A DNA stretch of 60,925 nt from Clostridiales bacterium Firm_16 (GTDB taxonomy: Bacteria > Bacillota > Clostridia > Saccharofermentanales > Saccharofermentanaceae). Below, piece after piece: positions 1 to 60,925 of the stretch (the stretch's first letter is position 1; each line of letters begins with the position of its first letter). The translations under genes were made by a program, and so were the position numbers. Below the pieces are notes generated by a model, which was not told the origin of the DNA, ran no database searches, and saw only the letters and a list, made by a program, of their open reading frames with translations. The stretch is from the NCBI GenBank assembly GCA_001604185.1, contig LVAV01000100.1, positions 1 to 60,925 on the forward strand. Direction: 5' to 3'.

Positions 1-7
1 GATAAAC

Positions 8-17
8 TACAAATGTA
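8..17. promoter_or_regulatory. BlaI/MecI-type operator upstream of the repressor gene
   Basis: TACA-AA-TGTA dyad, the core recognised by BlaI/MecI winged-helix repressors, lying 29 bp before the repressor start. The same core recurs at 1673-1682 before the first lipoprotein gene. This suggests autoregulation. The promoter itself is partly outside the window. Confidence 0.7.
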
Positions 18-45
18 TTTTATTAGAAAATGATAGGTTGATGAT

Positions 46-432
46 ATGAGCAGCAGGGAAATCAAGAAGCTTCCGGACGCGGAGTTCGAAATCATGAAAG
101 CGATCTGGCGTTGTCATGAACCGGTGACGTCACCGGTCCTGACGGAAAACTTGAAGTTTGCCCTTCCGGAGAAAGACTGGAAGCAGCAGACCGTGATGAC
201 CATGCTCGTAAGATTGGAGAAGAAGGACTTTCTTTCTTCTGAGAAAAACGGTAAAGAACGATACTACAGCCCCGCGGTGTCCGAGGAAGAATATATGCAG
301 GTCGAGGCGAGAAGCCTTCGCCAGCGATTCGGTTCTGCAAAGCTTACGGGACTTGTGAAATCTCTTTATGACGGCGGCGAGCTGACCCGGGAAGAGATAA
401 AAGATCTGAGAAAATGGCTCGATGAGCAGTGA
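46..432 (+). CDS. BlaI/MecI/CopY family transcriptional repressor
   Basis: A 128-residue winged-helix protein of typical BlaI/MecI length. The N-terminal half carries the family pattern: LPDAEFEIMKAIW, then TVMTMLVRLEKKDFL as the recognition helix, then the wing around GKERYYSP. The C-terminal half, from about residue 80, is the dimerisation helix region. Family members are dimeric repressors inactivated when a membrane M56 protease signals. The stop codon overlaps the region of the downstream M56 gene, so the two form one operon. TACA/TGTA operators at 8-17 and 1671-1684 are the likely targets. No beta-lactamase gene is present, so the regulated output is probably the following lipoproteins. 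Confidence 0.93.
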   Translation: MSSREIKKLPDAEFEIMKAIWRCHEPVTSPVLTENLKFALPEKDWKQQTVMTMLVRLEKKDFLSSEKNGKERYYSPAVSEEEYMQVEARSLRQRFGSAKLTGLVKSLYDGGELTREEIKDLRKWLDEQ

Positions 433-440
433 GGTATGAG

Positions 441-1649
441 ATGAATCCATTCCTTCAAACCATCGTTTTGAACTCACTGAATATGACATTGGTAGCATTG
501 CTTCTGATGTTGATCCTACGTGCGCTCAAAGGGATCCAGTCTCCCAAGATCCGTTACTATTCATGGCTGATCGTCTTTGTCGGATTTCTGATCCCCGTGC
601 GTTTCTCCTTCGGACATTCTCTCATACGGTTTGCAAACCATGCCGGTACGCAGACGGTCTCTGTAGGAACAGGCTCGCCCATTGTTCAGGTAGGAGGGAC
701 AGAAGTTTCGTGGTCATCTTTTCTGATCCTGACGACGGTGATCTATATTCTTGGTGTATGCATGTTTATTGCTGTTTCACTGTTCCGTTTCTCGAGATGG
801 AAAAGATCGGTCCTGCGGTTATCCCGCACATCTTCAGACTATGAATTCATTGCCGAGCGGGTCGCTGAAAAGATGGAGATCCCATCGGTAAATGTCCGAG
901 TCACAGAAGAAGTATCTTCGCCTATGATGATCGGTCTTCTTTCACCGACGATCCTCCTTCCGGAACGCCACTACGAATATCACGAACTGAGACTGATCGT
1001 AAAGCATGAGTTGATCCACTATCAGCATAACGATCTCTGGATCAAGTTGCTTCTGATCATCTGTCGGGCCGTGCACTGGTTCAATCCGTTTATGGTCCTT
1101 TTTCAAAGAGCCATCGAACAGGAATGTGAGTACTACTGCGATATGTCGGTCATGAAGGATGAGCCGGAGAATATGCGGAAGATATACTGCTTTTCCATCG
1201 TGAATACTCTGGAAGATCAGATACGAAGAAACAGAGAGGTCCGTCCGGTCCTGGCTACGAGTTTCTATTCTCCGAAGGACGGACTTAAGCACAGATTTGC
1301 CATGGTCCTTGGCGGCAAGAAGAGAAAGATCGTCGGCATCCTCGTTCTTGCCGGTGTGCTGACTGTCGTGTCCGGTTTTGTGCTTGGCGGAAGTAACGTG
1401 AAAGAAGATACGTCAACGCGCAGTCTGAATAACCCGGAGACGGTCGAGGAAACAACGGAAGGACGGGTAGAGAATGCGACCTGGTATGAGGTCGAAGAGA
1501 CAACTGTAATAGACAAGTCTTCGGCATACGATGAATATACGACCCGGCAAGATCCGGAGAACCTCGATGTACCTGAATCCTCTGCATACTATACTGATGT
1601 AGATGACTGGGTCGAAGAAACACAATGGGAAGAGACAACCGCAACGTGA
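441..1649 (+). CDS. BlaR1-like M56 family membrane metalloprotease
   Basis: A 402-residue polytopic membrane protein. N-terminal hydrophobic helices occur at about residues 5-30, 35-55 and 90-115. The zinc protease motif HELIH lies at about residues 189-193, followed by the downstream acidic motif in EQECEYYCD, as in BlaR1/MecR1. A last helix near residues 290-315 is followed by a Thr/Glu-rich extracytoplasmic tail of about 90 residues. The penicillin-binding sensor domain of true BlaR1 is absent, so the stimulus is unknown. ATG 441 is preferred because GAGG at 431-434 is well spaced; a GTG at 429 overlapping the repressor stop is the alternative. It probably relieves BlaI repression by cleavage or by activating cleavage. 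Confidence 0.88.
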   Translation: MNPFLQTIVLNSLNMTLVALLLMLILRALKGIQSPKIRYYSWLIVFVGFLIPVRFSFGHSLIRFANHAGTQTVSVGTGSPIVQVGGTEVSWSSFLILTTVIYILGVCMFIAVSLFRFSRWKRSVLRLSRTSSDYEFIAERVAEKMEIPSVNVRVTEEVSSPMMIGLLSPTILLPERHYEYHELRLIVKHELIHYQHNDLWIKLLLIICRAVHWFNPFMVLFQRAIEQECEYYCDMSVMKDEPENMRKIYCFSIVNTLEDQIRRNREVRPVLATSFYSPKDGLKHRFAMVLGGKKRKIVGILVLAGVLTVVSGFVLGGSNVKEDTSTRSLNNPETVEETTEGRVENATWYEVEETTVIDKSSAYDEYTTRQDPENLDVPESSAYYTDVDDWVEETQWEETTAT

Positions 1650-1670
1650 GTCTATTTTTTGCCATGATTA

Positions 1671-1684
1671 ACTACAAATGTAGT
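1671..1684. promoter_or_regulatory. BlaI/MecI-type operator upstream of the lipoprotein genes
   Basis: The 14-bp near-perfect dyad ACTACAAATGTAGT lies 47 bp before the first lipoprotein start and 21 bp after the M56 stop. Its TACA/TGTA core is identical to the one at 8-17. This implies a separate BlaI-controlled promoter for the lipoproteins. Confidence 0.75.
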
Positions 1685-1731
1685 CAAACAAACGATAAGA
1701 GTAATACGTACCATATGAGGAGGAGTCCTGA

Positions 1732-4026
1732 ATGAAGCGAAGAAAAGAAACGAAAGGTGTGGCCGTGTTGTTGGTGCTGTCGTTGTTGCTGTCGCTGACT
1801 GCGTGCAATAAGAAAAACGGAGCATCAGATGTGACAGACAAGCCCGATCGCAGTGGCCGCCAAGAAGAGGTAGTCTCGGACAAAGATCCCTACTTCGTTG
1901 TCACGGAGAGTGAAATGTCTCTTCCTTTCGATAAGGAAAAAACTATCACATATTCGTATGTCGGAGATTTCGGCTTCGTCGGAAACTATATCGTTGCCTC
2001 ATACATGGTTTTCTATGAAGGAGAAGAGGGTGTGGTCGGGAAAGCGGTCTTCGATAAAGAAGGACACCTGGCGATGGATCTGACCGCGCAGGGTGTGGGA
2101 GATCCGAGGATCGTAAAGATCGTCGAGGACGATCATCAGGAACTCTGTGCCATCACATCTGAGCAGGCGGGATATTCGATCCGGAAGATCAACCGAGACG
2201 GAACGCTTGGCGCGCAAACAACACTTCCCGTAGACATCAGCGAAGAAACGGAAGTTCTTTTCCTACAGGACGGAAATCTTCTGATCGCTGATTGGGGCCA
2301 GATCTCCATTGTTTCATCGGACGGGAAACTGCTGGTGGCCGGAAGGCAGGACGAATTCCTCGGGAGGGTCTACGTTCAGGACGGAAAAAACTATGGTGGA
2401 TGTGATCACTTTTCGCCGGAGGATTGGGACGAGAGTTATTCCTATATTCAGGAGATCGATCTGAATACGGGTGAGTTTGTCGGAAAGAAGATCAAGTGCA
2501 CGGACACTTCGCGCCTAGATTATGGAAGCGATGGAAACTATCTTCGGAAAACAGACGTGATCCAGAGAGTCGATCTTCTGGATGCGGCCAACGATCAGAC
2601 GATCTTCGACTGGAATGACACCGATTACGATAACACCTATGTCGCGGATGCAAGGATCGTATCCGATCAGGAATTTTACTTTCTGGAGAAGAAAGAAGTT
2701 GGGGAAGAGGAGAAGGCCCAAGTCCTTCTGAAACTTCTGCACGCTGTTCGCGCGGAAATCAATCCGCATGCCGGCAAAAAGATCGTCCGGGTGGGGGCGG
2801 TGGACCAGGATATGAATATCAAGAAATACGTGACGAAGTACAATCTCGATAAGAATTCCAAGTGCCGGATCGAGATGCATAACTATTCGCTTTACGAAGT
2901 CACCGGGCATTCCGGACTCGACATGAACAAGAATCTTTCCGATAAGATCGCGCTGGATCTACTTAGCGGAAACGGGCCGGATATTCTGATGAATACTTCG
3001 TGGCTTTCCCGTTTTAACACAGGGGATGTTCTGGTCGATCTTAATCCTCTTATTGATGCAAACGATGGAACAGGACTGGACAGAAGTGCCTATTTCGATA
3101 ACATTTTCCGAGCATCGGAAGCGGGCGGGAAACTCTATCAATTGCCTGTCATGTTTTATGTGAGCGGGTGGGCAGCGAACCGCGAAGTCGTGGGCGAGAA
3201 GAATTCCTATACGTATCAGGATTTCCTGGATGTGGCCAAAGCACTGCCGAAGGATGTCTCGGTGCTTTCGGAAAATGCGTATAGCGATCTGCTTCCCCAG
3301 TTTGCTCTTTCGGAGTTTGTGGATTATGAGAATAAGAAAGTGCACTTTGACGATCCCGATTTCGGCCGGCTTCTCGAACTGGTGAAGACCTATGGTTCGG
3401 CAAGGACCCATGAGCAGATTGCGATGGAGCTGCAGGAAGAGAGTAATTCGATACCGGATTCCTATGAAATGTTCCGCGAGAATATGCTGGCATTTGCCGG
3501 AGAGATTTTCAGTGATCTTTCATCCTTTTCCAGAGCGGCACAGAGACTGGGCGGCAAAGCTGTGTTCTGTGGGATTCCGAGCAGCCATGGCGGGTCGATG
3601 GAGGCGCAGGTGAATGTCTCCATGGCCATCTCTGCTTTCTCGAAGAGTCAGAAGGAGGCCTGGGATTTCATCCGGTTCATGGTTGCGGAAGAACAGCAGT
3701 CCGCCCTGATCGAATCGGTAGATGGCCTGTCCGTTTCTCGGGAAACCGTGGGGATCCAGAATCGAAAAGTTGTAGAATTAAGTAAAAAGAGTGTCGAGGC
3801 GCATTCGGGTTCGGACAGTGAGCACCCGGTGGAGATTACGGAAGAGACTGTTACTGCGTTCCTCGAAATCCTGGATAATATCCGTCTGGTTTCTTCATCG
3901 GATCCGAATGTGATGGCGATCGTGCTCGAAGAAGCTCCGGGGTACTTTACCGGCCAAAGAAGCGTAGAAGAAGTGTGCGCGAATATACAGAAACGAGCCA
4001 AGACCATCGTTCAGGAAAGAGGTTGA
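1732..4026 (+). CDS. Lipoprotein with C-terminal extracellular solute-binding domain
   Basis: A 764-residue lipoprotein. A lipobox ending in LTAC gives Cys at about residue 25. Residues about 45-340 form a beta-rich region of unclear family (propeller-like by pattern only). From about residue 344, starting NPHAGKK, the sequence looks like a family 1 type extracellular solute-binding protein, with a GPDILMNTSWL segment, a ligand-cleft-like AWDFIRFM and a helical C-terminus. It is paralogous to the next gene along its full length. No ABC permease or ATPase is nearby, which is unusual for a solute-binding protein. Start is supported by GAGGAGG at 1717-1723. The upstream BlaI operator suggests regulation by the preceding pair. 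Ligand unknown. Confidence 0.8.
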   Translation: MKRRKETKGVAVLLVLSLLLSLTACNKKNGASDVTDKPDRSGRQEEVVSDKDPYFVVTESEMSLPFDKEKTITYSYVGDFGFVGNYIVASYMVFYEGEEGVVGKAVFDKEGHLAMDLTAQGVGDPRIVKIVEDDHQELCAITSEQAGYSIRKINRDGTLGAQTTLPVDISEETEVLFLQDGNLLIADWGQISIVSSDGKLLVAGRQDEFLGRVYVQDGKNYGGCDHFSPEDWDESYSYIQEIDLNTGEFVGKKIKCTDTSRLDYGSDGNYLRKTDVIQRVDLLDAANDQTIFDWNDTDYDNTYVADARIVSDQEFYFLEKKEVGEEEKAQVLLKLLHAVRAEINPHAGKKIVRVGAVDQDMNIKKYVTKYNLDKNSKCRIEMHNYSLYEVTGHSGLDMNKNLSDKIALDLLSGNGPDILMNTSWLSRFNTGDVLVDLNPLIDANDGTGLDRSAYFDNIFRASEAGGKLYQLPVMFYVSGWAANREVVGEKNSYTYQDFLDVAKALPKDVSVLSENAYSDLLPQFALSEFVDYENKKVHFDDPDFGRLLELVKTYGSARTHEQIAMELQEESNSIPDSYEMFRENMLAFAGEIFSDLSSFSRAAQRLGGKAVFCGIPSSHGGSMEAQVNVSMAISAFSKSQKEAWDFIRFMVAEEQQSALIESVDGLSVSRETVGIQNRKVVELSKKSVEAHSGSDSEHPVEITEETVTAFLEILDNIRLVSSSDPNVMAIVLEEAPGYFTGQRSVEEVCANIQKRAKTIVQERG

Positions 4027-4092
4027 TCCTCTGAACAATTAAATCAATCAAGACGGGGAGAAAACTTCTGAAGATATAAGTAGAGAAAAGGA

Positions 4093-6333
4093 ATGAGAGA
4101 AAAACTGATACGAAAAAAGAACGTGAAAAATATCATTAAACTGACGAGACGACTCGGGTCGATCGTGTGTGCTTTGGCGGTGTTGGTGTCTATGACAGGC
4201 TGCCATAAAGCTGGGGCGAAGAAGCAGAAAGAGTATCGTATTGTGAAGGAGTCAGATCCGTATTTTGCGGCGGACGAAGTGGAACTTCAGATCCCGCTAA
4301 AGGAGGGGAAGGAACTGCAGCAGCTTCTGGTACATGAACCACAGATCACCGAGGATCAGGTCCGATTCGAATATGATGCATCGTATAAAGTTCCGAAGGA
4401 ACTTGATGACAAGCAGTATCTGTGTGCGCAGGGGATCGACAACTTCACGGAGGAAGAACGCCTTGCTATCTGGGAAGAGTGGATCAGCTATTTTGACGAG
4501 GGTGTCGCGATCTTCGATCTTGACGGGAACTTCCTCGGTGTAGAGAAAGATGAGACGGATGCGGACAAGGATATACCGCAAGAGGGAAAGGACATGGGCT
4601 TGTTCGACGCCCAAACTCTCCGTGACGGAAGGGTCCTTGCCTGGAGCTATGAAAAGATAGTGCTTTTCGATAAGAATGGCAAAACTCTGGCTACATATTT
4701 CCCGGAAACGTTCGGAATGAGAGTCTATGTAGTAGGCGATCAGGTTTTCGTCAGCGGAAGAAACTATGACGAAGAGAAGCCGGAGAAAACCTATGACTAT
4801 CTTCAGGAACTGGATGATCAGACGCTGAAGAAAAAAGGTGAGCGTATAAAGCTTTCGGGCTCGGGCAATGCGGATAGTATCTGCGCGAGCGGGAAGGGGA
4901 TCTTCGTGATGAATTCTGATGGGATCTATCAGATTGATACTGCGAGCGGAAAGGAGGAAAGTTTCCTTCTTTGGAGTGACACGGATCTTAACTATGTGGG
5001 CATCATCGGTGAAGGTGCACAGGTCGGTGAAGATACGTGCCGCCTCATCAAATACACGGATGAAACCATCGATGAGCAAGGGCACATGGTCATGCATGTT
5101 TCGCTCGTTACTCTCACGAAAGAACAGAAGAATCCGCATGCCGGCAAAATCGTGATCGAGCTGGGCGATGGGCGAGAAAACGATGCAGATCTGATAGAAG
5201 CCGTTGTTGCTTACAACAAGATCCCGGACAGGAAGGTGCGTATCCAGGTGCATGATTATTCTACTTACGCGCAGGCAGCCGGCGCCTATGAAGCCGCCAT
5301 TTCCACAATTGCAGATATGGTGTATCTCGATATGCTTGCAGGTACCGGTCCGGATATCCTTGTGAACTTCGGCAGCAGTCCGTCCTTCCAATCCGACAGG
5401 ATCCTTCTGGATCTGACGCCCTATCTGTCCGGTGAGCAGGGACTTTCCGATGCGGAGTATTACCGTTCGCTTCTACACGCATATGAAAAGAACGGGAAGA
5501 TCTTCCATCTTCCGACGAGTGTGGAACTTCTCGGATTCTGGGGGAATAAGGACTACCTGCCGGACGCGCCATCCTTCTCTTCTTCGGATCTTGATGCGAT
5601 CCGCGCGACGCTTCCGCAGAATATGCAGCTCCTTCCGGAGATGGAATACGACGATCTTCTGGAAGAGCTTTTGTCACAGAAACTGGGGCGCTATATCGAT
5701 CCGCAGAATGGACGTGCGGACTTCTCTGATGCCTCTTTTGCTGCAATTCTTGAAACGGTGAAAAAGTACGGTTCGCATGTGGAACGTCCGGAGGTCGAAT
5801 TGGTCGAAGATTATCTGGCCAAAGAACCCCGGACGCTTATTAACGAGGGCATGGTTGCGATGATCCCATACACGATCTCATTGCCGGAGGATTACAAGAA
5901 TTGTCTTGCGCTTAGAAGCGGAAAGGGCGGCATATATGCTTTCGGGAATGAGGCGCAAGCCGGCATGGCGATCAACAGCCGGATGACGGTCGCTATCTCG
6001 GCGAATACTTCCTATGTTCAGGAAGCATGGGACTTTATCCGGACACTTTTCGGTGAGGAGAATCAGATGAACTTCGCGCAGAGCCTTGGGGGGATTCCTG
6101 TATCACGAAGCGCAGTGGATGCGCTGTGCGGAAAGGCCGGCATGACCGGGCAGGAGGCAAGTGCTTTTGCCAAAGAATTGGAAAGACCGCATGAGGTGCG
6201 CGTTCTTGACGATGCGGTCATGGACATCGTGAAGGAGGAAGCGAAAGGCTACTTCATGGGACAGAAAGACGTGAACACCGTGGTCAGCACGATCCAGAAC
6301 CGCGTCGCGATGGTCCTGAAGGAGCGGGGCTGA
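4093..6333 (+). CDS. Second lipoprotein with C-terminal solute-binding domain (paralog)
   Basis: A 746-residue lipoprotein with an extended basic N-terminus and a lipobox ending SMTGC (Cys about residue 37). The architecture matches the preceding gene: a beta-rich N-terminal region, then from about residue 346 (NPHAGKIV) a solute-binding-protein-like domain containing GTGPDILVNF and EAWDFIRTLF. Overall identity to its paralog is only moderate, so the duplication is old and the two may bind different ligands. It follows by 66 bp, probably in the same transcript, with AAAGGA at 4087-4092 close to the ATG. No transporter genes accompany it. A sensory or ligand-presenting role is possible but unproven. 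Confidence 0.78.
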   Translation: MREKLIRKKNVKNIIKLTRRLGSIVCALAVLVSMTGCHKAGAKKQKEYRIVKESDPYFAADEVELQIPLKEGKELQQLLVHEPQITEDQVRFEYDASYKVPKELDDKQYLCAQGIDNFTEEERLAIWEEWISYFDEGVAIFDLDGNFLGVEKDETDADKDIPQEGKDMGLFDAQTLRDGRVLAWSYEKIVLFDKNGKTLATYFPETFGMRVYVVGDQVFVSGRNYDEEKPEKTYDYLQELDDQTLKKKGERIKLSGSGNADSICASGKGIFVMNSDGIYQIDTASGKEESFLLWSDTDLNYVGIIGEGAQVGEDTCRLIKYTDETIDEQGHMVMHVSLVTLTKEQKNPHAGKIVIELGDGRENDADLIEAVVAYNKIPDRKVRIQVHDYSTYAQAAGAYEAAISTIADMVYLDMLAGTGPDILVNFGSSPSFQSDRILLDLTPYLSGEQGLSDAEYYRSLLHAYEKNGKIFHLPTSVELLGFWGNKDYLPDAPSFSSSDLDAIRATLPQNMQLLPEMEYDDLLEELLSQKLGRYIDPQNGRADFSDASFAAILETVKKYGSHVERPEVELVEDYLAKEPRTLINEGMVAMIPYTISLPEDYKNCLALRSGKGGIYAFGNEAQAGMAINSRMTVAISANTSYVQEAWDFIRTLFGEENQMNFAQSLGGIPVSRSAVDALCGKAGMTGQEASAFAKELERPHEVRVLDDAVMDIVKEEAKGYFMGQKDVNTVVSTIQNRVAMVLKERG

Positions 6334-6381
6334 CGGTTGGTTATCGTGCAACCTCATATGTGGCTGTGCGGTCCCCCTTGC

Positions 6382-6662
6382 ACCGAAGGGTTTCACCTTG
6401 ATTTCGGTTTGTTTTCTCAATTCCGCGTTCTAAGCCGAATTTTCAGGCTTTGTTTTCGGTTTGTATTCGCAAATGTGTTTCCCGCGCCGAAGTAACTTGA
6501 TTTTATTTCGGTTTATTTTTTCACTTTTTCATTCTAAGCCGAAAATATATGCTTAAACTTCGGTTCAAAAGTGAGAATATGCGTTTTGCGCCGAAATGGC
6601 TCAATTCGACTTCGGTTTACAATCCTATTTTGTAGCTCTGCGCCGAAGTGGCAAGCCTATAT
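6382..6662. repeat. Non-coding array 1: TTCGG/CCGAA inverted motifs with a 52-bp period
   Basis: TTCGG (mostly TTCGGTTT) starts at 6403, 6455, 6507, 6559 and 6611, exactly 52 bp apart each time. CCGAA (within GCCGAA, GCGCCGAA or ACCGAA) starts at 6383, 6435, 6487, 6539, 6591 and 6643, also exactly 52 bp apart. The unit is TTCGG-N27-CCGAA-N15. The N27 and N15 segments are essentially unrelated between units. This accounts for most of the 429-bp gap between the second lipoprotein gene and tRNA-Thr. No ORF follows the period, and 52 is not a multiple of three. Function unknown. Confidence 0.9.
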
Positions 6663-6720
6663 GACTCTCCCATAAAGCGGGCACGCAAAGCCAACTGGAT
6701 TATTGTGCTTTTCCCGAAAA

Positions 6721-6757
6721 ACAAGAAACCCCGTAACCGTTGTGGTTACGGGGTTTT
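6721..6757 (-). terminator. Rho-independent terminator of tRNA-Thr
   Basis: Inverted repeat of about 12 bp (CCCCGTAACC at 6729-6738 with GGTTACGGGG at 6744-6753) and a 5-nt loop. Read on the minus strand it is followed by a T-rich run, directly downstream of the tRNA. Confidence 0.85.
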
Positions 6758-6762
6758 CGCTA

Positions 6763-6838
6763 TGGAGCCGATTGCGAGACTCGAACTCGCGACCTGCTGA
6801 TTACAAATCAGCTGCTCTACCAACTGAGCTAAGTCGGC
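6763..6838 (-). tRNA. tRNA-Thr (anticodon UGU)
   Basis: On the minus strand the 76-nt sequence starts GCCGACTTAGCTCAG and ends in an encoded CCA. D-arm, T-arm (GGTTCGA-like GAGTTCGAGTCTC) and acceptor pairing GCCGA/TCGGC are intact. The anticodon stem CTGAT/ATCAG encloses TTTGTAA, giving anticodon TGT and threonine. It has its own promoter and terminator. Confidence 0.95.
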
Positions 6839-6868
6839 ATATCGCCTGTGCTTTCTAGCGCAAGTGAT

Positions 6869-6897
6869 ATTGTAAGATGAAGGGGTGGGTTTGTCAA
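6869..6897 (-). promoter_or_regulatory. Sigma-A promoter of tRNA-Thr
   Basis: On the minus strand: consensus -35 TTGACA (6892-6897), 17-bp spacer, -10 TACAAT (6869-6874). The -10 lies about 30 bp before the mature tRNA end. Confidence 0.85.
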
Positions 6898-6978
6898 CCC
6901 CTTTTTCAAAAACATCTTACAGCTGCCATAAAAGCCCGGCGAATGCAGAAAAAGTCGTGGAGATGGGGATTCTACCAC

Positions 6979-7007
6979 TTGACGGGGGACGTGCCATGTA
7001 GTAACAT
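6979..7007 (+). promoter_or_regulatory. Likely sigma-A promoter of rpmE
   Basis: TTGACG (6979-6984), 17-bp spacer, TAACAT (7002-7007), about 80 bp before the rpmE start. The resulting leader shows no recognised riboswitch. Confidence 0.55.
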
Positions 7008-7086
7008 AAGCAAGCACGTGAAGTCCGGTTTGGCATACGTGGTGAAAGAAATTACGCGCCAGACCTTTGATTGAGAGGTGAAAGAA

Positions 7087-7293
7087 ATGAAAGAAGGCAT
7101 CCATCCGAAGACACAGGTTGTCACCGTAAAGTGCGCATGCGGCGAGACTTTCGAGACAACTTCCACAAAGAGCAGCCTGCGTGTTGACATCTGCTCCAAG
7201 TGCCACCCGTTCTACACAGGTAAGCAGAAGCTCGTAGATACAGGCGGACGTATTGATAAGTTTAAGAAGAGAATGAGCCAGGGTCAGAACTGA
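7087..7293 (+). CDS. rpmE: 50S ribosomal protein bL31
   Basis: A 68-residue ribosomal protein of the zinc-binding bL31 type, starting [10 protein letters not shown]. It has the cysteine set CAC near residues 16-18 and CSKC near residues 35-38, with the conserved HPFYTGKQK and the basic C-terminal FKKRM. It bridges the two subunits in the 70S ribosome. ATG 7087 is chosen over the in-frame GTG at 7078 because the Shine-Dalgarno GAGAGGTG overlaps that GTG and is correctly spaced from the ATG. A terminator follows directly. In many Firmicutes rpmE heads an rpmE-prmC-prfA cluster; here prfA is about 21.5 kb further on. Confidence 0.97.
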
Positions 7294-7330
7294 GAGATTC
7301 GGTCTTAAACGCATTAAAGATGAAAGAAAA

Positions 7331-7367
7331 AACCTGCTTGCAAGATTTTGCGGGCAGGTTCTTTTTT
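7331..7367 (+). terminator. Rho-independent terminator of rpmE
   Basis: AACCTGC (7331-7337) pairs with GCAGGTT (7354-7360) and is followed by CTTTTTT. Confidence 0.85.
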
Positions 7368-7441
7368 ATGTTCAATTCTCGGGTTTTCTGTTAGAATGAG
7401 AAAGAACGCACCTGGGGCGTTCCTAGAAAGGAATCCGAACG

Positions 7442-8665
7442 ATGAGTGAAGAAAATAAGGAAATACTGGAGCAGGAAGAGCAAAGTGTAAATGCACAGCC
7501 TGTTCAGACCGGAAGGAAAAATGAGAAGAAGACGACCATCGGCGGTCAGGCTCTGATCGAGGGCGTCATGATGTGCGGCCCGAGACGGACGGCCATTGCG
7601 GTCCGTAAGCTGGACGGCTCCATCTACGTGGAGGAGATCGCCAAGAGTGCCAGTGAGACTTTCTTCGAGAAAGTACCTTTTGTCCGTGGATGTATCCGCT
7701 TTTTCCGTCAGCTGGTGACGGGTACGGCGGCGCTGATGAAGTCTGCGGAGATCTCGGAGCAGGGCGCGCCTTCCGATGAAGATAGTGATGAGAAGAAATC
7801 CGTTATCGCCACCAAGGCCGACGAGGCGAAGCTGGTGGGCGACGAGACGGTAGATGCGGCGGAGGCCGTGGTTTCTGAAGCCGTTGACGGGACGGACGCG
7901 GCGAAAGTTGTGAACGAATCGGTCGAGAAAGTGGAGAAGATCGCTTCTTCCGATGCCGGCAAGTCCGGAAAGAAGAGCGACAGCAAGCTGGATTCCTGGG
8001 CCAACAAGCATAGCGACGGTGTCATGATCTTCGCTGCGGTGCTGGGACTTGCTTTCAGTATCGTGCTGTTCATCCTGCTGCCGAGACTCGTCGTCGACGG
8101 CGTGCTGAGTCTTTTTGCCGCAGAAAGATCCGACTCGGTCGGACTGAATGTTGCTCTTAATTTCGTGGAAGGTTTCCTGCGTATCGTTATTTTCCTGACG
8201 TACCTGGCGATCACTTCCCGCATGAAGGATATTGCCCGGGTGTGGATGTACCACGGTTCCGAGCATAAGACCATCGCCTGCTACGAGGCCGGCGAGCCGC
8301 TGACGGTGGAGAATGTCCGTAAGTTCAGCCGTTTCCATCCCCGCTGCGGTACGGCTTTCCTGTTTATCGTCGTACTTATCTCTATCCTGGTATTCTGCGT
8401 CGCCAGTGTTTTTATCGGCGTGAATATCTGGTGGGTCAACCTTCTGATCCGTCTGGCACTGGTTCCGCTGATCGGCGGTATCTCCTATGAGATCCTGCGT
8501 TTCACCGGCCGTCACGATAAGAATGCCGTGTGCAAGGTGTTCATCGCGCCGGGTCTGTGGCTGCAGCGTTTCACCACCAAGGAGCCGACGGACAGCATGA
8601 TCGAGGTCGCCATCGCATCGATGCAGGCGGTGATCCCGGAGAACAGCAACGAGGATATCTGGTGA
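7442..8665 (+). CDS. DUF1385 (YqhQ-like) polytopic membrane protein
   Basis: A 407-residue protein of the DUF1385 family, recognised from the signature TIGGQALIEGVMMCGP near residues 31-46, the central MYHGSEHKTIACYEAG near residues 270-285 and FHPRCGT near residue 300. Several membrane helices lie between about residues 195 and 350. Function in the family is unresolved. Compared with relatives it has an Ala/Asp/Glu/Lys-rich, probably disordered insertion at about residues 100-190. The gene follows rpmE and its stop overlaps the prmC start (GTGA), a common neighbourhood for this family. AAAGGAAT upstream serves as ribosome binding site. Confidence 0.92.
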   Translation: MSEENKEILEQEEQSVNAQPVQTGRKNEKKTTIGGQALIEGVMMCGPRRTAIAVRKLDGSIYVEEIAKSASETFFEKVPFVRGCIRFFRQLVTGTAALMKSAEISEQGAPSDEDSDEKKSVIATKADEAKLVGDETVDAAEAVVSEAVDGTDAAKVVNESVEKVEKIASSDAGKSGKKSDSKLDSWANKHSDGVMIFAAVLGLAFSIVLFILLPRLVVDGVLSLFAAERSDSVGLNVALNFVEGFLRIVIFLTYLAITSRMKDIARVWMYHGSEHKTIACYEAGEPLTVENVRKFSRFHPRCGTAFLFIVVLISILVFCVASVFIGVNIWWVNLLIRLALVPLIGGISYEILRFTGRHDKNAVCKVFIAPGLWLQRFTTKEPTDSMIEVAIASMQAVIPENSNEDIW

Positions 8666-9711
8666 CATTACAAGATTATCTGAAAACGAAGACCGCCCAG
8701 CTGCTGGACGCCTCGGTGGACGAACCGGAGAACGAGGCCCGGCTGCTTGTGGAGACGATTTCCGGAAGGAATCGCGCGGAGCTTCGTTTTTCTTTATCCC
8801 GAGAAATGAATGAGGCATTTTCGGAAGCGGAGCAGGAGGCGCTGGAGAAGGCATTTCAGCGGCGCTGTGCCCATGAGCCTCTCGCATACATCGCGGGTCA
8901 TGCGCCTTTCTATGATCTGGAATTTGAAGTGGGACCGGGAGTCCTGATCCCGCGTTTCGATACGGAGATCCTGGTGGAGGCCGCCATGGCGGCCCTGGGA
9001 ATGGCGGAGCCGTTCTCCACGGTGCCGAAGGAGATTCCTCAGGTGAAGAGCGCGGAGCCGGTGGCGGGCGAGGGCTACGCGCCAGGCGGCCGGAAGGCCG
9101 ACGACGCGCCGGTGAAAGCCAATGCGGCCGACAACGTGCCGGTGATCTACGATCTTTGCACCGGGTCCGGATGTATCGGGATCACGGTGGCGCATCTTCT
9201 CGCGAAGCGGGGAGTGCGCTGTGAACTGTACATGACGGAGATCTCGGAAGAGGCGGCGGAATACGCACGAAAGAACGCTCAGCGAATACTGGGTGCGAGC
9301 GGGACGTGGCCGGAGACCGGAGATACGGCCACGGTGCGCGAGGAGATCTCGGTTGCGTGGCGTGTGGATGTGGCGGATCTGTGGCCGAAGGCCGCGCCGG
9401 CGCCGGCGGACCTGATCTTGTCGAACCCGCCTTATATTGCGCAGGAAGAGATGGCGGAGCTGGAGCCGGAAGTGCGGGAGCATGAGCCGGCGGGGGCACT
9501 GACCGACGGAACGGACGGGCTTACGCTTTACCGGCGCATGCTGGAAGGAATCAGGGATCACCTGAAGATCGGCGGCGTCCTGGCAGTAGAACACGGATAC
9601 GAACAGAAAGAACCCGTGAAGCTGATTTTCGAAACAGAATTAAAAGACGTGATATGCGTTCGCGACCTGGGGGGCAACGACCGAGTGACCCTGGGACGAC
9701 GCGGACAATAA
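8662..9711 (+). CDS. prmC: Peptide chain release factor N(5)-glutamine methyltransferase
   Basis: S-adenosylmethionine-dependent enzyme that methylates the glutamine of the GGQ motif in release factors. The N-terminal helical substrate domain ends with PLAYIAGHAPFYDLEFEV and VLIPRFDTE. The SAM motif DLCTGSGCIGI and catalytic NPPY (N at about residue 255) follow. The length is 349 residues against a usual 280-290. The excess is an insertion at about residues 115-150 (GEGYAPGGRKADDAPVK region) between the two domains. The GTG start is embedded in the stop of the previous gene, indicating translational coupling. Its substrate gene prfA lies at 31.2 kb. Confidence 0.96.
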   Translation: MTLQDYLKTKTAQLLDASVDEPENEARLLVETISGRNRAELRFSLSREMNEAFSEAEQEALEKAFQRRCAHEPLAYIAGHAPFYDLEFEVGPGVLIPRFDTEILVEAAMAALGMAEPFSTVPKEIPQVKSAEPVAGEGYAPGGRKADDAPVKANAADNVPVIYDLCTGSGCIGITVAHLLAKRGVRCELYMTEISEEAAEYARKNAQRILGASGTWPETGDTATVREEISVAWRVDVADLWPKAAPAPADLILSNPPYIAQEEMAELEPEVREHEPAGALTDGTDGLTLYRRMLEGIRDHLKIGGVLAVEHGYEQKEPVKLIFETELKDVICVRDLGGNDRVTLGRRGQ

Positions 9712-9729
9712 GACTTAAGGAGGCAGACC

Positions 9730-9945
9730 ATGGGCGGACAGTTTTTCCTATATCCCTACGAAGAGGGACAGATCGTGACCATGAAGAAGAACCATCCCTG
9801 CGGCGGGAAGACCTGGAAACTTCTTCGCGTGGGCGCGGAGGTCCTGATGGCCTGCGAGACCTGCGGACACAAGATGAGTCTGAAGCGTGCCGCACTGGAG
9901 AAGGCCACTGTGAAGGTGGAGAGCCCGGAAGGCAGCGCGGAATAA
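9730..9945 (+). CDS. DUF951 domain-containing small protein
   Basis: A 71-residue protein with the DUF951 pattern: EGQIVTMKKNHPCGGKTWKLLRVG followed by CETCGHKM. The Cys of HPCGG plus CETC suggests a small metal-binding or SH3-like fold. Function is unknown; relatives are common in Clostridia. TAAGGAGG at 9715-9722 is a strong ribosome binding site. The gene lies 18 bp after prmC and probably ends this operon, since the next gene is convergent. Confidence 0.88.
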   Translation: MGGQFFLYPYEEGQIVTMKKNHPCGGKTWKLLRVGAEVLMACETCGHKMSLKRAALEKATVKVESPEGSAE

Positions 9946-9987
9946 CATGGCCGGCCTATTTGGGGCCGGATCAGAAGGCAGCGCAGG

Positions 9988-11382
9988 TCACGCCTGCTCG
10001 TAGCGGACTTCGAATCTTCGGCCGTCGACGTCTTCGAAAATATACGCACGCAGACTGAAATCTGTTTTAGAGAGTTCCTGGACGATGGTGACGCCTTCGG
10101 CCATCATCTCGGCCTGAAGGATCTCGGGCTCGTCGGTGCGGAGGTAGCCGTCCAGACCCTCGCCGTATAGTTCACGGACAGGAAGGACCTTTCTGCCTGG
10201 CAGTTCCACGAAAGTCAGACGAATCTTGTCACGGCATGCGATGGCGATATTTCGTCCTTCCACATCCTGATCGTGGAAGATCTTGCAGCGAAGGATATCC
10301 TCGTACCAGGTGGTGGTGGCCAGCAGGTTGCCGGTATAGTACACGGGCATCACGGACTTGATCAGCTCCAGGCCCTGGGTATCCGCATTCTTCAGAGAGA
10401 AACCGATGGCCGGGCTGCCGAAACCGTCGCCCAGTTCGGACATGGTGGAGAACAGCTTGCAGCGCTCCAGCAACTGCTCGGCGCTCTCGTTCTTACCGAT
10501 CTCCGATGTACTGAAAAGAAGATTGGAGAATTCTTCCAGGGCCGCCACGCGGGTGAAGAGCTCCAGCAGAGCTTCCTCTTCCTCGGGGAAAGTCATCAGC
10601 ACGCGGTAACCGTTCAGGAATTCATTTAACTCGTCTGTATGCGGCTTGTCGCCGAAATGTCTGGCGATGGCACGGGTAAAGCAGGCCAGATCCTGTGCGA
10701 AAAAGAAGGGGTGCACGTGTTCGAAATGGGTGAAGTAGATCTTCTGCTCCGTTTCGTCGTAGCGGATATCCGACAGCGTCGGAAGACCCAGGATATAACC
10801 CAGCGATTCCAGCGGGGCCGGTGCGGCTGTGAGAACGTGGTGCAGGAATTCTCTTTCTCCCTCGGCACGGCTGTCACCGCCGCCTTTCTCGATATTTCTG
10901 GAGATCTGTGCAAATGCTGTCTCAATGGCATCCGAAGCGCTCTTATCGGTGGGGATCAGATCCTCCTCGACGGAGACCTTATGCAGCTGTCCCAGCGCTT
11001 CGCCCAGCTTGGCAAGAGGCATCTTCTCACATTCCGTGATCTGCGGGAAAGGACAGTTCTTGATCAGGACATAAAGATGGTTGCCGTCACGAAGATAAAG
11101 TTTCCCTTCCGAAGTGGAGATATATTCCTCCACACCGATGCCGTTTTCTTTCCATTTCGTTACAATTTTGACCTGGTCCTTCAGAATATTCTGGTTTCGG
11201 GGAGTGGCCAGCGTATATCGAAGCTGATAGGAGACGTCTCCCTGCTTCATGCGAATGTGCAGAAAACCCTGGTCATAATGGGATGTGCCTGAAATCTCGG
11301 CATCCTTCGGGTTAATGCCCCATTTGGAAAGAAGTGACAAAGCCTCTTCGGGATTATTTAAAATATTGGCGCGTGTCTGCAT
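9988..11382 (-). CDS. Kinase-fold-like protein fused to a VOC/glyoxalase-like domain
   Basis: A 464-residue soluble protein. Residues about 10-330 resemble the CotS/aminoglycoside phosphotransferase fold by layout: a small-lobe-like segment, an HKVSVE helix region, then a segment ending IYFTHFEHVHPFFFAQDLACF where such kinases carry the catalytic loop and metal site. The usual HGD and DFE signatures are not visible, so it is probably a pseudokinase. From about residue 337 (GLELIKSVMPVYYTGNLLATTTWYEDIL) the pattern resembles a VOC superfamily module. The gene is alone on the minus strand, with an extended -10 upstream. Domain calls are tentative; the ORF itself is secure. Confidence 0.55.
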   Translation of the reverse strand: MQTRANILNNPEEALSLLSKWGINPKDAEISGTSHYDQGFLHIRMKQGDVSYQLRYTLATPRNQNILKDQVKIVTKWKENGIGVEEYISTSEGKLYLRDGNHLYVLIKNCPFPQITECEKMPLAKLGEALGQLHKVSVEEDLIPTDKSASDAIETAFAQISRNIEKGGGDSRAEGEREFLHHVLTAAPAPLESLGYILGLPTLSDIRYDETEQKIYFTHFEHVHPFFFAQDLACFTRAIARHFGDKPHTDELNEFLNGYRVLMTFPEEEEALLELFTRVAALEEFSNLLFSTSEIGKNESAEQLLERCKLFSTMSELGDGFGSPAIGFSLKNADTQGLELIKSVMPVYYTGNLLATTTWYEDILRCKIFHDQDVEGRNIAIACRDKIRLTFVELPGRKVLPVRELYGEGLDGYLRTDEPEILQAEMMAEGVTIVQELSKTDFSLRAYIFEDVDGRRFEVRYEQA

Positions 11383-11416
11383 AAAGGCCCCTCCTGTTCT
11401 GAGCTGGACTGGTTAC

Positions 11417-11425
11417 AGTATAGCA
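11417..11425 (-). promoter_or_regulatory. Possible extended -10 element for the kinase-like/VOC gene
   Basis: On the minus strand TGCTATACT occurs about 35 bp before the ATG. No good -35 is present, which fits an extended -10 promoter. Confidence 0.4.
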
Positions 11426-11552
11426 TGAAAGTGGCGAAAAACACCGTTTTATGCAATAATTTCGTAACCATTAAATTTCTTATATTTGCTACAATACATT
11501 GACGGTTATATATCTGTCATTGGGGTAAGAAAGATATAAAGGGAGAACGCTT

Positions 11553-14129
11553 ATGAACCTGATTTGCCGACAGTCCTGCCGGCTGCTATATCGCGACAAA
11601 AGCCGCGCTACAAGGAGAGGGAATCTCGTCCGGTTGTTCGGGGCCGCTCTGGCTACGATCATGCTGGGATCCGGGATGGCTACCGCACTGGCCGGTTCGA
11701 AGGTATTGCGGGCCGAGACCGAAGACGACCAGGTCTTTACCGTAGATGAAGATTATTCCTATAACGCGACGATCTATATCGAGAAAGCGGGCGAATATGT
11801 GAATGTCCGCAATGTCGCCGGCACCAAGAACAGCTATGTCATCGCCCAGCTTTTTCGTGGGACACGTGTGCATATCAGCAAGTATGAGACACTGAAAGAC
11901 GATCCCAGCGGATACGATGAGTGGGCGGAGATCTATTTCAACTATAACGGAGAGAAGGTCCAGGGCCACATCGTGGCCAAAAACCTTGTAGAGGATATTA
12001 CTTCTTCCGCGGCTTTCGAAAAGAAGATCAAGGATTTCCCGGAGAGCTATAAGCCCTATCTGCGGCAGCTGCATGCGAAGCATCCGAAGTGGGAATTCCA
12101 GATCCTGACGCCTTCGGCGGACTGGGAAACGGTCATGGAAAGAGAGACGGAACTGGGCAACAGTGCCGTCGGTCCGTGGGTGCCGGATACCTGGAAGTCT
12201 CATGAGCCCGGTGCCTACGATCCGAGGACCGGTGAGTACCATGTCATCGACAGCGGCGGATGGGTCAATGCGGCAAGAGAAGTAGTGGAATACTATGTCG
12301 ATCCGCGTAACATGCTTTTCGAATCGCAGATCTTCCAGTTCCTGGATCTGGGATATAACCCGGATATCCAGACCAAGGAAGCGGTGCAGAGCATCATTAA
12401 GAATACCTTCATGGCCAGAACCGATGTTGACCACGACGAAGAGCTGGTCAAGCACGAAGATGCCCTGATGGATGCGGCACAGGTGTCGGGGATCAGCCCG
12501 GTATATCTGGCTTCCAAGATCCTGCAGGAAGTAGGTGTGGACGGAAGTGATTCTGTTTTCGGCACAGGACATAACGGACAATTTGTCGGCTACTATAACT
12601 ACTATAATATCGGCGCCTATGCGGCGGACGGTTACGATGCCGTGGGTCGTGGACTGTGGTTCGCAAGTCAGGATGACGGCGAGAACGAGCTGTACATGCG
12701 TCCCTGGGCCAGCCGGTATAACGCGATCCTGGGCGGTGCCATGTGGCAGGCGAGAAACTACTACATGATCGGCCAGAACAGCCTTTATCTCATGAAGTTC
12801 AACGTGGCGCCGGAGGATGCGTCCAAGGTGGGTTACCATCAGTACATGACCAATGTCCAGGCGCTGGAAAACGAATCGTATCGTATGTATAAGGCATATG
12901 CGAATCTGAACAAGCTGGGTCAGAAACTGGTGTTCAAGATCCCGGTGTTCGAAGGTATGCCGGAAGAGGTCTGTGCACTTCCTGCCACCATCGGTCCGAA
13001 CGAATATATCCGTCAGCTTTATAAGGATATGACCGGAAAGGATGTACCGAGCCAGAGTCTGCACGCATGGTCCCAGAAGATCATGAACGATCCGCTTGCG
13101 GCGTACCAGTACGCGTACGAAGTCGCATACCTGCCGCAAGTTCTTTTCGAGCAGTTGAATGACGAAGACTTTATCACAAGAGTCTATAACGCCATCATGG
13201 ATACCAAGATCACCAAGAAGCGTCTGAGTGCTTACCTCACGGAGTTCGAGGAGGGGCTGACGCGGTCGGATTTCGTGGCGCGTCTGATCAATACCAAGGG
13301 ATTCCGGTTGAGGCTGTTCAAGTATGGTATCAAGGAGCAGACTTTCCGTCGGACAGCGGCCCAGAAGGCTTACGACAACGATGCCAAGTTTATCCTGAGG
13401 CTGTATGCCAAGGCTTATAAGCGTGACGCGGAGTATGAGGGCTTCGAGTACTGGGTACTGAAGTTCAGGAACGATTCGTCTACGACCTATTCGGAGCTGG
13501 TGGAATTCTTCGCGCTGTCCAAGGAGGCGACGGATGTTGCCAAGAACTATGGTGCCTACGTCAAGATGCTTTACCGGGCGATCTATGACCGTGAGGCGGA
13601 CGGGGACGGATATAACTACTGGAAGACCTTGATGGATTTCGGTGTGTCTCGTGAAGAGGTGCTGGAAGGATTCCTGGGTTCTCAGGAGTTCGAGGACCTC
13701 TGTAAGAGCTACGGCGGCAAGAAGGGTAAGTATAAGTCTCCGAAGCATGCGGGACTGGATATGTCCATGGATGTGCAGGGTGTCTCGCGTTTCGTCATGC
13801 GTATGTATGACGTGGTGCTGGGCCGTGATTATGAGTACGACGGTTATTCTTACTGGGGCAGAAATATCTGCCGTCATAAGTTTGGCGGTTCGGATATGGC
13901 GACGTTCTTCATCTTCAGTGATGAGTATCTGGCAAAAGATACGACGAACGAGCAGTATGTCAGAATGCTGTATCAGGCGATCATGGGCCGTGATCCGGAG
14001 CTGGATGGTCTGACCTTCTGGGTAACGCAGCTGGCGAACGGCGAGCAGACGCGCAAAACTTTGCTGAATCAGTTTATCGATTCGCAGGAGTATTCTGACA
14101 TCTGTGAGCAGTATGGTATGGAGAAGTGA
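11553..14129 (+). CDS. Secreted glucosaminidase with SH3-like and DUF4214 domains
   Basis: An 858-residue exported wall hydrolase. A basic N-terminus and hydrophobic segment (about residues 28-50) form the signal peptide. An SH3b-like domain spans about residues 75-146 (EYVNVRNVAGT...). A LytD/GH73-like N-acetylglucosaminidase domain spans about 170-470, with LASKILQEVGVDG placing the likely catalytic Glu near residue 326, and the typical YYNYYNIGAY and AMWQARNYY segments. Several DUF4214 units fill about 540-858 (repeated NYW, YDREADGDGYNYW-type motifs). It would cleave the glycan strand of peptidoglycan. The same DUF4214 module ends the amidase and the LRR proteins in this window. The stop overlaps pepT. 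Confidence 0.88.
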   Translation: MNLICRQSCRLLYRDKSRATRRGNLVRLFGAALATIMLGSGMATALAGSKVLRAETEDDQVFTVDEDYSYNATIYIEKAGEYVNVRNVAGTKNSYVIAQLFRGTRVHISKYETLKDDPSGYDEWAEIYFNYNGEKVQGHIVAKNLVEDITSSAAFEKKIKDFPESYKPYLRQLHAKHPKWEFQILTPSADWETVMERETELGNSAVGPWVPDTWKSHEPGAYDPRTGEYHVIDSGGWVNAAREVVEYYVDPRNMLFESQIFQFLDLGYNPDIQTKEAVQSIIKNTFMARTDVDHDEELVKHEDALMDAAQVSGISPVYLASKILQEVGVDGSDSVFGTGHNGQFVGYYNYYNIGAYAADGYDAVGRGLWFASQDDGENELYMRPWASRYNAILGGAMWQARNYYMIGQNSLYLMKFNVAPEDASKVGYHQYMTNVQALENESYRMYKAYANLNKLGQKLVFKIPVFEGMPEEVCALPATIGPNEYIRQLYKDMTGKDVPSQSLHAWSQKIMNDPLAAYQYAYEVAYLPQVLFEQLNDEDFITRVYNAIMDTKITKKRLSAYLTEFEEGLTRSDFVARLINTKGFRLRLFKYGIKEQTFRRTAAQKAYDNDAKFILRLYAKAYKRDAEYEGFEYWVLKFRNDSSTTYSELVEFFALSKEATDVAKNYGAYVKMLYRAIYDREADGDGYNYWKTLMDFGVSREEVLEGFLGSQEFEDLCKSYGGKKGKYKSPKHAGLDMSMDVQGVSRFVMRMYDVVLGRDYEYDGYSYWGRNICRHKFGGSDMATFFIFSDEYLAKDTTNEQYVRMLYQAIMGRDPELDGLTFWVTQLANGEQTRKTLLNQFIDSQEYSDICEQYGMEK

Positions 14130-14137
14130 TGCATCGC

Positions 14138-15421
14138 ATGGATCTGCAAGGATTAGTCACGGAAAAGTTTCTTCGATATGTTTCAGTTAACACGCGTTCA
14201 GATGAATCTTCGGGGACGCACCCGAGCAGTGTGTGTCAGTTCGACCTGGCGCGGATCCTGGTGAGGGAACTGCAGGATCTAGGCGCAGACGAGGTCTTCT
14301 TCGACGAAGAACACTGTTACATCTATAGTAAAATCAAGGCTTCCGGGGTTTCGGACGCGACCGGGGATTCCGGGGGCGCGGAGGCATCCGGATCGGCCGG
14401 GGCATCCGGAGCGGCACTTCCGAAGATCGGTTTTATCGCGCATATGGATACGTCGCCGGAGGCAAGCGGGGAGAATATCCGCCCTCAGGTGATCGCCGAT
14501 TACGATGGCGGGGAGATCCGCCTCTCGGAGGATCGTGTGCTGCGGCCTTCTGAGTTTCCTGAACTTTCAGCCTATGTGGGCCAGACCATAATTACTTCCG
14601 ATGGCACGACGCTTCTGGGTTCTGACGATAAGTCGGGGATCGCGGAGATCATGACCATGGTGGAGTATTTCCTTTCCCATACGGAGATTCCTCACGGGGA
14701 GATCTGCATTGCTTTTACGCCGGACGAAGAGATCGGTGAGGGCACGGAGTTCTTCGATATCGAGCGATTCGGCGCCGACTTCGCCTATACCGTGGACGGC
14801 GGTGAGCTGGGTGAATTATCCTATGAGAATTTCAATGCGGCTTCTGCGAACATCAAGGTCATCGGCAGAAATGTGCATCCGGGAGAGGCTTTCGGGAAGA
14901 TGATCAACGCCTCGCGGCTGGCGATGGAGATCGACAGTTTACTTTCTGCAGACGAGCGTCCGGAGAAGACGCGGGATCGTCAGGGGTTCTACCATCTTAC
15001 GGATATGCAGGGCGATGCGAATGAGGCGTCCATCAAATACATCATCAGAGATCACGATCTAGAGCTTTTCACGAAGAAAAAGGAAACCGTCGCGGAGGTG
15101 TGCCGGGAGGTGCAGGCGCGGTATCCCGGTGCGCGGGTCGAGGCGGAGATCAAGGACAGCTACTACAATATGCTGGAGAAGATCAAGCCGCGTTTCGAGA
15201 TCGTGGAGCGGGCGGCGTCGGCCATGCGTCGTTGTGGCGTGGAGCCGAAGTTCGAGCCGATCCGGGGCGGTACCGATGGCGCGATGCTTTCCTATAAAGG
15301 GCTGCTGTGTCCGAATCTGTGTGCCGGCGGGCACAATTTCCACGGCGTGTATGAATACGTCAGTTGTGAATCCATGGCCAGGATCACGGAGATCCTCATC
15401 GAGATCGCACGAGGCGAGTGA
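14138..15421 (+). CDS. pepT: Peptidase T (tripeptide aminopeptidase, M20 family)
   Basis: A cytoplasmic zinc dipeptidase-fold enzyme that removes the N-terminal residue of tripeptides. Metal and catalytic motifs are present: IAHMDTSPEAS (His, Asp), GTTLLGSDDKSGIAEI (bridging Asp), FTPDEEIGEG (catalytic Glu pair), TVDGGELGE and the C-terminal GGHNFHG. The start is ambiguous: GGAGAAG at 14120-14126 suits ATG 14138, which gives MDLQGLVTEKFL like relatives, while ATG 14129 overlaps the previous stop. A Gly/Ala/Ser-rich insertion near residues 70-95 (SGGAEASGSAGASG) is absent from typical PepT. It is translationally linked to the glucosaminidase gene, an odd pairing. Confidence 0.94.
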   Translation: MDLQGLVTEKFLRYVSVNTRSDESSGTHPSSVCQFDLARILVRELQDLGADEVFFDEEHCYIYSKIKASGVSDATGDSGGAEASGSAGASGAALPKIGFIAHMDTSPEASGENIRPQVIADYDGGEIRLSEDRVLRPSEFPELSAYVGQTIITSDGTTLLGSDDKSGIAEIMTMVEYFLSHTEIPHGEICIAFTPDEEIGEGTEFFDIERFGADFAYTVDGGELGELSYENFNAASANIKVIGRNVHPGEAFGKMINASRLAMEIDSLLSADERPEKTRDRQGFYHLTDMQGDANEASIKYIIRDHDLELFTKKKETVAEVCREVQARYPGARVEAEIKDSYYNMLEKIKPRFEIVERAASAMRRCGVEPKFEPIRGGTDGAMLSYKGLLCPNLCAGGHNFHGVYEYVSCESMARITEILIEIARGE

Positions 15422-15481
15422 GCTGCGCCGAGGGCGTGAGGGAGGACGTGCTTCAAGAGTGTGTCTTGATAATAGAAACGA

Positions 15482-15509
15482 AAACGCCCGCAGAAATGTG
15501 CGGGCGTTT
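15482..15509. terminator. Bidirectional terminator between pepT and the amidase gene
   Basis: A perfect 11-bp stem AAACGCCCGCA/TGCGGGCGTTT with a 6-nt loop, T-rich on both sides. It separates convergent genes. Confidence 0.85.
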
Positions 15510-15534
15510 GTGTACTTGATTGGTTGCGCGTCGG

Positions 15535-17484
15535 TTACGAATTCTTCTCCGCTTTCATCTGATTGCAGAAATCTGCGGCGCCATCACAGATCTTCTTCTG
15601 GTAATCCGGATCGGACAGGAGCCGGTCGTCTTCAGCGTTGGACATGAAGCCCATCTCCAGCAGGAAGGACGGCACGGAAGTGGCCCAGTTCAGACCGCTG
15701 TAGACAGTGGAAGCGTTGCAGCCACGGTAGTTGGAACCGGTGGCGGCGCTCATGGCACGTCCCAGCATATTTCCCCAGCCGACCTGCTTGTCGGCAAGTT
15801 CACCACGACTGCATACAAAAACGCCGATGCCTCGTGCGGAGGAACTGTCGGAGGCGTCGCAGTGGAGGCGCAGGAAAACGTCAGCGTGGTTGTTGACGGC
15901 GATCATGGCGCGCTCGATGTTGGAGATGTTTACGTCGTGGGAGGTGCGGGTCATGATGACCGTGGCGCCCATGGATTCCAGCAGGTCGCGCATCTGCAGA
16001 CCGATCTCCAGAACCACTTCGTATTCCATACGGCCGGTGGCCACGCCCTTCGTGCCGGCGGAAACCTTCGGCTTCATCTCGTCTGACCAAGGGGCCACAG
16101 GCTCCAGTTCGTTGTTGGCATGTCTCTGGTGGCCCGGATCGATAACGATGACCATGCCCGTCAGGTCATACTTGGCACCCGGGGCAGGAGTAGTGGTGGG
16201 CGTCGGTACAGGAGTCGGCTCGGGTGTCGGTTCCGGTGTGGGCTCCGGCATATCCGGGTCGTTCTTCGGATCCAGGCTTCCGCGGTCGATACCATAGGTC
16301 TGGCAAAGACCTGTGAATTCAGGGGATTCGACGAACTCGCACAAAATTCTGTAGCGGGTGTGTTCGCGGATGAAATCCAGCCAGAATTCTTTGCCGCCTT
16401 CTTCCGGTTCGCGGTCCATCACGGTGGTGTACAGGCGGTCGAGGTATTCTTCGTCTGAGAATTTATAATGCAGGAATTCCGGACTGAAGAAGAAGTAATT
16501 TGCAGTGTCGGCTGCAGTATATTCAAGGTTGGTCAGGCCAAGTGCCCAGTAAAGTGCGCCTGCTTCATCCGCATCTCTTCCGAGACACTTGGTGTACATT
16601 CTTTCTGCAAAAGCTCTGGCATTCGAGGATGGTGTGGTGGCTTTGTGATTGGGGGATCCGGATTTGATGCTGAAACTTGCGCAGATGTTGCACCATTCAG
16701 TGGAGTCGATAAATCCGAGGATCGTGTCTTTCAAGCCTTTCTCATTCAGGAACTTGACCCAGAACGCGTAGCCTTCTTCGTCGCCTTCACGGTCGAAGAA
16801 TGTGGCGTAGAGAACTTTGACGTATTCTTCGTCAGACAGGCCGCGGTCTTTGAACTCCGGCGGGTCGATGAGCATGGACACGGCGCAGTCCGCGCCGGTC
16901 GCGCCTTCTTCCTTGACACGCTTCACCCAGAATGCTTTGCCTTCCGGATCGGATTCGCGGTTCAGCGCGATGTTATAAAGTCTTTCTACGAAACCTTCAA
17001 AGCCGGTTTCCTTTTCGCCTTCGTCCGGAGTCGGGGTAGGGGTAGGGGTGAGGGAAGGCTCGCCTGTGGGTTCGCCGGTGGGTTCGCCGGTGGGTTCGCC
17101 GGTAGGCTCGCCCGGAGTGGGGGTGACTGTTGGTGTGGCGGTGGGTTCGCCGGGCTCAGGGGTGGCAGTCGGTTCGCCCTCGGCCAGAGTCGGCGTGGGA
17201 TCTCCCGGGGCAGGTGCGATTGGTGCTTCCGGTGTCGGGGTAGCGCTAGGCTCGCCCTCGGCCGGTGTAGGTGTGGCGGTGGGTTCGCCCGGAACAGGCG
17301 TTGCTGTCGGCTCGCCCGGCTCCTCCGCCTCTCTCGTGAAGTGGGATTCGCTTGTGACATATGAATCCGCACGGAGCAGAGTTTTTGCCGCAGAAGTGCG
17401 AGGCATCAGGCCAAATACACCGAACATCGTCGCGGCGGCCAGCAGACCGGCGACGCCCTTTATTTTTCTAGAAAAACGATTCAT
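15535..17484 (-). CDS. Secreted N-acetylmuramoyl-L-alanine amidase with DUF4214 domains
   Basis: A 649-residue exported hydrolase. A signal peptide covers about residues 1-33. A Pro/Thr/Gly/Glu linker (repeated GEPTATP and GEPT) covers about 60-155. DUF4214 units follow from about residue 161 to 395, then a second PTP-rich linker. The C-terminal Amidase_3 domain runs from about residue 440 to 645: zinc ligands are His 452 in IDPGH, the Glu in MEYEVVLE and the His in RLHCDAS, and the catalytic Glu is in LEMGF. It cleaves the lactyl-amide bond between glycan and stem peptide. DUF4214 here is internal rather than C-terminal. GC-rich tandem codons in the linker (17057-17116) may be slippage-prone. 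Confidence 0.93.
   Translation of the reverse strand: MNRFSRKIKGVAGLLAAATMFGVFGLMPRTSAAKTLLRADSYVTSESHFTREAEEPGEPTATPVPGEPTATPTPAEGEPSATPTPEAPIAPAPGDPTPTLAEGEPTATPEPGEPTATPTVTPTPGEPTGEPTGEPTGEPTGEPSLTPTPTPTPDEGEKETGFEGFVERLYNIALNRESDPEGKAFWVKRVKEEGATGADCAVSMLIDPPEFKDRGLSDEEYVKVLYATFFDREGDEEGYAFWVKFLNEKGLKDTILGFIDSTEWCNICASFSIKSGSPNHKATTPSSNARAFAERMYTKCLGRDADEAGALYWALGLTNLEYTAADTANYFFFSPEFLHYKFSDEEYLDRLYTTVMDREPEEGGKEFWLDFIREHTRYRILCEFVESPEFTGLCQTYGIDRGSLDPKNDPDMPEPTPEPTPEPTPVPTPTTTPAPGAKYDLTGMVIVIDPGHQRHANNELEPVAPWSDEMKPKVSAGTKGVATGRMEYEVVLEIGLQMRDLLESMGATVIMTRTSHDVNISNIERAMIAVNNHADVFLRLHCDASDSSSARGIGVFVCSRGELADKQVGWGNMLGRAMSAATGSNYRGCNASTVYSGLNWATSVPSFLLEMGFMSNAEDDRLLSDPDYQKKICDGAADFCNQMKAEKNS
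17057..17116. repeat. 12-bp tandem repeat encoding GEPT in the amidase linker
   Basis: Five consecutive 12-bp units close to GGTTCGCCGGTG; units 2 and 3 are identical and unit 4 differs by one base. Each unit encodes Gly-Glu-Pro-Thr on the minus strand, so copy-number changes stay in frame. Confidence 0.85.
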
Positions 17485-17557
17485 TTTCTGATTTCCATCC
17501 TCATGATATTATGGGAATCATTGTATGCCTTTTTCGGAACGGTGGCAACGACGGCAC

Positions 17558-17811
17558 TTCGGTTTAGAAGTCCATTCTTGCATTTTGCGCCGAAGTTCGA
17601 AACGCCCACTTCGGCGTGGATCTGAATCTTGGCGATATAAGCCGAAGTTTTCGTGGTGTATTTCGGTTTGAAAACGCAATTCGGGAAAACACGCCGAAAA
17701 TTTCACCGATTTTTTTCGGCGCAAATCCGCTTTTTGGCGATTTAAACCGAAATCAATAGGTTTTACTTCGGTTTTATTCTTCGATATTAAGTATTGCGCC
17801 GAAACCCGAAT
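17558..17811. repeat. Non-coding array 2: TTCGG/CCGAA inverted motifs with a 52-bp period
   Basis: TTCGG starts at 17558, 17610, 17662, 17715 and 17767; CCGAA starts at 17590, 17642, 17694, 17747 and 17799. Steps are 52, 52, 53 and 52 bp for both motifs, with the same N27/N15 geometry as the array at 6382-6662. The single 53-bp step results from one extra base in the N15 gap at 17699-17714. Bases flanking each CCGAA-N15-TTCGG pair are complementary: GCGCCGAAGT with ACTTCGGCGT, CGCCGAAAA with TTTTCGGCG, AAACCGAA with TTCGGTTT. It fills most of the 442-bp gap between the amidase gene and the GGGtGRT gene. Confidence 0.9.
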
Positions 17812-17815
17812 GAAC

Positions 17816-17856
17816 ACAAAAAAGAAGAACTGCCCCGACATCAGTCGGAGCAGTTC
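17816..17856 (-). terminator. Terminator of the GGGtGRT/NifU-like operon
   Basis: A 13-bp stem with one mismatch (GAACTGCCCCGAC at 17827-17839, GTCGGAGCAGTTC at 17844-17856). On the minus strand it is followed by TTCTTCTTTTTTG. Confidence 0.85.
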
Positions 17857-17926
17857 GATCTAATCTGATTTTCTGCTGTGCAGCATGCCAAGAAGCATAC
17901 TGTGAAACAATGCTATGAAAGAAGGA

Positions 17927-18928
17927 TTACTTCTTCATGCACTCCTCAACAGCAACAGCTACTGCTACGGAAGCACCAACCATCGGGTTGTTGCCCATGC
18001 CGAGGAAGCCCATCATCTCAACGTGTGCCGGAACGGAGGAAGAACCTGCGAACTGAGCATCGGAGTGCATACGGCCCATTGTATCGGTCATACCGTAGGA
18101 AGCCGGACCTGCAGCCATGTTATCCGGGTGCAGTGTACGACCTGTACCACCGCCGGAAGCAACAGAGAAGTACTTCTTGCCTGCAGCAATTCTTTCCTTC
18201 TTATATGTACCTGCAACAGGATGCTGGAAACGTGTCGGGTTTGTGGAGTTACCTGTGATGGAAACGTCTACGTTCTCGCTCCAGAGGATAGCAACGCCCT
18301 CACGAACGTCGTCAGCACCATAGCAGCGAACCTTTGCACGCGGACCATCGGAATAAGGGGTTTCTTTAACAACTTTCAGCTCGCCTGTGTAGTAGTCGAA
18401 CTTTGTCTGTACATAGGTAAATCCATTGATACGGGAAATGATGAATGCAGCATCCTTACCCAGACCATTGAGGATAACACGAAGAGGCTTAACACGAACT
18501 TTGTTAGCCATCTCAGCGATCTTGATTGCGCCCTCAGCAGCTGCGAAAGACTCGTGACCAGCCAGGAAAGCGAAGCACTCTGTCTCTTCACGCAGGAGCA
18601 TAGCAGCCAGGTTACCATGGCCAAGACCAACCTTACGGTCGTCAGCAACTGTACCCGGGATGCAGAAAGCCTGCAGGCCGATACCGATAGCCTCAGCAGC
18701 GTCAGCTGCCTTTGTGCAGCCCTTCTTGATAGCGATAGCAGCACCTACAACGTAAGCCCACTTAGCGTTCTCAAAGCAGATCTTCTGTGTATCTTCACAG
18801 ATCTGATACGGGTCGATGCCCTTTTCTTCGCAGATCTTCTTAGCTTCTTCGATGGAAGAGATTCCGTTATCGTTAAGAGCCTTGTTGATCTGATCTATTC
18901 TTCTGTCATAGCTTTCAAACAATGCCAT
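17927..18928 (-). CDS. GGGtGRT protein
   Basis: A 333-residue cytoplasmic protein named for its SGGGTGRTLHPDN motif at about residues 258-270. It also has a conserved LGHGNLAAMLLREETECFAFLAGHESF region and a Gly/Met-rich C-terminus. Proteins of this family occur mostly in anaerobic Firmicutes and Bacteroidetes next to a NifU-like gene, as here; the biochemical role is not established. The start has a strong AGGAAGGAG site. It is the second gene of a two-gene operon (20-bp gap) ending at the terminator at 17816-17856. A link to iron-sulfur or redox metabolism is inferred from its partner. Confidence 0.93.
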   Translation of the reverse strand: MALFESYDRRIDQINKALNDNGISSIEEAKKICEEKGIDPYQICEDTQKICFENAKWAYVVGAAIAIKKGCTKAADAAEAIGIGLQAFCIPGTVADDRKVGLGHGNLAAMLLREETECFAFLAGHESFAAAEGAIKIAEMANKVRVKPLRVILNGLGKDAAFIISRINGFTYVQTKFDYYTGELKVVKETPYSDGPRAKVRCYGADDVREGVAILWSENVDVSITGNSTNPTRFQHPVAGTYKKERIAAGKKYFSVASGGGTGRTLHPDNMAAGPASYGMTDTMGRMHSDAQFAGSSSVPAHVEMMGFLGMGNNPMVGASVAVAVAVEECMKK

Positions 18929-18948
18929 AATCTTTAATCTCCTTCCTC

Positions 18949-19641
18949 TTACTCTTTACGCGGATCGATGTAACGAGCCGCATCTGCGAAACGACCATAT
19001 GTGCCGAGGTTATCCTTGTATGCTTCGTTAGCGTCCTTACCGCTCTTGATCTGGTCGAGCATCGGACCGATCTTCAGGAACTGGTAACCGATGATCTGAT
19101 CATCCTTATCCAGAGCCAGCTTAACGATGTAACCTTCTGTGAGCTCGAGGTAACGAGGACCCTTCTCCAGAGTAGAGAAGATCGTACCGGTCTGAGAACG
19201 CAGACCCTTACCAAGATCTTCCAGACCAGCACCGATGGAGAGACCACCCTCAGAGAATGCGGACTGGGAACGTCCGTAAACGATCTGCAGGAAAAGCTCT
19301 CTCATAGCTGTATTGATAGCGTCGCAAACCAGGTCAGTATTCAGAGCCTCGAGGATTGTCTTGCCCGGGAGGATCTCACCGGCCATAGCAGCGGAGTGAG
19401 TCATACCTGTGCATCCGATTGTCTCAACGAGAGCTTCCTGGATGACACCTTCCTTAATATTCAGGGACAGCTTACAAGTACCCTGCTGCGGAGCGCACCA
19501 GCCGATACCGTGTGTGTAACCAGAGATGTCCTTGATTTCTTTGGCCTGAATCCACTTTCCCTCTTCAGGAATCGGAGCCGGACCATGGTTGCAACCTTTT
19601 GCAACGCAAGTCATTTGTTCAACTTCATGTGTCTTGATCAT
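18949..19641 (-). CDS. NifU-like iron-sulfur cluster scaffold-related protein
   Basis: A 230-residue protein with an IscU/NifU-N-like core: GWCAPQQGTCKLSLNIKEG followed by VETIGCTGMTHSAA, which places candidate cluster-binding cysteines, plus an N-terminal TCVAKGCNHG cysteine pair. The C-terminal half is specific to the version that accompanies GGGtGRT proteins. The start is set at ATG 19641 (MIKTHEVEQ), preceded on the minus strand by AAAGGGG; a longer reading frame upstream has no supporting site. It is the first gene of the operon, read from the promoter at 19723-19750. It may deliver an iron-sulfur cluster to, or work with, the GGGtGRT protein. Confidence 0.88.
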   Translation of the reverse strand: MIKTHEVEQMTCVAKGCNHGPAPIPEEGKWIQAKEIKDISGYTHGIGWCAPQQGTCKLSLNIKEGVIQEALVETIGCTGMTHSAAMAGEILPGKTILEALNTDLVCDAINTAMRELFLQIVYGRSQSAFSEGGLSIGAGLEDLGKGLRSQTGTIFSTLEKGPRYLELTEGYIVKLALDKDDQIIGYQFLKIGPMLDQIKSGKDANEAYKDNLGTYGRFADAARYIDPRKE

Positions 19642-19722
19642 GTTGAAAAAACCCCTTTCGAAATATTGCGTGTAGGAATTGTGCACGCCGTTTCGGAATC
19701 GGCACAAAGCAACACTCCAAAT

Positions 19723-19750
19723 ATTATAGCAAATATCTATCAAATAACAA
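19723..19750 (-). promoter_or_regulatory. Promoter of the NifU-like/GGGtGRT operon
   Basis: On the minus strand: TTGTTA (19745-19750), 16-bp spacer, TGC plus TATAAT (-10 at 19723-19728). Confidence 0.75.
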
Positions 19751-19810
19751 CCGAAAATGGTGATTCACGGAAGGATTTCCTCGAGGATTTCCCCTGCAGT
19801 CAGGCGGGTA

Positions 19811-19839
19811 TTGACCGAATACAGAGAATAGTCCATAAT
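19811..19839 (+). promoter_or_regulatory. Promoter of the sugar-biosynthesis operon
   Basis: TTGACC (19811-19816), 17-bp spacer, CATAAT (19834-19839), about 70 bp before the first gene. Confidence 0.6.
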
Positions 19840-19910
19840 AATTACTTATAAATAGGTCTTTCGCATTCGGAAGGTCTTTTTGTGGAACATATGGGCAGGA
19901 GGGTGCAGAA

Positions 19911-20876
19911 ATGTTCAATCTGGGTATTGTAGGCTGCGCGGAGATCGCGTTCCGTCGCTTCATGCCTGCGGCACTTCAAGTGGAGGGATTGACAGTCAAG
20001 GCAGTAGCCGAAGAATACGATCCGTCTAAGTTGGAGCTTTTTACCAATGAATATCATCTGGAGACAGAAAACAGTTTCGAGAAACTGATCGCAAGGGAAG
20101 ACATTTCCGCATTATATATTCCTCAGCCGCCGGCCCTGCACTATAAGTGGGCGAAGAAGGCCCTCGAAGCCGGCAAGCATGTCCTGGTGGAGAAGCCGTC
20201 CACGACTTCCTACGCAGATACCAAGGATCTGGTAGAAACCGCCAGAAGCAAGAATCTCGCATTACATGAGAACTATATGTTCGCCTATCACTCCCAGATC
20301 GCCGCGATCCGCAAGATGATCGACGACGGAGAAGTAGGCGATGTACGTCTGATCTCGGCGCAGTTCGGATTCCCGATGCGCGCCCAGAACGATTTCCGCT
20401 ATAACCGTGCTCTCGGCGGCGGCGCGCTTCTGGATGCAGGCGGATATACCCTGAAGCTGGCAACTGTCCTTCTGGGCAAGACCATCAAGGTCGATTCCGC
20501 ACATCTGAACGGATTAGACGGATTCGAAGTAGATATGTACGGCAGTGCCTCCGTATCCAATGACGACGGTGTCGTCTGTCATCTGGGATTCGGTATGGAC
20601 TGCGGATACCGTTGTTCCCTGGAGATCTGGGGCAGCAAGGGAAGAATTTATACCAACCGCATCTTCACCGCTCCGGAGACCTTGGAGCCGACAGTCTTCA
20701 TCGAGACCGGCGAAGGTACCAGAGAAGTGAAGCTTGACAAGGATATGCACTTTAAGCATTCTATCGAGAATTTCGTCCGTGAATGCACAGACGAGCAGGC
20801 CAGAAATGAAATGTACGACGCCATCCTCCTTCAGTCGAAACTGGTGGAAGATGTCAAGAACCTAGCAGGGAAATAA
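19911..20876 (+). CDS. Gfo/Idh/MocA family oxidoreductase, probable NDP-sugar 3-ketoreductase
   Basis: A 321-residue NAD(P)-dependent dehydrogenase. The N-terminal Rossmann segment LGIVGCAEIAFRRFMPA is followed by the family EKPSTTSY motif near residue 95 and the C-terminal alpha/beta domain with GGGALLDAGGYTL. In deoxysugar pathways, members of this family (KijD10 type) reduce the 3-keto group produced by an NDP-hexose 2,3-dehydratase. That dehydratase is the very next gene (11-bp gap), which makes this assignment plausible. The strong AGGAGGG site supports the start. Without the neighbour only the family level would be justified. Confidence 0.82.
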   Translation: MFNLGIVGCAEIAFRRFMPAALQVEGLTVKAVAEEYDPSKLELFTNEYHLETENSFEKLIAREDISALYIPQPPALHYKWAKKALEAGKHVLVEKPSTTSYADTKDLVETARSKNLALHENYMFAYHSQIAAIRKMIDDGEVGDVRLISAQFGFPMRAQNDFRYNRALGGGALLDAGGYTLKLATVLLGKTIKVDSAHLNGLDGFEVDMYGSASVSNDDGVVCHLGFGMDCGYRCSLEIWGSKGRIYTNRIFTAPETLEPTVFIETGEGTREVKLDKDMHFKHSIENFVRECTDEQARNEMYDAILLQSKLVEDVKNLAGK

Positions 20877-20887
20877 GAGAGGTTGCC

Positions 20888-22276
20888 ATGAGTCTTGCGT
20901 ATGAACTGGTCAAGTCGTGGAGTGCCAGGGAAGGAAATGTAACATCGACGAAGACGATCCTGGACTGGGTCGAGCATCGTAATACGACGCTGACTGTTGA
21001 TGTGCAGAAGATCCCTTTCCCGAAGAACGGTTTCTGGTTCCTCGATGACAAGGATGGTTTCATCCGCAATAAGAGAAATACTTTCTTCCAGATCGCCGGT
21101 TTCCGTCAGACAGACGGGGAGAAGCTGGTCTGCGAGCAGCCTGTGATCCTTCAGAAAGAGATTGGATATCTCGGCATCATCTGCAAGGTCATCGACGGCA
21201 CACTGAATTTCCTGATGCAGGCGAAGGTCGAGCCGGGTAACGTCAACGTTATCCAGATCTCTCCTACCATTCAGGCCACCAAGAGTAATTTCACCCAGGC
21301 CCACGGCGGTCGGGCACCGGCGTATCTTGACTATTTCGCCCATGCTTCCGATTACAATATCGTAGTGGACCAGATCCAGTCCGAGCAGTCCTCCCGTTTC
21401 CTCAAGAAGAGAAACAGAAACATCATCATCGAGGTCGGCGATGCCGATATCGAGGTGCTGGACAGCCATAAGTGGATGACGCTTGGCCAGATCAAGGAAC
21501 TCATGAAGATCGATAACCTGGTAAACATGGACACCCGTACGGTCCTGTCCTGCATCCCCTATTCCCTGATGAAGCTGGAAGAGGGCGAGTACGACAAGGT
21601 CCGCGAGCTGTTCCGTGACAAGGCTCTCTGCGAGTCCATCTTCTCCGAGGAAGAGAATGTCCTGCCGAAGATCTTCAATACCATCAACAACTTTAAGATG
21701 TATGCTAATCGTCGCTCCGAGCTGATCTCCCTGCGCGATCTTTCCAACTGGGAGATCACGGATAACGAGATCATCTGCAAGGATCCCTACGACTTCAAGG
21801 TCGTCTACTGCCAGATCGAGATCGAGGGCAGAGAAGTCCGCTGCTGGGACCAGCCGCTGGTGGAAGCCATCGGCATGGCCGTATTCGGACTCTTTACCTG
21901 TGTGGACAAGGGCTGCCGCTATTTCCTGGTCAAGGCCAAGTCCGAGGTGGGCTGCTTTGACGAGATCGAACTGGGACCTGTCGTACAGATGGAGCCCTCC
22001 AACCCGGGCAACAATCTCGACGAGATCGAGAAGCTTCTTATGGAGAAGCTGGAGAAGGGCGAAGGCGTCCTCAACGACGTGATCCTCTCCGAAGAAGGCG
22101 GCCGCTTCTATCACGAGCAGAACCGCAATGTCATCATCGAGATCGACAAGGATGAGGTCGGACCTCTGCCGAAGGGCTATTTCTGGGTCCGCTACTCGAC
22201 ACTCAACCGCATCGTCCAATTTAACAACTTCCTCAACATCCAGCTTCGCAATCTTACGTCTCTGCTGGATATTTGA
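20888..22276 (+). CDS. NDP-hexose 2,3-dehydratase family protein
   Basis: A 462-residue protein of the EvaA/TylX3 family, made of two homologous halves. Each half has an FWFLDDKDGFI- or CRYFLVKAKSEVG-like segment, a GxxxxQISPTIQ or GPVVQMEPS segment and a FLKKRNRNIIIEV or YHEQNRNVIIEI segment; the duplication is visible at about residues 40-185 and 275-425. Family members dehydrate dTDP-4-keto-6-deoxyglucose to an unstable 3,4-diketo-2,6-dideoxy sugar, which a 3-ketoreductase then reduces. The flanking genes match that pathway. The dTDP-glucose synthase and 4,6-dehydratase are not in the window and must be supplied elsewhere. Confidence 0.9.
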   Translation: MSLAYELVKSWSAREGNVTSTKTILDWVEHRNTTLTVDVQKIPFPKNGFWFLDDKDGFIRNKRNTFFQIAGFRQTDGEKLVCEQPVILQKEIGYLGIICKVIDGTLNFLMQAKVEPGNVNVIQISPTIQATKSNFTQAHGGRAPAYLDYFAHASDYNIVVDQIQSEQSSRFLKKRNRNIIIEVGDADIEVLDSHKWMTLGQIKELMKIDNLVNMDTRTVLSCIPYSLMKLEEGEYDKVRELFRDKALCESIFSEEENVLPKIFNTINNFKMYANRRSELISLRDLSNWEITDNEIICKDPYDFKVVYCQIEIEGREVRCWDQPLVEAIGMAVFGLFTCVDKGCRYFLVKAKSEVGCFDEIELGPVVQMEPSNPGNNLDEIEKLLMEKLEKGEGVLNDVILSEEGGRFYHEQNRNVIIEIDKDEVGPLPKGYFWVRYSTLNRIVQFNNFLNIQLRNLTSLLDI

Positions 22277-22312
22277 TCAGAAAGTCTTTCGTTTTCTGTT
22301 AAATGTGACAGG

Positions 22313-22341
22313 TTGATTTATTTCAAGTCCAGTAATAAAAT
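22313..22341 (+). promoter_or_regulatory. Possible internal promoter before the PLP enzyme gene
   Basis: TTGATT (22313-22318), 17-bp spacer, TAAAAT (22336-22341), in the 151-bp gap after the dehydratase gene. Confidence 0.5.
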
Positions 22342-22375
22342 GTTTGATATACAAAAATGATGAGGAGTGTGGGGA

Positions 22376-22435
22376 ATGCTACTTTGCGTCTTTTCGGTAG
22401 CACTTCTTCCTTTGGGTGTGCATTTTTATGAGTGA
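22376..22435 (+). CDS. Putative 19-residue leader peptide overlapping the PLP enzyme start
   Basis: A short ORF (MLLCVFSVALLPLGVHFYE) with a good GAGGAG site at 22362-22367, 8 nt before its ATG. Its stop at 22433-22435 lies 5 bp inside the next gene, whose own ATG at 22428 has only a weak GGGTG site. This suggests translational coupling, with the leader recruiting ribosomes. The peptide is hydrophobic. It could instead be a chance ORF, since only this one sequence supports it. Confidence 0.4.
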   Translation: MLLCVFSVALLPLGVHFYE

Positions 22436-23546
22436 TAAGATTTTGGTAGTGAAGCCGTCGTTACCACCTTATGAAGAGTATATTAATGAAATAAAAGACA
22501 TATGGGAAACAGGGATCATGACTCACACGGGTCCCAAACACGTTAAACTTCAAGAAGAACTGGAGAAATTCCTTAACGTAAAGCATGTAGAGCTCTTTGC
22601 CAACGGCCATCTGGCCATGGAGCTGGCTCTGAATATCTTCGACTTCCCGAAGGGTTCGGAAGTCATCACCACACCTTTTACATTCGGTTCCACGACCCAG
22701 GCGATCCTGAGAAACGGCCTGGTTCCGGTATTCTGCGACATCCGTGAAGACGACTTCACCATGGATGCAGAGAAGATCGAAGCACTCATCACCGACAAGA
22801 CCGTCGCGATCCTGCCGGTTCACGTATACGGCAACATGTGCGACGTCAAGCGCATCGACGAGATCGCTAAGAAGCACAACCTGAAGGTCATCTACGACGG
22901 TGCCCACGCTTTCGACGAGAAGCTGGACGGCGTCGATTCCTCGAACTTCGGTGATTTCACCATGTTCTCCTTCCACGCCACCAAGGTATTCAATACCGTA
23001 GAGGGCGGCTGCCTGACTTTCAACAGCGACGAATATAAGCAGAAACTGATCGGACTGAGACAGTTCGGCCAGATCGTACATACCGACGCGGTTCCTTACA
23101 TCGGCACCAACGCCAAGATGACCGAGGTCCACGCGGCTATGGGTCTTTGCAACCTCAGACACCTCGATGAGTACCTGGCCAGACGTAAGGCCGTCATCGA
23201 CACCTATCGCGCAAGACTTTCCGGTGTTCCGGGCATCAAGTTGTCCGTTGTTCAGGAGAACGTCAGAAGCAACTATGCTTACTTCCCGATCGTTGTGGAA
23301 GAGAAGGACACATCCGTTACGCGTGAGGCCGTGGAAAAAGCTCTGATGGATATCGGTGTATTCACCAGACGGTATTTCTATCCACTTACCAGCGATTTCG
23401 AGTGCTGTGCAGACCTGCCGAAGGCAGATGTACCGTACGCCAAGTATGTATCCGAGCGTGTTCTGGCTCTGCCTTGCTACTCGGATCTCGACGTCAAGGA
23501 CGTAGAACGGATCTGCGACAAGATCCTGGAAGTAGTGAAGAAGTAA
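22428..23546 (+). CDS. DegT/DnrJ/EryC1/StrS family PLP-dependent sugar aminotransferase
   Basis: A 372-residue fold-type I enzyme. The pattern is typical: THTGPKHVKLQEELEKFL, then TPFTFGSTTQAILRNGLVPVFCDI, then PVHVYGNMCDV, then DGAHAF (the Asp contacts the PLP nitrogen) and FSFHATKVFNTVEGG with the PLP lysine at about residue 186. Such enzymes install an amino group on C3 or C4 of a keto sugar, or in rarer cases remove a hydroxyl. With the 2,3-dehydratase and 3-ketoreductase upstream, transamination of a 4-keto-2,6-dideoxy sugar is the simplest reading. ATG 22428 is chosen; a GTG at 22416 is less likely. Confidence 0.92.
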   Translation: MSDKILVVKPSLPPYEEYINEIKDIWETGIMTHTGPKHVKLQEELEKFLNVKHVELFANGHLAMELALNIFDFPKGSEVITTPFTFGSTTQAILRNGLVPVFCDIREDDFTMDAEKIEALITDKTVAILPVHVYGNMCDVKRIDEIAKKHNLKVIYDGAHAFDEKLDGVDSSNFGDFTMFSFHATKVFNTVEGGCLTFNSDEYKQKLIGLRQFGQIVHTDAVPYIGTNAKMTEVHAAMGLCNLRHLDEYLARRKAVIDTYRARLSGVPGIKLSVVQENVRSNYAYFPIVVEEKDTSVTREAVEKALMDIGVFTRRYFYPLTSDFECCADLPKADVPYAKYVSERVLALPCYSDLDVKDVERICDKILEVVKK

Positions 23547-23584
23547 ACGATCCCCGACTTTTCTGCCGAGCCTAGGAGTATAAA

Positions 23585-24520
23585 ATGAAGAAGTTTTCAA
23601 TTGTTGTTCCAATATATAAGAATGAGGATAATCTTCCGATCACCATCCCTTACATCATGGATAACATGAAACTTTTTCCTGACTACGAGACGGAACTGAT
23701 CCTGGTATGCGACGGATCTCCGGACCGCTCCTATGCAGTTATGGAAGAGTATAGAGAGAAATATCCCTCCCTTAAGATCGCCAAATTCGTCCGTAACAAG
23801 GGCCAGCGTGCTGCCATCAACTGCGGTTTCGCCATGGCAACCGGCGATGTAGTGGGTGTTATCTCCGCAGACCTGCAGGATCCTTTCGAGAAATTCGTAG
23901 ATATGCTCAAGCTCTGGGAAGAGGGTCACAAGCTGGTCATCGGCTACCGTGAGAACCGTGATGACAAGGGACTGGGCGCTCTGTTCTCCGTTATCCTGCA
24001 TAAATTCGTCAACAAACACGTCAATAAAGACTATCCGGCCGGCGGCTTCGATTTCTTCGTAGTGGACCGTTGCCTCCTGGAGCCGTTTATCCAGTCGGAT
24101 ACGGACAATAACTCCGTACAGCTCCTGCTTCTGGACCTGGCCGGCAAGGCCGCCAAGGTGCCCTGCACAAGAAAGAAGCGTGAAGTCGGATCTTCGGGCT
24201 GGTCTTTCTCCAAGCGTGTGGACCAGGTAATTAACATTGTTACCGTCTATTCCGACTACCCCTTTAGAAAGTTTATGACCTTCGGCATCCTGAGCTTCCT
24301 GCTCTCACTGGTGTTCCTGGTCATTTCCTTGATAAAGTATTCATCGAACTTCCAGCTGTCGATCTACATGTTGCTGTTCTTCATCCTGTTCTTCATGACA
24401 TCTGTGGTACTGGCCTGTGCGTCCTTGATCGGGATCTATAACTTCAAGGCAATGCGTAATCAGCGACGGTCTCCGAGATACATCGTGGAAGAGAAGAAGA
24501 CAGGAGACGATGACAACTGA
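23585..24520 (+). CDS. Family 2 glycosyltransferase, CsbB/GtrB-like
   Basis: A 311-residue membrane-anchored glycosyltransferase. The N-terminal GT-A domain has VVPIYKNEDNLP, LVCDGSPD and the metal-binding DLQDP at about residues 96-100. A conserved FDFFVVDR region follows, and two hydrophobic helices near residues 230-255 and 265-290 end the protein. Relatives (CsbB, GtrB, DPM1) load a sugar onto undecaprenyl phosphate on the cytoplasmic face. The stop overlaps the YfhO-family gene (TGATG); in Bacillus, CsbB and YfhO act together to glycosylate lipoteichoic acid. Donor sugar unknown; the upstream deoxysugar is a candidate. Confidence 0.92.
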   Translation: MKKFSIVVPIYKNEDNLPITIPYIMDNMKLFPDYETELILVCDGSPDRSYAVMEEYREKYPSLKIAKFVRNKGQRAAINCGFAMATGDVVGVISADLQDPFEKFVDMLKLWEEGHKLVIGYRENRDDKGLGALFSVILHKFVNKHVNKDYPAGGFDFFVVDRCLLEPFIQSDTDNNSVQLLLLDLAGKAAKVPCTRKKREVGSSGWSFSKRVDQVINIVTVYSDYPFRKFMTFGILSFLLSLVFLVISLIKYSSNFQLSIYMLLFFILFFMTSVVLACASLIGIYNFKAMRNQRRSPRYIVEEKKTGDDDN

Positions 24521-27500
24521 TGCCACGGCTTTGTGTAAATCGATTCAATAAGAGGAACATCTACCTTCGGTACACCATCGCATTTATCTGCTTCTGTGCC
24601 TTTGCGATGTTTCCTTTTTTCATTTACGGGAAATCTTTCCTGTGGTCCTCGGACGGTATGTCCCAGCACTATCCGACGCTGCTGTACTCCCGTTCCTGGT
24701 TAAGAGAAGTCCTGACCAATATTTTTTCCGGCAAGCGCCCCTTCTTTCCGAACTGGACCTTGAACCTGGGATACGGCCAGGATGTTATCGGAAACATCAT
24801 CAACTTCCGTCCCTTTAACTTCTTATGGGGCTTCATGCCTTTCCTCAATACCGAACCCTATCTGGTATTCCGCTCGGTTCTGAGCCTTTATCTGTGCGGT
24901 ATCGCTTTCATGCAGTTCATCAAGCACAAGACAACGGATCACACCTCGATCCTGCTGTCCACCATGATGTACTGCTTCTGCGGTTTTGCCCTGTTCTTCA
25001 TGGCCCGCCACACATTCTTCCTGGAGATGATGTTCTATCTGCCGCTTCTGCTGGTAGGCGTGGAACGGATCTTCGAGAAGAAGTTCTCGCTGATGTTTAT
25101 CCTCATGATCTTCTTCAGCAGCCTGAGTTATTTCTACTTCGTATTCATGGTCACCGTTCCGACAGTGATCTATGCATTCTTCTATTACTTCGAATATTTC
25201 GACCGCGCAGAACGCTCCGTCAAGCACTTCATTTGCATCGTCATGCGTTTTGCCTGGCAGTACCTGATCGGTGTGCTGGGCGCCGCTGTGGCTCTGGCAC
25301 CGACGGTATTCCGCGTTCTGGCCAGCTCCCGTGGAAACGATGTGGCCAATTCCAGCGTTTTCTTCTGGGACTTCTCCGTATATGAGAACATCATCAAGGG
25401 CATGGTGGACTCCAACGAGTTCGGCATCTACGGTCACGTAGGCATGTCGGGTCTGGCAGTATTCCTCATCGCTTATACCATTACCGCTTCCCGCGGCGAC
25501 AAGAGCAAGAGAAACGACCTGTGGCAGCTCCTGATCTACACCGTCACCATGTGTGTACCGCTGCTGACCCAGCTTTTCAACGGCCTGGGCGGCAAGACCA
25601 TGAGATGGATCTTCGTATTCTCCTTCTGGGTCTGCGTCGTGGTGGCCAAGAACTTCACGAGCCTTTTCAAGATGAGCATCAAGGCGATCTACCGGGCCTT
25701 TATCTATACCGGCGTCTACGTGATGCTCTATATCCTGCTGGTGGAGCTCCGGGACGGCAGCATCGGCACCGGCATGATGTGGGTCCTTTTCTATCTGGTG
25801 GCAATCTTCGCTTTCAGCTACCGCTCCCTGGTCCTCAAGAAAGAACCCGAGCGCATGCAGAAGAGCCGCAAGAGATTCTCGATCTTCCTGATGTGCACCC
25901 TGTGCCTGGAGATCGGCATGCAGTCCTACGAGATGTATTCACCGCTGAAGTCCGACTATATCTCCAGCTACATTGACGCGGGAAGAGTCGTATCCGGCGG
26001 TAGAGACAATCCGTCCCTGGCCATGGACATGGTGGAGGACGACAGCCTGTACCGTATCGACGTCAACGTAGCCGGAAACACCAACAAATACGTCCAGAAC
26101 AACTACGGTATCCGTAATAACACCTACGGTATCGGCAGTTACTACAGCTTCTCGGAAAGCGCGATCTGCAACTACTCCCTGGAGCTCGGAAATTCCCAGC
26201 AGAACGTACCGTTCCTGATGCTGGGCTACGATCAGCGCACGATCCTCAACGAACTGGCCGGCGTGAAGTACTACACGACCTTCGAGTCCAGCCCGGTCCG
26301 CGTCCCTTACGGCTACTCCCTGGTGGACTCCCGCCAGAGAACCCTCTCCGATGGCAAGGAAGTGAAGGAGTCCGTATACAGAAATGACCTGGCCCTGCCG
26401 CTGATGTATGTCTATGACTCCATCATCCCGAGATCGACCTACGACAAGCTCCCGGTCAACTACAAGGAGATGGCCCTGATCCAGGGCGCTGTCACCGATG
26501 CCCTCCTGGAATTCCCGCAGCAGGACATCGTATCCTTCGACCAGACACTTTATACCAACGATCAGTTCCAGAACCTGCTGCGCGAAGCTGCAGCCAACAG
26601 TTCGGATATTGAGATCCGTGATAACGCCATCCTTGTCAAAAAGGCCAGCACATCTGTTTCTATTCCGCTGAGTTCGGAGGCTTCAGGTGAGCTTTACTTC
26701 CTTATGGAGAATGTGCGTTTCGAATCCGTCAATCCCGCCACCTACGACGGAAGCCAGAAGGGCGGCCTCCTGGCCACGATCCGCAAGTGGTTCTCGGAAG
26801 AGAGATGGGAACCGGAGTCCGCATCCACGATCTCCGTATCCTGCCCTAACACCGGCAGATCCGACAGCGTCTCTCTCTATGACAAGACCTACCAGTATGC
26901 TTTCGGTGCCAGAGACCTGGCCATGAACCTTTGTAACGGCAAAGTCCCGAAGAGCATAACTGTCCGTTTCTCCCGTCCGGGTATGTATTACTTCACCAAT
27001 GCAGAAGTCGTGGTCCGGGATATGGAGCAGTACAAGAAGTACGTCGAAGAGAGAAAGAACACGCCGGTATACTACATCAACACCGATACCAATGTGATCC
27101 AGGGTCACATCGACTGTGACCAGAAGAAGATCGTCTGCATCGCCGTTCCGTATTCGAAGGGCTGGACCGCTACCGTGAACGGACAGAAGGCCCAGATCTA
27201 TAAGGGCAACGGCATGTACATGCTGGTGGAAGTACCCGCAGGCTCTAACGATGTATGTCTGTATTTCCGCACCCCGGGATTTAAGATCGGACTTCTGATC
27301 TCCATGGCCACGATCCTGCTGTTCACCCTGGCTCTGATCACGGTGAAGATCGTCCGGAGAATCAAGAGAAAGAAAGCTCTCGCCTTAGCGGCAGCATCCG
27401 GTCTGGAGTTCGAAGATTACGACGAAGACGAGTACGACGATAACGACGACGGTCCGGAGGACGAGCCGGAAGACGACGATAACGGAAAAGGACCGGACAA

Positions 27501-27744
27501 GGATCCGGAAGGCGACGGTCCGAAGGACGCGCCGGAAGGTGAGAAACCGGAAGAAGACGATTCCGAAGATAAAGACGATGACCGCGCGAAGGCCGACAGA
27601 CCGAAGAGAGGTCCGAAGGACACTGACGAGCCGAAGGACGAAGATCCGGAGGACGGCGGCGCGAAGAGCAGAAAGAAGTCCGGAAAGAAGGGCAAGAACA
27701 AACCCGGTACCAGCACCAAGCATCCGGGCATAAGACGAGTATAA
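24520..27744 (+). CDS. YfhO family membrane glycosyltransferase-like protein
   Basis: A 1074-residue integral membrane protein. An N-terminal block of about a dozen helices (residues about 18-480) contains the extracytoplasmic SSDGMSQHYP and NLGYGQDV segments characteristic of the YfhO family. A large extracytoplasmic domain follows (about 480-930). One helix at about 935-960 precedes a cytoplasmic tail of about 110 residues made almost only of Asp, Glu, Lys, Pro and Gly. Family members are GT-C-like enzymes that take a lipid-linked sugar made by a CsbB-like partner and add it to an extracellular polymer. The start codon overlaps the previous stop. The charged tail is unlike typical YfhO proteins. 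Confidence 0.88.
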   Translation: MPRLCVNRFNKRNIYLRYTIAFICFCAFAMFPFFIYGKSFLWSSDGMSQHYPTLLYSRSWLREVLTNIFSGKRPFFPNWTLNLGYGQDVIGNIINFRPFNFLWGFMPFLNTEPYLVFRSVLSLYLCGIAFMQFIKHKTTDHTSILLSTMMYCFCGFALFFMARHTFFLEMMFYLPLLLVGVERIFEKKFSLMFILMIFFSSLSYFYFVFMVTVPTVIYAFFYYFEYFDRAERSVKHFICIVMRFAWQYLIGVLGAAVALAPTVFRVLASSRGNDVANSSVFFWDFSVYENIIKGMVDSNEFGIYGHVGMSGLAVFLIAYTITASRGDKSKRNDLWQLLIYTVTMCVPLLTQLFNGLGGKTMRWIFVFSFWVCVVVAKNFTSLFKMSIKAIYRAFIYTGVYVMLYILLVELRDGSIGTGMMWVLFYLVAIFAFSYRSLVLKKEPERMQKSRKRFSIFLMCTLCLEIGMQSYEMYSPLKSDYISSYIDAGRVVSGGRDNPSLAMDMVEDDSLYRIDVNVAGNTNKYVQNNYGIRNNTYGIGSYYSFSESAICNYSLELGNSQQNVPFLMLGYDQRTILNELAGVKYYTTFESSPVRVPYGYSLVDSRQRTLSDGKEVKESVYRNDLALPLMYVYDSIIPRSTYDKLPVNYKEMALIQGAVTDALLEFPQQDIVSFDQTLYTNDQFQNLLREAAANSSDIEIRDNAILVKKASTSVSIPLSSEASGELYFLMENVRFESVNPATYDGSQKGGLLATIRKWFSEERWEPESASTISVSCPNTGRSDSVSLYDKTYQYAFGARDLAMNLCNGKVPKSITVRFSRPGMYYFTNAEVVVRDMEQYKKYVEERKNTPVYYINTDTNVIQGHIDCDQKKIVCIAVPYSKGWTATVNGQKAQIYKGNGMYMLVEVPAGSNDVCLYFRTPGFKIGLLISMATILLFTLALITVKIVRRIKRKKALALAAASGLEFEDYDEDEYDDNDDGPEDEPEDDDNGKGPDKDPEGDGPKDAPEGEKPEEDDSEDKDDDRAKADRPKRGPKDTDEPKDEDPEDGGAKSRKKSGKKGKNKPGTSTKHPGIRRV

Positions 27745-27818
27745 AGTGCAGGCACTGCGCAAGCGGCGCCGCATGCAGCACAAGAAGTGCGCATAAGAAG
27801 GGGGAGGCAAGAAACAAC

Positions 27819-28469
27819 ATGATCCTGGCAATATACGGAACAGGCGGAATGGGTAAGGACGCGTATCAGATCGTGAAAGATTACCCGACGATCCCGTGGG
27901 AGAAGATCCTGTTCATCGACGATACCCGGGAAGAGGGAATGGAGCAGGACTGCGAGATGGTGGTCTTCGAGACATTTGCCCGCCGGTATTCTCCGGAAGA
28001 AGCAGTGATCCACGTAGGCATGGGTGAATCTATTAACCGACTGAAAGTCACCGAGAAGGTCAAGGCCCTAGGATATAAGGTCGTCAGCATCATCCACCCG
28101 CATGCCCGCATCGCAGAAGATGTCACCATCGGAGAAGGCTGCCAGATCAAGATGGGCGTCGTGGTGGGAAGCCACACCGTCATCGGAGACGGCTGCGTCC
28201 TGCAGTCTTATTCCTCCATCGGAAGTGACGTAAAGTTAGGAAACTATGTGCAGATCTCTGCCAAGTGTCATATCTCGGACAATGTCACCATGGAAGACAA
28301 TTCCTTCGTCGGCATGCACGGCTGTGTCAGTGAAGGGGTGCACGTAGGCAAGTTCGCCATCGTATCCATGGGGGCAGCTCTTTTCCGGGATATACCGGAA
28401 GAAAGCGTATGCATGGGCAATCCCGGACGTGTCATGGGATCCAATACCACCCACAGAGTGTATAACTGA
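27819..28469 (+). CDS. NeuD/PglD-type sugar O- or N-acyltransferase
   Basis: A 216-residue two-domain protein. The N-terminal Rossmann-like part starts ILAIYGTGGMGKDAYQIV and binds the nucleotide sugar in PglD relatives. From about residue 95 a left-handed beta helix is built of hexapeptide repeats (IAEDVTIGEGCQIKMGVVV...), ending CMGNPGRVMG. Such enzymes transfer an acetyl or other acyl group from acyl-CoA to an amino or hydroxyl group of a sugar. Position after the PLP aminotransferase suggests N-acylation of the amino sugar. A strong GGGGGAGG site precedes the start. A second hexapeptide protein follows, so two acyl groups or a two-step route is possible. Confidence 0.88.
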   Translation: MILAIYGTGGMGKDAYQIVKDYPTIPWEKILFIDDTREEGMEQDCEMVVFETFARRYSPEEAVIHVGMGESINRLKVTEKVKALGYKVVSIIHPHARIAEDVTIGEGCQIKMGVVVGSHTVIGDGCVLQSYSSIGSDVKLGNYVQISAKCHISDNVTMEDNSFVGMHGCVSEGVHVGKFAIVSMGAALFRDIPEESVCMGNPGRVMGSNTTHRVYN

Positions 28470-28486
28470 TTTGAAGGAGAAGAATC

Positions 28487-29083
28487 ATGATCATTATTGT
28501 TGCATTAGATAAAGCCTGGAGAGAATATTACGCACAGATCAAGGAGTGCTGCGAAGAAGAGATCCGCGTCATTGCTAAGAACAACGTCGCCGTGGAGAGC
28601 GAGATCGCTATTGCCGAGGAGAATGTCGATCTTTCGAACGCCAAGATCATCGTGGCTTCCACAGATTCAGCTCTCCGTTCCGAAGAGTTCGCTTCCTGGG
28701 ACAGCAAGGGCGCGAAGTTCCTGACTTTCGTACATCCCGATACCTATATCGATAACAGCTCCAAGATCGGCGACGGCACCATGGTAGCCAGAGGCGCTAT
28801 CGTAGGAGCCGAGACCGTCATCGGCAGAAACTGCCTGGTTTCCCGCTATGCGCAGATCTCCCACGACAACAACATCGCCGACGGCTGCACGCTGCAGGAG
28901 AAGGTCACTCTGGGCGGTAACTGCAAGGTCGGCACCAACACGGTCTTTAAGTCCAACAGCGTTCTCAAAGAGCACTGCACCATCGGTTCCGGCGTGACCT
29001 GCGAAGTCGGTGCCGTGATCCTTAACGACCTGGAAGACGGCGTATCCGTTTACGGAAATCCGGCCCGCGTCAAGAGACAGTAG
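28487..29083 (+). CDS. Second hexapeptide-repeat acyltransferase (NeuD/PglD-like)
   Basis: A 198-residue protein. A short N-terminal alpha/beta part (residues 1-85) is followed by hexapeptide repeats from about residue 90 (YIDNSSKIGDGTMVARGAIVG...), with the His of the YAQISHDNNIADG segment in the position used as catalytic base in this family. It ends VYGNPARVKR. It is only 17 bp downstream of the other acyltransferase and clearly cotranscribed. Sequence divergence between the two argues for different acceptors or donors rather than recent duplication. The acyl donor may come from the adenylate-forming enzyme encoded next. Confidence 0.87.
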   Translation: MIIIVALDKAWREYYAQIKECCEEEIRVIAKNNVAVESEIAIAEENVDLSNAKIIVASTDSALRSEEFASWDSKGAKFLTFVHPDTYIDNSSKIGDGTMVARGAIVGAETVIGRNCLVSRYAQISHDNNIADGCTLQEKVTLGGNCKVGTNTVFKSNSVLKEHCTIGSGVTCEVGAVILNDLEDGVSVYGNPARVKRQ

Positions 29084-29104
29084 TCCCGGTTCCGCACTCG
29101 TTGT

Positions 29105-29132
29105 TTGTAAAAATCGGCAAGTAGGCTATAAT
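29105..29132 (+). promoter_or_regulatory. Likely promoter of the adenylate-forming enzyme gene
   Basis: TTGTAA (29105-29110), 16-bp spacer, consensus TATAAT (29127-29132), 31 bp before the start. Confidence 0.6.
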
Positions 29133-29163
29133 GTACCTACAATTGTTTCCTGGGGGTATAGAT

Positions 29164-30567
29164 ATGTTCTTCGATGAACTCGAACGTTTCGGCAATAAGA
29201 CCGCTTTAGTAGAAGGCGGAAGAATCAAGACTTACGAAGATCTGCAGAAATCCATAGACACGATCAAGAATCTCTACGAAGGAAGAAATCTGGCGTTCCT
29301 GGTATGCAGCAATACCATGGAATCCGTACAGATCTATCTGTCCCTTCTGCAGTCCCGTATCCCGGTGGCCCTGATCAACGGACATCTGGACCAGGAACAT
29401 TTCCAGGCACTGGTAGACACCTACCGTCCTTACTATGTCTGGGAGCCGGAATCTTTCAACGACTATCCGCAGGAAGAGACCTTCGGAAGATATAAGCTGA
29501 CCCGCCTGGCCCAGAACAAGGATGCCGGCGAGCTCCACGAGGAACTGTGCGTGCTCCTGACCACTTCCGGCAGTACCGGAAGCCCGAAGTTGGTCCGCCA
29601 GTCCTATAAGAACATCCAGGCCAACACCAAGTCCATCGTGACTTATCTGAGCATCACATCGGAGGATGTGGCCATCACGACCCTCCCGATGCACTATACC
29701 TACGGCCTTTCCGTACTGCAGACCCATATCGCCAGCGGTGCGGCTATCGTACTTACCGAGGACAACATCATCCAGCCGGCATTCTGGAAACAGCTTTCCG
29801 AATACCATGTCACGACTTTTGCCGGCGTTCCTTATACCTACGAGATGCTGAAGAAACTGCGTTTCCTCAGAAAAGACATCGGATCTCTCCGTTATCTGAC
29901 CCAGGCCGGCGGTAAGCTGGGCAAGGACCTGCACTACGAGATGGCTACCTCCTGCAAGGAGAAGGGCATCGACTTCATCGTTATGTACGGCCAGACCGAA
30001 GCCACCGCCAGAATGTCCTACGTACCGTCTGAGCACGCCGTGGATAAGGCCGGCAGTATCGGTATCGCTATCCCGGACGGCAAGCTCTGGGTAGTGGACG
30101 TAGAGGGCAACAAGATCGAGACCCCGAACACACCGGGTGAGCTTCTGTATCAGGGCGAGAATGTCACCATGGGTTACGGCACCTGCCGCGAAGACCTGGC
30201 GAAGGGTTACGAGCAGGGCGATATCCTCCATACCGGTGACGTGGCCCAGTTCGACGAAGACGGCTACTTCTATGTTGTCGGCAGACTGAAGCGCTTCCTC
30301 AAGCTCTACGGCAACCGCGTCAACCTCGACGAGGTAGAGGGCATCCTGAAGGCCTGCGACATCGAGTGCGTCATCACAGGTATCGACGACAACATGAAGA
30401 TCTGCCTTCTCAACAGTGACGACCAGGAGAAAGTCCCGGGCATCCTTGCCGAGAAGACCACGATCCCGAAATTCGCATATAAGATGTATGTCATTGACGA
30501 GATCCCGAGAAACGAATCCGGTAAGATCCAGTACAATGTGCTCAACGACATGATCGAGAGCAAGTAG
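29164..30567 (+). CDS. AMP-binding (adenylate-forming) acyl-CoA synthetase-like enzyme
   Basis: A 467-residue ANL superfamily enzyme. The phosphate loop TTSGSTGSPK lies near residues 132-141, followed by MYGQTEATARM, GELLYQGENVTMGY, HTGDVAQFDEDGYFYVVGR and a C-terminal lysine region ESGKIQYN. It is shorter at the N-terminus than long-chain acyl-CoA synthetases (about 500-560 residues). It should activate a carboxylic acid as acyl-AMP and pass it to CoA or another thiol. ATG 29164 is preferred over the upstream ATG at 29131 because GGGGG at 29152-29156 is correctly placed. In context it could supply the acyl group for the two acyltransferases. Substrate not predictable. Confidence 0.88.
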   Translation: MFFDELERFGNKTALVEGGRIKTYEDLQKSIDTIKNLYEGRNLAFLVCSNTMESVQIYLSLLQSRIPVALINGHLDQEHFQALVDTYRPYYVWEPESFNDYPQEETFGRYKLTRLAQNKDAGELHEELCVLLTTSGSTGSPKLVRQSYKNIQANTKSIVTYLSITSEDVAITTLPMHYTYGLSVLQTHIASGAAIVLTEDNIIQPAFWKQLSEYHVTTFAGVPYTYEMLKKLRFLRKDIGSLRYLTQAGGKLGKDLHYEMATSCKEKGIDFIVMYGQTEATARMSYVPSEHAVDKAGSIGIAIPDGKLWVVDVEGNKIETPNTPGELLYQGENVTMGYGTCREDLAKGYEQGDILHTGDVAQFDEDGYFYVVGRLKRFLKLYGNRVNLDEVEGILKACDIECVITGIDDNMKICLLNSDDQEKVPGILAEKTTIPKFAYKMYVIDEIPRNESGKIQYNVLNDMIESK

Positions 30568-30624
30568 AACCCCGGCCTTTTTTCCTGAGACGATAACTAC
30601 GACAGCAGAGAAGGAGGGTGCCGC

Positions 30625-31251
30625 ATGAATGCGAAAAGACTGATAATGACGCTTGTTTTTGCAGCGATACTTATCGCATTCGTGGTGTGGATCACCAGCG
30701 CTTTTATCCGAGACGCGGGACGCAAGAACCGCCTGTGGAACGAGCAGGCGAAGCTGGTCACGGACGCGGCCGAATCTCTCAACAACAAGAAGATCGACAT
30801 CATGGTGATGGGGGAGGACTTTAACGGTCCGAAGAACCTGTCTGTGCGCCATATCAACGACCTCCGCTTTATCACGCTGGAAGGCGACGAGACGGTGCCG
30901 GCCCATAAATACCATATCGTCATCATCAACGATCCCAACGGTACGGTCAACCTCACGGAGAACGATTACAAGACTCTTCTCAAGCGTGCCCGGGAGGATT
31001 CTTTCGTGGTGGTCTATCTGGGCTCGGCCGCCATTCCTCAGTTCCAGAAAAACGGTTTCTTCTTCGATTCCTATTCCGAGACGGCCCGAAGCGCCATCTT
31101 CTATAACGGCGGAAGATCCTATGAGATCGGTTTTGCCGACAACACATCGGTACTGCCGGAAGTCGTGCGGGAACAGATCGATCCGAACCGCTTCCCCGCC
31201 ATGGTCATGGTCATGAAACTAGCGCAAGATACGAGGTATTTAGGTGAATAA
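30625..31251 (+). CDS. Membrane-anchored protein of unknown function
   Basis: A 208-residue protein with one N-terminal helix (residues about 6-28) and an extracytoplasmic alpha/beta domain: KIDIMVMGEDFNGP, then YHIVIINDPNGTVNLTENDYKTLLKRA, then DSFVVVYLGSAAIPQF. The alternating strands and helices resemble a flavodoxin-like or glutamine-amidotransferase-like sandwich, but no motif identifies a family. The stop overlaps the prfA start by 8 bp, so the two are translationally coupled, and the gene sits between the sugar cluster and the release-factor cluster. AAGGAGG precedes the start. I do not recognise it. Confidence 0.75.
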   Translation: MNAKRLIMTLVFAAILIAFVVWITSAFIRDAGRKNRLWNEQAKLVTDAAESLNNKKIDIMVMGEDFNGPKNLSVRHINDLRFITLEGDETVPAHKYHIVIINDPNGTVNLTENDYKTLLKRAREDSFVVVYLGSAAIPQFQKNGFFFDSYSETARSAIFYNGGRSYEIGFADNTSVLPEVVREQIDPNRFPAMVMVMKLAQDTRYLGE

Positions 31252-32338
31252 CGAGCAAGAAAGAATCAATCAGATACTGCACCGCTACGACGAGATCCTG
31301 GCATCCATGGCCGATCCCGCCATCGTGAGCGACGGCGCCCGTTACCTCAAGCTCACCAAGGAGTTGAGCGACTTGGAGCCGGTGGTGACGCGCATCCACG
31401 ACAAGGAGCGTCTGGTCAAGGAACTCGCCGATGCCAAGGAACTCCACACGGCGGAGACCGATGAGGACATGCGCCAGATGGCCGCAGAGGAGGTCGATTC
31501 TCTGGCAAAAGAACTGGCCCAGGTGGAGGCGGATCTGGAGGATCTGCTGGCTGTTAAGGATCCGAAAGACGACCGCTCGGTCATTATGGAGATCCGGGCC
31601 GGAGCCGGCGGAGAAGAGGCGGCACTTTTTGTCGCAGACCTGTATAAGATGTATACCGCCTACGCGCTGAGCAAGGGCTGGAAGACCGAATATATCGACA
31701 GTAACGATACGGAGCTGGGAGGCTACCAGAAGCTGATCTTCTCCATCGAGGGCCGCGGTGCCTACAGCTGCTTTAAGTACGAAAGCGGCGTCCACCGTGT
31801 GCAGCGCGTTCCGGTAACGGAATCCGGCGGACGTGTCCATACTTCCACCGTTACGGTAGCGGTGCTGCCGGAGGTAGATGAAGTGGAAGTGAATATCAAC
31901 CCCAACGATCTGAAGATCGATACTTTCCGTGCATCCGGTGCCGGCGGCCAGCATATCAACCGTACCGACTCCGCCATCCGCATCACCCACCTGCCCACGG
32001 GTCTGGTGGTGACCTGCCAGGACGAGCGAAGCCAGCACAAGAACCGGGCCAAGGCCATGGCGGTTCTGCAGAGCCGGCTTCTGGAGATGGAAGAGCAGAA
32101 GCAGAACGGTGCCATTGCCGCCGAGAGAAGATCCCAGGTGGGAAGCGGAGACCGTTCCGAGAAGATCCGCACCTATAACTACCACCAGGGCCGTGTGACG
32201 GACCACCGCATCGGCCTGACCCTCTACCGGCTGGAAGAAATCCTGGGAGGCGATCTGGAAGAGATCGTGAGACAGTTGACACTGGCGGACCGTGCGAATA
32301 AACTAGGGGCGCCAAGTGGTGTAGAAGATGAAGAATGA
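31244..32338 (+). CDS. prfA: Peptide chain release factor 1
   Basis: A 364-residue class I release factor that reads UAA and UAG. The peptidyl-hydrolysis GGQ motif is at residues 234-236 within RASGAGGQHINRTDSAIR, with Gln 236 the PrmC methylation target. The N-terminal helical domain and the codon-recognition domain (from about residue 110 onward, ending near the GGQ domain) are complete. The start is a GTG embedded in the end of the previous gene. The next gene (Sua5 fusion) overlaps its stop by 11 bp. prmC, normally adjacent in Firmicutes, is about 21.5 kb upstream here. Confidence 0.97.
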   Translation: MNNEQERINQILHRYDEILASMADPAIVSDGARYLKLTKELSDLEPVVTRIHDKERLVKELADAKELHTAETDEDMRQMAAEEVDSLAKELAQVEADLEDLLAVKDPKDDRSVIMEIRAGAGGEEAALFVADLYKMYTAYALSKGWKTEYIDSNDTELGGYQKLIFSIEGRGAYSCFKYESGVHRVQRVPVTESGGRVHTSTVTVAVLPEVDEVEVNINPNDLKIDTFRASGAGGQHINRTDSAIRITHLPTGLVVTCQDERSQHKNRAKAMAVLQSRLLEMEEQKQNGAIAAERRSQVGSGDRSEKIRTYNYHQGRVTDHRIGLTLYRLEEILGGDLEEIVRQLTLADRANKLGAPSGVEDEE

Positions 32339-33977
32339 ACCGAGGCGATTGGAAATGACAGGTGAAACTGTTTGGGACACAAAACTGGTAAACATCGACA
32401 ATGAAGTAGATTTTGCCGCTGCCGCCCGTGCGCTGGCAGAGGGTGAAGTCGTGGGCATGCCCACGGAGACGGTGTATGGCTTGGGATGTGATGCAAGAAA
32501 TCCGGAAGCCGTAGCCAAGATCTATAAGGCCAAGGGCCGTCCTTCCGACAATCCCCTGATCGTACATGTCGCAGACAAAGCATCGATCCCGGAACTGGTA
32601 TCGGATATTACGCCCATCGCGCAGGTCCTGATGGACGCCTTCATGCCGGGACCGATTACGGTCATCATGAAGAAATCTTCTCTGATCCCGGACTGCGTCA
32701 GCGCGGGCCTGGACACGGTAGGCATCCGTTTCCCGATCCATCCGGTGGCCCAGAAACTGATCCGGACTGCAGGTGTGCCGGTAGCGGCTCCTTCGGCCAA
32801 TCTTTCCGGAAGTCCGTCCCCGACGAAGGCGGAGCACGTCATGCAGGATATGCAGGGCAGAATCCCTTATGTGGTCGATGGCGGTGAATGCCAGGTGGGT
32901 CTGGAATCCACGGTAGTGGACGCGACAGGCAACTGGCCCCAGATCCTGCGACCCGGCGCGGTTACCATGGAGCAGATGGAAGAAGCGCTGCATAACGCCG
33001 GCATGGAGAAGCCGGAGGTCCTTAAGCAACACGAAGCACAACCCGGAGAAGCCCCGCGGGCCCCGGGCATGAAGTACCGTCACTACGCCCCGTCCTGCGA
33101 AGTGCATATCCTGGGCTGCGGCGATTTCGACCGGTACGAAGAATACTATAAAGAAGCAGTGGAACGAGAGATCCTGGACGGCAAGACCCCGGTGGGTCTG
33201 TTCCTTGGCGAGCCCATCGAACACGAGGTGCGAGTGCTTTTCGCCGATAAGCTGGATCAGATCCGGTTCTATAACTACGGTACCTTCGACAACGTCGAAG
33301 AAGCGTCCCACCATCTTTTCGACGGACTGCGGCTTCTGGACGAGGAGAAGGCGGCGGTGATCTTCGCTCCGGCGTTTCCGGAGGAGGGCCTGGGCGAGGC
33401 CTATATGAACCGTCTCAAAAAGGCCGCCTCGGAGAAGCATGAGAAGAAGGATGTGTACCCCAGTTTCCGAAAGATGCTGTTCGTCTGCACGGGCAACACC
33501 TGCCGAAGCCCGCTGGCGGAGGCCATTGCCAGACATATCTGGAAAGAAGAGCCCCACTACATGATGGATCACCCGCAGATCCCGGCGGAGGTGGAGTTCA
33601 CATCGGCCGGTGCCGGTGCGAGCCGCGGACGTGAATATACCCGCTACTCGGTGGAGATCGCGGATTACGAATATGACGAGGACATCTCCCAGGAGACATC
33701 CACGCCGGTCAGTGACCGGATCATGCTGCAGCAGGACCTGGTGGTCTGCGTGACCGACGACCACTCGCGGTATCTGCGGTTCAAGTATCCGGAGATGAGT
33801 GACCGTATTTTCTCCTTCAAAGAACTGCTGGACGATTTCTTTATCCCGGAGATCGACGGAGAGGTCACGGATCCATATGGATATGACTATCAGGTGTACC
33901 AGGAGACCGCCAAACAGATCGAGAAGATTCTGCGGGCCGTGTTCCCGGAGATCCTGAAGAAGTGGAGAATGACCTGA
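32328..33977 (+). CDS. Sua5/YwlC threonylcarbamoyl-AMP synthase fused to low-molecular-weight protein phosphatase
   Basis: A 549-residue fusion. Residues about 20-215 form the YrdC domain (VVGMPTETVYGLGCDA, KGRPSDNPL, PSANLSGSPSPT), which makes threonylcarbamoyl-AMP from threonine, bicarbonate and ATP for tRNA t6A. Residues about 240-365 form the Sua5 C-terminal domain, joined through APGMKYRHYAP. Residues about 380-549 form a low-molecular-weight phosphatase with the P-loop CTGNTCRS (Cys 387, Arg 393) and the DPYG general-acid loop near the C-terminus. In Bacillus the two are separate neighbours, ywlC and ywlE (arginine phosphatase). The fusion sits where both would be, after prfA. The start overlaps prfA; ATG 32355 is an alternative. 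Confidence 0.93.
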   Translation: MKNEPRRLEMTGETVWDTKLVNIDNEVDFAAAARALAEGEVVGMPTETVYGLGCDARNPEAVAKIYKAKGRPSDNPLIVHVADKASIPELVSDITPIAQVLMDAFMPGPITVIMKKSSLIPDCVSAGLDTVGIRFPIHPVAQKLIRTAGVPVAAPSANLSGSPSPTKAEHVMQDMQGRIPYVVDGGECQVGLESTVVDATGNWPQILRPGAVTMEQMEEALHNAGMEKPEVLKQHEAQPGEAPRAPGMKYRHYAPSCEVHILGCGDFDRYEEYYKEAVEREILDGKTPVGLFLGEPIEHEVRVLFADKLDQIRFYNYGTFDNVEEASHHLFDGLRLLDEEKAAVIFAPAFPEEGLGEAYMNRLKKAASEKHEKKDVYPSFRKMLFVCTGNTCRSPLAEAIARHIWKEEPHYMMDHPQIPAEVEFTSAGAGASRGREYTRYSVEIADYEYDEDISQETSTPVSDRIMLQQDLVVCVTDDHSRYLRFKYPEMSDRIFSFKELLDDFFIPEIDGEVTDPYGYDYQVYQETAKQIEKILRAVFPEILKKWRMT

Positions 33978-34059
33978 TACCCACGCCCCATGCGGCGGGC
34001 CCGAACGCCACGGAAAGCGGGCGGCTGCGCCGATAATCTGATCCTACGGAGGACGAGCG

Positions 34060-34611
34060 ATGCTTTATATCATGCGCCACGGGCGCACAGACTGGAATGA
34101 CCAACATAGACTGCAGGGATGTACCGATATCCCCCTGAATGACGAAGGCCGGCAGATGGCTCGTGATGCGGCGGAGGAGTATAAAGACCTCAATATCGAT
34201 GTATGCTACTGCTCGCCACTGATCAGAGCCCGGGAGACCGCGGAGATCTTTCTTTCCAATCGGGATATCCCGCTGATCTTCGACGATCGTCTGAAGGAGA
34301 TGGGATTCGGTGTCTACGAAGGATTCGCGAATTCTTTCGACCATCCGGACTGCCCGGTAAATGTTCTCTTCTGGCATCCTGAAGCCTACACGACTCCTGT
34401 CGAAGGAGGAGAAAGCCTGCAAGAGGTTTTCCGCAGGACAGGAGAATTCATCCGAGAAGTGGTGGAGCCGGACCTGGCCGCAGGGAAGGACGTCCTGATC
34501 GTGGCACACGGTGCCCTGAATTCCGCCATTACATGCCAGATCAAGAAACGGGATGTGTCTCAGTTCTGGGCCGAAGGAATCCCGAACTGTAAGATCTTGA
34601 AACTGCTTTGA
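34060..34611 (+). CDS. Histidine phosphatase family protein
   Basis: A 183-residue phosphoglycerate-mutase-like phosphatase. The catalytic RHG (residues 6-8) is in MLYIMRHGRTDWN. The second arginine is in CSPLIRARETAEIF, the acid residue in LKEMGFGVYEG, and the second catalytic histidine in IVAHGALN. The length is typical of the short cofactor-independent phosphatases; the physiological substrate cannot be read from sequence. The GGAGG site is well placed. It follows the Sua5 fusion by 82 bp and is the last gene before the LRR family. Confidence 0.9.
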   Translation: MLYIMRHGRTDWNDQHRLQGCTDIPLNDEGRQMARDAAEEYKDLNIDVCYCSPLIRARETAEIFLSNRDIPLIFDDRLKEMGFGVYEGFANSFDHPDCPVNVLFWHPEAYTTPVEGGESLQEVFRRTGEFIREVVEPDLAAGKDVLIVAHGALNSAITCQIKKRDVSQFWAEGIPNCKILKLL

Positions 34612-34703
34612 TGCCCGCTCCGACCGCAGTTACGCACTCCGCCACCATGATCGAAGCCCGGGGGTCACTATGCAACGAACACCACACCGAGCGGTCGTGA
34701 CAC

Positions 34704-34756
34704 TTTAGTCACGAAAGTCAAAAAACCTTGCATTTCTGCCTGCCCACCTGTAAGAT
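34704..34756 (+). promoter_or_regulatory. Promoter and upstream box of LRR gene 1
   Basis: TTGCAT (34728-34733), 17-bp spacer, TAAGAT (34751-34756). Immediately upstream is TTTAGTCAC (34704-34712) with AAGTCA (34715-34720). The same box and promoter recur before LRR gene 9; gene 8 has the TTTAGTCAC part. Confidence 0.75.
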
Positions 34757-34796
34757 TGAGGATGGGAAGAAGGTTTTAGATAATGGAGGTTTGGTT

Positions 34797-37700
34797 ATGA
34801 AAAAATTCTATTTTCCTATTATCCTGAGTGCAGCCGTCGCCGTTCCTATGGCGTGTGGAGTGTTTTCCGCAGGTCTTCGGGCCGAGAAAGAAGAGATCCC
34901 GGAGGACGGAAACACTGCATTGGCTAGTGTGACTATCAATGAGAAGAATTTCCCGGACTCGGTTTTCCGTACTTATGTTACGCAGTTCGACTCGGATAAG
35001 AACGGAACTTTGTCGAGCGACGAACTGAAAGCGGTCACCGAAATCAGTTGTTCCGAGATGGATATCGCGTCTGTTCAGGGAATCGAGTATTTCACGTCCC
35101 TGGAGAGATTATCTTGTTCTCTTAACAGGATCGAGGCTTTGGATGTCAGTAAGAATACGAATCTGAAGAAATTGTCATGTGCATATAATCGGATCAAGAC
35201 ATTGGATCTTTCCAAGAACACGAAGTTGGATGATCTATATTGTGTGGGAGAGATCGTTGTTATTGGAGAGTCCGGTAAGACAGATCGTGTAGAAGGAACA
35301 CTTCTCTCTCTCGACATAAGCGGATGTAAGGACATAATGAGCATTGATATATCCGGTAACCAGCTGTCAAAGATCGATATCAGCAATTGTACGAAACTTC
35401 GTGCACTCAGCTGTCACCATAACCGTATTTCCAGTCTGAATGTCAGCCATCTGAAGGACCTGGATGTGCTTCTGTGCGGTAATAATCTGATCTCCTCGCT
35501 GGATGTCAGCAAAAACTTGAAGTTATCTTCTCTGGACTTTAGCTTCAGCGAGGTTTCTTCAATTGATATCAGTAACTGTACTGCTCTGGAATCACTCTGG
35601 GTAGAAGGGAATGGACTGAAATCTTTGGATATATCGAACAATCCATATTTGACCGGTTTAGGAACCTGTGGCAACCAGATCGATATACTGGATATCCGCG
35701 CCACGAAAATCGGCGAAGTTTTTGATCAGTCACTTGCGGAGGATTGCGGAACCTATTACAGGTTTAATGGTCCATATGGTCCAGATGGTTCCTATTATCA
35801 ATTCACTTATGATAAGACGACTGCGGTGCGAGGATTCGCCCTGGATGATATCGTATGTGATCTTGACAAGAAGACTTTCCCGGACGACAGTTTCCGTAAC
35901 TATCTTTCCCAGTTTGACACGAATAAAGACAAGGCTCTTTCCCGTCGTGAAGTAAACCAGATCACGTATATCAGCTTGAGCGAAGAGGAAGGAATTGTAG
36001 TGAAATCCGTTAAAGGTATCGAATACCTTGATCGTCTGGAGTCGATCCATATCGAATCCACGAATATCACGGAGATCGATCTTGGAAAGAAAGAGAGACT
36101 GGAGTATTTTACCTGTAGGGGTACAGAAGACGATGAAGGGCAAACGCTTGGAAAACTGGCAAAACTGGATGTCAGCGAATGCCCGAACCTGATTTATATA
36201 GAGCTTTGGTGCAACGTGATCAAGGATCTTGATCTGAGTAAGAATACGGAGCTTGAGAGGTTGAGTGTGGATGGTTGTAAGAAATTGACGTCCCTGGATC
36301 TTTCCCATAATACGAAGCTAAGTGACCTGTATTGTGGCTGGTCCGGAATCAAGAGTCTGGATCTGAGCAACAATACGAATCTTTCAACCCTTCAATGTTA
36401 CGCTGCCCAGCTTACAGCACTGGATGTAAGTAAGAACAGGGCTCTTGAGTGGCTTGACTGCGGATTCAACATGATCACGGACCTGGATCTGAGCCACAAT
36501 CCGATGCTGCAAAGCCTGGGGATTTCTGTTACTAATATCGAGAAGATCGACCTGTCAAATAACAGTAAACTAACGAGAATAGATGCGATTTATGGCGCAC
36601 TGACGGAACTGGATGTGACGAATAATCCGGAGCTGGACTATCTCAACTGTGATTGGAACCGTATCACGAGACTGGATGTGAGCAAGAACACGAAACTGAC
36701 GACTCTGATCTGCTCATCGAACCAGTTGAAGGCTCTGGATGTGTCTGCGAATACGAAACTGACAGAACTGAATTGTTCAGGAAACCCGGACATTCGTAAA
36801 CTGGATATCAGTAAGAATACGAAGCTGCAGACATTGGAATGTGAGGTTACCGGCATTAAGACACTGGATCTCAGTTCAGTCAATCTTACCCGACTGAACC
36901 TGGCAGGGAATAACCTGCAGGCACTGGATCTGAGTACGCAGTCGAATCTGAAGGAATTGTTCCTCTACAGCATGAACCTTGCCAAGCTCGATCTGTCCAG
37001 AAATACGAAACTTACCTGGCTGGAACTGCAGGACAATCAGCTTTCCGATCTTGACCTGAGCAAGCATAAGAATCTGGAACATGTCGATCTCCGATTCAAT
37101 CTTTTCAAAGAGAAACCGCAGTACACCTGTACAGGAGACGAATACTTCACACCGCAGAAATATGTTGCCCCGATCAAGAATTTCCATCTGGAGTCCCGTA
37201 CCAAAACTGCCGTCAATCTGGCCTGGGATAAAGCAGACGATGTCGGTGAGGCCGATTTCTATGAGATCTACAGAAGTGAGGATCCCGATGGAGAATTCAG
37301 AATGCTCACAAGATCCTACATGAACAGTTTCAAGGATGAAGGCATCGAGAGCAACACAGCATATTATTACTATATCGTCGGTGTCCGCGATCTCAATGAA
37401 GAGTATGGAATAGGTTACTGGTACACCGAACCGTCAGAGACGATCGAAGTGGCAGCGGGTGTCCAAAAGCCGACTCCGACTCCGGAAAAAGATCCGACAT
37501 TCGAAGATTTTGTCGAGCGTCTTTATACCGTTGCCCTGAACCGTGCTTCCGAGCCGGAAGGTAAAGCTTTCTGGATCAAGCAGGTAGTAGAAGAAGGTAA
37601 GACCGGCGCGGACTGTGCCCGCTTCTTCCTCCTGGATGCAGATGAGTTCATGAAGAGAAATCTCTCTACCGAAGATTTCGTTGAAACACTTTATAAGACT

Positions 37701-38243
37701 TTCTTCGACCGTGAATCGGATGCAGCCGGTAAGAAGGGCTGGGTCGATGCCATCGAGAATGGTATCAAGAGCCGCACGGAAGTCGTCAATGACTTTATCG
37801 AATCCACCGAATGGTGCAACGTATGCGCTACCTATGGTGTTAAGTCCGGAGCCAAGTACCATAAGGCGACCAAGGCATCCAAGAACGCCATTAACTTCGC
37901 GACCCGTCTTTATACATGCTGCCTGAAGCGTGAAGCGGAAGCAGGCGGACTGAAGTACTGGTCACTGGCACTGACGAATCTGGAGCAGACCGGTGCGGCT
38001 GCAGCAAGAGAATTCTTCGAGTCGCAGGAATTTGTAGGATTCAATACCACCGATAAGGAATACCTCATGAGACTGTATACGACCTTTATGGATCGTGAAC
38101 CGGCAGCAAGTGAGATCGACTTCTGGATCGGTGAGATCAATGCCGGCAGACAGACAAGAAAGAGCATCCTTTCCTTCTTCGCACAGTCTCCGGAATTTAC
38201 GAAGATCTGCAAGCAGTACGGTATCGAGCGTGGCGAGATCTGA
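34797..38243 (+). CDS. Secreted LRR/FN3-like/DUF4214 protein 1
   Basis: An 1148-residue exported protein. The signal peptide covers about residues 1-29. An EF-hand-like loop DSDKNGTLSSDE is at 65-76. A 21-residue-period LRR array (LxxLDLSxNxxLxxLxCxxN) runs to about 300, with a Gly/Tyr-rich spacer near 310-345. A second EF-hand-like motif near 373 (DTNKDKALSRRE) opens a second LRR array to about 780. A fibronectin-III-like domain (about 790-895), a short PTPTP linker and DUF4214 units (902-1148) complete it. There is no sortase motif. It is the largest two-module member of the family with a single-copy position at the cluster edge. ATG 34797 is chosen from GGAGGT at 34785-34790. Confidence 0.9.
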   Translation: MKKFYFPIILSAAVAVPMACGVFSAGLRAEKEEIPEDGNTALASVTINEKNFPDSVFRTYVTQFDSDKNGTLSSDELKAVTEISCSEMDIASVQGIEYFTSLERLSCSLNRIEALDVSKNTNLKKLSCAYNRIKTLDLSKNTKLDDLYCVGEIVVIGESGKTDRVEGTLLSLDISGCKDIMSIDISGNQLSKIDISNCTKLRALSCHHNRISSLNVSHLKDLDVLLCGNNLISSLDVSKNLKLSSLDFSFSEVSSIDISNCTALESLWVEGNGLKSLDISNNPYLTGLGTCGNQIDILDIRATKIGEVFDQSLAEDCGTYYRFNGPYGPDGSYYQFTYDKTTAVRGFALDDIVCDLDKKTFPDDSFRNYLSQFDTNKDKALSRREVNQITYISLSEEEGIVVKSVKGIEYLDRLESIHIESTNITEIDLGKKERLEYFTCRGTEDDEGQTLGKLAKLDVSECPNLIYIELWCNVIKDLDLSKNTELERLSVDGCKKLTSLDLSHNTKLSDLYCGWSGIKSLDLSNNTNLSTLQCYAAQLTALDVSKNRALEWLDCGFNMITDLDLSHNPMLQSLGISVTNIEKIDLSNNSKLTRIDAIYGALTELDVTNNPELDYLNCDWNRITRLDVSKNTKLTTLICSSNQLKALDVSANTKLTELNCSGNPDIRKLDISKNTKLQTLECEVTGIKTLDLSSVNLTRLNLAGNNLQALDLSTQSNLKELFLYSMNLAKLDLSRNTKLTWLELQDNQLSDLDLSKHKNLEHVDLRFNLFKEKPQYTCTGDEYFTPQKYVAPIKNFHLESRTKTAVNLAWDKADDVGEADFYEIYRSEDPDGEFRMLTRSYMNSFKDEGIESNTAYYYYIVGVRDLNEEYGIGYWYTEPSETIEVAAGVQKPTPTPEKDPTFEDFVERLYTVALNRASEPEGKAFWIKQVVEEGKTGADCARFFLLDADEFMKRNLSTEDFVETLYKTFFDRESDAAGKKGWVDAIENGIKSRTEVVNDFIESTEWCNVCATYGVKSGAKYHKATKASKNAINFATRLYTCCLKREAEAGGLKYWSLALTNLEQTGAAAAREFFESQEFVGFNTTDKEYLMRLYTTFMDREPAASEIDFWIGEINAGRQTRKSILSFFAQSPEFTKICKQYGIERGEI

Positions 38244-38264
38244 TCTTCTTACAAACGGGAATCA

Positions 38265-38283
38265 GGAGTTATTGGGGGACTCC
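38265..38283 (+). other. Small hairpin in the leader of LRR gene 2
   Basis: GGAGT (38265-38269) and ACTCC (38279-38283) enclose a TATTGGGGG loop. A similar GGAGT...GGGGG...ACTCC element lies before LRR gene 3. Confidence 0.35.
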
Positions 38284-38322
38284 GTTTCATAACATTATGG
38301 TTAGAACACTGGAGGAACTCAA

Positions 38323-40770
38323 ATGAAACACACAATCAGAGCATTAGTTTGCCTGGCGACGGCGTCCGCGTTAGCGGCGCCGTTGGCAGGCTTTACTTTA
38401 GATACAAGGACAGTCTCGGCCGCAAGCGGAGACGTGGCGATCGACGCCTCGCATTTCCCGGACGAGGTCTTCCGCGGATGTGTCAGCAATTTCGATATCG
38501 ATAAAGACGGCATACTTTCCTCATACGAGCTGAGCCAGGTCAAGACCCTGGATTGCGCCATGATGGGCATCAGCTCGGTCAAGGGCGTGGAGTACTTCAC
38601 GGAACTGACGAAGCTGGATTGCCGTCAGAATTCTCTCAAAGAACTGGACGTCCATACATGTACGAAGCTGGAGATCCTGGATCTGAGGATCAACGAAGGT
38701 ATCACGGCTCTGGATGTAAGTCATAACCCGAATCTGACCGAACTGCAGATCGAACGAAGCGGCATCTCGGTACTGGATCTGTCCAAGAATACCAAGCTTA
38801 CGGAACTTTCATGCTTAGACACGAAGATCCGGAATCTGGATATCAGTAATTGCCCGGATCTGGTCGATCTGTACTGCCTCGGCAATCCCAATCTCAGCAG
38901 CCTGGATGTCAGCCATAACACCAAGCTCGAATCACTTCTGTGCGGAGATAATCCGATCAAGAAACTGGATGTCAGACAGCTTTCGGAACTGAGACACCTG
39001 TCCTGTAACGGCTGCGGCCTGACGGAACTGGACATTGGCCGGAATCCGAAGCTGGAATCGCTTTCCATCTCGGACAATGCCATGACGAAGATCGATCTGT
39101 CCGGTAACAGCAGCCTGGACAGTCTGATGTGCTCGAGAACGAAGATCACGGAATTTGACTTCACAGGCTGCCAGAATCTCACGGAACTTTCCTTCGAGAA
39201 CCTGAATGCACCTAAGATCGATTTCGCCCAGATTCCGAACCTGAAGGTCCTGATCTGCACCGACTCATCGATAGAAGAACTGGATCTTCATGCCTGTGTG
39301 AAACTGGAGAATCTCTTCTGTTCCGGCAATAAACTGGAGTCCCTCGACATCAGTAATAATTCCCGGCTGCAGTATTTCGATTGCTACGATAACAATCTGA
39401 AGACCCTGGATCTTTCCGCCAACGATCTTCTTTCTTATATCGATTGTTCCGGTAACGATCTTTCGGAACTGAAATTGAACCAGCCTGCACTTGAGACTGT
39501 GAAGTGTTCCTTCAACCACATCAAGAGCCTGGATCTCAGCATGCTCACTTATCTTAAGAAATTCGAAGCGGATGCCAATGAGTTGACATCCATCAGCTTC
39601 AAGAATAATTCCGATCTTTCGTATGCGTCGGTTGTGCTGAACCACATCGCAGCCAGACCAAGCGTCCCGGCCGATGCGGATCTGGCATTTTTCCCGCAGC
39701 GGAACCAGCTGAGTATCAAGAACCTGCATCTGGAATCCAGAACGAAGAATTCTGTCACCATCGCCTGGAACAAGCTTTCTGAGGATGACGAGTCCTCCTG
39801 CTTCGAGGTATGGAGATCTACCTCTTCCGATGACGGATTCAGCCTGGTGGGTGATTCATATAATGAAGAGAACACCTATATTGACGATATGGCCAAAGAA
39901 GGCGTCACGTACTATTACAAAGTCAGATATGCATACAAACCAGAGTATTACGCGGACAAGGATTCTGTATTCGGCGAATTCAGTTCCGTATTGAAAGTAG
40001 ATGCGAAAGAGCAAAGCGGCGGTTCCTTCGAGGATTTCGTCGAGCGTCTTTACACGGTAGCCCTGAACAGACAGTCCGATCCGGAGGGTAAGAAATTCTG
40101 GACCGAACAGGTCGTAGAACAGGGAAAGACCGGTGCTGACTGTGCCCGTTTCTTCCTGCTGGATGCCGATGAGTTCATGAAGAGAAACCTCTCTGTCGAG
40201 GACTTCGTGGAGACACTTTATGCTACTTTCTTCGACCGCGCTTCTGATGCAGCAGGTAAGGCCGGCTGGGTCAATGCGATCCGTTCCGGTGCGAAGACCC
40301 GCGTCGAAGTCGTAAACGATTTTATCGAGTCCACCGAATGGTGTGATGTCTGCGCATCCTATGGCGTCAAGTCCGGTGCGCTGTACCATAAGGCGACCCG
40401 TCCTTCGGTCAATGCCGAGAAATTCGCGACCCGCCTCTATACATGCTGCCTCAAGCGTGATCCGGAACAAGACGGACTTCGTTACTGGGCGCTGGCGCTG
40501 ACTAACCTGGAGAAGACCGGTGCTCAGGCGGCTCAGTTCTTCTTCGAAGGAGACGAGTTCGTCGGTCTGAATACTTCGAACGAGGAGTATCTGACGAGAC
40601 TTTATACCACCTTTATGGACAGAACTCCTTCTTCAGAAGAGATCCGCTTCTGGATCGGTGAGATCAACGGCGGCAGACAGACAAGAAAGAGTATCCTGGC
40701 ATTCTTTGTGCAGTCACAGGAATTCACAGGGATCTGTAAGAAGTACGGTATCGAGCGCGGTACTATCTGA
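38323..40770 (+). CDS. Secreted LRR/FN3-like/DUF4214 protein 2
   Basis: An 815-residue exported protein: signal peptide about 1-33, EF-hand-like DIDKDGILSSYE at 58-69, one LRR array (about 80-465), FN3-like domain (about 475-560) containing ITIAW-like core strands and YYYKVRYAY, then DUF4214 from residue 569 to the end with no Pro/Thr linker. The C-terminal block includes the family motifs STEWCDVCASYGVKSGA and LYTCCLKRDPEQ. It lies 79 bp after gene 1 and has a GGAGG site; no clear promoter is visible, so it may be read through from gene 1. The binding target of the LRR face is unknown. Confidence 0.9.
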   Translation: MKHTIRALVCLATASALAAPLAGFTLDTRTVSAASGDVAIDASHFPDEVFRGCVSNFDIDKDGILSSYELSQVKTLDCAMMGISSVKGVEYFTELTKLDCRQNSLKELDVHTCTKLEILDLRINEGITALDVSHNPNLTELQIERSGISVLDLSKNTKLTELSCLDTKIRNLDISNCPDLVDLYCLGNPNLSSLDVSHNTKLESLLCGDNPIKKLDVRQLSELRHLSCNGCGLTELDIGRNPKLESLSISDNAMTKIDLSGNSSLDSLMCSRTKITEFDFTGCQNLTELSFENLNAPKIDFAQIPNLKVLICTDSSIEELDLHACVKLENLFCSGNKLESLDISNNSRLQYFDCYDNNLKTLDLSANDLLSYIDCSGNDLSELKLNQPALETVKCSFNHIKSLDLSMLTYLKKFEADANELTSISFKNNSDLSYASVVLNHIAARPSVPADADLAFFPQRNQLSIKNLHLESRTKNSVTIAWNKLSEDDESSCFEVWRSTSSDDGFSLVGDSYNEENTYIDDMAKEGVTYYYKVRYAYKPEYYADKDSVFGEFSSVLKVDAKEQSGGSFEDFVERLYTVALNRQSDPEGKKFWTEQVVEQGKTGADCARFFLLDADEFMKRNLSVEDFVETLYATFFDRASDAAGKAGWVNAIRSGAKTRVEVVNDFIESTEWCDVCASYGVKSGALYHKATRPSVNAEKFATRLYTCCLKRDPEQDGLRYWALALTNLEKTGAQAAQFFFEGDEFVGLNTSNEEYLTRLYTTFMDRTPSSEEIRFWIGEINGGRQTRKSILAFFVQSQEFTGICKKYGIERGTI

Positions 40771-40871
40771 ACCGAATTTTGGAATAGGACATACGAAGGA
40801 CACATGCATGCTTTACTATAGACTCGGATGTTGAGGATCGTGTAACCACAATTCTGACAATGGGTAATCTC

Positions 40872-40895
40872 GGAGTCTCTGGGGGGAGATACTCC
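40872..40895 (+). other. Small hairpin in the leader of LRR gene 3
   Basis: GGAGTCTC (40872-40879) pairs with GAG and ACTCC (40891-40895) across a GGGGG-containing loop, with a 2-nt bulge. It resembles the element at 38265-38283. Confidence 0.35.
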
Positions 40896-40930
40896 TTAAA
40901 AAACATATTGTTTGATCAAGGAGGAACAGC

Positions 40931-42997
40931 ATGAAGAAACTTAGACTATTGTTGGCTGCAATGACGGTGCCCCTGGCTATCGGGACAGTATCCGGAACAA
41001 TTATGGCCGAAAGCGGAGACGATGGGTCGGAACAGACCGAGATCGCCATCGATGAGAAGCATTTCCCGGACGCGGTTTTCCGGGAGTATGTGAAGCAATT
41101 CGATAAAGATAAGAACGGTAGTTTTTCCCGACAGGAACTGGATGTCGTTTATGAGATAAACTGTCCGAAAATGAATATCCTGAAACTGGACGGCATCGAA
41201 TATTTCACGTCCGTTGAAAGACTGTACTGCGAGGATAATGCGCTCCGTAAACTGGACGTGAGCAAGAATACGAGCTTATTTGAACTGCATTGTAATGCCA
41301 ATGGCTTAAAGGTGCTGGATGTCAGTATGCTTCCGGATCTTTTTGATCTCGATTGTTCTGGTAATGAGCTCGCCGAACTCGATGTGTCCCGGAATAAATA
41401 TCTCAGCAAGCTGTACTGTGGCTTTAATCGACTCAGTGAAATCGATACGAGTTCTTGCCCTATGTTGTTGGAGCTGAGCTTAACGGACAACGCGGATCTC
41501 ACGAAAGTCGATGTGAGTCATAACCCGGGACTGGACTTTCTGCATTGTGCATACACGAAGGTTTCAGAGATCGTTTTCGGTGATGATATGCATCTGAGAA
41601 TCATGAATTGTGATGAAGCTCCGCTTAAGAAACTGGATCTGAGTCAAGTGAATCTGAAGGAGCTGCATTGTATCGCCTGTGGTCTGGATGAACTGGACCT
41701 TACAGGACAGACGAATCTTACTGATCTGGTTGCTTTCGCCAATAATATCAAAGAACTGGATCTGAGTAAGAATACCAAGCTTGAGTACTGTAACGTGAAC
41801 ATGAATCTTCTCACGGAACTGGACGTTACCGATTGTAAAGACCTGTTCTGGCTGGATGTGCGGTTCAACTACATGAAGGAGCATCCGAAAGGCGCGCCGG
41901 AGAGAGGCCTGGATTTCGAACCTCAGAAGTATGTGGGACCGGTAGAAGGTCTCAAGGCAGAGCCGTCCGATCTTCTTCCGATCAGACTGTCCTGGAACGA
42001 TGTCAAGGAAGCGGAGGCTTTCGAGGTATATCGTTCAGAATCCGAGAACGGAAAATACACATGTATAGGTGAAGCAGTTGACCTTATGTACGAAGATACT
42101 ACCGCTCTTCCAAACAAAACATACTATTACAAGGTCAAGGGTTACCGGACCATGAAGGAATATTCCGGTAAGTTCTACGGCGAATTCAGTTCTATTCTGA
42201 AAGTTGATCCCCGTGGCTCCGTCGATGCGCCGAAGGACCCGGAAAACCCGGGTTTCGAGAGCTTCGTCGAGAGACTTTATACCGTAGCCCTGGATCGTGA
42301 ATCCGATCCGGAAGGTAAAGCATACTGGGTCAGAAGAGTCGTGGAAGAAGGAGCCAGCGGTGCCGACTGTGCACGGTTCTTCCTTCTCGGATCCGATGAG
42401 TTCCTCGGACGGAATCTTTCGGTAGATGACTTTGTCGAGATCCTGTACGATACTTTCTTCGACCGTGTCTCCGATGAGGCCGGTAAGAAAGGCTGGGTCG
42501 ATGCCATCCGTTCCGGCGCGAAGAGCCGTAAAGACGTAGTGAACGATTTTATCGAGTCCACGGAGTGGTGCAATGTCTGTGCCTCCTTCGGAGTGAAGTC
42601 CGGTGCGCAGTACCATAAGGCAACTAAACCATCGGAGAATGCGAAGAACTTCGCGACCAGACTTTACACTTGCTGCCTGAAGCGTGACGCAGAAGCAGAC
42701 GGACTCCGGTACTGGGCTCTGGCACTGACCAATCTGGAACAGACCGGTGCCGCAGCGGCAAAAGAATTCTTCGAGTCGGAGGAATTTGTGGGATTCAATA
42801 CCACCGATCAGGAATATATCACCCGACTGTACACTACATTCATGGGAAGAAATCCGGGAGGCAACGAAGTGGCCTACTGGACAGGAGAGATCGCCGGCGG
42901 CAGACAATCCCGCCATAGCATTCTCGCCTTCTTCGCCCAGTCCGAAGAATTCACAAAGATCTGTAAACAATATGGTATCGAGCGTGGCCAGATCTGA
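40931..42997 (+). CDS. Secreted LRR/FN3-like/DUF4214 protein 3
   Basis: A 688-residue exported protein, the shortest complete member of the family. Signal peptide about 1-26, EF-hand-like DKDKNGSFSRQE at 58-69, a short LRR array (about 80-320), FN3-like domain (about 340-425), linker DAPKDPENPG and DUF4214 from residue 442. The DUF4214 block diverges more than in its neighbours (FESFVERL, GASGADCARFFLLGSDEFLGRN), so it has escaped the homogenisation seen in genes 4-8. The 160-bp region upstream contains a GGAGT hairpin and an AAGGAGG site. Gene 4 starts only 23 bp downstream, so the two are one transcript. Confidence 0.9.
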   Translation: MKKLRLLLAAMTVPLAIGTVSGTIMAESGDDGSEQTEIAIDEKHFPDAVFREYVKQFDKDKNGSFSRQELDVVYEINCPKMNILKLDGIEYFTSVERLYCEDNALRKLDVSKNTSLFELHCNANGLKVLDVSMLPDLFDLDCSGNELAELDVSRNKYLSKLYCGFNRLSEIDTSSCPMLLELSLTDNADLTKVDVSHNPGLDFLHCAYTKVSEIVFGDDMHLRIMNCDEAPLKKLDLSQVNLKELHCIACGLDELDLTGQTNLTDLVAFANNIKELDLSKNTKLEYCNVNMNLLTELDVTDCKDLFWLDVRFNYMKEHPKGAPERGLDFEPQKYVGPVEGLKAEPSDLLPIRLSWNDVKEAEAFEVYRSESENGKYTCIGEAVDLMYEDTTALPNKTYYYKVKGYRTMKEYSGKFYGEFSSILKVDPRGSVDAPKDPENPGFESFVERLYTVALDRESDPEGKAYWVRRVVEEGASGADCARFFLLGSDEFLGRNLSVDDFVEILYDTFFDRVSDEAGKKGWVDAIRSGAKSRKDVVNDFIESTEWCNVCASFGVKSGAQYHKATKPSENAKNFATRLYTCCLKRDAEADGLRYWALALTNLEQTGAAAAKEFFESEEFVGFNTTDQEYITRLYTTFMGRNPGGNEVAYWTGEIAGGRQSRHSILAFFAQSEEFTKICKQYGIERGQI

Positions 42998-43020
42998 GCG
43001 ACGTTTTTGGGAGGTTGATT

Positions 43021-45663
43021 ATGAAAAAAACAGTATTAATTTTATCCGGTCTTCTTGCAGCATCTGCTCTTGCCATTCCGGTAACGGGCAAGGCGATCGC
43101 ACCGCAGGTCCTTGCGGCAGGGGAAGGTGAAGTGACGATCGATAAGAATCATTTTCCGGACGAACAATTCCGGGAATATGTCCGACTGTTCGACAAGGAC
43201 GGCAACGGTAGTTTCTCGCAGGATGAGTTGAAGAAGGTAACTGTGATCAACACGCAGCAATACCAGATCAGTAACCTTAAGGGAGTCGAGTACTTCACAT
43301 CTCTGAAGGAACTTGACTGTTCCAATGCCAACTTGTCCGAATCCGGCCTGGATATAAGCAGAAACACAGCGTTGGTGGAACTGACATGTTGTTCTTGCTG
43401 GATCAAGAAGCTCGACATAAGCAAAAATACGAAACTCCAATCTCTTCAACTTGAGAATAATGAATTAAAAAGTCTTGATCTGTCTCATAATAAGGAACTG
43501 ATCTGGCTTAACATATACAACACGAACCTTGAAGAACTCGACATCAGCAGCAACACGAAACTGCAGACTTTAGGTGTCAGCGATGAAGCAATACAATCAC
43601 TGGACCTTTCGAATAATAAAAGACTGATAAGTCTTTATGTAGGCCAGTCCAAGATTTCGAAACTGGATTTCTCGATGTGTCAGGATCTTGCTGACCTGAC
43701 CCTCAGTGACATGGAGAAACTGACGTCCGTCGACATCAGCCAGAACCAGAAGCTGGAGAGCTTCTGCCTGATGGGAATAACAAGGATTAAACCGGACTTC
43801 AGCAAGAATCCCGGACTGACGTGTGTTATCTGCTCGGACTGTGGTATCACGAGTATTGACCTGAGTAAGAACACTAAACTGGAGATGCTTAATGTTTGGA
43901 ACAACCCGATCCGGTCCCTGGATCTTTCCAATAATACGAAGCTTGTCTCTCTGGATTGCGGAAATACAGAACTGACCGAACTGGATCTGAGTCACTGCAC
44001 GGAACTGAACGATATCTGCATAACGAATACAAAGATCCGGAAACTGGATGTTCCGAACCCGGAGAAAATCTCCGGACTGTATCTGAGTGGATCGCAGATC
44101 AAGGATCTGGAGTTGGAGAAATATCCTGCACTCGAAATGTTGGATTGCAGTGTCATGAATCTGGAGAGTCTTGATCTGAGTAAGTGTCCCAAACTGACCA
44201 CTGTCTACTGCAATGAGAATAGACTGAAAACCTTGAATCTCAGTGGCTGCAAAAAAATTCGACAACTGGATTGTCAGGAGAATCAACTGGAGGAACTGAA
44301 TCTTTCCGACTGCGTTGCGCTGGAGTGGCTCAACTGTGGATACAATAAGCTGAAGAGCCTGGATGTAAGCAGCCTCAAGTATCTCTTCAATCTCGATTGT
44401 CCGTATAATGCCATAGAGAAACTGGATGTGAGCCATAACGCGAATCTGGGCCAGATGAACGTATTCTACAACAATCTGACAGAACTCGATCTCACGCATC
44501 AGAAAAACTGGTACAATATGAATGTCGCCATGAATAACCTGAGCGAGATGCCTGCGGTTCCAAGCAATACGTATATCATTTACCTGCCGCAGAAAGCGCA
44601 CATGCAGATCCTGGACCTCAGATTAGCCAGCCGCAAAGATAATACCATCGTCATCGATTGGGATAGCTATAGCGAAATGCTGTATGAAGAAGGTATTACT
44701 ATCGAATTCGAAGTCTGGAGATCTGAGAATCCCGATTCCGGCTTCACACAGATCGACGAAGCGACGTATCAGAACACCTTTGAGGATCGTAAAGCGCGTC
44801 AGAGTGTCACCTATTACTATAAAGTACGGGCAACGCTTTCCGATTACGGGGTCGATTTGATAGCCGGTGAATTCAGTAAGGTATTGAAAGTAGAAAGTGA
44901 TGCGAATGGCAGCGTTTCTTTCGAGGACTTTGTAGAGCGGCTCTACACCGTGGCTCTGGGCCGTGCATCGGAACCGGAAGGTAAGGCGTTCTGGGTCAAG
45001 CAGGTCGTCGAAGAAGGAAAGACCGGCGCCGACTGCGCACGTTTCTTCCTCCTGGATGCCGATGAATTCATGAAGAGAAATCTTTCCGTTCAGGATTTCG
45101 TCGAGACTTTGTATGCGACATTCTTCGACCGCGCATCCGACGAAGCCGGTAAGAAAGGCTGGGTAGATGCCATCTCTTCCGGCGCGAAGACTCGCGCCGA
45201 GGTCGTAAATGATTTCATTGAGTCTACCGAATGGTGTGACGTCTGCGCTACCTACGGCGTCAAATCCGGTGCGAAGTACCATAAGGCAACCAAAGCATCT
45301 GAAAATGCGAAGAACTTTGCTACCCGTCTTTATACCTGCTGCCTCAAGAGAGCGGCAGAAGCAGACGGCCTCAGATACTGGTCACTGGCTCTGACCAACC
45401 TGGAGCAGACCGGTGCCCAGGCCGCACAGTTCTTCTTCGAAGGCGATGAGTTTGTCGGATTGAATACTTCTAATGAGGAATACCTCACCAGGCTCTATCA
45501 GACCTTCATGGACAGAGCACCGGCAGCAGATGAAGTCGCTTTCTGGATCGGCGAGATCAATGCCGGCAGACAGAACCGCCACAGCATTCTTGCTTTCTTC
45601 GCACAGTCCGAGGAATTCACCGGAATCTGCAAGCAGTATGGTATCGAACGTGGCCAGATCTGA
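43021..45663 (+). CDS. Secreted LRR/FN3-like/DUF4214 protein 4
   Basis: An 880-residue exported protein: signal peptide MKKTVLILSGLLAASALAIP, about 1-28; EF-hand-like DKDGNGSFSQDE at 58-69; a long LRR array about 80-530; FN3-like domain about 545-625; DUF4214 from residue 634. The signal peptide and first 70 residues are very close to those of gene 5, pointing to a recent duplication of that end. ATG 43021 is chosen because GGGAGG lies just upstream; an upstream TTG has no support. The stop is in the same GIERGQI tail as gene 3. Confidence 0.9.
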   Translation: MKKTVLILSGLLAASALAIPVTGKAIAPQVLAAGEGEVTIDKNHFPDEQFREYVRLFDKDGNGSFSQDELKKVTVINTQQYQISNLKGVEYFTSLKELDCSNANLSESGLDISRNTALVELTCCSCWIKKLDISKNTKLQSLQLENNELKSLDLSHNKELIWLNIYNTNLEELDISSNTKLQTLGVSDEAIQSLDLSNNKRLISLYVGQSKISKLDFSMCQDLADLTLSDMEKLTSVDISQNQKLESFCLMGITRIKPDFSKNPGLTCVICSDCGITSIDLSKNTKLEMLNVWNNPIRSLDLSNNTKLVSLDCGNTELTELDLSHCTELNDICITNTKIRKLDVPNPEKISGLYLSGSQIKDLELEKYPALEMLDCSVMNLESLDLSKCPKLTTVYCNENRLKTLNLSGCKKIRQLDCQENQLEELNLSDCVALEWLNCGYNKLKSLDVSSLKYLFNLDCPYNAIEKLDVSHNANLGQMNVFYNNLTELDLTHQKNWYNMNVAMNNLSEMPAVPSNTYIIYLPQKAHMQILDLRLASRKDNTIVIDWDSYSEMLYEEGITIEFEVWRSENPDSGFTQIDEATYQNTFEDRKARQSVTYYYKVRATLSDYGVDLIAGEFSKVLKVESDANGSVSFEDFVERLYTVALGRASEPEGKAFWVKQVVEEGKTGADCARFFLLDADEFMKRNLSVQDFVETLYATFFDRASDEAGKKGWVDAISSGAKTRAEVVNDFIESTEWCDVCATYGVKSGAKYHKATKASENAKNFATRLYTCCLKRAAEADGLRYWSLALTNLEQTGAQAAQFFFEGDEFVGLNTSNEEYLTRLYQTFMDRAPAADEVAFWIGEINAGRQNRHSILAFFAQSEEFTGICKQYGIERGQI

Positions 45664-45750
45664 AAACTTTTGGAATCAAACGTGGGCGGTGCTGAAAACA
45701 GTAAGACATCGAACACAGTCAGAACTGAAATCTTATGGAGGAGGATTTTC

Positions 45751-48399
45751 ATGAAAAAGACAGTATTAGCTTTATCCGGCCTGATCACCGCATCTGTCCT
45801 TGCCGTTCCGGCAACAGGCAAAGTGATCGGAACGAAAGTCCGGGCAGAAGGATCCGGTGAAGTAACGATCGATCAGAATCATTTTCCGGACGAAATTTTC
45901 CGAGAATATGTCCGGCAGTTCGATACGGACGGAAACGGTAAATTCTCAGAATCGGAATTGAAAAAGGTTACGGATATCGACGTGCAGTGTACCCCGTTAC
46001 AAAGCATGAAAGGTATCGAGTACTTTACATCCCTGAAGTCACTCATGTGTAATCAATGTGATCTGAGTACGGCCGGACTGGATCTTTCGAAGAATACGGA
46101 ACTGGAAGACTTGGATTGTGAGTCCTGTAATATGAAGAGTCTGGATCTTACCCATAATACCAAGCTCCAGACGTTGCGTATCGCGGGGAATACCTTCAGC
46201 AAGATCGATCTTTCGAAGAATACGGAGCTGGAGCAGCTTTCCTGCTTGAATGTTCCACTGAACAGTCTCGATCTCAGCGCAAATACCAAACTCATGACCC
46301 TGGGAATCGGTGCGGAGAAGGGAAGTTTAAAAACTCTGGATCTGTCGCACAATACGCAACTGATAACGCTGGACATTTATTATGCTCAATTCCAGGAACT
46401 GGATGTCTCGCCCTGCCAGAACCTGGTCGCGCTGTACTTAAGTCAATTGCCCAAGCTGACTTCCATTGATCTGAGTAAGAATACCGCCCTGGCAAGTCTC
46501 TACTGCAGTGAAATGCCACAGTTCAAAGTGGACGTCAGCAAAAACCCGAACCTGAACACATTGACCTGTACGAATTGCAATATTAAGAAACTGGATGTAA
46601 GTAAGAATCCGGAACTGGATACCTTGACATGCAGCATCAACCCGATCGAATCTCTGGATGTTTCGAACAACCCGAAACTCGCGCGTCTTTATTGTGGCGC
46701 GACATCGCTAAAAGAGATCGATCTGAGTCACTGCCCGAATCTTATTGAACTGGATGTAAGTCATACGAAGATCCAGAACCTGGATCTCAAGGATCTGGCT
46801 AACCTGAATTACTTAAATGTCAACGGAACGTCTTTCAAGAACATGGATTTCTCCGCGCTTAAGAAGCTGACTGTACTCGAATGTGGTGAGATGGGTCTGG
46901 AGACGATCGATGTCAGCGGATGCTCACAACTGATGTGGCTCATGTGCCCGTCGAATAATCTGAAATCTCTGGATCTGAAGGGAATGAAGAATCTGGAGAA
47001 TATCGTATGTTCGAAGAATCCGCTGGAATCGCTGGATCTTTCCGGATGCCCCAATCTGCGATGGTTGAACTGCAATTACAACAAACTGACAAATCTTGAT
47101 GTAAGCAATTGCCCGAATATTGAAATTATCGAATGTAAAGGCAATGAATTAACGAAGCTGGATCTCAGCCACAATCCGAATCTTTGTCAAATGGATGCTT
47201 CCAAGAATCATCTGACAGAACTCGATACTTCGCATCAGAGAATGTGGACCTTATTAAATGTGAGCCTGAACGATATGACTGAGAAGCCGAAGATCGCAGA
47301 TGAGGGATATCTTTACTACCTGCCCCAGAGAATGCATCTGCAGGTAACCGATCTCAAACTGGATTCTCGTACAGACAATTCCATCAGCCTCAGCTGGCGG
47401 AGCTATAAAGAGTATCTGGAAGAGAATTTCTACATCATAGGACTGGAGATCTGGAGATCGAACGCTCCGGAATCCGAATTCGAGATCCTCGATACATGTT
47501 ACGAAGATGATTTCACGGACGATAAGACCCGTCAGAGTGTCGACTATTACTATAAGGTCAGAGCGGTATACTCGGATGAAAATAACGAAACAACATATGG
47601 TGATTTTACCGAGGTCTTAAAAGTTGCAGGCGATGCGAAGGGCGATGGCTCTTTCGAGGACTTTGTCGAGCGCCTTTATACCGTAGCACTTGGTCGTGCA
47701 TCGGAGCCGGAAGGCAAAGAATTCTGGGTCAATCAGGTAGTAGTAGAAGGAAAGACCGGTGCAGACTGCGCTCGTTTCTTCCTCCTGGATGCCGATGAAT
47801 TCATGAAGAGAAATCTCTCTGTGGAGGATTTCGTCGAGACGCTGTATGCGACCTTCTTCGACCGTCAGTCGGATGAGGCCGGCAAGAAGGGATGGGTAGA
47901 CGCCATCCGTTCCGGCGCGAAGTCCCGTGCCGAAGTCGTCAATGACTTCATCGAGTCTACCGAGTGGTGCGATGTCTGCGCTTCCTACGGCGTCAAGTCC
48001 GGCGCGAAATACCATAAGGCGACCAAAGCATCCAGAAATGCCACTGAATTTGCGACCCGTCTTTACACCAGCTGCCTGAAGAGACCTGCAGAAGCAGACG
48101 GTCTCAGATACTGGGCACTGGCATTGACCAACCTGGAACAGACCGGCGCCCAGGCAGCCCAGTTCTTCTTCGAGGGCGATGAGTTTGTCGGACTGAATAC
48201 GACCGTGGATGATTACCTCACCAGACTATATCTGACCTTCATGGACAGAATGCCGGCAGTCGAAGAGCTCGACTACTGGATCGGCGAGATCCATACCGGT
48301 AAGCAGACCCGCCACAGCGTACTGGCTTTCTTTGCCCAGTCTCCGGAATTTACCGGCATCTGCAAGCAGTACGGCATCGACCGCGGTGAGATTGCCTGA
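45751..48399 (+). CDS. Secreted LRR/FN3-like/DUF4214 protein 5
   Basis: An 882-residue exported protein: signal peptide about 1-32, EF-hand-like DTDGNGKFSESE at 58-69, LRR array about 80-530, FN3-like domain about 540-625, DUF4214 from residue 635. It is colinear with gene 4 over its whole length (matching YLPQ, YYYKVRA landmarks), so genes 4 and 5 are a duplicate pair whose LRR faces have diverged. GGAGGAGG at 45737-45744 fixes ATG 45751. A strong terminator follows at 48427-48464, closing a probable transcription unit. Confidence 0.9.
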   Translation: MKKTVLALSGLITASVLAVPATGKVIGTKVRAEGSGEVTIDQNHFPDEIFREYVRQFDTDGNGKFSESELKKVTDIDVQCTPLQSMKGIEYFTSLKSLMCNQCDLSTAGLDLSKNTELEDLDCESCNMKSLDLTHNTKLQTLRIAGNTFSKIDLSKNTELEQLSCLNVPLNSLDLSANTKLMTLGIGAEKGSLKTLDLSHNTQLITLDIYYAQFQELDVSPCQNLVALYLSQLPKLTSIDLSKNTALASLYCSEMPQFKVDVSKNPNLNTLTCTNCNIKKLDVSKNPELDTLTCSINPIESLDVSNNPKLARLYCGATSLKEIDLSHCPNLIELDVSHTKIQNLDLKDLANLNYLNVNGTSFKNMDFSALKKLTVLECGEMGLETIDVSGCSQLMWLMCPSNNLKSLDLKGMKNLENIVCSKNPLESLDLSGCPNLRWLNCNYNKLTNLDVSNCPNIEIIECKGNELTKLDLSHNPNLCQMDASKNHLTELDTSHQRMWTLLNVSLNDMTEKPKIADEGYLYYLPQRMHLQVTDLKLDSRTDNSISLSWRSYKEYLEENFYIIGLEIWRSNAPESEFEILDTCYEDDFTDDKTRQSVDYYYKVRAVYSDENNETTYGDFTEVLKVAGDAKGDGSFEDFVERLYTVALGRASEPEGKEFWVNQVVVEGKTGADCARFFLLDADEFMKRNLSVEDFVETLYATFFDRQSDEAGKKGWVDAIRSGAKSRAEVVNDFIESTEWCDVCASYGVKSGAKYHKATKASRNATEFATRLYTSCLKRPAEADGLRYWALALTNLEQTGAQAAQFFFEGDEFVGLNTTVDDYLTRLYLTFMDRMPAVEELDYWIGEIHTGKQTRHSVLAFFAQSPEFTGICKQYGIDRGEIA

Positions 48400-48426
48400 T
48401 CCGCTCCACACCCACACCGCACACGG

Positions 48427-48464
48427 CACTCCCGTCGATCGAAAAGATCGGCGGGAGTGTTTCT
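48427..48464 (+). terminator. Rho-independent terminator after LRR gene 5
   Basis: A 14-bp stem with one mismatch (CACTCCCGTCGATC, loop GAAAA, GATCGGCGGGAGTG) followed by TTTCT. Confidence 0.85.
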
Positions 48465-48604
48465 ACATAAGAAACGCTTCGGAGAAGACCGGCTTACCGA
48501 CTGTGATCTGGTCTCACGCTCTAGAACAATTCATTCACACAACCCGGGATTTCTATAGTAGAATGGAAATAACGCATATATTTTTGACAGAAGGAGACGC
48601 AAAA

Positions 48605-51265
48605 ATGAAGAGATCAATACGAACATTGACTGCTCTGTTGATGGCCTGTGCAATCGTGATTCCTGTCTCGGTCAAGGGAACAGCATCGACGATCCGCGCA
48701 GCAGAAGACGAAGTCGCCATTGACGAGACGAATTTCCCGGACAAGCAATTCCGAAACATGGTAAAGAGTCTTTTCGACAAAGACAAGAACCAGAAATTGA
48801 GCCAGGCTGAGATCGAGGTCGCTTGGGACCTGAGTATTCCGGATATGGGAATTACCACTCTCAAGGGTATTGAGCATCTGAGACATCTCGTCACACTGGA
48901 CTGCCAACAGAACAATCTCAAGGAACTGGATCTGTCCAAGAATGATTACCTGAGCTATCTGGACTGTTCTATCAACGAACTGACGAAACTTGATGTCAGC
49001 AACTGTCCTCTGAGTGTTCTGATCTGTGACCAGAACTATCTCAAAGAACTGGATGTTTCGCACATGGATCATCTTTACACATTCACGTGCGCGGTCAACG
49101 ATCTGTCGGAACTGGATGTCAGCCATAATCCGGAACTGGATTTCCTTATGTGTGGTGTGACCGACTGGATGCATATGGGTGACGGCATAGGAATGAGCGA
49201 GGAAGAGCCCCGCGAGATCAATAACCACATTACGAAACTGGACCTGAAGAATAACAAGTCCCTTACCACATTAGCCTGTGACGGAATCGGGATAAAACAG
49301 CTGGATCTCAGTAACAGCAAGAAACTCTATGTAGTACAGTGCAATAACTGCGCCTTGACGTCACTGGATGTCACCAACTGCCCGAAACTATACGCCCTCA
49401 ATTGTCCGGAGAATGCTTTGACGAAATTGAGTGTGAAGGGTTGTTCTGCGCTGGAGTACCTGGTATGTGGCGAGAATAAACTGAAGACACTGGACCTTAG
49501 TGACTGTGAATCGTTGACGGATCTGAACTGCTATATGAACGAATTGACAGAGATCAAGTTAGGATCTGTGAAGACGATCACTTCGCTGAACGCATACGAG
49601 AATAAACTGACCAAGATCGACCTCAGCAAGCTCACCGATGTTGAGTATTTGTCTCTGGATGACAATAAACTCAGTGAGATCGATCTTTCCAAGCAAGGTA
49701 GTCTGCAATCTTTCTCATGCAGCAAAAACCCTATTTCGAAACTGGATCTGTCCAAATGCATCAACCTTACAACGCTCGCCTGTGAAGAGTGCAACCTTAC
49801 GTCCTTGGATGTTACGAAAAACACGAAGCTGAACACGATTTTTGCATGGCAAAACAAGTTGACGAAAATCGATGTCAGCAAGTGCCCGAAAATGGAGTAC
49901 CTGATCATCAGCGAAAATGAGTTAAGCAGCCTCGATATCAGCAAGAATCCGAAACTGAAGACTGTATCTGCTTCTAACAACAAGATCACCAAGATCGATG
50001 TAAGTAAGAATTTGGAACTGTCTTATCTTGGAATCGATTCCAACCAGCTGAGCTCTATCGATCTGAGTAAGAATGCCGCTCTGGAAACGGTGGATCTGTC
50101 CAGAAACAATTTCAAGAGTGTCACGCTTCCGACAGAGAAAGCAACCCTGACGGCCCTCATGATCTCCGACAACGAAATCGAGGAACTGGATGTTCACGAG
50201 TACACCAGCCTTGTGAGACTGGAAGTATACAGAAATAAACTTAAGAAGCTGGATGTATCCAAGAATACCGATATCAGCATCCTGATGGTTTCCGAAAATG
50301 ACATCACGGAACTGGATATCACGAAATGTGAAGACCTGATCGCCCGCATCAAGGAGTTCGGTATTCAAGAGGATACAGACTATAACATCTTCTACAGTAG
50401 AGATGAAGAAGAGTGTCTTTTCTTCTCTATTGATACGGATGTAGACCTCAAGGGCTATAAGCTCCCGAAGCCGACCAATCCGAACCCGACACCGACTCCG
50501 CCGGCAGAAGACCCGACCTTCGAAGATTTTGTAGAACGTCTCTACACCGTGGCTCTTGGCCGCGCATCCGAGCCGGAAGGTAAGGCTTTCTGGGTCAAGC
50601 AGGTAGTCGAAGAAGGCAAGACCGGTGCAGATTGCGCTCGCTTCTTCCTTCTGGATGCAGACGAGTTCATGAAGCGTAACCTCTCTGTTGACGATTTCGT
50701 CGAGACTCTCTATGCGACATTCTTCGACCGTGAGTCCGACGCGGCTGGTAAGAAGGGCTGGGTAGATGCCATTTCTTCCGGCGCGAAGACCCGTGCCGAG
50801 GTCGTTAACGATTTCATCGAGTCCACAGAATGGTGCGATGTCTGCGCAACTTACGGCGTCAAGTCCGGTGCCCAGTACCACAAGGCTACCAAGGCATCCA
50901 AGAATGCCATCAACTTCGCCACCCGCCTGTACACCTGCTGCCTCAAGCGTGATGCAGAAGAAGGCGGACTGCAGTATTGGTCCCTGGCTCTGACCAACCT
51001 GGAGAAGACCGGTGCCGAAGCAGCGCAGTTCTTCTTCGAGAGCGACGAGTTCATCGGCTTCAAGACAACCGATAAAGAATACCTCCTGAGACTCTACACG
51101 ACTTTCATGGACAGAGAACCTGTCCAGAGCGAAGTCGACTACTGGCTCGGCGAGATCGCCGGCGGCAGACAGACCCGCCACAGCATCCTTGCCTTTTTTG
51201 CCCAGTCCGAAGAATTCACCGGTATCTGCAAGCAGTACGGCATCGACCGCGGCACCATCGAGTGA
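48605..51265 (+). CDS. Secreted LRR/DUF4214 protein 6 (no FN3 domain)
   Basis: An 886-residue exported protein: signal peptide about 1-33, EF-hand-like DKDKNQKLSQAE near 58-70 in which the usual Gly is Gln, and one LRR array (about 80-580). It then has a short cap (DLIARIKEFGIQED...FFSIDTDVDLKGY) in place of an FN3 domain, a PTPTPP linker and DUF4214 from residue 639. Gene 7 has the same cap and linker, so 6 and 7 form a subgroup. AGAAGGAGA upstream supports ATG 48605; the longer reading frame beginning inside gene 5 is not credible. Tail GIDRGTIE. Confidence 0.9.
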   Translation: MKRSIRTLTALLMACAIVIPVSVKGTASTIRAAEDEVAIDETNFPDKQFRNMVKSLFDKDKNQKLSQAEIEVAWDLSIPDMGITTLKGIEHLRHLVTLDCQQNNLKELDLSKNDYLSYLDCSINELTKLDVSNCPLSVLICDQNYLKELDVSHMDHLYTFTCAVNDLSELDVSHNPELDFLMCGVTDWMHMGDGIGMSEEEPREINNHITKLDLKNNKSLTTLACDGIGIKQLDLSNSKKLYVVQCNNCALTSLDVTNCPKLYALNCPENALTKLSVKGCSALEYLVCGENKLKTLDLSDCESLTDLNCYMNELTEIKLGSVKTITSLNAYENKLTKIDLSKLTDVEYLSLDDNKLSEIDLSKQGSLQSFSCSKNPISKLDLSKCINLTTLACEECNLTSLDVTKNTKLNTIFAWQNKLTKIDVSKCPKMEYLIISENELSSLDISKNPKLKTVSASNNKITKIDVSKNLELSYLGIDSNQLSSIDLSKNAALETVDLSRNNFKSVTLPTEKATLTALMISDNEIEELDVHEYTSLVRLEVYRNKLKKLDVSKNTDISILMVSENDITELDITKCEDLIARIKEFGIQEDTDYNIFYSRDEEECLFFSIDTDVDLKGYKLPKPTNPNPTPTPPAEDPTFEDFVERLYTVALGRASEPEGKAFWVKQVVEEGKTGADCARFFLLDADEFMKRNLSVDDFVETLYATFFDRESDAAGKKGWVDAISSGAKTRAEVVNDFIESTEWCDVCATYGVKSGAQYHKATKASKNAINFATRLYTCCLKRDAEEGGLQYWSLALTNLEKTGAEAAQFFFESDEFIGFKTTDKEYLLRLYTTFMDREPVQSEVDYWLGEIAGGRQTRHSILAFFAQSEEFTGICKQYGIDRGTIE

Positions 51266-51313
51266 TTCGCTCCGCTTGAGCGCTCGACGCTCAAATAAGA
51301 AATAAACAAGAAG

Positions 51314-51352
51314 AGGCGCCTAGATCGGGACTCCCGGTTTAGGCGTCTTGTT
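51314..51352 (+). terminator. Terminator after LRR gene 6
   Basis: A nested dyad (GCGCCTA, CGGGA, TCCCG, TAGGCGTC) followed by TTGTTTACTTG. Almost the same sequence recurs at 57984-58024 after gene 8. Confidence 0.8.
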
Positions 51353-51433
51353 TACTTGTTTCAAGATACGACAAGAATGTCCCTACCCCGCCTTCCGCAC
51401 CAAGCTGATCCACACAGAAAATGTCAGAAAAAC

Positions 51434-51462
51434 TTGCATTTTCAGCTTCCCATGATTAAGAT
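51434..51462 (+). promoter_or_regulatory. Promoter of LRR gene 7
   Basis: TTGCAT (51434-51439), 17-bp spacer, TAAGAT (51457-51462), identical hexamers to the gene 1 promoter. The TTTAGTCAC box is not present; a TGTCAGAAAAA segment occupies its place. Confidence 0.7.
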
Positions 51463-51509
51463 AAAACTTGGCATTGGGGTAATTGCTTGAATAGAAGAAG
51501 GAGAAAACC

Positions 51510-54218
51510 ATGAGAGAAAGATTGCATGCCTGGGCGGGCCTGCTTCTGGCGTCCGCTATCGCGTTACCTACACTGTCGCAGCCACTGGCCATTCTTCGCG
51601 CAGAAGAACTCTTTGCAGATGAGATCTCTATCGACGAGAAGAATTTCCCGGATCCCGAGTTCCGTTCGCTGCTCCTGACCGATTACGATCTGAATCGCAA
51701 CAAGAAACTCAGCGCATCAGAAATCAATAACATCCGAGAAATAAACCTTCAAGGAAAGGGGATCACGACCCTCAAAGGCATCGAATATCTGACGAACCTG
51801 ACAAAATTGGATTGCGAAAACAATGCTCTTACAGAACTGGATCTGAGCAAGAACATACTTCTTGAAACTCTGGAGTGTTCCATTAATAAAATCTCGAAGC
51901 TGGATATAAGTAAATGTGTGGGAATGAAGAATTTCTACTGTGATCAGAATTATCTTCAGAAACTGGATCTTTCCAATATGCCGAAATTGCGGCAATTCAG
52001 TTGTTCCTTCAACGATCTTTCTGAACTGGATCTTTCTAAGAATGAAATGCTGATTGATTTAATCTGCGGTTCTTACGATTACTACCATTCTGGTTCGGAA
52101 AGAGTGGATGGAGACACATCAGTCAACAACCATATCTCCAACCTGGTCTTAGGCAATAAACCATATCTGCTCGACATTAGTTGCGAAGGAAACAAACTGA
52201 AAGATGTTGATTTCAGTGGCTGCTCAATCATCGAGTCGATCTCCTGTGATGATAACGATTTGACCAGCCTTAACCTTACCGGCTTTCCTTTCCTCCAATA
52301 TCTCTTCTGTAACAGAAATAACCTCACTCAACTGGAATTGCCCGAAAGTGCAGCACTCACACTTGTGTATTGTGAAGAAAACGATCTCAAATCTATGAAA
52401 GTCAGCAACTGTCCGAACCTGGAGGTGTTAGATCTCTACGATAACCAGATTACTGATATGAATTTTGGTAAGGGATTGGATAGCCTGCAGTCTGTCGCTC
52501 TGACTATGAATGATCTGACCCAGATCGATATCAGTATGCTCCCTGCTCTCGAAACATTAAATATAGAGGAAAATAAGCTCACCGAAGTGGACATTTCCGG
52601 TCTGATGAATATCAGCGAGCTGTATTGTAATAGCAATCCAATAAAGAAACTGGATGTTTCCGGTAGTAAGAGTCTGACAGATCTGTACTGCATGCAATGT
52701 GGCCTTGAGGAACTGAAGCTTTCCGGAAACGACAATTTGAACACCATCTATTGTTCAAATAATAATCTCAAGAAGCTTGATATACATGATTGCCTGAATC
52801 TCGTGATCCTTGATGCAGATTCTAATAAGCTGAGCACCCTCGATATTTCCAGAAATATAAAGCTGGAAGGACTTCAGTTGGGGTGGAATGAGTTTACGAG
52901 TATTACGATCGGAAAGAATGTAAGATTGAAGGGTTTGGACCTTACAAGCAATAAACTGACGGAAATCGATGTTCATGAATGTCCCAACCTTCGCAGCTTG
53001 TGTGCAGGTGCAAACCAACTCACCACTCTAACGCTTCCGGATCGCGACGCAATGCTGGAGCAACTCACTATTCAAGATAACAAGATGAAGGAATTAGACC
53101 TTTCCGCTTGTCCCAATCTAAAAGTGCTGAATGTACAAAACAATGATTTCTCCAAGCTGGATGTGACAAAAAATCCTCTGCTGGAAGACCTGATCACCGA
53201 TGGAAATCCTTTCAAAGAACTGGATATCACGCGCTGTATGACAATCAAGGAGCGCCTGGAGAAGTACGGTGTGACGCTGAGTGATAACGAAGACTGTTAC
53301 ATCGGCATTATTCACTATGAAGATGGTTCAGATGAATTCTTCTTCTCCGTTAATGTCGGCGTAGATCTCAAGGGCTACGATCTTCCGACCACGGATCCGA
53401 CTCCGACACCTGAGCCGGATCCAACCCCTGACCCGGATCCGACACCGACTCCGCCGGCAGAAGACCCGACTTTCGAAGATTTTGTCGAGCGCCTCTACAC
53501 TGTGGCCCTCGGTCGTGCCTCCGAACCGGAAGGTAAGGAGTTCTGGATCAAGCAGGTTGTGGAAGAAGGCAAGACCGGTGCCGACTGCGCACGATTCTTC
53601 CTCCTGGACGCACCTGAATTCATGGATAGAAAACTTTCGACAGAAGATTTCGTAGAGACCCTTTATAAGACCTTCTTCGACCGCGAATCCGACGCAGAAG
53701 GAAAGAAGGGCTGGGTAGATGCCATCTCTTCTGGCAGAAAGACTCGCGCCGAGGTAGTGAACGATTTCATTGAGTCTACCGAATGGTGTGATGTCTGTGC
53801 CACCTATGGCGTCAAGTCCGGTGCGAAGTACCATAAGGCAACCAAAGCTTCGAAGAATGCCATTAACTTCGCCACTCGTCTGTACACATGCTGTCTCAAG
53901 CGTGATGCAGAGGAAGGCGGACTGCAGTACTGGTCCCTGGCTCTGACGAACCAAGAGAAGACCGGCGCCGAAGCGGCCCAGTTCTTCTTCGAGAGCGATG
54001 AGTTCATCGGATTTAAGACCACAGCTAATGAATACCTCACAAGATTGTATACAACCTTTATGGACAGAGAGCCCGCAGAAAGCGAAGTCAATTACTGGCT
54101 CGGTGAGATCGCAGACGGCCGCCAGACCCGCCACAGCATCCTCGCTTTCTTTGCCCAGTCCGAAGAATTCACCGGCATCTGCAAGGAGTACGGCATCGAC
54201 CGCGGCGAGATCGCTTGA
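51510..54218 (+). CDS. Secreted LRR/DUF4214 protein 7 (no FN3 domain)
   Basis: A 902-residue exported protein: signal peptide about 1-31, degenerate EF-hand-like segment DYDLNRNKKLSASE near 58-71, LRR array about 80-590, the same cap as gene 6 (ERLEKYGVTLSDNEDCY...SVNVGVDLKGY), a longer Pro/Thr/Asp linker (repeats of DPTPTP and DPTPDP) and DUF4214 from residue 655. The LRR repeats are less regular than in other members. GAAGGAG upstream supports the ATG. It has its own TTGCAT/TAAGAT promoter and follows a terminator, so it is a separate transcription unit. Confidence 0.9.
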   Translation: MRERLHAWAGLLLASAIALPTLSQPLAILRAEELFADEISIDEKNFPDPEFRSLLLTDYDLNRNKKLSASEINNIREINLQGKGITTLKGIEYLTNLTKLDCENNALTELDLSKNILLETLECSINKISKLDISKCVGMKNFYCDQNYLQKLDLSNMPKLRQFSCSFNDLSELDLSKNEMLIDLICGSYDYYHSGSERVDGDTSVNNHISNLVLGNKPYLLDISCEGNKLKDVDFSGCSIIESISCDDNDLTSLNLTGFPFLQYLFCNRNNLTQLELPESAALTLVYCEENDLKSMKVSNCPNLEVLDLYDNQITDMNFGKGLDSLQSVALTMNDLTQIDISMLPALETLNIEENKLTEVDISGLMNISELYCNSNPIKKLDVSGSKSLTDLYCMQCGLEELKLSGNDNLNTIYCSNNNLKKLDIHDCLNLVILDADSNKLSTLDISRNIKLEGLQLGWNEFTSITIGKNVRLKGLDLTSNKLTEIDVHECPNLRSLCAGANQLTTLTLPDRDAMLEQLTIQDNKMKELDLSACPNLKVLNVQNNDFSKLDVTKNPLLEDLITDGNPFKELDITRCMTIKERLEKYGVTLSDNEDCYIGIIHYEDGSDEFFFSVNVGVDLKGYDLPTTDPTPTPEPDPTPDPDPTPTPPAEDPTFEDFVERLYTVALGRASEPEGKEFWIKQVVEEGKTGADCARFFLLDAPEFMDRKLSTEDFVETLYKTFFDRESDAEGKKGWVDAISSGRKTRAEVVNDFIESTEWCDVCATYGVKSGAKYHKATKASKNAINFATRLYTCCLKRDAEEGGLQYWSLALTNQEKTGAEAAQFFFESDEFIGFKTTANEYLTRLYTTFMDREPAESEVNYWLGEIADGRQTRHSILAFFAQSEEFTGICKEYGIDRGEIA

Positions 54219-54296
54219 CCCGCGCTCCCAGGCCTTCGAGCCAACTGCTCCCGCTCACGGCGCCCCGCCGGGCGCGTTGCGCAAAGTCACTAACAT

Positions 54297-54349
54297 TTTA
54301 GTCACATAAGACAGAACTCCTTGCTTTCCGATAGTCACTTGCTTAAGAT
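54297..54349 (+). promoter_or_regulatory. Promoter and upstream box of LRR gene 8
   Basis: TTTAGTCAC (54297-54305) precedes TTGCTT (54321-54326), a 17-bp spacer and TAAGAT (54344-54349). Confidence 0.75.
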
Positions 54350-54390
54350 AGAGAACAAGACTAAGAAGAGGAAATACTAGGAGGATTATT

Positions 54391-57300
54391 ATGAAACTAC
54401 GTAAAATCGGCTCCGGGATCGTGAGCCTTACTATGGTTGCGTCTTTGTCCGGAGGAATGGCTACCCAGGCCGTTTGGGCGGATAACGCAGAGAAGGGAGA
54501 CAATGACCCGGCTGCGGCGATCGCCATTGACGCGGCTCACTTTCCGGATGAGAAATTTCGGGAAGACGTGAAGCAGTTTGACCTGGATGAGAATGGCGTC
54601 TTGTCAGAGGCCGAACGAGCTGAAGTAGATTGGGTACATGTATCGGAGCTGGGGGTTCGTTCCCTCAAGGGAATCGAGTATTTTCCGAATATGCGGCAAC
54701 TATACTGCTCGGTCAATGAAATCGAAGAACTGGATGTCAGCAAGAACCCGGAACTCCAGACTTTGGACTGCGATAGTAACAAACTGACCAAGTTAGATAT
54801 CAGCCATAACCCGAAACTTACGGATCTGAGTTGTTCATACAATAAGATCCAGGCTCTGGATTGTTCGAAGAATACGAACCTGGAACAACTGAGTTGTAAT
54901 GGCGTGTTGAATGAAGAAGACGAAAAAAGCAAAGGAACCCTTACTTCTCTTAACGTCAAAGGCTGTACCAGATTGAACAACCTTGCTGTCTGTGACAACA
55001 AACTGACCTCGTTGGATCTCAGTACCAATTCACGTCTCATCTCCCTTTTCTGTATGAATAACCAGCTGACGGAACTGGACGTGAGTCACATGGCATCTTT
55101 ATCTCAACTGGGCTGCGGAGACAATAACCTGACCACTCTGGATGTCAGCAACAATAAGAATCTGGGATATCTGGAATTCGCCGGAAATAATATCTCATCG
55201 ATCGATCTGAGCAATAACCAGTTTCTGCGGGAACTCCGATGCTCTTCCAACAGTTTGACGTCTCTGGATCTTTCGAAAGCGTGTGACCTGTATGCACTGG
55301 AAGCCCACGACAATAAACTGGAGTCTCTGGATATCAGTAACACGATTATCGCAGATTATTATAAAGAGTCAGAGCGGCAGGACAAGGGTACCTACTACTA
55401 TTTCTATTGCGAATACCAGGACGAGGAAGAATGGGATGAATCATTCTGTCTGCTGTCTTTCGATAAGAATGTCAAGCTCAATACCAAGCGTTCAGACGAA
55501 ATCGTCTGCAAGATCGATGAGAAGACCTTCCCCGATATGGCTTTCCGCCTTTTCGTCTCCCAGAAGTACGATCTGAATCACGACAAACAACTGTCCAAGA
55601 GTGAGATTTCCAAGGTAAGGACTCTTGTCATCGGCGATGAAGAAGGTGACCGTTCAGAAGGAATTCAGAGTCTCCAAGGTATTGAGAACTTCTCTTACAT
55701 GTGGAGGCTGACGATCTTCGGAACCCAGATCGAAAGCCTTACGCTTCCTAAGATGGATTCACTGACAGAATTTGTCTACAACGGCGCAAGTCTTGATGAA
55801 GAAAGAGGATCGCTGAAGAAACTGGATCTGAGTCAGTGTCCGAACCTGTCCACTTTGGATATCTATCATGCCGGACTGACAAGCGTCGCCTTGCCAAAGA
55901 CCGGATCGCTGAGATCACTGTATTTTGAAAATCTTGCACTCAAGTCATTGGATCTCTCTGCCCATACCAACCTTCGTGATGTCAGCATTGTATATTGCGA
56001 TGTATGCAGAGAAGTGAAGTTTGGAAAGAATGAGAACCTTGAGAATGTGAGCCTGAATGAGTCCGCAGTCAGCAAACTGGATGTAAGTCAGTGCCCGAAT
56101 TTGACCAACCTGGATTGCTACGAGACGCCTATCAAGAGCCTGGATATAAGTTCGAATACGAACCTGGAAGGCCTGAACCTGAATTATGCGGGAATCACCG
56201 GTCTTGATACAAGTAAGAATTCCAAGCTTGAATCTCTTTCATGCGGAGGAACCGCCATCAAAGAACTTGACCTGAGCAACAACTCTCATCTCAGGATACT
56301 GGAAGTATCTCTTACTTCACTCACGAAGCTTGATCTGTCGGGATGCCCGGAAATGGAAAATTTGCACTGTGAGGACCTTGCGCTGAAAGAACTTGACCTG
56401 AGTAAGAATCCGAAGATGATGGCATTAAACTGCGCAAAGACTAAGATCAGTAAACTGGACTGCTCTCCTTGCCCGTATCTGGAGGAGCTCGAATGCAACG
56501 ACAATCCGAACCTGGTGGAACTGAACATTAGTAAAAACCAGCTCAGAAGTCTGGATTGCTGTGAAACCTCTCTGGAGACCTTGGATCTGTCGAACCAGAA
56601 TCTTCAGTACCTGGCCTGCGGCGGAACCAAGATCAAGGATCTGGATCTGAGCAAGCAGACAAATCTGGCGGGTCTGGTTCTTTACGGAATGGGCCTGACA
56701 CAGCTGGATCTGAAAGATTTCCCGGAACTCGTGGCCCTGGACCTTCACGACAATCTCCTTTCCAAGCTTGACCTGAATAAGAACCTGGAAATGATGTATA
56801 TCGATCTGCGTTTCAATATGTTCGACAGAAAACCGAAATATAAATGTTGGGGCGATGAATTCTTTGAGCCTCAGAAATATGTTCCACAGGTCAAAGGCCT
56901 CAAGCTTGATTCCCGCGACGATAAGTCCGTAACTATCTCCTGGAACGAAGTCGTCGGTGCCGATGCCTACGAGGTCCTCCGTAGCGAGAAAGACGATACC
57001 AATTTCGGAAGCATTGGGACCCTTGCAGGTCTTACTTTCAAGGACGAGACCGCCGAGGCCGGCAAGGAATATTACTACTCTATCCGCGCCTACAAAGATC
57101 TCGAAACGGAATACAAACTCGGTTTCTGGTACGGTGAACCCAGTGACAAGCTGAAGGTCGAAGCCGCCACCGTTACTCCGCCGCCGTCTGAGGATCCGAC
57201 ATTCGAGGATTTCGTCGAGCGCCTCTACACCGTGGCCCTCGGCCGTGAATCCGATGCGGAAGGTAAGGCCTTCTGGGTCAAGCAGGTCGTCGAAGAAGGA

Positions 57301-57948
57301 AAGACCGGTGCCGACTGCGCACGTTTCTTCCTCCTGGATGCTCCTGAGTTTATGAACAGAAACCTTTCCACCGAAGATTTCGTTGAGACTCTCTACAAGA
57401 CCTTCTTCGATCGTGAATCCGATGCAGAAGGTAAGAAGGGCTGGGTAGATGCGATCTCCTCCGGCGCGAAGACTCGTGCCGAGGTCGTCAATGATTTCAT
57501 TGAGTCTACCGAATGGTGTGACGTCTGCGCTACCTATGGAGTCAAGTCCGGTGCGCAGTACCACAAGGCAACTAAGGCATCCAAGAATGCCATCAACTTC
57601 GCAACCCGCCTGTACACCTGCTGCCTCAAGCGTGATGCAGAAGACGGTGGACTGAAGTACTGGTCCCTGGCGCTGACGAACCTGGAGCAGACCGGTGCCT
57701 CTGCAGCCCAGTTCTTCTTCGAGAGCGATGAGTTTAAGGGCTTCAATACCACAGATAAGGAATATCTCCTCAGACTGTACACGACCTTCATGGATCGTGA
57801 ACCGGCAGACAGTGAAGTCAACTACTGGCTCGGTGAGATCGCAGGTGGAAGACAGGATCGCCACAGCATCCTTGCCTTCTTCGCTCAGTCCGAAGAATTC
57901 ACCGGCATCTGCAAGCAGTACGGCATCGACCGTGGCACCATCGCCTGA
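54391..57948 (+). CDS. Secreted LRR/FN3-like/DUF4214 protein 8
   Basis: An 1185-residue exported protein, the longest complete family member. Signal peptide about 1-30; first EF-hand-like DLDENGVLSEAE at 64-75; first LRR array about 80-320; a Tyr/Glu/Asp-rich spacer (about 320-370); second EF-hand-like segment near 393 (DLNHDKQLSKSE); second LRR array to about 825; FN3-like domain about 835-925; short PPPSEDP linker; DUF4214 from residue 938. Gene 9 shares the signal peptide nearly residue for residue and the same two-module plan, as does gene 1. AGGAGG is well placed before the ATG. Tail GIDRGTIA. Confidence 0.9.
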   Translation: MKLRKIGSGIVSLTMVASLSGGMATQAVWADNAEKGDNDPAAAIAIDAAHFPDEKFREDVKQFDLDENGVLSEAERAEVDWVHVSELGVRSLKGIEYFPNMRQLYCSVNEIEELDVSKNPELQTLDCDSNKLTKLDISHNPKLTDLSCSYNKIQALDCSKNTNLEQLSCNGVLNEEDEKSKGTLTSLNVKGCTRLNNLAVCDNKLTSLDLSTNSRLISLFCMNNQLTELDVSHMASLSQLGCGDNNLTTLDVSNNKNLGYLEFAGNNISSIDLSNNQFLRELRCSSNSLTSLDLSKACDLYALEAHDNKLESLDISNTIIADYYKESERQDKGTYYYFYCEYQDEEEWDESFCLLSFDKNVKLNTKRSDEIVCKIDEKTFPDMAFRLFVSQKYDLNHDKQLSKSEISKVRTLVIGDEEGDRSEGIQSLQGIENFSYMWRLTIFGTQIESLTLPKMDSLTEFVYNGASLDEERGSLKKLDLSQCPNLSTLDIYHAGLTSVALPKTGSLRSLYFENLALKSLDLSAHTNLRDVSIVYCDVCREVKFGKNENLENVSLNESAVSKLDVSQCPNLTNLDCYETPIKSLDISSNTNLEGLNLNYAGITGLDTSKNSKLESLSCGGTAIKELDLSNNSHLRILEVSLTSLTKLDLSGCPEMENLHCEDLALKELDLSKNPKMMALNCAKTKISKLDCSPCPYLEELECNDNPNLVELNISKNQLRSLDCCETSLETLDLSNQNLQYLACGGTKIKDLDLSKQTNLAGLVLYGMGLTQLDLKDFPELVALDLHDNLLSKLDLNKNLEMMYIDLRFNMFDRKPKYKCWGDEFFEPQKYVPQVKGLKLDSRDDKSVTISWNEVVGADAYEVLRSEKDDTNFGSIGTLAGLTFKDETAEAGKEYYYSIRAYKDLETEYKLGFWYGEPSDKLKVEAATVTPPPSEDPTFEDFVERLYTVALGRESDAEGKAFWVKQVVEEGKTGADCARFFLLDAPEFMNRNLSTEDFVETLYKTFFDRESDAEGKKGWVDAISSGAKTRAEVVNDFIESTEWCDVCATYGVKSGAQYHKATKASKNAINFATRLYTCCLKRDAEDGGLKYWSLALTNLEQTGASAAQFFFESDEFKGFNTTDKEYLLRLYTTFMDREPADSEVNYWLGEIAGGRQDRHSILAFFAQSEEFTGICKQYGIDRGTIA

Positions 57949-57983
57949 ATCGCCCGCCCTCAAACAAGATATAAACACGAACA

Positions 57984-58024
57984 GACGCCTAGATCGGGAA
58001 TCCCGGTTTAGGCGCCTTTTTCGT
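57984..58024 (+). terminator. Terminator after LRR gene 8
   Basis: ACGCCTA-GAT-CGGGAATCCCG-GTT-TAGGCGCC followed by TTTTTCGTT; near copy of the terminator at 51314-51352. Confidence 0.88.
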
Positions 58025-58082
58025 TGCATTCGAGAGAAGAATAGAACGCCCTCGGTGTCCCCACCCCAAACGAAACTAACAG

Positions 58083-58135
58083 TTTAGTCACAAAAGTCAA
58101 AATTCCTTGCATTCCCATAGTTGCTTGCATAAGAT
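58083..58135 (+). promoter_or_regulatory. Promoter and upstream box of LRR gene 9
   Basis: TTTAGTCAC (58083-58091) and AAGTCA (58094-58099), then TTGCAT (58107-58112), a 17-bp spacer and TAAGAT (58130-58135). Same arrangement as at 34704-34756. Confidence 0.78.
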
Positions 58136-58178
58136 GAAAAATAGGACTTGAAGAGGAATAGATATTAGGAGGTTGCTT

Positions 58179-60925
58179 ATGAAACTACGAAAAATCGGCT
58201 CCGGAATCGTGAGCCTTACTATGGTCGCGTCGTTTTCCGGCGGAATGGCTACTCAGGCCGTTTGGGCGGATAAAGCAGCGGAAGGAGACAACGACCCGCA
58301 GGCAGCGATCGCCATCGACGCAGCTCATTTTCCGGATGCCCAATTCCGGGAAGTCGTGAAGGCATTCGACAAGGATAACAATGGTTCTTTGTCTGATGCG
58401 GAACGAAGCAGCGTTATGTGGATCGAGTGCGAGAACATGGGCATTCAATCCCTCAAAGGAATCGAATACTTCCCGGATGTTTTCAGCCTGTACTGCTCTT
58501 ACAATAAACTCACAGAACTGGACATCAGCAAGAATACGAAGCTCAATGGTTTATCCTGCGAGAGTAACCAGCTGACGAAACTGGATCTCAGCCACAATCC
58601 GGATCTTACATATTTGGCCTGTTCTTATAACAAGATTAAGACGCTGGATTGCTCGAATCACAAAGTCCTTTCCACGATTGAATGCGTGGGTAATTATGAC
58701 GAAGACGAGGAGAATAACCGCACTGCGCGCGGATACCTCACATCCATTAACGTGAAAGGATGTGACGCGTTGGATACTCTCTACGTCAGCTGTAATAAAC
58801 TGACTTCCCTGGATGTCAGTACCAACCCGAGACTGATTGACCTGTTATGCGATATCAATCAGTTATCCGAACTGGATCTGAGCCGGCAGGAAAGACTTGT
58901 GACGCTGAACTGCGGGTACAATAAGCTTACTTCCCTGGATATCAGCAGCCTGGAAAGAATCGAGAATTTGCAATGTGAACACAACAACCTCTCCTCGCTG
59001 GATATAAGCCATAACCCGAAACTGAACTACCTCGGGATCGCCGGAAACAAGGTCACCTCCCTTGATTTGAGTAACAGCGCCGGCCTGGTCGAACTGCACT
59101 GCGAGAACAATTCCCTGACATCCCTGGATCTGGACCATATGTACCAGCTCCATGTGCTTACGGTACACGGAAATAAGCTCGAGACTCTGGATATCGGAAA
59201 TACGTTCATTGCAGATTACTATAAAGAGTCGGAACTGGAGGATCATGGAACATACTACAGTTTCTATCACGAAGAGTTCGACGAAGAGTCCTGGGAAGAA
59301 ATCTATATTGGCATTTCCTTCGACAAGACGACTAAACTCGAGAAAGCACCGCACGGAGAGATCGTCTGCAATATCGATGAGAAAACTTTCCCGGATACGC
59401 CTTTCCGTATGTTCGTCTCGAACAGATTCGACATGGACCACGATAAGAAGCTCTCTACAGTAGAAACCGGAAGAGTGGATACGATCGTGATGGGTATGCT
59501 GGAAGACGATCGAACCGCAGGGGTCAAGAGCATTACGGGTATTGAGCACTTTACCAACCTGAAAAACCTTTCCATCAACGGCACCATGATCGAAAACCTT
59601 GCCCTGGGGGCCATGGATTCACTGTTGAATCTCGACTTTGATGCCACAGATTATAGTAGCGGCGAAAGAGGTGCTCTGAAGACGGTCAATCTGAGCAATT
59701 GCCCGAATCTGAAGAGTGTGATGATTTGCAACGCCAATCTGGAAAGCATCAATCTTTCCAAGAACAAGGCTTTGGACAACGTACTCTTGAATAACCTTTC
59801 GATCAAGAGAATAGATTTTTCCGCCAATACCCGTCTGAGTTCCGTCGAAATGATGCACTGCGAGAATTTGAGCGAAGTGAAGTTCGGAAACAACCCGGCA
59901 CTTAATACTGTGTATCTGAATCAGAGTGCCGTCACCAAGATCGATCTGAGTCAGTGTCCGAATCTGGAGTCTCTGGACCTTTCCGAAACGAAGATCAAGA
60001 CACTGGATGTAAGCGCGAATCCGAAACTGGAGCACCTGGCTTTGGATAGCACAGATGTTTCCGTCCTTGATGTGACCAAGAATCCCGAACTTACCAGTCT
60101 TTCCTGTATCTATACGAAGATCGAGAACATCGATCTCAGCCATAATGAATTCTTGAATGTTCTTTATATCACCGGCAGTGGCTTGACCAGCATCGATCTG
60201 AGCAACAAGCCCATCCTCAACGAATTGGACGTAAATGGAAATCAGATCCAGGAACTGAACCTGTCGGAATGTCCGCAGCTTCGTCTTCTTGATTGCAGTA
60301 TTAATCCGATCTACGATCTTGACCTGAGTCATAACCCTCATCTGATGATTGTCCATTGCGCGGCAACGAAGATCAGTGAACTGGATCTGACACCGTGTCC
60401 GGAACTTCAGGAAATCGACTGTTCCTTAAACACGAAACTGGCGAAACTGAACATGTCGCAGAACCGGGACATCTTTTACATCAACTGTAACAGAACAAGT
60501 CTTGAGTCTCTGGATCTGTCGAACAAAGATCTCACAGCCCTGCTCTGCGGTTACACCAAGATCAAGGTCCTTGATCTGAGTAAGCAGAACCATCTGCGCG
60601 TGCTTGAAATGGCCGGCATGGGCCTTACCGAGATGGATCTTACGGGCTTCCCGGAACTCCAGAGCCTGGATCTCTCCGACAATCTCCTTTCCAAACTGGA
60701 TCTGAGCAATAACAAAAACCTGATCTTTGTTGATCTGCGTTTCAACATGTTCGCCGAGAAACCGACATATTCCTGCGAAGACGAGGACCTCTTTGAGCCT
60801 CAGAAATATGTTCCACAGGTCAAAGGACTCAAACTTGATTCGCGTAACGAAAAGGGTGTGACCCTCTCCTGGAACGAAGCCGAAGGCGCCGATGCCTACG
60901 AAGTTTTCCGTTCGGAGAAGGACGA
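58179..60925 (+). CDS. Secreted LRR protein 9, truncated by the window end
   Basis: At least 915 residues, open to the last base. Signal peptide MKLRKIGSGIVSLTMVAS (about 1-30) is nearly identical to gene 8. First EF-hand-like DKDNNGSLSDAE at about 64-75, first LRR array, an acidic spacer (DYYKESELEDHGTYYSF region), second EF-hand-like segment near 417 (DMDHDKKLSTVE), second LRR array to about 865, and the start of an FN3-like domain from about 877 (YVPQVKGLKLDSR). The DUF4214 block expected at the end lies outside the window. The promoter and AGGAGG site are clear. Genes 8 and 9 are a recent tandem duplicate pair. Confidence 0.9.
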   Translation, partial: MKLRKIGSGIVSLTMVASFSGGMATQAVWADKAAEGDNDPQAAIAIDAAHFPDAQFREVVKAFDKDNNGSLSDAERSSVMWIECENMGIQSLKGIEYFPDVFSLYCSYNKLTELDISKNTKLNGLSCESNQLTKLDLSHNPDLTYLACSYNKIKTLDCSNHKVLSTIECVGNYDEDEENNRTARGYLTSINVKGCDALDTLYVSCNKLTSLDVSTNPRLIDLLCDINQLSELDLSRQERLVTLNCGYNKLTSLDISSLERIENLQCEHNNLSSLDISHNPKLNYLGIAGNKVTSLDLSNSAGLVELHCENNSLTSLDLDHMYQLHVLTVHGNKLETLDIGNTFIADYYKESELEDHGTYYSFYHEEFDEESWEEIYIGISFDKTTKLEKAPHGEIVCNIDEKTFPDTPFRMFVSNRFDMDHDKKLSTVETGRVDTIVMGMLEDDRTAGVKSITGIEHFTNLKNLSINGTMIENLALGAMDSLLNLDFDATDYSSGERGALKTVNLSNCPNLKSVMICNANLESINLSKNKALDNVLLNNLSIKRIDFSANTRLSSVEMMHCENLSEVKFGNNPALNTVYLNQSAVTKIDLSQCPNLESLDLSETKIKTLDVSANPKLEHLALDSTDVSVLDVTKNPELTSLSCIYTKIENIDLSHNEFLNVLYITGSGLTSIDLSNKPILNELDVNGNQIQELNLSECPQLRLLDCSINPIYDLDLSHNPHLMIVHCAATKISELDLTPCPELQEIDCSLNTKLAKLNMSQNRDIFYINCNRTSLESLDLSNKDLTALLCGYTKIKVLDLSKQNHLRVLEMAGMGLTEMDLTGFPELQSLDLSDNLLSKLDLSNNKNLIFVDLRFNMFAEKPTYSCEDEDLFEPQKYVPQVKGLKLDSRNEKGVTLSWNEAEGADAYEVFRSEKD

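Follow-up and report, generated by a model that had tools for sequence, protein, structure and literature searches.

A 60,925-nucleotide stretch of DNA from Clostridiales bacterium Firm_16 (contig LVAV01000100.1; hereafter the window) contains a locus where the short words TTCGG and CCGAA alternate at fixed steps, which raises the question of what kind of element this is and what holds its words and its spacing in place. A sequence-only reading of this locus claimed an exact 52-bp period built of five TTCGG and six CCGAA words with gaps of 27 and 15 nt. The word positions bear this out, with TTCGG at 6403, 6455, 6507, 6559 and 6611, CCGAA at 6383, 6435, 6487, 6539, 6591 and 6643, and a step between like words that is always 52 bp. 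We refer to this locus as array 1 (Table 1). The pattern TTCGG-N27-CCGAA occurs ten times in the window versus 0.19 times expected from dinucleotide shuffles, where at most one match was seen in any of 100 shuffled sequences. Five of these ten matches fall in a second array (array 2) that is absent from the earlier reading and that contains one step of 53 bp, with the other steps being 52 bp. Tandem Repeats Finder reported no 52-bp array in the window, indicating that the copies inside array 1 are too diverged for tandem-repeat detection, and a search of the window against Rfam at gathering scores returned nothing but tRNA. Array 1 is located between the 3' end of a gene coding for an extracellular solute-binding protein (4093-6333) and the 3' end of a tRNA-Thr gene, and array 2 is located between two minus-strand genes.

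Table 1. Positions of the array sites and of neighbouring features in the window.
Feature	Position	Strand	Basis
Array 1: leading half-site followed by five inverted-repeat sites, 52-bp period	6383..6647		word positions, pattern count, homology
Array 1 leading half-site CCGAA	6383..6387		word position
Array 1 site 1 (TTCGG-N27-CCGAA)	6403..6439		pattern match, dyad alignment
Array 1 site 2	6455..6491		pattern match, dyad alignment
Array 1 site 3	6507..6543		pattern match, dyad alignment
Array 1 site 4	6559..6595		pattern match, dyad alignment
Array 1 site 5	6611..6647		pattern match, dyad alignment
Terminator-like hairpin between tRNA gene and array 1	6726..6756	-	hairpin scoring
tRNA-Thr(tgt), 3' end toward array 1	6763..6838	-	Rfam/tRNA match
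Array 2: five sites, period 52 bp, one step 53	17558..17803		pattern match, dyad alignment
Array 2 site 1	17558..17594		pattern match
Array 2 site 2	17610..17646		pattern match
Array 2 site 3	17662..17698		pattern match
Array 2 site 4	17715..17751		pattern match
Array 2 site 5	17767..17803		pattern match

Words and spacing within the genome

The genome to which the window belongs (G000; 3.72 Mb in 117 contigs, with a contamination estimate of 5.4 %) was searched for the three-motif pattern CCGAA-N14..16-TTCGG-N26..28-CCGAA. A genome-wide count had been set beforehand as a point on which the array claim could fail, and the search gave 31 forward matches versus 0 in a reversed control. Matches are present on contigs C2, C13, C24, C40, C66, C95, C96 and C100, the last of which is the window contig. 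Note that TTCGG is not the sole word in use, which modifies the earlier description: the geometry occurs with several words, and G000 also uses TTCAGTCG, GACTAAA and CCGTC. For example, TTCAGTCG-N22-CGACTGAA forms arrays with a period of 53 bp that adjoin the TTCGG arrays on C24 and C40 and that stand alone on C54.

An array on C40 is homologous to array 1, with 219 of 265 positions identical, no indel, and BLAST homology that stops at the array ends. All differences between the two are in the gaps, with 0 of 55 motif positions and 46 of 210 gap positions changed (Fisher p 7e-6). In this pair the words and the spacing are conserved while the gap sequence drifts, which supports the earlier claim that selection acts on motif and spacing. 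The same homology bears on the claim that the gap sequences are almost unrelated. This does not hold everywhere, as gap sequence has been inherited between arrays. Array 1 (window 6383-6838 with its tRNA-Thr gene) and its C40 homologue (L066 4931-5501 with a tRNA-Val gene) each lie downstream of the tRNA gene at a distance of ~100 bp, in equal orientation to it.

Whole arrays are also dispersed in this genome, with those on C2, C13 and C66 being 94-97 % alike. These three have a common flank starting with GGTTCTTCACGGAAAG (in C2 at 4812-5260 of L063, which spans G000:C2:118000-128000; also in L064 and L067), and in C2 the element is bordered by a similar end in inverted orientation and by what may be a duplication of GTCTTTTTATATG, as in a miniature transposon. 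Two more places on C54 carry the GGTTCTTCACGGAAAG flank with the array reduced or absent. A tentative homology between the TTCGG arrays and a GACTAAA array, based on a common TTCGAGCCGCGC, extends over no more than 12 bases with an E value of 0.025 and is not claimed here.

A concerted change of word is observed between the homologous arrays of C66 and C111 (L067 and L080), which differ at six of ten motifs, always as TTCGG versus TTCAG. This pattern, together with the uniformity of the words inside an array, would be produced by mutational homogenisation, where template switching at quasi-palindromes equalises the arms within an array and no function is involved. Homogenisation leaves unexplained the constant period, the lack of indels, the A+T-rich dyad and the clustering of distances at 10.6-bp multiples described below, and we consider it very improbable.

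Arrays in related species

Several species of the genus have arrays with a period of 52-54 bp that are built of other words (TGGGACTAAA, TGGTACTAAA, TACGACTAAA and GATAAGATCA). Conservation of the spacing in relatives was the second point on which the earlier claim could fail, and the spacing is indeed kept in several related species, but the exact TTCGG geometry is present in only one of 115 family genomes, namely G000 itself.

The turnover of words is particularly evident downstream of rpmE, which codes for ribosomal protein L31 and which was compared across 16 species of the genus. This region has arrays of TGGGACTAAA in G098, TGGTACTAAA in G094, TACGACTAAA in G100, CGACTGTA in G105 and GCACTT in G093, inverted-repeat arrays with a period of 81-82 bp in G109, G111 and (partly masked) G095, and a single inverted pair in G106. 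A different gene is found there in G102 and G107, whereas in G000, G099, G103, G097 and G112 the region holds no more than a spacer of 135-173 bp. In rpmE, G098 has 99-99.5 % identity to each of G095, G100, G109 and G111, and yet an array word is common only to G095 and G111, indicating that word turnover is fast. The 81-82 bp arrays (L091 from G111, L093 from G109 and L089 from G095) consist of two direct copies 11-12 bp apart plus one inverted copy, and use the words TTTCCA or CTCACCT. A switch of word is also seen in G104 (L146, 16630-17255), where a block of GATAAGTTCA adjoins one of GATAAGATCA with the normal step between them and the spacing is kept. Finally, additional arrays are present outside the rpmE locus in G098 and in G000.

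Arrays were also sought with a word-free detector that scores 7-base words with at most one mismatch and at least five alternating copies at a period of 48-58 bp. This gave five arrays in 461 kb of G000 (the window, C28:1-240k and C54:1-160k), one double array in 600 kb of G104 and two arrays in 546 kb of G098. There were none in samples of G099 (178 kb), G105 (118 kb) and G094 (127 kb), with the known G105 and G094 arrays being outside of these samples, and none in a 147-kb sample of G066, which belongs to another genus. One local shuffle of 1.26 Mb gave 0 arrays. The period is constant within most arrays, and arrays with periods of 62, 74 or 82 bp would escape a detector limited to 48-58 bp.

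A search of genome contigs gave seven stretches (L046-L052). One of these, L052 (LVBD01000061.1), is filed under a Spirochaetales bin and contains a C66-type array with a gene block ordered as in this genus and having 71-73 % DNA identity to G105; judged by its gene order, it is probably a mis-binned contig that belongs to this genus. The alphaproteobacterial stretches L050 (6645-6806) and L046 (6425-6565) have short 52-53 bp runs with TTCGG and CCGAA whose copies differ by only a few bases, and these were set aside as simple tandem repeats. No array was seen in L047, L048, L049 and L051, and a script detected none in the one viral contig retrieved.

Helical phase and the geometry of the sites

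The spacing was analysed in more detail for the word GACTAAA, which occurs as the inverted pair GACTAAA-N15..18-TTTAGTC. Within the family (f1) there are 164 such pairs versus 22 in reversed controls, carried by 27 of 115 genomes, as compared to five pairs in 5 of 73 genomes versus 16 controls in three other families of the order. G000 has 18 pairs and G098 has 20 (controls 0), G090 has 30 (control 1), G042 has 17, and G005 and G007 have 11 each (controls 0). A second word, GTCTAAA, was tried as a replicate for the gap and phase rule but shows no such enrichment in the family, with 20 pairs versus 50 in reversed controls and gaps scattered from 11 to 34, and is therefore uninformative on this rule. 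When the allowed GACTAAA gap was widened from 15-18 to 6-36 in 12 carrier genomes, the count went from 140 to 141 matches (13 in reversed controls), indicating that this inverted pair has a fixed gap. Among 147 listed pairs the gap is 16 in 98, 17 in 31 and 15 in 18. These 147 of the 164 f1 pairs are the basis of the gap and phase analysis, with 16 unlisted pairs, G069:C263 and the five pairs from other families left out. The gap sequence is variable with an A+T-rich centre. Specifically, a central A-tract is present in 50 of 66 N16 gaps from other genomes versus a shuffle mean of 10.6 (maximum 24 in 2000 shuffles) and in 0 of 14 gaps from G000, as counted in 80 deduplicated N16 strings that were typed from the listings and form a subset of the listed pairs.

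The distances between neighbouring GACTAAA pairs are 51.5-54, 62-63, 72-75, 85, 104-106.5, 115-117 and 137 bp, with longer ones of 148-149.5, 156, 159, 191, 212 and 275 bp. When periods from 6 to 20 bp were tried on the 70 distances of at most 300 bp, the best common period was 10.6 bp with a Rayleigh R of 0.91, and the clustering holds after deduplication (R of 0.89 for 50 distances taken once per contig and 0.87 for 33 taken once per genome). At 10.55 bp the phase is 0.00-0.01, and the distances of 72 and 156 bp deviate by 0.2-0.3 turn with the others being closer. Because these distances are related by descent, and because some of them are multiples of the most frequent distance, nominal p-values overstate the effect; the agreement is that of about ten distance classes. 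The helical repeat of B-DNA is 10.6 bp, and the arrays are most likely constrained by the phase of the double helix. Note that the 81-82 bp arrays, with a period of ~7.7 turns, do not fit this whole-turn rule that GACTAAA follows.

Alignment of arrays on their dyads reveals a common slot for words of different sequence. Of the 26 arrays tried, 25 have half-sites that start at a distance of 16-20 bp from the dyad, and the remaining one, on C6 of G000, gave no pair with the chosen word. TTCGG occupies positions 18-14 from the dyad, TTCAGTCG starts from 18 or 19, TGGGACTAAA, TGGTACTAAA and TACGACTAAA occupy 18-9, and GATAAGATCA occupies 20-11. In this alignment the half-sites are ~2.5 turns apart. 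The central five bases have an A+T fraction of 0.55-1.00 in 25 arrays and of 0.67-1.00 at the 27-nt dyad of nine TTCGG arrays, with several arrays, such as those of G100 and C24b and C54c of G000, being at just 0.55-0.65. The dyad was picked array by array before the slots were aligned, with A+T content deciding in the TTCGG and TTCAG classes (27-nt dyad). With the alternative dyad these words sit nearer the centre, and thus the common slot rests on the choice of dyad and is support, not proof, for one site geometry.

These results lead us to favour, with moderate confidence, an array of 37-bp inverted-repeat sites that recur every 52-53 bp, a whole number of turns, as an intergenic row on one helix face for a putative dimeric binder. 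In this model each protein dimer would contact a pair of half-sites separated by ~27 bp, with an A+T-rich and bendable centre between them. Binding would be cooperative, and successive dimers would sit on the same face at intervals of five turns in this genome and, among related species, of six, seven, eight or ten turns. The earlier claim that all motifs lie on one face is thus revised: the distances of the related word GACTAAA do cluster at 10.6-bp multiples, but it is the whole inverted-repeat sites, not the single motifs, that would share a face. A single protein of one specificity is insufficient to account for the several words used by G000, and we infer that different words are read by relatives of one protein whose base preference has drifted.

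The earlier reading offered a chain of RNA hairpins as an alternative, and such a chain, formed by RNA or by single-stranded DNA with the words as stem arms whose pairing maintains their complementarity, would account for the words being mutually complementary. The array 1 RNA fold has a z of -2.43 on the plus strand (6 of 200 shuffles as good) and -1.74 on the minus strand (11 of 200), one array 1 pair followed by a T-run (6486-6512) scores as a terminator-like hairpin, and there is one matched double change in G094, where TGGGACTAAA occurs with TTTAGTCCCA inside the TGGTACTAAA array. However, for most deviating copies in G104 and in the TTCAGTCG arrays neither partner carries a matching change (judged by eye from the copy table), and a strict base-pairing constraint is not supported, with motif changes being mostly uncompensated. 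The helical clustering and the shared slot about an A+T-rich dyad are also features of double-stranded DNA, and such clustering is not expected from hairpins. We therefore do not favour a hairpin chain and regard it as improbable relative to a row of protein-binding sites.

Gene context and comparison with known systems

All 20 arrays examined are located between main open reading frames, and the only overlaps, in six of them, are with short mechanical ORFs of 84-122 amino acids. Fifteen are between tandem genes, three between convergent genes and one between apparently divergent ORFs, with one having no assigned type, and 18 of the 20 adjoin at least one 3' gene end. This context was taken from mechanical ORFs and from rpmE gene order, and the downstream gene is inferred for L087, L098 and L100. 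A Pfam scan of 28 proteins near 11 arrays (array 2 and the C2, C13 and C24 arrays being left out) gave metabolic, regulatory, cell-surface or unassigned proteins. Families that recur are aldo/keto reductase and ferredoxin-type domains (two arrays), solute-binding proteins and DUF4214, all of which are common families, and these 28 proteins include no evident binder and show no common pathway. Because most arrays are beside a 3' gene end and their neighbours share no pathway, our best guess is that the putative row of dimers has an architectural or insulating purpose at gene ends, where a nucleoprotein patch would stiffen or loop the DNA or block read-through between transcription units. This is the least certain step of the proposal. 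The earlier reading of a cooperatively bound array that is architectural, partition-like or regulatory is strengthened by the helical phase and by selection on the motifs. Its partition-like option is less favoured, with no ParA or ParB among the scanned neighbours and many arrays per genome.

The plasmid centromere sopC of F is also an array of tandem inverted-repeat sites for a dimer at a fixed period. The arrays studied here differ in that a genome has many of them with different words, and in that the 28 proteins scanned near 11 arrays include no parAB-type partition genes. The res site of serine resolvases (Tn3/gamma-delta) has inverted sub-sites for dimers with a distance between sites I and II of ~53 bp that must stay at whole turns, and so resembles these arrays in symmetry and distance. 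In contrast, the arrays are long uniform runs with no recombinase among the scanned neighbours and no crossover geometry shown. They resemble CRISPR in having short constant words with changing sequence between them at a constant period. However, CRISPR has identical direct repeats with unrelated spacers, and Tandem Repeats Finder detected no such repeats here; the array words are 5-11 bp long and alternate in orientation, and the gap sequences are inherited between arrays. In the literature that was searched, no paper describing arrays of this geometry was listed.

The nearest known kind is REP/BIME, whose inverted units are likewise intergenic, species-specific, present in many copies and alternating at regular spacing. 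Alternation at regular spacing was observed in the 23 arrays tabulated, and all 20 arrays examined are extragenic. As a rival to the dimer row, a BIME-like selfish repeat would consist of inverted units spread by a transposase, with the symmetry kept by the mobilising enzyme and not by a cellular function. The dispersal of whole arrays in G000 agrees with this, as does their patchy distribution; a spread such as that of GACTAAA, in 27 of 115 family genomes, is more usual for mobile repeats than for essential architecture. Described BIMEs are regularly spaced REPs in alternating orientation (PMC2817692), and the known REP superfamilies carry a GTAG or CGTC tag, the first being tied to RAYT transposases (PMC3733652). 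The Y1 transposase domain PF01797 was found in 4 of 23 genomes of the genus, including the array carrier G105, which has two. Against a BIME-like origin, PF01797 was not found in G000 or in the five other carriers G093, G094, G098, G100 and G104 (assemblies 79-98 % complete), and the RAYT hypothesis is thus not supported. An inspection of 25 array consensuses out to 26 bp from the dyad found neither tag on an imperfect palindrome, although the C54 word contains CGTC. Furthermore, the word varies between arrays, and repeat spread alone does not predict the clustering of GACTAAA distances at helical-repeat multiples. We regard a BIME-like origin as rather unlikely. Some of its behaviour may be BIME-like, but we do not class the element as a BIME.

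The element is real, its period is kept across several species of the genus, and one of its words is enriched across the family. Bacterial intergenic repeats are usually taken to be selfish or to form RNA hairpins. Here the period survives a change of word, and the spacing follows a rule of double-stranded DNA. We tentatively propose, as a possibility that we hold with less confidence than the dimer row itself, that the arrays are a new class of chromosomal element: a helix-phased lattice for a putative family of dimers with a rigid geometry, where half-sites cover the positions ~18 to 9 bp away from a dyad rich in A+T, dimers sit every 5, 6, 7, 8 or 10 turns, and the word drifts by array and by species so that each array would be a private docking track. 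If so, these arrays would be a case of a chromosomal protein lattice, and of the co-evolution of a DNA-binding protein with its many dispersed sites, that is open to testing.
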